A stretch of DNA of 27,182 bases, taken from positions 1 to 27,182 of the IMG/VR virus record IMGVR_UViG_3300022934_000143. One strand, written 5' to 3'. How positions within the stretch are numbered: position 1 is the first letter of the stretch; the number at the start of each line of letters is the position of its first letter. The notes below the pieces were generated by a model. The model saw only the letters and a program-made list of their open reading frames with translations, made no database searches and was not told where the DNA came from. Shown here piece by piece: positions 1 to 27,182 of the stretch. The position numbers were made by a program, and so were the translations under genes. The stretch comes from a virus.

Positions 1-1
1 G

Positions 2-1312
2 CTTATGGGGCCGGTTGGGTCTGGTAAGTCGGTGGCGAGTTGTTTTGAGATTGTGCGTCGGGCGAGTGCGCAGGAGCCGAACGAACAAGGCATACGCAAA
101 ACGCGGTGTGCTGTTGTGCGTGAGACCGTGCGGCAGCTGACGGATACGACGATTAAAACATTTCTGGACTGGTTTCCACCTGGCCCATGTGGTCAGTTCA
201 TGCGTACGACCAAGACGTATTTCTTTAAGGTTGGCGATGTTGAGTGTGAGATAATGTTTCGAGCGCTTGATGACGCGGACGACGTAGCGAACCTGAACTC
301 ACTCGAGCTTACCTTCGCGTGGTTCAACGAGTGCAGGGATATTAACTCCGAGATTGTCGATGCGATGTCTAAACGTATCGGGCGTTTTCCTTCTAAGAAG
401 GACGGCGGGCCAACGTGGCATGGTATGTGGGGGGACACCAACCCACCGACTATGGACACTTGGTGGTATTATCAGATGGAGAAGCTTGATCCTAAAGACG
501 GAGTCAGCCTTAACGACAACGGGTGGGATGTGTTCAAGCAGCCCTCCGGACGTAGCATCTATGCAGAAAATGTGGAGAACTTACCAGATGGATATTATGA
601 CACCCAGGGGCGTAGCGAAGAATATATACGGGTCTTCATTGACGGAGAGTACGGACTCAGCTCAGCAGGTCAGCCAGTCTACAAGTATTTCAGACCGGAC
701 TATCACATGGCTGATGAGACTCTTAGCCCTATCCTCAATGGGGTTCGTCCTATCGTTGTTGGTATGGATTTGGGGTTGACACCGGCAGCAGTTATAGGGC
801 AACAAGACCCCCGTGGACGGGTGCTGGTTCTCGATGAGGCAGTCTCATTCGATATGGGCATTCAGCGCTTCGTCCGCACGATTCTCAAACCTATGATCTA
901 TGACCGGTTCTCCGGCGCACCAATACTTGTTGTGACAGACCCAGCAGGTATTCAGCGTGCCCAGACCGACGAACGCTCGGCAGTTGACATCATCAAGGCC
1001 GAAGGTTTCCGCGTTATCCCAGCTAAAACAAACAATGTGTCGGCTCGTCTTTCCGCAGTGGACGATTTCCTTATGCGGCACGTTGATGGCGATAGCGCGT
1101 TTTTACTTGACCCAAAATGTTCGCAGCTAAAAGCTGCTATGATGGGCGGGTATCGTTTCCACCATAAGAACGGAAACATTGATAAAAATAACCACTCTCA
1201 CATTGCAGAGGCTTTACAATACTTCATGCTCCATGTATCTACAGCAGGAGAAGGGTCACACATCCCAGTACGTCGAGAAGTCAAAAGGGTTGCAGCTTCA
1301 GGCTGGACTTGA
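2..1312 (+). CDS. terL: Terminase large subunit (5' partial)
   Basis: DNA-packaging motor: an ATPase that pumps DNA through the portal and a nuclease that cuts the concatemer. The frame is open to the left edge, so the true start is outside the window. Counting from the first ATG (position 5), Walker A is GPVGSGKS at residues 2-9. A Walker B-like strand FAWFNE lies near 104-109, with Asn where Asp is usual, as occurs in some phage terminases. A coupling-type segment WGDTNPP is at 142-148. The RuvC-like nuclease half shows the acidic residues expected: GMDLG (D255), VTDPAG (D312) and SHIAEALQY (399-407). Since Walker A normally sits tens of residues from the N-terminus, only a short N-terminal piece is missing. 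The small terminase subunit is probably upstream. A strong terminator follows directly, so this gene ends a transcript. Confidence 0.95.
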   Translation, partial: LMGPVGSGKSVASCFEIVRRASAQEPNEQGIRKTRCAVVRETVRQLTDTTIKTFLDWFPPGPCGQFMRTTKTYFFKVGDVECEIMFRALDDADDVANLNSLELTFAWFNECRDINSEIVDAMSKRIGRFPSKKDGGPTWHGMWGDTNPPTMDTWWYYQMEKLDPKDGVSLNDNGWDVFKQPSGRSIYAENVENLPDGYYDTQGRSEEYIRVFIDGEYGLSSAGQPVYKYFRPDYHMADETLSPILNGVRPIVVGMDLGLTPAAVIGQQDPRGRVLVLDEAVSFDMGIQRFVRTILKPMIYDRFSGAPILVVTDPAGIQRAQTDERSAVDIIKAEGFRVIPAKTNNVSARLSAVDDFLMRHVDGDSAFLLDPKCSQLKAAMMGGYRFHHKNGNIDKNNHSHIAEALQYFMLHVSTAGEGSHIPVRREVKRVAASGWT

Positions 1313-1358
1313 TAAGGTCTAATTGTCATCTCGAGACATCCTTCATAAGTTACCTCAC

Positions 1359-1396
1359 TTACCCTCTATGGATTGCCCCCATAGGGGGTAATTTTT
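1359..1396 (+). terminator. Rho-independent terminator after terL
   Basis: An inverted repeat of 13 base pairs (1359-1371 with 1379-1391, one G-U pair) closes a 7-base loop and is followed by five T residues (1392-1396). It sits 47 bases after the terminase stop codon and just before a promoter-like sequence. It therefore separates terminase transcription from the virion operon. Confidence 0.85.
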
Positions 1397-1402
1397 CTTG
1401 AC

Positions 1403-1431
1403 TTGCGTTAGAACCTGTTGCCATGTATAAC
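1403..1431 (+). promoter_or_regulatory. Candidate sigma70-type promoter for the virion operon
   Basis: TTGCGT (1403-1408) and TATAAC (1426-1431) are separated by 17 bases, matching -35/-10 boxes. A better -35 match, TTGACT at 1398-1403, is 22 bases from the -10 and so too far. The site lies between a terminator and the first virion gene, the largest gap in the window. A phage-encoded RNA polymerase promoter cannot be excluded, because such promoters have no general consensus. Confidence 0.55.
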
Positions 1432-1462
1432 TTAACGTATAGAATTTTGTAGGAGTGTAAAC

Positions 1463-1645
1463 ATGCACAAAGGAATGCCTTGCGGCTGTGGCAAACCTTA
1501 CACAGTCTACTCGGATAACCCCAAGATGGACACAAGCGGAATGGCTGAGCGTAAAGTTCGCCAATATAAGTCCGGCGGTGTTGTATACTCTGATAAGAAC
1601 GACCCCGACACTATAGTCGAAATGGACGATCTGGACGAGGAATAA
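1463..1645 (+). CDS. Small hypothetical protein with CGCGKP motif
   Basis: A 60-aa protein of unknown function, first gene after the promoter. AGGAG at 1451-1455 is a good ribosome binding site 7 bases before the ATG. It has two cysteines near the N-terminus (PCGCGKP, residues 6-12), a Lys/Arg-containing middle and a very acidic tail ending DDLDEE. No membrane segment is seen. Its stop lies 3 bases before the portal start, so the two are co-transcribed. A head-assembly accessory role is inferred from position only. Confidence 0.7.
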   Translation: MHKGMPCGCGKPYTVYSDNPKMDTSGMAERKVRQYKSGGVVYSDKNDPDTIVEMDDLDEE

Positions 1646-1648
1646 TGA

Positions 1649-3700
1649 ATGCTTAACGTTGTAAGTAACTCGGAACTACGCAAACGCGAAAAAGAGATCG
1701 TGGATAAAGAATTGGCAGCACGCCAAGCGAATCCCGTTGTTCTGGGCCTTGCAGCACACCTTCGTGCGTGCTGGGATGCAGCGCGACAAGCTAAGAAGCC
1801 TATTGAAAATATCATGCTTCGCGGACTACGCCAACGTAACGGAGAGTACGAAGCAGACAAATTAAAACAGATTCACGAGCAGGGCGGCTCAGACATCTAT
1901 ATGCAGATCACTGAGGTAAAATGCCGTGCAGCTGAAAGCTGGCTGCGCGATATTTTGCTAGATACAGGCTCTCCGCCTTGGGACTTAAACCCGACACCAA
2001 TTCCCGATTTATCGCCCGAGCAGACAACCGAGTTGCAGAACGCGTTTGCGTCTGTAGTGACTAGAATCGTAGAGAATGAAGGCCGTGCGCCGACACCCGA
2101 CGAGATGGTCGAGCTAAAAGAAATGGTCGCGCAGGACTACCGGTTTAAGCTTCTTGAGGCTGCAGACAACCGTGCGCAGAAGATGAAGGTTAAGATTTCA
2201 GATCAGTTTGCTCAAGGCGGTTGGTCGGATTCTTTCAACGAGTTTATTACTGACCTAGTTACTTACCCATGTGCCTTTGTTAAAGGGCCAGTTATCCGCA
2301 GGCAGCGTAAGCTAGGCTGGGCTGTGGGTGAAGATGGCCGCACAGTCGTAGAGGCTGACGAGATTATCGCGCCGGAGTTTGAGCGTGTTGACCCGTTCCG
2401 AATCTACCCCGAGCCAGGTATTTCTAATATCAACGAAGGGTATTTGTTTGAGCATCATCCCCTAAGTCGTACCGAACTGGCCGACCTTATTGGCGTGCCA
2501 GGGTACGATGATGACGCTATCCGTAAGGTGCTGGACATCGGCAACGGATCATCGTGGATTAACGAAGACGTAGAGCTTATTAAGGACGAGGAGGAGCGTA
2601 AGTTCCACTCGTTTAACAGGCCAACAGAAACCTTTGACGCTCTAGAGTTCTGGGGCAAAGTCACCGGTAAGATGCTTATCGAGTGGGGTCTTGACGAGGA
2701 CGAGATTGAAGAAGAGCATCGTGAGTATGATGCGAATGTGTGGATCGTTGGCAACTATGTCATCAAAGCCATCCTCAATTACGATCCGCTAGGAGAAAAA
2801 CCCTATGCTAAAACATCTTTCATTAAACGCCCTGGCGCTTTCTGGGGTAGCGGCATACCGGAAATTATTGAAGACATTCAAGGAGTTTGTAACGCAGCTG
2901 CGCGTGCTCTTGTCAACAACATGGGAATCTCTTCTGGCCCTCAAGTCGAAGTTAATCTCGAGCGTATCCCACCAAATGAAGACATTACGCAACTCCATCC
3001 TTGGAAGATTTGGCAAGTAACAAACGATCCGTTGGGGTCAAGTGCGCCAGCCGTGCGGTTTACGCAGCCTGACGACAACGCTACTACGCTACTTGGCGTA
3101 TATGATAAGTTTAGTAAGTTGGCGGACGACCATTCAGGTATTCCGTCATATGTGTACGGCGACCTTAATGTACAGGGCGCAGGACGCACATCCTCAGGGC
3201 TGTCTATGCTTATGGGCGCAGCCGGTAAAGGTATTCGCCAAGTTGTTATGCACATAGACAGCGACATCATTAAACCGATTGTCCATCGTCAGTTCGTTTA
3301 CAATATGCGTTATGACGAGGACGAATCTATAAAAGGCGATGTTGAGATCATGCCAAAAGGCTCGATCAACCTTGCGGTTAAAGAGACCGTCAACATCCGC
3401 CGACTCGAATTTCTTAATGCAACCGCCAACCAGATCGACATGGAGATTGTTGGTAAGGATGGCCGCGCCGCGATTCTTCGTGAAGTGGCTAAAGGGTTGC
3501 AGATGCCTGTGGACGACATCATCCCATCTAGGGAGAAGGAAGGCTACATGAATCGGATGGCAGCTAAAATGCAGCTTGAAGCCGCTAAGGCAGAACAAGC
3601 CGCAGGAGGTTCGCCAGCTCCGGTGCAGCCCGACGGTACCCCCAAAGGTGGGCAGGATGCGAACATAGTTAGTAACCGCGACACAGGAGCAGCAGGATGA
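1649..3700 (+). CDS. Portal (head-tail connector) protein
   Basis: A 683-aa portal candidate: the twelve-fold ring at one capsid vertex through which terminase pumps DNA and onto which the tail is built. Support is its position (terminase, portal, scaffold, capsid), its size, and remembered portal-type segments. These are an N-terminal helical region with many aromatic and acidic positions, VDPFRIYPEPG at about 247-257, and a segment near 483-535 (KLADDHSGIPSYVYG, then GAGRTSSGLSMLMG) typical of the portal stem/wing region in podoviruses. The C-terminal 60 residues are helical, then Gly/Pro/Gln-rich and probably disordered. The start is fixed by GAGG at 1637-1640, 8 bases upstream. The stop overlaps the next gene by 4 bases (ATGA). 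Confidence 0.9.
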   Translation: MLNVVSNSELRKREKEIVDKELAARQANPVVLGLAAHLRACWDAARQAKKPIENIMLRGLRQRNGEYEADKLKQIHEQGGSDIYMQITEVKCRAAESWLRDILLDTGSPPWDLNPTPIPDLSPEQTTELQNAFASVVTRIVENEGRAPTPDEMVELKEMVAQDYRFKLLEAADNRAQKMKVKISDQFAQGGWSDSFNEFITDLVTYPCAFVKGPVIRRQRKLGWAVGEDGRTVVEADEIIAPEFERVDPFRIYPEPGISNINEGYLFEHHPLSRTELADLIGVPGYDDDAIRKVLDIGNGSSWINEDVELIKDEEERKFHSFNRPTETFDALEFWGKVTGKMLIEWGLDEDEIEEEHREYDANVWIVGNYVIKAILNYDPLGEKPYAKTSFIKRPGAFWGSGIPEIIEDIQGVCNAAARALVNNMGISSGPQVEVNLERIPPNEDITQLHPWKIWQVTNDPLGSSAPAVRFTQPDDNATTLLGVYDKFSKLADDHSGIPSYVYGDLNVQGAGRTSSGLSMLMGAAGKGIRQVVMHIDSDIIKPIVHRQFVYNMRYDEDESIKGDVEIMPKGSINLAVKETVNIRRLEFLNATANQIDMEIVGKDGRAAILREVAKGLQMPVDDIIPSREKEGYMNRMAAKMQLEAAKAEQAAGGSPAPVQPDGTPKGGQDANIVSNRDTGAAG

Positions 3701-3915
3701 TCCGGCCTACCCCTGAAGTTACTAAGGCACTAGCCGCAAGTGTGCGCCAATATCCGGTGATAGCCGAATGGTTTGCGGAATGGCGGATGCACGAGCTAGA
3801 GCAGCTACCCAGCGTCGCGCAGAATACGGCACTTGCACAGGGGCGGTGTCAGGTTCTGACAGAACTTTCTAAGTTCGTGAGCGAGTCCCCTGAGATAGCG
3901 GCAAAGTCGTCATGA
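3697..3915 (+). CDS. Small hypothetical protein between portal and scaffold
   Basis: A 72-aa, mostly helical protein with aromatic residues in WFAEWRMHEL (residues 25-34) and no cysteine-rich motif apart from a single Cys. It overlaps the portal stop by 4 bases (ATGA), which implies translational coupling. Small proteins at this place in podoviruses are often head-assembly accessories, but the sequence gives no specific function. Confidence 0.75.
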   Translation: MIRPTPEVTKALAASVRQYPVIAEWFAEWRMHELEQLPSVAQNTALAQGRCQVLTELSKFVSESPEIAAKSS

Positions 3916-3952
3916 CAGCTGCTAATTACGCACACCGATAGGAGCGTTCAAC

Positions 3953-4957
3953 ATGGCAATACCAAAGCAAGTTCAGATGCAGTCTGAGGCAGTACAAGAA
4001 CTCTATAAGGAACTCAACGGGGAAGTTGAGGCACAGGGCGATGCGCCCGAGGCCGCAGCTAACGATGCTGAGCAGCCTGTAGAGGAGGTTGTAGCCAACA
4101 GTGCAGCGGAGCAAGCACCCCAGTCTGGTACCGAGGAGCAAGGAAAACCGGACACCAAATCTGAAGAGACTTGGGAGCAGAAGTACAAAACACTGCAGGG
4201 TATGTACAACGCTGATGTTCCGCGCATGAAAGCGGAGAATCGTGAGTTGTCGTCCCGTGTTGCTCAAATGGAGCAGCTGCTTAGCACATTAAATTCTCAG
4301 CCTGCGCAGCCTGAGTCTGTTGATCCTTTGATTACAGATAAAGATGTTCAGGAGTACGGGGATTCTATTGATGTTATGCGGCGTGCAGCACGAGAGGAGT
4401 TGGCTCAGTCCAACGCTCGGGTGGCACAGCTTGAACAGCAGATCGTGCAGATGCAAGCCAGCGTATTACCGCAGATGAATCAAATCTCGCACGCACAGGC
4501 GCAATCAGCAGAGCAGGGGTTTTGGGCTGATCTTTCAAGGAGAGTTCCTGATTGGAACGCTATCAACGAGAGCGCTGACTTTCAGTCATGGCTGTTGGAG
4601 GTAGACCCACTTACAGGAATTTCACGCCAAACGTATCTAGAAGACGCGCAAGCTAATCTAGATTCAAGCCGCGTGGCTCAGTTCTTCATGTCTTGGCCAG
4701 GGGCAAAAAGTGTGTCAGTTGCTCAAACCAGTCGGAAGGCTCCGTCTAACCAGTTGGAGAAGCAGGTATCCCCAGGGCGAGGTCGCTCAGGGACAAATAC
4801 TATGCCATCCGAAGGCCAGACGTACTCTCCAGCGGACATTGAAGGCTTCTTTGATGCCGTCCGTAAAGGTAAGTACAAAGGTCGGGAAGAGGAGCGTGGC
4901 CGAATAGAGCGTGACATTTTCGCAGCCCAGCGAGAAGGTCGCATAGTCACTGCATAA
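3953..4957 (+). CDS. Capsid scaffolding protein
   Basis: A 334-aa protein placed directly before the major capsid gene, the usual scaffold position. Residues 1-75 are Glu/Ala/Gln-rich and probably disordered. Residues about 80-110 and 140-175 look like coiled coil, with heptad-like LxxxxxxLEQQ patterns. The C-terminus is highly charged (RKGKYKGREEERGRIERD), as expected for the helix that contacts coat protein. Size and composition fit podovirus scaffolds such as T7 gp9. It is expected to be transient in the prohead and lost from the mature virion. Start: ATG after GATAGGAG at 3939-3946. Confidence 0.8.
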   Translation: MAIPKQVQMQSEAVQELYKELNGEVEAQGDAPEAAANDAEQPVEEVVANSAAEQAPQSGTEEQGKPDTKSEETWEQKYKTLQGMYNADVPRMKAENRELSSRVAQMEQLLSTLNSQPAQPESVDPLITDKDVQEYGDSIDVMRRAAREELAQSNARVAQLEQQIVQMQASVLPQMNQISHAQAQSAEQGFWADLSRRVPDWNAINESADFQSWLLEVDPLTGISRQTYLEDAQANLDSSRVAQFFMSWPGAKSVSVAQTSRKAPSNQLEKQVSPGRGRSGTNTMPSEGQTYSPADIEGFFDAVRKGKYKGREEERGRIERDIFAAQREGRIVTA

Positions 4958-4960
4958 TTA

Positions 4961-4968
4961 GAAGGAGG
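4961..4968 (+). promoter_or_regulatory. Strong ribosome binding site for capsid gene
   Basis: GAAGGAGG, a near-perfect anti-SD complement, lies 5 bases before the capsid ATG. It fits the need for the most abundant virion protein to be highly translated, since no separate promoter is evident here. Confidence 0.7.
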
Positions 4969-4973
4969 CTATC

Positions 4974-5879
4974 ATGGCTTTTGCAGTATCATCAGGTCGT
5001 CCGGACTACTCCGGCAATTTTATCCCTGAGATTTGGTCGGGCAAACTCATCGAGAATTTCTACGATGCGACTGTCCTATCCGCAATCTCTAACACTGACT
5101 ACGAAGGTGAGATTCGTAACATGGGTGATACGGTTAATATCCGTACTACTCCGGAAATCACCATCAAAACCTACGTTAAGGGTCAGACTCTTGCAGTCGA
5201 AAACCCTGACAAGGCTAAGCTGCAGCTCGTAATCGACAAAGGCGAATACTTCGCTTGCGTTGAAGACGACGTTGACCAAGTTCAGTCTGACATCGCATTG
5301 ATGGATCAGTGGTCTAAAGACGCTTCTGAGCGTATGAAGATCAAGATTGACCAGCGCGTGTTGACTGATCTGTTGCCTGACGTTAGCGCGAGCAACAAAG
5401 GTGCAACAGCTGGTCGTATCTCCGGCAACCTAAACTTGGGTGTAGCCGGTACTCCACTATCTCTGACAAAGACCAATGTCATCGACTCTATTGTTGATGC
5501 GGGTACTGTGTTGGACGAGGCTAACTGTCCTGAACAGGATCGTTTCCTTGTTATCCCAGCAAAGATGGCTGGTCTTATCAAGCAATCTGACTTGAAAGAC
5601 GCGTCTATCACTGGCGACAACACTTCACCTCTTCGCAATGGTCGCCTTGGCATGATTGACCGTTTCACAGTCTATGTGTCTCACAACCTGTACAAGTCAG
5701 GTGCTGAGTTCAGCTGTATTGCTGGTCATAAGATGGGCTTCACTTTTGCATCTCAGATGACAAATATGGAAACCATCCGTTCAGAGACAACTTTCGGCAA
5801 CATTATCCGTGGTTTGCAAGTTTATGGCTATAAAGTAGTTAAGCCAGAAGCTCTCGCAACTATGGTTGTCAGCGTATAA
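4974..5879 (+). CDS. Major capsid protein
   Basis: A 301-aa coat protein, probably HK97-fold, following the scaffold and led by the strongest ribosome binding site seen here. The N-terminal part (PEIWSGKLIENFY, about residues 18-30) leads into NMGDTVNIRTTPEI, typical of the N-arm and E-loop side of capsid proteins. The middle has a DQRVLTDLLP helix. The C-terminal half carries FLVIPAKMAGLIK, a surface strand pair (GRLGMIDRFTVYVS) and a final beta-strand region (IIRGLQVYGYKVVKPEAL), common in podovirus coat proteins. No long extra domain and no cleaved prodomain are apparent. The call is strong from order and pattern together. Confidence 0.92.
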   Translation: MAFAVSSGRPDYSGNFIPEIWSGKLIENFYDATVLSAISNTDYEGEIRNMGDTVNIRTTPEITIKTYVKGQTLAVENPDKAKLQLVIDKGEYFACVEDDVDQVQSDIALMDQWSKDASERMKIKIDQRVLTDLLPDVSASNKGATAGRISGNLNLGVAGTPLSLTKTNVIDSIVDAGTVLDEANCPEQDRFLVIPAKMAGLIKQSDLKDASITGDNTSPLRNGRLGMIDRFTVYVSHNLYKSGAEFSCIAGHKMGFTFASQMTNMETIRSETTFGNIIRGLQVYGYKVVKPEALATMVVSV

Positions 5880-5891
5880 GGAGAGACGATC

Positions 5892-6356
5892 ATGGCTACT
5901 TATAATGACGGTAAAGGCTATAATCTTGGTACTGGCGCGGCACACGTTGCTGCGGGCATTAACAAGGTTTCAGCCGTTTCTGTAACCCTAGACTTCGCAG
6001 CTATCACGACTGCTCGTGCGGCTGCAGGTCTTACTGCGCTAGCAGCAACTGACGTTTTGGAAGTTATCAAGATTCCAGCAAATACGCTGGTTACTTCGGT
6101 AGCTCTTAATGTCACCACTGCTGAAGGCGGCACTCTGACAATCGACGTTGGTGACGGCGACGATCCAGATGGCTACCTTGATGGCGTAAACGCTAACACG
6201 GCAGCAGCCTACATTACCACTCCGTCAGCCGGTACTCCTACTGGTTTGGCAAGCGGTAAGTATTACACTGCAGCAGATACGATTGATGTGACTACTGTTA
6301 ACGCAGCAGACGCAGCAGTTATGACGCTGACAGTTGTAATGGTTGACTGCTCATAA
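5892..6356 (+). CDS. Beta-rich structural protein, possible capsid decoration or fibre protein
   Basis: A 154-aa protein rich in Ala, Thr, Val and Gly with alternating beta patterns and almost no charged surface except the acidic DVGDGDDPDGY turn (about residues 85-95), which looks like a calcium-type loop. It lies 12 bases after the capsid stop with its own ribosome binding site (GGAGAG) and is closed by a hairpin. This position and composition suit a capsid decoration protein or capsid-associated fibre. No family is recognised with certainty. Confidence 0.7.
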   Translation: MATYNDGKGYNLGTGAAHVAAGINKVSAVSVTLDFAAITTARAAAGLTALAATDVLEVIKIPANTLVTSVALNVTTAEGGTLTIDVGDGDDPDGYLDGVNANTAAAYITTPSAGTPTGLASGKYYTAADTIDVTTVNAADAAVMTLTVVMVDCS

Positions 6357-6362
6357 AGGATT

Positions 6363-6385
6363 GGGGGGCTTCGGCCCCCCTCTCT
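6363..6385 (+). terminator. UUCG-capped hairpin after the capsid genes
   Basis: Six G plus C pair with G plus six C (6363-6369 with 6374-6380) around a TTCG loop, followed by TCTCT (6381-6385). The stem is very stable, but the T-run is weak. It may act as a partial terminator or as an mRNA 3' end stabiliser that keeps capsid transcript levels above those of downstream genes. Confidence 0.65.
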
Positions 6386-6400
6386 AATCAGGAGGCGGAC

Positions 6401-6703
6401 ATGCCAAATATTGATGAACACGGAGTTAAAGCCGTACAACTAACCGCAAGTGACGTTGTTAGTGCGAAACGGGCTTATATAAACAAAGTTGTTGTTTACC
6501 ATCCTTTGTCTAGCGACTCTACTTACAATTTTTACGATTCCGCCACTAGCTCTGTTTCAGGGCTAACACCATATGTCTATCAGGTGTATGGAAAAAGTAC
6601 AGATTATTTAGATATGCCTAAGGGAGGCGTGTTATTTCACGATGGGATATACGCAACTGTTCAGGCCGGTACTACACTAACTGTATTTTTTACGGAGGCA
6701 TAG
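6401..6703 (+). CDS. Small beta-rich hypothetical structural protein
   Basis: A 100-aa protein preceded by AGGAGG. It alternates hydrophobic and polar residues throughout, consistent with an all-beta sandwich (KAYINKVVVYH, YNFYDSATS, GIYATVQAG, TLTVFFTE). It has no membrane segment and no cysteine. It lies between capsid genes and head-tail genes, so a virion surface or head-completion role is likely but unproven. Confidence 0.65.
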   Translation: MPNIDEHGVKAVQLTASDVVSAKRAYINKVVVYHPLSSDSTYNFYDSATSSVSGLTPYVYQVYGKSTDYLDMPKGGVLFHDGIYATVQAGTTLTVFFTEA

Positions 6704-6704
6704 T

Positions 6705-6953
6705 ATGGCTAAGCAGATCGACAAATCGAAGATGGCTTGTAACAAGCCAAAGCGGCAGGTACAGGGTGGCAAAAAATTTGTTGTTAAAGCCTGTCAAGAT
6801 GGTAAAGAAAAAATTATTCGATTTGGCGATGCCAACATGACGATCAAAAAAGATCAGCCAGGGCGGCGCAAAAATTTTCGTGCGAGGCATGGCTGTGACA
6901 GCAGACCTCCATCAAAGATGACCGCAAGATATTGGTCATGTAAGAAGTGGTGA
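6705..6953 (+). CDS. Small basic cysteine protein (82 aa)
   Basis: An 82-aa protein with strong positive charge and four cysteines (residues 12, 30, 64 and 79). It contains a conserved-looking block GRRKNFRARHGCD followed by a C-terminal TARYWSCKKW. I recall this block from many marine phage genomes, but no function has been assigned to my knowledge. The charge and Cys/His placement suggest nucleic-acid or zinc binding. GGAGG upstream lies within the end of the preceding gene. It is the first of three consecutive tiny basic genes. Confidence 0.75.
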   Translation: MAKQIDKSKMACNKPKRQVQGGKKFVVKACQDGKEKIIRFGDANMTIKKDQPGRRKNFRARHGCDSRPPSKMTARYWSCKKW

Positions 6954-6958
6954 TAGAT

Positions 6959-7120
6959 ATGGCGGCACCTAAAGCACAATCTAAAAAAGACGCCTGCTAC
7001 TATAAGGTGAAGTCAAGATATAAAGTTTGGCCCTCGGCTTACGCGTCAGGTGCCTTAGCAAAGTGCCGTAAAGTAGGCGCTAAGAACTGGGGTAATAAAA
7101 GTGGCAGTAAGAAAAAGTAA
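6959..7120 (+). CDS. Tiny basic protein with CYYKVKSRY motif (53 aa)
   Basis: An intact 53-codon frame from ATG 6959 to TAA 7118-7120. It contains KDACYYKVKSRYKVWPSAYA (residues 10-29), then GALAKCRKVGAKNWGN and a lysine-rich end. Two Cys and about a dozen Lys/Arg give it a strong positive charge. I recall the YKVWPSAYASGALAKCR pattern from marine phages and algal viruses, which supports it as a real gene despite its size. It starts 5 bases after the previous stop and overlaps the next gene by 20 bases. Molecular function is unknown; DNA binding is plausible. Confidence 0.8.
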   Translation: MAAPKAQSKKDACYYKVKSRYKVWPSAYASGALAKCRKVGAKNWGNKSGSKKK

Positions 7121-7373
7121 AGAGGGGGCAGACCTTAAACGGTGGTTTAAGGAGAAGTGGGTGGATGTACGCACTGGTAAGCCTTGTGGTAGACAACAAG
7201 GTGAAAAACGTGGTACTCCATATTGTAGGCCGAGCAAGCGAGTGTCGAGCGAAACGCCTAAGACTGCGTCAGAGTTAACAGCGGCGGAAAAGAAGAGTCG
7301 CGTGGCGCAGAAGAAGCGAATAGGACAGCCTGCAGGCAAGGCTAAACGTGTTAAACCTGTGAGGAGGTCGTAA
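7101..7373 (+). CDS. Small basic protein with RWFKEKWVD motif (90 aa)
   Basis: A 90-aa protein beginning at GTG 7101, since no in-frame ATG exists nearby. GGGG at 7089-7092 is the only candidate binding site. It has LKRWFKEKWVDVRTGKPCGR near the N-terminus, then GTPYCRPSKRVSSETPKT and a Lys-rich tail. This resembles a recurrent viral family, perhaps the one catalogued as DUF5872, but the name is from memory. The pI must be very high. It overlaps the upstream tiny gene in another frame and the downstream gene by TAATG, so the cassette is translated as a coupled unit. Confidence 0.8.
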   Translation: MAVRKSKEGADLKRWFKEKWVDVRTGKPCGRQQGEKRGTPYCRPSKRVSSETPKTASELTAAEKKSRVAQKKRIGQPAGKAKRVKPVRRS

Positions 7374-7681
7374 TGGCTAGATGGCTTAAGAACATCAACG
7401 ACGGTGAGATTTACGGCTGGAACGAAATTCTGGCGGAAAACCCGTTGACCGTAGAGGTTACGGAAGAAGAAGCATTTCCTGAAAAGTTTATACCCAAAAA
7501 ACAAAAAGGGCGTAAACCTAAGGTACAGTTAGACACTGAGATACCAGAAGAGCCAGATACTACTCCACCGGAGTTGGCTGCAGAAGTAACTAGGAGCTTA
7601 GAGCGTGCTAGAAATAGCAAAGGCCATTATATTGCTGATGACCCTAGCACCCCAGATAACGAAGCGTGGGTTGAGCAATGA
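7373..7681 (+). CDS. Acidic hypothetical protein (102 aa)
   Basis: A 102-aa protein that starts within the previous stop (TAATG) behind GAGGAGG. The N-terminus MARWLKNINDGEIYGWNEIL resembles short proteins found next to head-tail genes in podoviruses, where a similar (T/D)GE(I/V)Y.W pattern occurs. The rest is acidic and Pro-rich, likely flexible, with one basic patch (KKQKGRKPK). It is strikingly acidic beside three very basic neighbours. The function is unknown. Confidence 0.7.
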   Translation: MARWLKNINDGEIYGWNEILAENPLTVEVTEEEAFPEKFIPKKQKGRKPKVQLDTEIPEEPDTTPPELAAEVTRSLERARNSKGHYIADDPSTPDNEAWVEQ

Positions 7682-8322
7682 TTTTAGACGATGTAATCTT
7701 AGAGGTTAGACGGATTATTCAAGATACGAATACTCCGTTGCGTTATAGTGATGCCGTGCTGCTGGGGTTTGCAAACCAAGCACTGAAGCGTATTGCTGTG
7801 CTGCGCCCAGACCTCTTTGCTTACATTGGCGAAATCCCTTGTACAGACGGTGCGGTTGTTCAGTCTACTCCAGATGACTCTATCCGCTTGATCGAGATTT
7901 ACTCAGTCAAGGACGGTAACGGTATTATTGAAACAAACCGCGAGGCATTGGATCAAGCGTATCCTACATGGATGAATGATCCAGCAGGCCCAGCTGTAAA
8001 CTTTATGAGGCATGTGCGGAACCCCAACAAATTCTTTATCTACCCCAAAGCTCCAGTGGATCAAATTCTTATAGGCGAGTATTCAAAAACTCCGCCTGAT
8101 TATGACGGTGTAACACCGGTAGACTTGTTGCCAGACGCATATGAACCTGTTGTCATAGATGCTACAGTGTTTATCGCTGAGTCTGTTGACAACGAACATG
8201 TTAATTCGCAGCGTGCGCAGTTGTTCCAGCAGTCCTTTACCCAAGCCCTTGGCGTGGCTGCTCAGTCTAGATCAATTACTGATCCTGAGCGCGGCGGGCT
8301 ACAAGAGGAGGATGTTGTCTAA
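7678..8322 (+). CDS. Head-tail adaptor protein (first of two)
   Basis: A 214-aa protein whose N-terminus (ILEVRRIIQDTNTPLRYSDA, residues 7-26, then LLGFANQALKRI) matches a phage adaptor-like family I recall as DUF6682. Members sit between capsid and tail genes and are probably the ring that docks on the portal. The middle is beta-rich (KFFIYPKAPVDQILIGEY), followed by a helical C-terminus. It overlaps the previous gene by 4 bases (ATGA) and the next by TAATG. The adaptor role is inferred from family resemblance, size and location. Confidence 0.7.
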   Translation: MILDDVILEVRRIIQDTNTPLRYSDAVLLGFANQALKRIAVLRPDLFAYIGEIPCTDGAVVQSTPDDSIRLIEIYSVKDGNGIIETNREALDQAYPTWMNDPAGPAVNFMRHVRNPNKFFIYPKAPVDQILIGEYSKTPPDYDGVTPVDLLPDAYEPVVIDATVFIAESVDNEHVNSQRAQLFQQSFTQALGVAAQSRSITDPERGGLQEEDVV

Positions 8323-8975
8323 TGCCTAATCGTAAGTTTTCAGAAATTGTTACTAGGCTTGCTCCAAGCGTCCCTGGCGCTCCTAATGTGATTGTGGAGC
8401 AGTATGTACGAGACGCAGCTATCGAAGCGTGTGAGCGCACTCTAGCATGGCGACATGAGCAACCCCCAATTCGATTAACACAGGGTGTATACGATTATCC
8501 GTATGACCCGCCTAACTTTGCTGAAGTACATGCAATTATTACGGCGACAGTAAACGGAAACAAAATGAAGCCTGTGTCACTAGACCAGTTGCATGACATA
8601 TACCCCAAGTGGCCGTTCACTAGCAGCGATGAAGAAGCTGAACCTAGATATATTACAACCATTGATGTTGATAACTTTGCAGTAGCACCTCTTCCTGACG
8701 GCGGCACTAACTATGATGTCCGTATGATTATTGCTTGTAAGCCGCTACGCACAGCTACGGAAATGGATGAAACTGTTTTAGATGATTTAGAAAATGTAAT
8801 CATGCACGGTGCGTTGCAGCATCTTTTAGTGCTCCCAGACCGCACATGGAGCGACAGAGAGCTAGCGTCTTACCATGCTAAACAATTTGCGTACAAGCTA
8901 GCAGAGCGCAGGGCTAGAGCCAATCTCGGCACTGGTCGAGGCTCTATGCGTGTGCAATACCCAAGATTTGCGTGA
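8322..8975 (+). CDS. Head-tail adaptor or tail-tube completion protein (second of two)
   Basis: A 217-aa protein built like the preceding one. It has an N-terminal helical region (VEQYVRDAAIEACERTLAWRH), a beta-rich centre with YDYPYDPP, and a helical C-terminus (YHAKQFAYKLAERRARANLG). GAGGAGG at 8305-8311 and a TAATG overlap couple it to the first adaptor. Tandem small connector genes of about 200 aa are typical for stacked rings under the portal in podoviruses. A T7 gp11-like tail role is the main alternative. Confidence 0.65.
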   Translation: MPNRKFSEIVTRLAPSVPGAPNVIVEQYVRDAAIEACERTLAWRHEQPPIRLTQGVYDYPYDPPNFAEVHAIITATVNGNKMKPVSLDQLHDIYPKWPFTSSDEEAEPRYITTIDVDNFAVAPLPDGGTNYDVRMIIACKPLRTATEMDETVLDDLENVIMHGALQHLLVLPDRTWSDRELASYHAKQFAYKLAERRARANLGTGRGSMRVQYPRFA

Positions 8976-8983
8976 GGTGAAAC

Positions 8984-9325
8984 ATGGCAGACGTTATTAG
9001 ACTAGTATCAGGAGACGCAAAACCGGTAATCGTCTTAACGCTTAGCGACGATGCTACAGGTGATCCTATAGATTTATCCTCTCCGTCTGTAACTGTGTCT
9101 GTTAGGTTTAGGAAAAAAGATAGCACCACACTTATTGCTACTATCAATGCAAGTAACGTAGGCAACGGGACTGACGGTAAAGTACAGTTTGATTTTTCTG
9201 GCGGCGCTTTAATCGGCGCTACAGCTGGTGCGTACGAAGGCGAGGTAGTTGTTACTACTTCAGGCGTTGGTACACAAACCGTATTTGAAACGCTAGCCTT
9301 TAGAGTAAGAGACAGTCTTGCATGA
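8984..9325 (+). CDS. Ig-like tail or fibre-attachment protein
   Basis: A 113-aa, all-beta protein with the pattern seen in phage Ig-like/BppU-N-like domains. It shows an early GDAKPVIVLTLSDDATGDPI, then DLSSPSVTVSVRFRKKD, and a final strand set ending TLAFRVRD. It precedes the large fibre gene, whose ATG overlaps its TGA. It probably anchors or orients the fibre. The fold call is moderate and the partner assignment comes from position. Confidence 0.65.
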   Translation: MADVIRLVSGDAKPVIVLTLSDDATGDPIDLSSPSVTVSVRFRKKDSTTLIATINASNVGNGTDGKVQFDFSGGALIGATAGAYEGEVVVTTSGVGTQTVFETLAFRVRDSLA

Positions 9326-11643
9326 GAATAAAGCTTTCAGTAGATAGTGTTGTTTATTATAGCGCCGTTGCTGCTGTTAGCTACGTTAGCATGGCTGTTG
9401 CGCAGCCTAACTATATTCAAGTAGAAGCAAGAGACACACCCAGACTAATTTTCTATGACCGCGACGGCGGCGGGCAGGCTTTCGAAACACTGCCCCAGAC
9501 TAACTTACCTGCTGAAGCTGTGTTTGTAACCGATGGCGCGGAGTCAGATCTTCAAAAAGCTGTTGATACATTTAAGAACGAATCAGCTTCCCCAGTAGAC
9601 TCTGATCCCATATTTGACGCAGATAAAATCCTAGCGGATTCCGTAACTGTAACAGAGACACGCGTAAAAGTCTTTACAGGTCTTGTTGATTTTGACCCAT
9701 CAGACCCTGACGTTGACCCTGACCCAGTAAATGTAGCAGAGGACGACGTTAAAGATATAACCGTTGGCGAGCTTGCTGATAATGATTTAGCCGGTAGCCC
9801 AGGGTTAATAGGGTTCACGGCTTACGGTGATGCTCAACTATCTACGGCTGTAAAGAAGTACGGCAGTGCTAGTCTGAAGCTAGATGGTACGGGTGATTAT
9901 GTTCTTTCTGACGGCACACTAGACTACGGCAGTAATCCATTTACTGTGGAAATGTGGGTTTATCCTACTAGCGGTACGCAGGATGATGTAATCTTTGATT
10001 CTCGCGTGGCTTACAATGACGATAACATTATGCTGCGGCAGTCGGGTAGTTTTCTTGTAGCTATCCGAGGGAATGGGATACTTAAAAGCCAAAATAATGT
10101 TTTTAGCGCTAACACATGGACACACCTTGCAGTTACTCGCGGCGGGACGTTTGGAAATACATACACTATTTTTGTAGACGGGGCTGTCATACATACAGCT
10201 TCTGCTGGGGGTACTCCTGCAGCAGCTGAACTACGCATAGGTGCGGACTTTAATAACTTAAACGGCTGGGCAGGTTACGTCGATGGATTTGCTTTATCTA
10301 CATCGGATAAGTATGGCGGGCAGGGTTTTACACCAGCGTCGCCTGTAGCTGTCGATCCTACAAATCCTATAGTTCTTACGTTTGATGGAGCTAATGGCTC
10401 GACGACTATAGACAACACAGGCATACCAGAAACTGTTGATGTGTATGTTACAGAGTCTATAGCAAACGAATTAGACATACCCAAGACTGATGCTGTCACA
10501 GCTACAGATGCTATAGATGATTTTGCTGTTGGTGCAGTAGCGACAGACACAGCAACAGCTTCTGAGGCGATTGACCGCTTTGATGTTACGACTGAGTTTG
10601 ACGACACAGTCACTGCTACAGAAGTAATCGCAAAAGACTACACGCAGATTAGTACAGACGCTGTTACTGCGGTTCAGTCGAACGTGAAGGCATTTACTTC
10701 AAACGTAGACTTTGATCTGTCCGATGCTGACGTTGACCCTGACCCTGTAACTGCTTCTGACAGTATCGACGATTTTGATGTTGATAAAGGGCTTATTGAT
10801 ACAGCTACAGCGACTGAGTCTGACGCTAAAGAGGTCACGCTTGCTGATATAGCGGATAACGACACAACATCCGTAACAGAGTCAGACGCTAAAGATTTTA
10901 CGCATGGTGGGTTTAGTGACTCACTTACTGCTGTAGAGGGGATTAAGAACAACCCTCAGATCGTCAAAACAGACGCTGTTACTATGGCAGAGTCAAACAC
11001 ATTTGACGTTAGACCCACACTGGCTGACTCATTCACGCCTTCAGATGCTGTCGATGATTTTGACATACAGCTGGCTAAGTCTGACACAGTTAATGTATCA
11101 GATGTAAACGTTAAAAACTTTACAGAAAACGTAGACTTTGACCGTAGTGATGCGGATGCTGACGCCGATCCTGTCACTATGTCTGAAAGTTTAGCTTACG
11201 ACAGCACTAAGCCGTTGACAGATTCTGCTAATCCTATAGAGGCTGCTGTGTTTAACTTTACAGCGGTATATAGCGATACAGCTACAGCTACTGAAAGCAT
11301 AGCTACGCTGCTTACACTCGGTGATTCTGAGTTTGCGTATCCTGATTTTGTTTCTGTTTCTGATGGATATAGACGATTTGTCGAAGAACCTTATGCGTAT
11401 AATATCTCAGGAACTGATTATTACGTCCCTTATACGGGCGTGATAGGTATGGCTGAAACGGTTAACACCGTAATGCTTGCCAATGACCGTGTAACTGCCC
11501 CAGATACAAGTTCTGCTGGACTTGCTGTCAACTTCCATTATACTGACGTAGACGAAGATGACCGTGCACTGGGCGGTTATATCTTTAACCAGACGCCCCT
11601 CAATCCTGGCAACAGTACTGTGGGGCAGAGAGCAATCTTGTAA
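9322..11643 (+). CDS. LamG-containing tail fibre with acidic repeats
   Basis: A 773-aa fibre-type protein. Residues 1-90 form a beta-rich attachment region. Residues about 160-345 are a LamG/concanavalin-like domain (YGSASLKLDGTGDYVLSDG, FTVEMWVYP, WTHLAVTRGG, YTIFVDG, ELRIGADF), a fold used for glycan or matrix binding. Degenerate repeats of about 20 residues (roughly (S/T)D.VTA(T/S)(E/D)S...(D)F) fill 388-682 and also 103-155, so the LamG sits inside the array. An acidic VDF-DxSDxDxDxDPV unit recurs at 120-136, 460-476 and 602-618. The C-terminus (690-773) is a separate beta-like cap. It probably binds the cell surface. It starts by ATGA overlap with the preceding gene. Confidence 0.8.
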   Translation: MRIKLSVDSVVYYSAVAAVSYVSMAVAQPNYIQVEARDTPRLIFYDRDGGGQAFETLPQTNLPAEAVFVTDGAESDLQKAVDTFKNESASPVDSDPIFDADKILADSVTVTETRVKVFTGLVDFDPSDPDVDPDPVNVAEDDVKDITVGELADNDLAGSPGLIGFTAYGDAQLSTAVKKYGSASLKLDGTGDYVLSDGTLDYGSNPFTVEMWVYPTSGTQDDVIFDSRVAYNDDNIMLRQSGSFLVAIRGNGILKSQNNVFSANTWTHLAVTRGGTFGNTYTIFVDGAVIHTASAGGTPAAAELRIGADFNNLNGWAGYVDGFALSTSDKYGGQGFTPASPVAVDPTNPIVLTFDGANGSTTIDNTGIPETVDVYVTESIANELDIPKTDAVTATDAIDDFAVGAVATDTATASEAIDRFDVTTEFDDTVTATEVIAKDYTQISTDAVTAVQSNVKAFTSNVDFDLSDADVDPDPVTASDSIDDFDVDKGLIDTATATESDAKEVTLADIADNDTTSVTESDAKDFTHGGFSDSLTAVEGIKNNPQIVKTDAVTMAESNTFDVRPTLADSFTPSDAVDDFDIQLAKSDTVNVSDVNVKNFTENVDFDRSDADADADPVTMSESLAYDSTKPLTDSANPIEAAVFNFTAVYSDTATATESIATLLTLGDSEFAYPDFVSVSDGYRRFVEEPYAYNISGTDYYVPYTGVIGMAETVNTVMLANDRVTAPDTSSAGLAVNFHYTDVDEDDRALGGYIFNQTPLNPGNSTVGQRAIL
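9676..11368 (+). repeat. Degenerate acidic Thr/Ser repeat array in the fibre gene
   Basis: Repeats of roughly 20 codons encoding (T/S)D-x-(V/A)-T-A-(T/S)-E-S-type units. The longest conserved piece at DNA level is TGACGTTGACCCTGACCC in the units near 9709 and 10729. The array is interrupted between about 9790 and 10480 by the LamG coding segment and a short spacer. The copies have diverged, so array length is not likely to vary by simple slippage. Confidence 0.65.
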
Positions 11644-11654
11644 AGGAGATAACC

Positions 11655-12095
11655 ATGATTCAAGATTCCATCAAAATGACCGGTGAACTTCGGATCACGG
11701 TTACTAACCCTGAAGGCAACGTTACACAGGAAACTGTTGTCCCTAACCTTGTTGTCACTTCTGGCAAAGATTTTATTGCTGAGCGTATGAAAGATGCAAC
11801 TACCACGGCTATGTCTCACATGGCTATTGGTACGGGAACTACTGCAGCCGCCGCTGGCGACACTGCACTGGGTACTGAAGCAGGTCGTGTTGCGCTTACA
11901 TCGACTACTGTAACTGCTAACGCTGTGGCTTATGTTGCTACATTCGGTGCAGGTACAGGAACCGGTGCGATTACCGAAGCTGGTTTGTTTAACGCTTCCT
12001 CAGGTGGCGATATGTTGTGTCGCACAGTATTTTCTGTTATCAACAAAGGAGCAGCTGATACTCTGGGTATTACATGGACTGTCACTGTGAACTAA
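11655..12095 (+). CDS. Small tail protein with GTGTTAAAAGDTALGTE motif
   Basis: A 146-aa, beta-rich protein with a strong ribosome binding site (AAAGGAGA). The centre contains MAIGTGTTAAAAGDTALGTE, a pattern common in small phage tail or tail-fibre-associated proteins next to receptor-binding genes. An early GELRITVTNPEGNVTQE strand pair looks like a collar domain. It has no membrane segment. A role as a fibre base or collar element is inferred. Confidence 0.7.
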   Translation: MIQDSIKMTGELRITVTNPEGNVTQETVVPNLVVTSGKDFIAERMKDATTTAMSHMAIGTGTTAAAAGDTALGTEAGRVALTSTTVTANAVAYVATFGAGTGTGAITEAGLFNASSGGDMLCRTVFSVINKGAADTLGITWTVTVN

Positions 12096-12106
12096 GGAAT
12101 TAGGAA

Positions 12107-13603
12107 ATGAGCATCAAATTTGCTAACAACGCGTTCGGCACTCTAAACGCTGGCATTTCTAGTTCTGACACTAGCATTACGTTGTCTAGCGGTCAGGGTG
12201 CTCGTTTTCCTGCGCTTCTTACCGATGAATATTTCTACATCACGCTGATTGACACATCTAACAATCTAGAAGTTGTTAAGTGTACGGCAAGGTCTACCGA
12301 TGTTCTTACGATTGTTCGCGCCCAAGATAATACTACAGCGCGGGCATTTGTCATTGGTGACCGTGTAGAGCTTCGTGTAACAGCAGCAGCTTTAGAAGAT
12401 TCGTCTAACCCTTATGACAAGGATACCTCGTCTACGGGGTCTTTTGCATTGCCAGTTGGTACTACGGCTCAAGAACCTGCGGCTGCGGACAGTGAAGGCC
12501 ACATTAGATACAACTCTGATGATAATGTTGTGTACTTCTCGAACGGTACCGATTGGGTTAAGGTGTCATCCGTTGTACCTATTTTAAGCAGTATATCAGG
12601 TAGTCTCTACAACGGAGCAGCGTCTACGCTTACATTAACCGGCACAGGTTTTTTAACAGCTAACTTAGTTGTTAACTTTACGCAATCTTCTGATTCTATC
12701 GACGAAGATGTAACGGTTACACCGGCTTCAGATACATCAGCTACAGTTAATGTCCCTGCGGCAGTGTATAACAACGTTACAACGGGTAATGCTGTATCTA
12801 TAACGGTCACTAACTCAGATAATATTGAGTCTGCGGCCTTAACCACAACTGCTATAGGGCTACCTAGCGGCGGCACAGTTACTACATATAGTACTTACCG
12901 TGTACACACATTTACTAGCTCCGGTACTTTTACCGTACCCACAGGTTTTTCTGCGTCTGCAGATATACTACTTGTAGCTGGCGGAGGTGGCGGTGCGCAG
13001 GATACATCTGGTGGCGGAGGCGCAGGAGGTATGCTAGAGCAAACATCTGTAAGTATATCAGCGTCTAGTAACAGCATTGTTGTTGGGGCAGGCGGAAACA
13101 AAGCAAATTCTAGCCGAGGGTATGACGGCGCGGACTCTACTGGTTTGGGTTACACTGCAGTAGGCGGAGGCGGAGGCGCAGGTAGTGCAAATGCAGCTAA
13201 CGCTGGCTCCGGAGGCTCCGGAGGCGGAGGCGGAGGCGGTAGATCCGCAGGCTCAGGAACGTCAGGGCAAGGATTTGCAGGTCAGACAGCAAGCGGCGCT
13301 GCGGGCGGCGGCGGTGCAGCCGAAGTTGGTGGTACAGACGGCAGCGGCCAAGGTGGCGACGGCAGATCAAACTCTTACAGAACTGGTTCAGCTGTTACTT
13401 ATGCTGGAGGCGGTGGCGGTAGAGACTCTGGAACTTCATACGCAGGAGGAGCCGGAGGCGGTGGCGGCGGCAGTACGTCTTTTGCAGCCTCAGTCTTAAA
13501 CGGAAGCGCTAACACTGGCGGTGGCGGCGGGGGCTATTACGGTAGTTGGGGCGGAGCTGGAAACGGTGGCTCCGGCATTGTAGTTATTAGGTACCAACCA
13601 TAA
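12107..13603 (+). CDS. Tail fibre with glycine-rich adhesin tip
   Basis: A 498-aa modular receptor-binding protein. Residues 1-95 are an attachment module shared with the fibre at 13979. Residues 112-155 hold a shaft segment common in fibres (ALPVGTTAQEPAA, EGHIRYNSDDN, YFSNGTDWVKV). Residues 157-247 look like an IPT/TIG Ig-like domain (SGTGF-type loop, ATVNVPAAV). Residues 262-498 start with YRVHTFTSSGTFTVPTGF and then run through nine or more poly-Gly stretches to GNGGSGIVVIRYQP. That is the pattern of glycine-rich adhesin tips, which pack as polyglycine II helices in T-even-type adhesins such as S16 gp38. It likely determines host range. Confidence 0.85.
   Translation: MSIKFANNAFGTLNAGISSSDTSITLSSGQGARFPALLTDEYFYITLIDTSNNLEVVKCTARSTDVLTIVRAQDNTTARAFVIGDRVELRVTAAALEDSSNPYDKDTSSTGSFALPVGTTAQEPAAADSEGHIRYNSDDNVVYFSNGTDWVKVSSVVPILSSISGSLYNGAASTLTLTGTGFLTANLVVNFTQSSDSIDEDVTVTPASDTSATVNVPAAVYNNVTTGNAVSITVTNSDNIESAALTTTAIGLPSGGTVTTYSTYRVHTFTSSGTFTVPTGFSASADILLVAGGGGGAQDTSGGGGAGGMLEQTSVSISASSNSIVVGAGGNKANSSRGYDGADSTGLGYTAVGGGGGAGSANAANAGSGGSGGGGGGGRSAGSGTSGQGFAGQTASGAAGGGGAAEVGGTDGSGQGGDGRSNSYRTGSAVTYAGGGGGRDSGTSYAGGAGGGGGGSTSFAASVLNGSANTGGGGGGYYGSWGGAGNGGSGIVVIRYQP
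12979..13583 (+). repeat. GGN-rich low-complexity DNA encoding poly-Gly stretches
   Basis: Clusters of GGCGGAGGC-type runs code for repeated GGGGG segments separated by variable loops. Such runs are prone to slippage and recombination, which would shuffle the adhesin loops. The array is irregular and protein-driven, not a CRISPR or intergenic repeat. Confidence 0.7.
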
Positions 13604-13613
13604 GGAGGGCAAC

Positions 13614-13979
13614 ATGGGACATTATGCAAAAGTAGTTGACGGTGTTGTTGCCCAAGTAATAGTTGCTGAAGCTGATTTTTTTGATTCGTTTGTTGACAAC
13701 TCACCAGGTGAGTGGGTGCAAACATCCTACAACACACGTCTCGGTATTCATTATAATCCTGAAACAGGTGAGCCAAGCGCTGATCAATCTAAAGCTCTTA
13801 GAAAAAATTACGCGGGTGTGGGGTTTTTATATGACGGAACCGGTTTCTACGAACCTAAACCTTTTGCTAGTTGGACGTTTAACAACACTACATACGGCTG
13901 GGAGTCTCCAGTAGAGCGCCCGAGTGAAGGGGCGTACACATGGAACGAAGAAACACAGACTTGGGATGAGGTGTCGTAA
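13614..13979 (+). CDS. Conserved marine-phage protein between two fibres (121 aa)
   Basis: A 121-aa protein with AKVVDGVVAQVIVAEADFFD at the start, a central NTRLGIHYNPETGEPS, and PFASWTFNNTTYGWESP near the end. Similar proteins, from memory, occur widely in cyanophage and pelagiphage genomes near structural genes. The function is unassigned. A fibre-assembly helper or small virion protein is plausible because it sits between two fibre genes that share an N-terminal module. It has AGGAGG upstream, and its stop overlaps the next start (TAATG). Confidence 0.75.
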   Translation: MGHYAKVVDGVVAQVIVAEADFFDSFVDNSPGEWVQTSYNTRLGIHYNPETGEPSADQSKALRKNYAGVGFLYDGTGFYEPKPFASWTFNNTTYGWESPVERPSEGAYTWNEETQTWDEVS

Positions 13980-15115
13980 TGGGCGTAAAAGTTACAAATA
14001 ATGCTTTCGGCACACTCTCCGCAGCGATAACCTCGGCATCTACGACTATCACGTTGGACAGCGGTCAGGGCGCACGTTTCCCTACACTAGGTGCGGGCGA
14101 CTACTTTTACGCTACGCTTGTCGATACAGCAAATAATCTCGAGATCGTAAAGGTAACTGCACGGTCTACAGATTCTATGACTGCTGTTCGCGGTCAAGAC
14201 GGAACATCTGCGTCGTCTTTTGCGATTGGTGATCGTTTTGAACTTCGCCCCACTGCAGCTCTGTTTGAAGACATTATTGATAACGCATCTGTAGACGGCG
14301 TAGTTTCTTCTGCTACTGATACTGCTATCTCTATTGACTCTTCAAACAATGTTACGATTCAAAACGGAGCTAGCGCGGACTCCGCTGTAAACATGGTACT
14401 GAAAAGTACTGAAGGTGTAACACTTACGCTTTTTGCCGACTCAGATAACGTTACTGAAAGCCACAACCCTCAACTGGTATTTAAACAAGACGGTAACAAT
14501 CAGCACCTTATTATGGGTGTAGCGGGTGCTAATAATGATCCTGTAACGGGTGTTGTTTCTAACGGATCGTATCTTAACGCTACTTCCGGCGGCTCTACCC
14601 GCAGCCTATCTCTAGGTTCAAACGGTGCCACCGGTGTTTTTATTGACGAAAACAACTATGTCACAAAACCTAATCAACCTATCTTTTATGCTTATAGAAG
14701 CTCCTCTTACACACTAGGTACAGGAGATATAGAGATAAGTGTAAACAGTACACTTGTTAACAGGGGTAGCCACTATAGTACTTCAGGTAATAGGTTTACT
14801 GTACCGGCAGATGGCGCGTATAAGTTTGATTTTCACATAAGCTGTTACCGTGATGATGTGAGTAGTTTGGACTCACAAGATGACAGTATGTATATAACCG
14901 TGAAAAAGAACGGGGTAGAGTTAGGCCGAAACGCCGGATCGCCATCGAGTATGCTTAACCCCGGGGTTCTATCTAGAAACGGCGTTGAGTTGACTTGTTC
15001 GTTTAGTTGTATTTTACAGTTAGCAGAGAACGATTATATCGAGCCTGAGCTTGGCGATGTATCTGTGTCGCTAACTTTAAGTAACGCAAACTTTTCTGGG
15101 TTTTTAATAGGATAA
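13979..15115 (+). CDS. Tail fibre with C1q/TNF-like tip
   Basis: A 378-aa fibre. Residues 1-93 are clearly paralogous to the start of the fibre at 12107 (NNAFGTL, ITLxSGQGARFPxL, NNLEVVK/NNLEIVKVTARSTD, GDRxELR). Residues 100-240 are a beta-rich shaft. Residues about 243-378 look like a C1q/TNF-type trimeric jelly roll: YSTSGNRFTVPADGAYKFDF, DSMYITVKKNG, then QLAENDYIEPEL and a final strand NANFSGFLIG. That domain is used by several phages for receptor contact. It starts by TAATG overlap. Confidence 0.85.
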   Translation: MGVKVTNNAFGTLSAAITSASTTITLDSGQGARFPTLGAGDYFYATLVDTANNLEIVKVTARSTDSMTAVRGQDGTSASSFAIGDRFELRPTAALFEDIIDNASVDGVVSSATDTAISIDSSNNVTIQNGASADSAVNMVLKSTEGVTLTLFADSDNVTESHNPQLVFKQDGNNQHLIMGVAGANNDPVTGVVSNGSYLNATSGGSTRSLSLGSNGATGVFIDENNYVTKPNQPIFYAYRSSSYTLGTGDIEISVNSTLVNRGSHYSTSGNRFTVPADGAYKFDFHISCYRDDVSSLDSQDDSMYITVKKNGVELGRNAGSPSSMLNPGVLSRNGVELTCSFSCILQLAENDYIEPELGDVSVSLTLSNANFSGFLIG

Positions 15116-15125
15116 GGAGGTACAT

Positions 15126-15395
15126 ATGCCAGACATTACTGTTACGCTAACTGATACAGAGTATAAGTCTCTAGAGTATGTAGCTAATACACCACAAACT
15201 TTTGCGGACAACGCCTTAAAAAATCGAGCGCGTATCGCAAAAGAAGAGATTATATCTTTGTTAGTAGCCCACTGTAACGCAAATAGTATTACGCTTGCTA
15301 CAGGTGAGGACGCACAAGTTCAACAAGCGTATGACTTAGACGTAGTAGATACTGCTACAGAGCGTCAAAACGCAGGGTCTAACTCGGGCAGCTAA
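15126..15395 (+). CDS. Small hypothetical protein of tail region (89 aa)
   Basis: An 89-aa protein following the C1q-type fibre, with a very strong ribosome binding site (AAGGAGG). It begins ITVTLTDTEYKSLEYVA and continues ALKNRARIAKEEI. The same layout is recalled from small proteins of cyanophages placed near fibres. It is mostly helical after an N-terminal strand. No function can be assigned. Confidence 0.75.
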   Translation: MPDITVTLTDTEYKSLEYVANTPQTFADNALKNRARIAKEEIISLLVAHCNANSITLATGEDAQVQQAYDLDVVDTATERQNAGSNSGS

Positions 15396-15574
15396 TGAAA
15401 CAAACCCCTCTATATATGTTCCCTAACGGTACGTTTGCTAGAACAGCAGACCCTGTTGAAGAGGGCTGCGTATTGGTAGAGGAACCTGAATTACCTGATG
15501 AACCCGAGGTCAAGGTCGATGACCAGACCCAAGCAGTATTGGAGGCAATGCGTGGCAAAGATGACAGTCGCTGA
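15395..15574 (+). CDS. Small acidic hypothetical protein (59 aa)
   Basis: A 59-codon frame from ATG 15395, inside the preceding stop (TAATG), to TGA 15572-15574. It starts MKQTPLYMFPNGTFARTADP and then is dominated by Glu/Asp/Pro (VEEPELPDEPEVKVDD), suggesting a flexible acidic linker or binding tail. No strong ribosome binding site exists, so translation probably depends on coupling. It overlaps the next gene by 23 bases. Confidence is moderate because of length. The absence of any competing gene across 15396-15551 supports it. Confidence 0.6.
   Translation: MKQTPLYMFPNGTFARTADPVEEGCVLVEEPELPDEPEVKVDDQTQAVLEAMRGKDDSR
15541..15545 (+). promoter_or_regulatory. Ribosome binding site deciding a GTG start
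   Basis: GGAGG lies 6 bases before GTG 15552, an ideal distance. It is 15 bases before the alternative ATG 15561. A more upstream ATG at 15498 has no binding site and would add a sequence unlike the rest of the protein. Confidence 0.6.
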
Positions 15575-15740
15575 GATACAGCAAGAACTTCTCACGCACG
15601 AGGCCGTCTGCGCAGAGAGGTACCAAACATTCATCACACGGGTTGATAGACTTGAACGTATTCTGATTGTTGCATGTGGCGCAATCATTGTAGGATTAGC
15701 ATCAGTGTTAGCCGCTGTTTTGTTAGGAGGTTCATCATGA
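15552..15740 (+). CDS. Small single-TM protein, holin or antiholin candidate (62 aa)
   Basis: A 62-aa protein from GTG 15552, chosen over ATG 15561 on binding-site spacing. A charged amphipathic N-terminal half (EIQQELLTHEAVCAERYQTF, then VDRLERI) leads into one membrane helix (residues 36-58, ILIVACGAIIVGLASVLAAVLL) and a short tail. Similar tiny proteins recur beside phage lysis genes. Five more lysis-region genes follow, so a lysis-timing or holin role is likely but not proven. Confidence 0.7.
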   Translation: MAKMTVAEIQQELLTHEAVCAERYQTFITRVDRLERILIVACGAIIVGLASVLAAVLLGGSS

Positions 15741-15877
15741 TGAACGATAAAAAGAAAAAGAAACCTACTGCTTCTTACGCTAAAGGCGGCGAAGTGTTTA
15801 AGCCTTGCCCTGGTTGTAAGACTAAACGCGCTTGTGCGATGGCCAAAAAGTGTATGAAGAAGGTTTACGGTAAGTAG
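15737..15877 (+). CDS. Tiny basic four-cysteine protein (46 aa)
   Basis: A 46-aa protein from ATG 15737, overlapping the previous stop (ATGA). AGGAGG at 15725-15730 is 6 bases upstream. A more upstream in-frame ATG at 15674 lies inside the previous gene and lacks a binding site. After a lysine run it carries CPGCKTKRACAMAKKC (residues 24-39), a CxxC-x5-C-x5-C pattern suggestive of a metal-binding knuckle. Over one third of residues are Lys or Arg. It is a soluble, probably nucleic-acid-binding protein lodged inside the lysis cluster. The function is unknown. Confidence 0.65.
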   Translation: MMNDKKKKKPTASYAKGGEVFKPCPGCKTKRACAMAKKCMKKVYGK

Positions 15878-15902
15878 TTGTGTGTTGCGGAGGGTCAGCT
15901 AG

Positions 15903-16343
15903 ATGTTAGCCGAACTCGCCGCCGCAAACGCCGCTTTTGCGGTTATTAAGCAAGCTATCAGCAATGGGCGCGAACTAAGTTCATATGCTGGTAAAATAGG
16001 TGAAATTACCAACGCTAAAGAAGACTTACAGCGGAAGGTAAATAAAAAGAAAGCCGCACACCAAGGTACAGACTTTGAAGAGTTCATGGCTTTGGAGCGG
16101 ATAAAGGAGCAAGAAGACGAGCTAAAACAATGGATGATATACGCCGGTAGGCCAGGTCTTTGGGGGGACTGGGTAAAGTTCCAAAAAGACGCTAGGATTG
16201 CTAGACGGGAGGCTGAAGCAGCGGCTAAACGCAAGCAAGCGCAAATGGCTGAGAACGTGTTGATAGGAGTTTTAATCCTAATCCTAATCTCCGCAGTTAT
16301 AGGCTTAATCTGGTGGATGCTCTGGCTGAAAGGAGTTGCATGA
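15903..16343 (+). CDS. Coiled-coil protein with C-terminal membrane anchor
   Basis: A 146-aa protein of a type I recall as very common in marine phages. An N-terminal helix (ELAAANAAFAVIKQAI), a charged coiled coil (about 33-77), the conserved-looking QWMIYAGRPGLWGDW (76-90), a second charged helix and a terminal membrane segment (118-141) give a tail-anchored topology. The function is unsettled. It could be a lysis accessory or a membrane-targeted virion protein. A spanin role is doubtful, because classic inner-membrane spanins have the anchor at the N-terminus. Confidence 0.75.
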   Translation: MLAELAAANAAFAVIKQAISNGRELSSYAGKIGEITNAKEDLQRKVNKKKAAHQGTDFEEFMALERIKEQEDELKQWMIYAGRPGLWGDWVKFQKDARIARREAEAAAKRKQAQMAENVLIGVLILILISAVIGLIWWMLWLKGVA

Positions 16344-16546
16344 TGGCTATAACAATGGAACGTCTTCTTGAATGGAAGATCATGCCGCGTCTTATGATGC
16401 TCGTAATGACAGGTATGTATATCCGCGTGATCGAATGGGGGATGTCTCTCCCTGATTTATCTACCCAACAGAGTGCAATGGTTAGTGTCGTTTCTGGCGC
16501 TATGACTGGCGCGTTTGCAGTTTGGCTAGGCAGCGAGAAGAAGTAA
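16343..16546 (+). CDS. Two-helix membrane protein, holin candidate (67 aa)
   Basis: A 67-aa protein. ATG 16343 is preferred over 16340 because AGGAG (16331-16335) is 7 bases away, and the start then forms a TGATG overlap with the previous stop. It has two likely membrane segments (about 12-32 with PRLMMLVMTGMY, and 45-62 with VSVVSGAMTGAFAVWLG) joined by a short polar turn, and a GSEKK tail. The size and hairpin topology match class II holins. Similar small proteins are common in marine phage lysis regions. Confidence 0.7.
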   Translation: MAITMERLLEWKIMPRLMMLVMTGMYIRVIEWGMSLPDLSTQQSAMVSVVSGAMTGAFAVWLGSEKK

Positions 16547-17007
16547 TGGATTTTGAAACCGTCACAAAAGGGGTTGGAGCTGTCACTGCTGTACTAGCAT
16601 TAGTGGGCGGCGGATATAGCCTGTATGACAAAATCGGTTTTGACGACCCTATACTTACTTGGGCACCGGAGCATTTTGCTATTACTTCGGGGCCAGCTAC
16701 CGGCTCGTTTAAGGTAGAGGTAGCCCGTGAGAAACATCGTGATGACTGCACGGTTACTGAGTTTATTCTAGATGTTCGTGACAGCGAATTATTTGTTCAC
16801 AGCGCAACGCCTTCCATAACTAAGTTTATGGGGCCAGCTACTGATAGAGTAGATACGTTTGCGTACTCCATAACTTTAGACAATCCTGACGAAGTAGCAG
16901 CTGGGGAAGCTACGCTTATAGCGTATATCCACTACGAATGCCCAGAAGGGCAAGTAGTAGTTAACTACCCTGACCACGAAAACCTCAGGTTTAACATAGA
17001 AGGGTAG
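16546..17007 (+). CDS. Membrane-anchored protein with exported beta domain
   Basis: A 153-aa protein starting at ATG 16546 in a TAATG overlap. The longer in-frame start at 16522 lies inside the upstream gene and lacks a binding site. One N-terminal membrane helix (about 8-27) is followed by a soluble beta-rich domain with two cysteines (68 and 132), which could form a disulfide outside the cytoplasm. Motif-like segments are ILTWAPEHF, AREKHRDDC and VNYPDHENL. The same architecture is recalled from marine phages. A role in lysis or surface exclusion is possible, but nothing in the sequence is decisive. Confidence 0.7.
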   Translation: MDFETVTKGVGAVTAVLALVGGGYSLYDKIGFDDPILTWAPEHFAITSGPATGSFKVEVAREKHRDDCTVTEFILDVRDSELFVHSATPSITKFMGPATDRVDTFAYSITLDNPDEVAAGEATLIAYIHYECPEGQVVVNYPDHENLRFNIEG

Positions 17008-17010
17008 CGT

Positions 17011-17406
17011 ATGTTACAAGCACTGATTGGCCCAGTCACAGGACTGCTAGACAAGTTTATAGAAGACAAAGACCAGAGGGCTAAGCTCGCTCACGAGATA
17101 GCCACTATGGCCGAAAAACAAATGCACGAGCAGGCTATGGGCCAACTCGAGATCAATAAGATGGAAGCGTCGCACCGTTCCATTTTTGTGGCGGGTTGGC
17201 GACCCTTTCTTGGCTGGGGACTTAGCTTTGCGATGATATGGCACTTTGTTCTTGTGCCTATGGTGACGTTTGGGTTTGCTTATGCAGGTATGGAATCGCC
17301 GGATTTACCGGCGTTCGACATGGATAGTCTTATGACTGTTCTATTGGGTATGCTCGGATTAGGCGGCTTACGCACGTTCGAGAAAGCAAAAGGATTGACC
17401 AAATGA
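17011..17406 (+). CDS. Holin of the 3TM (GTA-type) family
   Basis: A 131-aa protein with a charged amphipathic N-terminal helix region (KDQRAKLAHEIATMAEKQ), then QLEINKMEA and the family-typical GWRPF block (62-66) leading into membrane segments at about 66-92 and 107-121. It matches the holin_3TM family of alphaproteobacterial phages and gene transfer agents. It would form the membrane lesion that releases the muramidase. It overlaps the lysozyme gene by 4 bases (ATGA), so the two are made together. Confidence 0.85.
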   Translation: MLQALIGPVTGLLDKFIEDKDQRAKLAHEIATMAEKQMHEQAMGQLEINKMEASHRSIFVAGWRPFLGWGLSFAMIWHFVLVPMVTFGFAYAGMESPDLPAFDMDSLMTVLLGMLGLGGLRTFEKAKGLTK

Positions 17407-17915
17407 AAGGCAACTTTCAGCACTGTCTAGACATTATACTTCACCACGAAGGTGGTTGGGTGAACCACCCCCGCGATCCTGGGGGCGAAACTAACCTCGG
17501 TGTAACCAAACGTGTATGGGAAGCATGGGGCGGCACTAAACCTATGACAGAACTTACAAAGGAAGATGTTGCTCCGCTGTATGAAAAGAACTACTGGCAC
17601 AAAGTAAAAGCAGACCATCTACCTGCGGGGTTTGACCTTGCAGTATTTGACTGGGCTGTAAACTCTGGGCCTGGGCGTGCGGCTAAAAAGTTACAGGCTA
17701 TGATCGACACTGAAGTGGACGGGGGCATCGGCCCTAATACTTTACGCAGCCTTGATGAGTACATCCAGCATCACGGAATAGAGAAGTCTATTGAAAATTA
17801 CAAGAATATCAGGCAGAGTTTCTATGAGTCTTTATCTACGTTTGATAGCTTCGGCAGAGGTTGGACACGCAGGAATGAAGAGACATATGCGGCTGCTTTG
17901 AAGATGGTGGACTAA
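17403..17915 (+). CDS. Endolysin, GH108-type muramidase
   Basis: A 170-aa peptidoglycan hydrolase of the glycoside hydrolase 108 (secretion-activator) family. The signature EGGWV carries the catalytic Glu (E16 in HHEGGWVNHPRDPGG), and GETNLGVTKR follows. The family's second conserved part appears as YWHKVKADHLP and LAVFDWAVNSGPGRAAK. The C-terminal half, VDGGIGPNTLRSL onward, is a peptidoglycan-binding-like helical domain. It has no signal peptide, so it depends on the holin encoded just upstream. Full length for the family. Confidence 0.93.
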   Translation: MKGNFQHCLDIILHHEGGWVNHPRDPGGETNLGVTKRVWEAWGGTKPMTELTKEDVAPLYEKNYWHKVKADHLPAGFDLAVFDWAVNSGPGRAAKKLQAMIDTEVDGGIGPNTLRSLDEYIQHHGIEKSIENYKNIRQSFYESLSTFDSFGRGWTRRNEETYAAALKMVD

Positions 17916-20287
17916 TGGCATCAGTAAAGCTTACAAAGTTTCTAGGTGAAGCACCTAAGATTTCATCGGAGCTACTGCCTGACGGCGTGGCCCAAGAAGC
18001 TTTTAATGTGAAGCTTTATTCTGGTGACTTGCTACCATACCGAACTCCTGTAGTCGTAGACAATACTGAGCGCACCGTTGAGTCTAAAACACTCCATGCG
18101 CTGCGTGACCCTGTCACTGATGACTTAGTGTGGCTATCATGGACTACTGATGTAGACATTGCCATTGCGTCTGATAGCGCTGATAATGCGCAGCGTTTTT
18201 ACTACACAGGTGACGGCAAGCCTAAAGTATCTGACTATGCCCTAGCTACTAACGGTGTAGAACCCTACCCTGTGGCCAATGGCTATTACGATCTAGGTCT
18301 GCCGCTCCCAGATACGACACCGTCTGTGTCGGCTGCGTCTTTCACAGTTGTGAACTCTACGCACTACGAGCGCGACTCAGGTAACACAGCTACTTTCTAC
18401 GGAAGCACTGCCCACAACCTTAGCACAGGTAACATCGTTACTATCCGTGACTTCGGCACTTCTGATGAAGCTAAAGCGTTTAACGCTAAGAACGTGGAAG
18501 TTACTGTACTTAACAGCACAGACTTTCAGTACTTCAGCTCTGGCGACCAAGTCAGCAAAACATCGAATACTTCTGGCCGCTCTGATCTAGCGGGCAACAC
18601 ACAAATCAGAACTTATATCTACACATGGGTCACTCCGTGGGATGAAGAATCTATCCCATCCAACGTGTCAAATGAGTTGTATATTAAGGAAGGTCAGGAG
18701 GTTACTGTCTCATCTCTCCCGCAGTCCGCACCAAGCGGGGACAACTTCGTCCGTGGTATTAGGTTGTATCGAAGCGTAGCTTCCGCAGCCGCCACGGACT
18801 ATTTTTTGCTAGCGACATTGTGGTTTCCTACAGCCCTAGCTAGTGTTGAACGAGACAGCAATGTATCTACAGTAACCCTGTTGTATCCACATAACTTTAT
18901 TGTGGGCGATAGGTTTAAGATTAGCGGTTGCACAGTATCTAGCTTCAATGTTACTGATGGCGAAGTTACTGAGGTTGTAAACGACTACACATTTAAGTAC
19001 GCACAAACAGCGTCTAATGTAGGAAATACAGCGGTAGCTGCAGGTACTATGTACCACGACGTTTCAGAGAGCTTGGACGATCCTGCGCGGTACTGGGGCG
19101 ATGCTAGCTACAACTTTACAGATGATTTCTTAGTATCTGGCCTAGAAACTATTATCCCGTCTGAAGAATATGATCCGCCGCCTGCAGATATGCAGGGGCT
19201 TATCACTGCGCACAACAACATTCTCGTTGGATTCTTTGGCAACCAGCTATGTTTCTCATTTCCTGATACCCCACATGCGTGGCCTGAGAAATACCGACTC
19301 ACGTTCGACGCAGAGATCGTGGCTATTCAGGCTGTGTCTGGCTACATCATCGTGCTTACGGAAGAGTACCCATATCAAGTATCCGGTAACGATCCAGCGA
19401 CAATGGTGTCAGCGCGTATTGATACGTTGTACCCTTGTTACTCTAAACGGTCTGTTGTGAACATGGGTTACGGCGTTGTGTGGTCTACACATGGCGGGCT
19501 TGCAGCATGGAGTCCTACTACAGGTATTGACCTAATTACTAAGTATGTCCACGACTGGGATACTTGGAACGAAGACTTAGACCCCAACACTATTGTTGGG
19601 CATTTCTACGATGGTAAATATTTCGGGTCGCACAGTGAGAAATCTTTTATCTTTGAGCGTGACGATAAAGTCGGTGGGTTTTTTGTACAGATTCAATACA
19701 GATTTAGCGCGGCGTATTCTGATCCTAAGACTGGGACTATGTACTACACTGAAGGTAGCGACGGAGACATTTACGAGTGGGATAACGAGAACGAAGTCCT
19801 ATCCCCTATGGAATGGAAGTCTAAAACCATTGTCACTAAAGACTACCTTAATCTGGGGGCCGCTAGAGTAGTCGCAGACTACGAAACAAGTTCTCAGGAG
19901 ACGCTAAACATTATCGCTTATAACAACGGCGTGCCTGTGTTTAACACCTCAATATGGGCCAGAAGCCAGCAGCTTGGTACTCTAAACGGGCCAACAAACT
20001 TTATATCTGGCGGTATCACATACATCAACAATGGTACGATTAACGGCTTCACACTTAACGCTGACCCGCAGACCAGATACCAGAAAGCTAACACAGGTAT
20101 CCAACCTGTAACGTTTAAGCTTTGGGTAGATAAACAGCTAATCTTCCAAGGTTCTATATCCAGTGATGATATATTTAGATTGCCTACTGGCTATAGATCG
20201 GATACCTTTGAGGTAGGGGTGTCAGGTTCCTCTCGTGTACGAGCTATACACTTTGGCGAGACACCTTACGGATTAAGGACATCGTAA
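17915..20287 (+). CDS. Tail nozzle or tail tubular B-like protein
   Basis: A 790-aa virion protein. The N-terminus (TKFLGEAPKISSELLPDGVA, residues 7-26, then QEAFNVKLYSGDLLPYRTP) resembles large tail proteins annotated in marine podoviruses. The sequence is nearly all beta with repeated propeller-like strands (VWLSWTTDVDIA, YYTGDGKPKVSDY, FGNQLCFSF, YIIVLTEEYPYQV, WSTHGGLAAWSP). A central section, about 225-310, looks like a fibronectin-type insert (TWVTPWDEESIPS, GIRLYRS). By size and fold pattern it is probably the nozzle below the adaptors, the counterpart of T7 gp12. The function is inferred, not proven. Confidence 0.7.
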   Translation: MASVKLTKFLGEAPKISSELLPDGVAQEAFNVKLYSGDLLPYRTPVVVDNTERTVESKTLHALRDPVTDDLVWLSWTTDVDIAIASDSADNAQRFYYTGDGKPKVSDYALATNGVEPYPVANGYYDLGLPLPDTTPSVSAASFTVVNSTHYERDSGNTATFYGSTAHNLSTGNIVTIRDFGTSDEAKAFNAKNVEVTVLNSTDFQYFSSGDQVSKTSNTSGRSDLAGNTQIRTYIYTWVTPWDEESIPSNVSNELYIKEGQEVTVSSLPQSAPSGDNFVRGIRLYRSVASAAATDYFLLATLWFPTALASVERDSNVSTVTLLYPHNFIVGDRFKISGCTVSSFNVTDGEVTEVVNDYTFKYAQTASNVGNTAVAAGTMYHDVSESLDDPARYWGDASYNFTDDFLVSGLETIIPSEEYDPPPADMQGLITAHNNILVGFFGNQLCFSFPDTPHAWPEKYRLTFDAEIVAIQAVSGYIIVLTEEYPYQVSGNDPATMVSARIDTLYPCYSKRSVVNMGYGVVWSTHGGLAAWSPTTGIDLITKYVHDWDTWNEDLDPNTIVGHFYDGKYFGSHSEKSFIFERDDKVGGFFVQIQYRFSAAYSDPKTGTMYYTEGSDGDIYEWDNENEVLSPMEWKSKTIVTKDYLNLGAARVVADYETSSQETLNIIAYNNGVPVFNTSIWARSQQLGTLNGPTNFISGGITYINNGTINGFTLNADPQTRYQKANTGIQPVTFKLWVDKQLIFQGSISSDDIFRLPTGYRSDTFEVGVSGSSRVRAIHFGETPYGLRTS

Positions 20288-20604
20288 TGGCAAGGTTTAC
20301 AGCTATACCAGCAGTTCCCCAAGGGGGTATTACAGATTGGCAAAGTGTGCTTATCAGCTCTGTAAAAGAGAATGTAGAGTTACTTACCGGTTTGCGTGGT
20401 GAAGCTGATCTTGCAAGTAGAGCTGTCGTAAAAGGGCAGATAACTTTACTTGAGATGCCCGACCAAAACATGAGGCAGGTGTCATCTAAAGGCACAGGCT
20501 TTACAATTAGTGGCCAAGAGGTTGCTGGACTTGACGACGTTGGTTTGTTAATAACTGATGTACAGACACTAGCAAACGATTGGCGTATACTAGAAACGTG
20601 CTAA
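20287..20604 (+). CDS. Small tail-associated protein (105 aa)
   Basis: A 105-aa protein starting in the stop of the nozzle gene (TAATG) behind AAGGA. It has a conserved-looking N-terminus (FTAIPAVPQGGITDWQ), then LISSVKENVELLTGLRGEAD and a C-terminal helix (LLITDVQTLANDWRILE) that could form a trimeric coiled coil. A similar small protein follows the nozzle-type gene in other marine podoviruses, from memory. It is probably a tail component or needle-like plug. Confidence 0.7.
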   Translation: MARFTAIPAVPQGGITDWQSVLISSVKENVELLTGLRGEADLASRAVVKGQITLLEMPDQNMRQVSSKGTGFTISGQEVAGLDDVGLLITDVQTLANDWRILETC

Positions 20605-20639
20605 ACGCACTTATTAGACAGCTTAAAGGATGATGTGAC

Positions 20640-21542
20640 ATGGCTATGAACCCCACTACACAACCTCCGGCGATGGCACCCTCTCCCGCTGTCGCTACAG
20701 GAGGTGCGACCCCAGCAGCAGTACCATCTACTGTTTCCCTAGATTTACCCCCAAGTATTCAACAGTTAATTAGTACTCCAGCAGCAGGCGTTAATGAACG
20801 CGCTGTAGGTAATATCCCAACAGGCACTGCAGCGACAAACCCTCAGTACCCTGTTTTAGATTTTCGTATGCAGCCTAGCTACGCAATGGGCGGTCAGGTT
20901 CCAGAACTTGACGATTTCCGTAACCGTCAATCTAGCTATCAGATGGGCGGGCAAGTACCTGCTGGTTTGCAAACAGGCCAGCCTACTGGCCCGATGAATC
21001 CACAGATGGCAGATATGCAGATCAACGACATGCTTGCCAAGAACCCCGAAGTTGTTGCGCGTGTTCGTGCGGCGATTGAAGCGGGGATGCAGTCAGGCGA
21101 GATTTCTCAGCAAGAAATCAACATGGCTGTACAGCTAGCTCAAGTGGCTATGCAAAACCCGCAGATGTATCCACAGCTTCGCCAGTTTGCTATTGATCGT
21201 GGCCTAGTAGGGCCAAATGACCTACCGATGGAATACGATCAAGGTCTAGTTACTGCACTTGTTGTTGCCGCTAAGGCTCTAGCCGCTGACGTACAGTTAG
21301 GTGACGGTGCGGCACAAATGCAGCAGCCAATGCAGCAGCCTCCAGAAATGGCCACAGGTGGGCTACTTCAAGGTGCGTCTCACGCAAACGGCGGCATCCC
21401 CATCAAGATGAAAGGTGGCGGCATGATCGAGGCCGAAGGCGGCGAGTATATTATCCCTAAGCATATCGTGGCTCAGAAAGGTACTGAGTTCTTCGACAAG
21501 TTGATTGGGCGAAAATCAAGTAAGGACACAGACGTAACATGA
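20640..21542 (+). CDS. Internal virion or tail accessory protein with C-terminal GGEYIIP module
   Basis: A 300-aa protein. Residues 1-110 are Pro/Gln/Thr-rich, with MGGQVP occurring twice. Residues about 125-215 are helical (MLAKNPEVVARVRAAIEAG). The end holds HANGGIPIKMKGGGMIEAEG, then GEYIIPKHIVAQKG and FFDKLIG. That terminal motif recurs at the C-termini of phage tape-measure and ejection-type proteins, where it is thought to be a small beta module. Position before the ejection genes suggests a virion role. AAAGGA is 9 bases upstream. Confidence 0.65.
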   Translation: MAMNPTTQPPAMAPSPAVATGGATPAAVPSTVSLDLPPSIQQLISTPAAGVNERAVGNIPTGTAATNPQYPVLDFRMQPSYAMGGQVPELDDFRNRQSSYQMGGQVPAGLQTGQPTGPMNPQMADMQINDMLAKNPEVVARVRAAIEAGMQSGEISQQEINMAVQLAQVAMQNPQMYPQLRQFAIDRGLVGPNDLPMEYDQGLVTALVVAAKALAADVQLGDGAAQMQQPMQQPPEMATGGLLQGASHANGGIPIKMKGGGMIEAEGGEYIIPKHIVAQKGTEFFDKLIGRKSSKDTDVT

Positions 21543-22027
21543 GCTTACAAGTCGTAGATAAACCAGAAACAGAAAGTCTCGCACCTAAAAAGTACGAGGC
21601 TATTCTGCTGTCTACGCAAGAGCTTTTAGATAAGTACTGGGCGCAGTCTGTCCCACACTTGGAGCGTTGCTTAGAAGGTATGCACGGAGAGTGCACCATA
21701 GATGACCTATATACGTCAGCGCTGAAAGGCGAAATGTTTGTAATTGTCGTTAAGAACGATGAGACAGAACTGCCTGATGTTAAGTTAGTCCTTATACTAC
21801 AGTTGGTTTACTACCCACAGTACACCGCTCTAAATGTAGTAGCCCTCGGGGGTAAAGACTTGCGCCACTCTATTAAAAAACACTGGGGTGACGTACAAGG
21901 GTGGGCGCGTATTTGTGGCGTTACACAGATTGAGTGTTCAGTGGCACCAGCAATGGAACGTGTTCTGTCAGCAGCTGGGTTTGAACGTAAATATGTCCAG
22001 CTCAAGCAGAACCTAACGGAGGTCTAA
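21539..22027 (+). CDS. GNAT-like internal virion protein candidate
   Basis: A 162-aa protein overlapping the previous gene by 4 bases. It shows an acyltransferase-like pattern: an N-terminal helix (STQELLDKYWAQSVPHLERC), a mixed strand region (GEMFVIVVKN, LVLILQLVYYP, TALNVVALGG), a helix with GWARICGVTQIECSV and a C-terminal LSAAGFERKYVQLK, a common GNAT ending. Small GNAT-like proteins sit at the start of ejection-protein blocks in several podoviruses. A clear acetyl-CoA-binding motif is not visible, so enzyme activity is uncertain. Confidence 0.65.
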   Translation: MSLQVVDKPETESLAPKKYEAILLSTQELLDKYWAQSVPHLERCLEGMHGECTIDDLYTSALKGEMFVIVVKNDETELPDVKLVLILQLVYYPQYTALNVVALGGKDLRHSIKKHWGDVQGWARICGVTQIECSVAPAMERVLSAAGFERKYVQLKQNLTEV

Positions 22028-22028
22028 A

Positions 22029-23495
22029 ATGACAGCTATCAGAATAAATCCGATGGTAGTATCTGTTAGTCCTAGTACTAGCGCTACTATTCCTCGTATC
22101 CCAGAAACCCAACACGGCGGCGGCGTTAAAAAAGTTATCGCAGTTGTAGCCGCAGTTGTTATCCCAATCGCGGCACCGGCAATCGCTTCGTCAATCGCAG
22201 CCTCAGGCGTGTTAGGCGCAGCTGTATCCGCAGCGGCTTCTACTACAGTAGGCGCTGTAGCAGGCTCAGCCATTGTAGGTGCAGGACTTGGTGCTATCAC
22301 AGCCAAAGTTACAGGCGGCGATGTTAGAGCAGGCGCAATTACAGGTGCACTCGGTGGCGCAATCGGTGGTTACGGCGTAGCTCAAAGCACAGGCGCAGGA
22401 CTTGGCAACGTCAACCAGACAGGTATCCAAGCAACTGCGAACCGCACACTAGGCACTAACTTCGGCCAGCCTGACCCAGCGGTTACAGCTTCTACGACTT
22501 CACCGACTGCAGCAGAACCCGCGCTAGGCGCAGGCGATGCTGGGTCTACATTGTCTAGTGTATCTGGGGAGACGCTTACTACTACTCCAGAGGCAACTTT
22601 GCAAAATGCAGTGTACACCCCAGGGACTGACGCAGCTTCTACAGCATTGTCTAGCACGACTACGGCACCTGTTACTAGCGCTAGCGCCAGCGGAGTTCAG
22701 ACAGTGGCTCAAGTTACCGGTGATGCAGCAGTAGACGCAGCGACCAAAGCCTCACTAGGCGAACGGTTCGTGGCCGGTATGAAAACAGCAGGCTCTGCGG
22801 TGGTCAATAAACTTACTGACCCAGAAGCACTGGCTAACCTCACAATGCAAGCGGGCGCACAGTTGATTGGTGCAGCATTGGCACCAGACCCAGAGATGCC
22901 GCCAGAGCAGCGTGAACTTCTTGAGCTACGCAAAGCTGAGCTTACAGAACTTAAAAACCGTGACGAAGCAGCGTTTAACGCACAGATGGACGCGGCGAAA
23001 CAGTTCTTGCAGCAGGCACGGCAGTTCGACCCAACATACATGGCGTTCCAAGCGGCTAATAAATCCGCCATCGAACAGCAGCGTAAGTTGCGTGAACAGC
23101 AGCGTAAGTATGCACTTAGCAGAGGCCGTGGCATCAGTGAATCTGAACGCCGCCGCATGAGCTTAGACGCAGCGCGTAATGTAAGTTCGGAATATGACAA
23201 AGGCTTCCAGCAGGGTCTAACTGGCCAGAACAAGATTACTCAAGCTGGTCTGTCTGCGATACCGAACTCAGCGCAGTTTGCTACATATACTGATGCACTC
23301 AACAACCTAACTGATGATGCTCGCCAAGTAGAGACAACAATGTACGCGCAAGACCGAGGTAAGAATATTGCCGATCTGTTTGCAGGATTTAACATTGATA
23401 GAGGCGACATCGACAAGGTTAGAGAGCAGCAGCAAAGACGGCGTGCTGGAGTCACTCCTCCAGAGGACAATCAGTTCGGCACTATTGCAGTATAA
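22029..23495 (+). CDS. Internal virion protein with long hydrophobic Gly/Ala segment
   Basis: A 488-aa protein starting just after the previous stop behind GGAGG. Residues about 34-110 are a Gly/Ala/Val-rich stretch (VIAVVAAVVIPIAAPAIASS and following) able to insert into membrane. A Thr/Ser/Ala-rich disordered section follows (about 140-250). Residues about 290-385 are charged and helical with Gln-rich coiled-coil patterns (REQQRKYALSRGRGISESER). This fits a membrane-penetrating ejection protein comparable to T7 gp14, although it is more than twice as long. No signal peptide is seen, in line with storage inside the head. Confidence 0.7.
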   Translation: MTAIRINPMVVSVSPSTSATIPRIPETQHGGGVKKVIAVVAAVVIPIAAPAIASSIAASGVLGAAVSAAASTTVGAVAGSAIVGAGLGAITAKVTGGDVRAGAITGALGGAIGGYGVAQSTGAGLGNVNQTGIQATANRTLGTNFGQPDPAVTASTTSPTAAEPALGAGDAGSTLSSVSGETLTTTPEATLQNAVYTPGTDAASTALSSTTTAPVTSASASGVQTVAQVTGDAAVDAATKASLGERFVAGMKTAGSAVVNKLTDPEALANLTMQAGAQLIGAALAPDPEMPPEQRELLELRKAELTELKNRDEAAFNAQMDAAKQFLQQARQFDPTYMAFQAANKSAIEQQRKLREQQRKYALSRGRGISESERRRMSLDAARNVSSEYDKGFQQGLTGQNKITQAGLSAIPNSAQFATYTDALNNLTDDARQVETTMYAQDRGKNIADLFAGFNIDRGDIDKVREQQQRRRAGVTPPEDNQFGTIAV

Positions 23496-23507
23496 GGGGG
23501 CTGACAG

Positions 23508-26021
23508 ATGGCTCTATTTGGTAACTTCATAGGTAACGCACTAGGGATGCAGTCTGCGGAGGAGTATACTCAATCCGTTGAGGCTGCAAGCCGCTTGCGT
23601 GATTTACAAAACAGAAATCAGTCCCTCAAGGACGAAGCAAATGTGCCTATTACCAATGAAGCTACCGGCCAAGTCGGTGGCCTTAGAGTGCCAGAGGCTT
23701 TCAGTTTTGATGATCTGACACAGCCGCCGCTTACTGAGGTTCCACCAGAACCTGTAGAGCCAGTTGCTCCCCCTGTTACGCAGACCCCAGAGACTCAGCT
23801 TGTACCCCGCACCGATGGTGAGGGGAGTATCATTGTTGAGACTGAGGATGGTTCGCTCCCTGAAGCACCAGTTACTACACTCACAGACCCCTTCACACAA
23901 GAAGACAGCACTTTGCTTCCTCCAGCTGGGGATGAGTTACCACCTATACCTCCGTTCAGACGCAACGGTGACAACACTGCGCGTAACCAAGAGATTGCTA
24001 GACGCACTAGCTTGGAAAACACAATGCGGGAAATTTATTCCGCAGCAGGTATTCGTCGTAGAGGCGGGCAAGGTACTCGAAATGTTACTCCTGAGCAAGG
24101 TCGCGCTTATACATGGTGGACTAGTGACGAGGCTTTCCGCCTTTTCTACAACAACCCACAAGAGCTAGAGCGTGCACGCCAAGACCCGATTGTTTACGCA
24201 TTAGAGTATATGGATCAGGCAGATCAGCGTACTACTTCTACAGTAGTACCAGAATCGGCTGAGCGCACTGAGCGTCTAATCACTGGCCGTATCGACGGAC
24301 TACGCACTCAGATTGGTAGTAACCGCGTACAGGAGGTCTACCGTTTAGCTAACGAAATCGGGATTGACCCATTCGCAGCCATTGCCATCTTTGGCATCGA
24401 GTCAGACTTTGGCCGTGCCAGAGGTGACAGCGCTCGCGGTGCGCGGGGCGGTATGCAAGTTATGCCCGCTCAGTTTGAACGGCTGAAGCGTTGGTTTGCA
24501 GACCCTGCTAACCGTAGCCAGATCGAAAGCGCGTTTACACTGCCAGACGGCACAGTAAACCAAGCTCGTGTTGACTACGCGATTGAGCAGTTTTCTAACA
24601 TGCGTATGCCAAACGCTCGCGGACAAGGTGGCTCAGCTAATCCTGAGATCATCAGTGGCCTAGCGCAACTGGTTTACAACAAAGCCATTGGCCTACCTAA
24701 AAATCTTTGGGGTGCAGGCTACCAAGGTAACGCAAATACGGTTCTAGAACTTGGCCGTCCGCTTAACGCAGACGATGGCAACATCAGTAACTCTGACTAC
24801 AACCGTGCGTATGTGACGCTGTATAACCACATCTACCAGACATACGGTGCGCAGCTAGCTGAAGTTCAAACACCATACGGTATTGATCTCAACACGATTC
24901 AAGGCTCAGGCGTTGGTCGTCCACAGATGGTACAGGCTCCACCCGTACCGCCTACGACACAACCTACTACACCGCCTACGACACAACCTACTACACCGTC
25001 TACTACACAGCCTGAGGTATCTACTGAGCCTCCTGCACGGACGGAAGTTACTCCCCCAGCTACTGAAACTGCTCCGCCGCCGCCAGAGTCTGCGGCAAAC
25101 TTGGAGAATGAAGTAGACATTGAGGTGTTTGTTACTAACCCTTCAGGTATTCCGATTGAGACACAGCGTGTGCTTGACGCACGCCGCATGATGACGGACT
25201 CTCTCAACCGTAACCTCAACGAAATTAACCGCGCAATCGCTACACAGAACCGCAGAGCGGATGAGTTTAGCCGCCTAGCCCAGATCGCAAGACGCAACCG
25301 CCAGCGTGATGTGGCAAATAATTACTTAGCGCAAGCAGACGCAGCGCGGCAAAATGCAGAACAACTCCGCGAGTCTGGCCTGGCGCTAACAGATCAAGCG
25401 CGTCAAAACATATTTGAGTATGATAATCGCCTGCTACTTATGCAGGGTGCGCAAGCGCTGTCAGACTTGTCTTTTGGTTCTACAGCTCGTGCAGGCGCGG
25501 TTCTGTCTGCATACAGTGGTTACGACATCCAGATTATTCCACGCTCAGATGGTAGATTTGATATGAGCGTAAACGGCACAGTTCAGCAGACATACACATA
25601 TGCTGAGTTGTCGCAACGCTTGCAGTTGGCATATGACCAGTCTTACCGTGAAGCTCAGCAAACACGCGCAGCATCTCGCGCCGATGCAATCTTTGAGTCT
25701 GACCTTGATACAGCAGCGGAAATCCGTAAGATTCAAGCACAGATGATTGCTAACAACGCAGAAGCAGCGGTCAAAGCCGCATACGACCAAGAGCTTGAGC
25801 GGATTAAAAACTCTAATGGTCAGGTCTTTAGCCTTGGCGATGGAAAAGCTATCATTAGACAAGGCAACGGCAACTACATACTGATTGACCCGAACGGCCA
25901 AATCCCTGATGTTAATAACCCAGGTGAAATGACTAGAGGGCTACAACGCATTCCGCTTACAAACGATCAAGCAAGCGGGCTAATAGCAGGTTCTAGCGGC
26001 GATCCGTATGCAACTAATTAG
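23508..26021 (+). CDS. Ejection protein with lytic transglycosylase domain
   Basis: An 837-aa virion protein. The N-terminus (1-150) is Pro/Glu-rich and probably flexible. Residues about 255-455 are an SLT-like lytic transglycosylase domain: GIESDFGRA with the catalytic Glu at residue 298, GGMQVMPAQF at about 314-323, YNKAIGLPKNLW and YVTLYNHIYQTYG. Such domains cut peptidoglycan glycan strands so the ejected DNA conduit can pass. A Pro/Thr linker (about 476-530) leads to a charged coiled coil (about 545-640) and a C-terminal region with beta features. In T7 the transglycosylase lies in gp16, so the order here resembles T7 but the domain sits mid-protein. Confidence 0.85.
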   Translation: MALFGNFIGNALGMQSAEEYTQSVEAASRLRDLQNRNQSLKDEANVPITNEATGQVGGLRVPEAFSFDDLTQPPLTEVPPEPVEPVAPPVTQTPETQLVPRTDGEGSIIVETEDGSLPEAPVTTLTDPFTQEDSTLLPPAGDELPPIPPFRRNGDNTARNQEIARRTSLENTMREIYSAAGIRRRGGQGTRNVTPEQGRAYTWWTSDEAFRLFYNNPQELERARQDPIVYALEYMDQADQRTTSTVVPESAERTERLITGRIDGLRTQIGSNRVQEVYRLANEIGIDPFAAIAIFGIESDFGRARGDSARGARGGMQVMPAQFERLKRWFADPANRSQIESAFTLPDGTVNQARVDYAIEQFSNMRMPNARGQGGSANPEIISGLAQLVYNKAIGLPKNLWGAGYQGNANTVLELGRPLNADDGNISNSDYNRAYVTLYNHIYQTYGAQLAEVQTPYGIDLNTIQGSGVGRPQMVQAPPVPPTTQPTTPPTTQPTTPSTTQPEVSTEPPARTEVTPPATETAPPPPESAANLENEVDIEVFVTNPSGIPIETQRVLDARRMMTDSLNRNLNEINRAIATQNRRADEFSRLAQIARRNRQRDVANNYLAQADAARQNAEQLRESGLALTDQARQNIFEYDNRLLLMQGAQALSDLSFGSTARAGAVLSAYSGYDIQIIPRSDGRFDMSVNGTVQQTYTYAELSQRLQLAYDQSYREAQQTRAASRADAIFESDLDTAAEIRKIQAQMIANNAEAAVKAAYDQELERIKNSNGQVFSLGDGKAIIRQGNGNYILIDPNGQIPDVNNPGEMTRGLQRIPLTNDQASGLIAGSSGDPYATN
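24948..25013 (+). repeat. Tandem 24-bp repeat in ejection protein linker
   Basis: Two identical 24-base units (24948-24971 and 24972-24995) beginning CCGCCTACGACACAACCTAC and a diverged third copy. They encode the Pro/Thr linker PPTTQPTT and may change in copy number between relatives. Confidence 0.85.
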
Positions 26022-26031
26022 GTAGGATAAC

Positions 26032-27182
26032 ATGGCAAAAGCGGGACTTTCACCTTTCGGTAGCCCAACACTTACCGCGATGAATCTGGAACCACTGGGC
26101 AATCCATACGATCCTACTCCTAACATCGGCGTTGGTAATCTTACAGGCAACGCAATGGAGAGCCTCACCGGAGCCGCCGAAGCTGCACGCTCGCAGTTTG
26201 CCATGCCTACCACTGTGACTAGACCGTCTAGACCACAGGGTTCCACAGTTCTATATAACCCAGCACAAGAAAAGATGTTTGTGAATGGGTCTATCTTTGA
26301 TCTAGATGATGCTGACACTGCCCTTCGCGTAGCAGATGACATCAACAGCGGTGGCGCAGAAGCTTTTCAGCAAGCACCTACTCGCCCAGCAGGTGAAGGT
26401 TGGTCAGAAGTACCGCCTGAAATGTGGAGTCAGTACATCAACGACATCCGCAACCCTTCACTAGGCAGACGGTTCAGTGAAAACTTCGGCACAGGTGTAG
26501 CTCAGTTACGTCAGTTGTTCGGCGCAGGTGCTACCCTCTTAGGTGCAGAAGAATACGGCCTCGGTGTGATGGAGCGTGCGGAAGAAGACATCCGCAAAAA
26601 CTCCCCATTCTACGGAGAAGCCACAGATATTGGTTTGGGTGAGGATGATCTTGGCCCAATCGAATGGTTCGTAGGGACACTAGGTACACAAGGCCCGATG
26701 CTACTTGAGACTATCGGTGTGGGTCTAGCAGGTTTCTTTGCAGGTTCTGCAGCAGCCCCTGGCCTTGGCTCTGTAGCAGGTACAGTCGCAGGTGTTTTCG
26801 GTAAGAAAGAATTTAAGCGTCGAGTTTTAGACGCAGCCCAAGAGTACGCAGCTGAACGAGCTAAAGGTAGAGCCGCAGCGCAAGCGTTTTTGCGTACTGA
26901 TAGAGGTCAAATCTTACGCCGTGCAGCAGGTATGACTGGCGCGGTAGCAGCAGGCTACGCCAACAATTATGGCCTTGCGTCATCTGACGTTTACCAAGAG
27001 TTACTAGACTCAGGCGTTGACCCTCAAGACTACGGCGCAAAAATGACTGCCCTATTATCGGGTATTCCTTACGCTGCACTCGACACCATCCCTGAGTTTG
27101 TACTTGGGGCTAAGTTATTTGGCGGTGTCCGTCTAGGCCAGCGCGGTGGAAGACTACGCCGTGGCGCTACAGCGCAGGAGCA
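26032..27182 (+). CDS. Large internal virion (ejection) protein, 3' partial
   Basis: An open frame of 383 codons from ATG 26032, 11 bases after the previous stop behind TAGGA, running off the right edge with no stop. The N-terminal 130 residues are Pro/Gly/Thr-rich. A segment near residues 180-230 has amphipathic and acidic helices. A Gly/Ala-rich hydrophobic stretch (ETIGVGLAGFFAGSAAAPGL, about 223-242) could insert in membrane. A charged helical region follows. Position at the end of the ejection block and this composition match the very large internal proteins of podoviruses (T7 gp16-type, over 1000 aa), but nothing here proves its final length. Confidence 0.75.
   Translation, partial: MAKAGLSPFGSPTLTAMNLEPLGNPYDPTPNIGVGNLTGNAMESLTGAAEAARSQFAMPTTVTRPSRPQGSTVLYNPAQEKMFVNGSIFDLDDADTALRVADDINSGGAEAFQQAPTRPAGEGWSEVPPEMWSQYINDIRNPSLGRRFSENFGTGVAQLRQLFGAGATLLGAEEYGLGVMERAEEDIRKNSPFYGEATDIGLGEDDLGPIEWFVGTLGTQGPMLLETIGVGLAGFFAGSAAAPGLGSVAGTVAGVFGKKEFKRRVLDAAQEYAAERAKGRAAAQAFLRTDRGQILRRAAGMTGAVAAGYANNYGLASSDVYQELLDSGVDPQDYGAKMTALLSGIPYAALDTIPEFVLGAKLFGGVRLGQRGGRLRRGATAQE

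Follow-up and report, generated by a model that had tools for sequence, protein, structure and literature searches.

Basic virion proteins and orphan families of tailed phages and eukaryotic viruses

The general view is that tailed phages neutralise their packaged DNA by means of cations and polyamines, not basic proteins (PMC3281028). Very basic virion proteins are described from eukaryotic viruses, including baculovirus P6.9, ascovirus P64, a DNA-condensing protein with both 2-cysteine adaptor motifs and basic repeats (PMC6163548), and A278L and A282L of PBCV-1, a virus whose basic proteins co-purify with the viral DNA (PMC3281028). In phage T4, the small, basic internal proteins IPI, IPII and IPIII are packaged in the head, which they enter via a 10-residue N-terminal capsid-targeting sequence, and the prohead protease gp21 cleaves at L/I-X-E (PMC9026906). 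Several orphan families are also relevant. Tlr6F recurs as a conserved protein without known function in polinton-like viruses, virophages, giant viruses and phages (PMC4642659, PMC12220804), and the algal giant virus CpV-BQ1 is annotated with both DUF5754 and DUF5872 proteins (PMC12085832). In addition, the protein family T4-GC 119/phrog_727, with P-SSM2_123, SSM1_115 and S-SCSM1 ORF29 as members, is encoded among head and neck genes and is unannotated as to function.

The cassette and evidence that it is coding

The window analysed here is a stretch of viral DNA of 27,182 nucleotides (IMG/VR record IMGVR_UViG_3300022934_000143), in which three small genes lie in tandem on the plus strand: ORF1 (6705..6953; 82 aa, ATG start), ORF2 (6959..7120; 53 aa from an ATG start, or 57 aa in a longer alternative GTG reading) and ORF3 (7101..7373; 90 aa, with a GTG start inside ORF2). 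ORF1 and ORF2 are 5 nt apart, ORF2 and ORF3 overlap by 20 nt, and ORF3 overlaps the next gene by 1 nt. The products have a K+R content of 28-31%, a net charge of +22 to +26 per 100 aa, pI values of 10.5, 10.3 and 11.1, and four, two and two cysteines, respectively. These values bear out the first-pass annotation, which had described three consecutive, overlapping or near-touching, tiny basic cysteine proteins. Nearly all other genes of the window have a pI of 4.1-6.1, making the cassette a composition outlier of an acidic operon; the exceptions outside it are a possible small gene at 15674-15877 and a gene at 15903-16343. The former, on the plus strand and also delimited as 15656-15877, may encode a small basic cysteine protein (MMNDKKKKKPTASYAKGGEVFKPCPGCKTKRACAMAKKCMKKVYGK), which falls outside the three families described below and has weak relatives in three other loci (L210, L211, L223).

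When contigs of close relatives were compared with the window, synonymous sites in ORF1-3 were near saturation against a protein identity of 91-98%, as exemplified by an ORF1 comparison with a pS of 0.65 and a pN of 0.023. The dN/dS ratio was mostly 0.01-0.05 in close comparisons of ORF1 and ORF3, with a median of 0.10 for ORF2. Since the proteins are little changed despite near-saturated synonymous sites, ORF1-3 are genuine genes under strong purifying selection, and an origin as chance basic ORFs is ruled out by dN/dS together with the recurrence of homologues.

Family relationships

ORF3 is a member of DUF5872 (PF19197; here family F3), the family that it shares with CpV-BQ1, and scores 60.8 bits against a curated Pfam cut-off of 27.5 (E = 2.4e-16), although it aligns to no more than the latter half of the profile (49-111 of 116). 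ORF1 is a member of phrog_7595 (family F1), with a full-length profile match over residues 3-82 (E = 4.5e-16). Its overlap with the DUF5754/Tlr6F profile (PF19058) is weak, at 15.3 bits under a curated cut-off of 27.4; ten of 37 ORF1 relatives match DUF5754 at E <= 0.01 (best 5.6e-4), and a fold match of the ORF1 model to a Tunisvirus protein has an E value of 0.065 (prob 0.97). ORF1 is classed as Tlr6F-like only and not as a DUF5754 member, and it shares a head operon with F2 and F3. ORF2 matches phrog_727/T4-GC 119 (E = 7.6e-20) at profile positions 264-308 of 450 and is a single module of that protein (family F2; consensus DACYxKVKSRYxVWPSAYASGALxKCRKVGAxNWG), not the whole; no Pfam family was found for ORF2, and NCBIfam gave no useful match. 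A fourth family, DUF6321 (F4), is linked to F1 by an hhalign match over 15 columns (RRKSFxAR) and by overlapping HMM matches, which are suggestive only of a common origin of the two in one superfamily.

The first-pass annotation had described the cassette proteins as recurring in marine viruses, and homologues were indeed found in phage records (111 for ORF1, 365 for ORF2 and 10 for ORF3) and in hundreds of IMG/VR contigs. A scan of genome contigs gave four matches only (MAGs, three; a Prochlorococcus assembly, one), likely viral. Relatives of ORF2 and/or ORF3 are also present in CRP-901 (L002:5457-5977) and CRP-2 (L001:2290-2540), where they were missed or misframed in GenBank, so that counts of annotated genes understate the cassette. 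Roseobacter phage CRP-2 and Prochlorococcus phage P-SCSP2 are cultured examples in which the genes are separate.

Co-occurrence and fusion of the modules

Among 80 IMG/VR loci selected by ORF1 relatives alone, F1, F2 and F3 were all adjacent in 61, so that the co-occurrence which the first-pass annotation had proposed as a check lies far beyond chance. Likewise, F3 was near F2 in 74 of 80 loci selected by ORF2, and F2 near F3 in 77 of 80 selected by ORF3; these samples represent the closest relatives and are not random draws. Gene order varies (F1-F2-F3, F2-F3-F1 and F4-F2-F3), and in 45 IMG/VR ORFs a single frame encodes F3 and F2 at the least; fusions take the form F3~F2~F4 in 25 loci and F3~F2~F1 in L019, L038 and L053. 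That the partners stay together through changes of order and fusion argues strongly for a common task. The T4-GC 119/phrog_727 proteins resemble the cassette in combining F3, F2 and an apparently F1-related DUF6321 module, but differ in that a single chain, with linkers and predicted protease sites, takes the place of three genes. An alignment of a three-module fusion with the single modules misplaced the divergent F2 rows and was excluded from modelling.

Further cysteine modules are seen in fusions of cyanophages (P-SSM2_123, which is L006:7599-8414, L242:42662-44215 and L243:13537-15024), where the repeated motifs CWDGYxxKGMKxxxGKxxPNCVKK and RYCxxCxKxETRxxCAYG accompany an N-terminal CPxGYYxCYTDKKCKxIPxG module. 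The module set is thus larger than the three of the window.

Placement among head genes

The upstream neighbour of the cassette, in the same operon, is the gene of the major capsid protein (MCP; 4974..5879, plus strand; phrog_267). Directly downstream lies a gene for an acidic 102-aa protein (7373..7681, plus strand), conserved in window-like loci, followed by two SU10-type adaptors on the same strand, the first a head-tail connector (7678..8322; PF24175) and the second at 8322..8975 (PF24175; phrog_437). The cassette therefore stands, as had been proposed, in a virion operon before the head-tail genes. Farther downstream, the window encodes likely tail or receptor-binding proteins at 12107-13603 and 13979-15115, with a glycine-rich domain (PF21722) and a C1q domain (PF00386).

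The modules sit in head-assembly regions in three unrelated layouts: MCP-[F1 F2 F3]-adaptor in window-like viruses, TerS-[fused modules]-TerL in T4-like cyanophages and portal-scaffold-[F1]-MCP in T7-like phages. No module was found in the corresponding region of Rhizobium phage RHph_TM3_14A, the MCP of which is 54% identical to that of the window, which indicates that the function is dispensable there and that the cassette is an accessory of the window lineage.

Module proteins in virions

The presence of a fused homologue in virions is supported by mass spectrometry performed by others. ORF29 of S-SCSM1, which carries F3, F2 and DUF6321 modules, bears the label 'virion protein' in the record of the phage. 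Mass spectrometry of this phage was reported to detect 45 virion proteins, ORF213 and ORF214 among them (PMC9602691); as a consistency check, the 43 'virion protein' labels counted in the record outside 100-179 kb, together with these two proteins named in the paper, match the published number. In S-CREM2, gp137, which carries a DUF6321-type module only, was detected with four unique peptides (PMC10665884). Mass-spectrometry detection may reflect carry-over, as the authors themselves caution.

The three-module protein P-SSM2_123 bears the note 'similar to Synechococcus phage S-SM1 protein'. In the stretch of P-SSM2 examined, the other carriers of this note are all structural (gp13, 14, 15, 18, 19, 20, 21, 23 and 3), and it is absent from gp16, gp17 and the replication genes. 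As S-SM1 is a phage with a measured virion proteome (PMC3037559), and as the note is restricted to structural proteins, we infer that the homologue of P-SSM2_123 was detected in S-SM1 virions. In S-SZBM1, the DUF6321-module protein S-SZBM1_192, which has a capsid-targeting-like start, is absent from the published virion list of that phage, and neither the detected virion protein S-SZBM1_190 nor S-SZBM1_195 was found to carry modules. No virion proteomics of a window-type podovirus was found in the literature searched, and the cryo-EM paper on P-SCSP1u offered nothing useful on minor proteins. Few usable peptides would come from trypsin digestion of the cassette proteins, with a single good one from ORF2.

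Predicted protease sites and targeting sequences

In fused proteins, the motif [ILVMF]xE was scored within 12 residues upstream of each module, using distinct windows and shuffled controls. It preceded F3 in 34 of 40 cases (shuffles, mean 11.6 and maximum 20; random linker windows, mean 10.3 and maximum 19) and F2 in 31 of 47 (shuffles, mean 17.9 and maximum 25), with no significant excess before DUF6321 (8 of 26 against an expected mean of 4.9). DUF6321 variants that start with GAAWT are all preceded by E. The gp23 of cyanophages carries LSE or LTE at about residue 52, where a site for the same protease is expected. From these L/I/V-x-E sites in the linkers, it is predicted that prohead protease would release the modules of the cyanophage fusions.

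Starts of the MKTFSQFLLE type occur on module proteins of L023, L026, L050, L068 and L046 and on S-SZBM1_192, and such capsid-targeting-like starts are enriched relative to other ORFs (p = 0.008), although they are few and several come from related contigs and are not independent. The targeting sequence and L/I-X-E cleavage of the T4 internal proteins are thus mirrored in cyanophage module proteins, whereas inspection of window ORF1-3 revealed neither a capsid-targeting sequence nor an LxE site. Lacking the targeting sequence, ORF1-3 are not classed as T4-type internal head proteins, from which they also differ in that no sequence relation was found and in that the T4 proteins are poorly conserved and dispensable but the modules highly conserved; the likeness is one of small size and basic charge (pI 10.3-11.1 for ORF1-3). 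Beside the cyanophage fusions, a small protein (L242:44215-44535, L245:7289-7606, L247:18312-18629) has a T4-like targeting start of MKTFKQFMSE, MKSFQDFLQE or MKSFKSFLSE and is likely to be a further internal head protein of cyanophages.

The prohead protease works inside the forming head. A fold search with the ORF1 model recovered the domain in a protein named XkdF and in Vibrio phage ICP1 ORF125 (L414:3709-4545, minus strand). The latter, annotated as hypothetical, has Peptidase_S78_2 at residues 35-159 (6.6e-10) and a match to F1 at residues 184-261 (phrog_7595, 5.8e-11), a stretch with a further match (4e-8) to a 'minor head protein and DNA pilot' profile. These profile matches make ICP1 ORF125 a prohead protease of the XkdF type, the C-terminal part of which is an ORF1-type module. 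It differs from ORF1 by the peptidase domain, and F2 and F3 were not identified beside it.

Structure and cysteine pairing

The ORF1 model (pLDDT 85.3) is predicted to comprise a beta hairpin and two helices, and ORF2 is predicted to be helical; the F3~F2 model is of low confidence (pLDDT 68.9). No solved relatives were found by sequence search or by fold search in the PDB.

After thinning of the sequences to 80% identity, Cys12 and Cys30 are both present in 11 ORF1 relatives, both absent in 12 and singly present in 1, while Cys64 and Cys79 are both present in 17 and both absent in 9, the two pairs varying independently of each other. In ORF2 relatives, Cys13 and Cys36 are both present in 9 and both absent in 13. 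Both cysteines are kept in all gap-free rows of F3 (60 rows; ORF3 Cys29/Cys42) and of DUF6321 (21 rows). A tree-based test of paired change gave 5, 2 and 1 independent events, too few for significance. As the cysteines are kept or lost in pairs, the pattern suggests disulfides rather than a zinc site. Zinc, which the first-pass annotation had raised, fits poorly with this pairing, and a zinc finger or zinc ribbon was rejected since there is no conserved four-ligand Cys/His set and F2, F3 and F4 have only two conserved cysteines.

Proposed role and alternatives

Of the roles suggested in the first-pass annotation, packaging in the head has become the best reading, owing to the homologous modules in cyanophage virions, and the ORF1-3 proteins probably lie alongside the DNA within the phage head. 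The explanation preferred here, held with a little more belief than doubt, is that the cassette encodes small, basic modules with pairwise cysteines that are capsid-internal, DNA-associated and taken in at head assembly. The modules would be incorporated into the forming head, stay inside with the packaged DNA, neutralise or organise it much as T4 internal proteins and the protamine-type packing proteins of eukaryotic viruses do, and probably exit together with it when a cell is infected. Each would be supplied by its own gene in the head operon of the window virus and other small podoviruses, and in T4-like cyanophages F3, F2 and an F1 or DUF6321 module would be joined in one pro-protein, to be cut in its linkers into separate basic proteins. 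Charge and conservation point to packaged DNA as the partner; no DNA-binding assay for any family member was found in the literature searched. DNA condensation is demonstrated for P64-type systems, to which the likeness of ORF1-3 is in charge alone, and no Pfam link of ORF1-3 to the 2-cysteine adaptor was found.

The data on virions and targeting would fit equally well with effectors that the head carries and that work on the host once injected; their charge would then help them to enter or to bind a target, and would not be for DNA packing. There is precedent in T4, where the internal proteins and Alt are packaged and ejected, and where IPI inhibits a restriction enzyme and so acts in anti-restriction (PMC9026906). 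However, T4 internal proteins are poorly conserved in an arms-race-like manner (PMC9026906), whereas the modules are under strong purifying selection, are common to very different phages and co-occur as a constant set of three to four, and an effector role is considered unlikely.

Modules that bind scaffold, capsid or portal, and that assist in loading the prohead protease or similar proteins or in cementing the neck, with DNA binding incidental, are regarded as improbable to a like degree. The fusion of F1 to an XkdF-type protease in ICP1 and the minor-head/DNA-pilot match argue for such an assembly role, as does the location of the genes next to those for MCP, adaptor and terminase in viruses of several types, but F2 and F3 are also free-standing, very basic and without a partner domain, and the modules are basic (+18.7 per 100 aa) against near-neutral fusion linkers (+2.0). 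Coating or condensation of the host nucleoid by late-made, unpackaged proteins, the other role suggested at first, is very improbable despite the strong positive charge and the want of a recognised enzyme fold, because homologous modules are detected in virions, and they also lie in head operons and have predicted prohead-protease sites in cyanophages.

More broadly, a conserved, modular 'phage protamine' system is put forward tentatively, with the balance of judgement against it. Its modules would be basic and disulfide-paired, two being kin to families known from giant algal viruses and polinton-like viruses. Many marine tailed phages would package them together with their DNA, whether the modules are encoded separately or made as a capsid-targeted polyprotein that the prohead protease cuts.

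Significance

The families as orphan domains, and head-packaged basic proteins as a kind, are already known. In the literature searched, with most subscription literature outside its scope, the family names had annotation-level mentions only, and the linked module set and its proposed role hence appear new. Tlr6F/DUF5754, DUF5872 and DUF6321 are widespread viral orphan families, which their linkage brings under a single, testable, head-associated hypothesis. Alternation between individual genes and a polyprotein cut by the protease would also illustrate well how gene fusion can operate in virus assembly. If the proposal is true, conserved, packaged basic proteins would change the picture of DNA neutralisation in the abundant phages of the ocean and hint at a packing device common to phages and eukaryotic DNA viruses.
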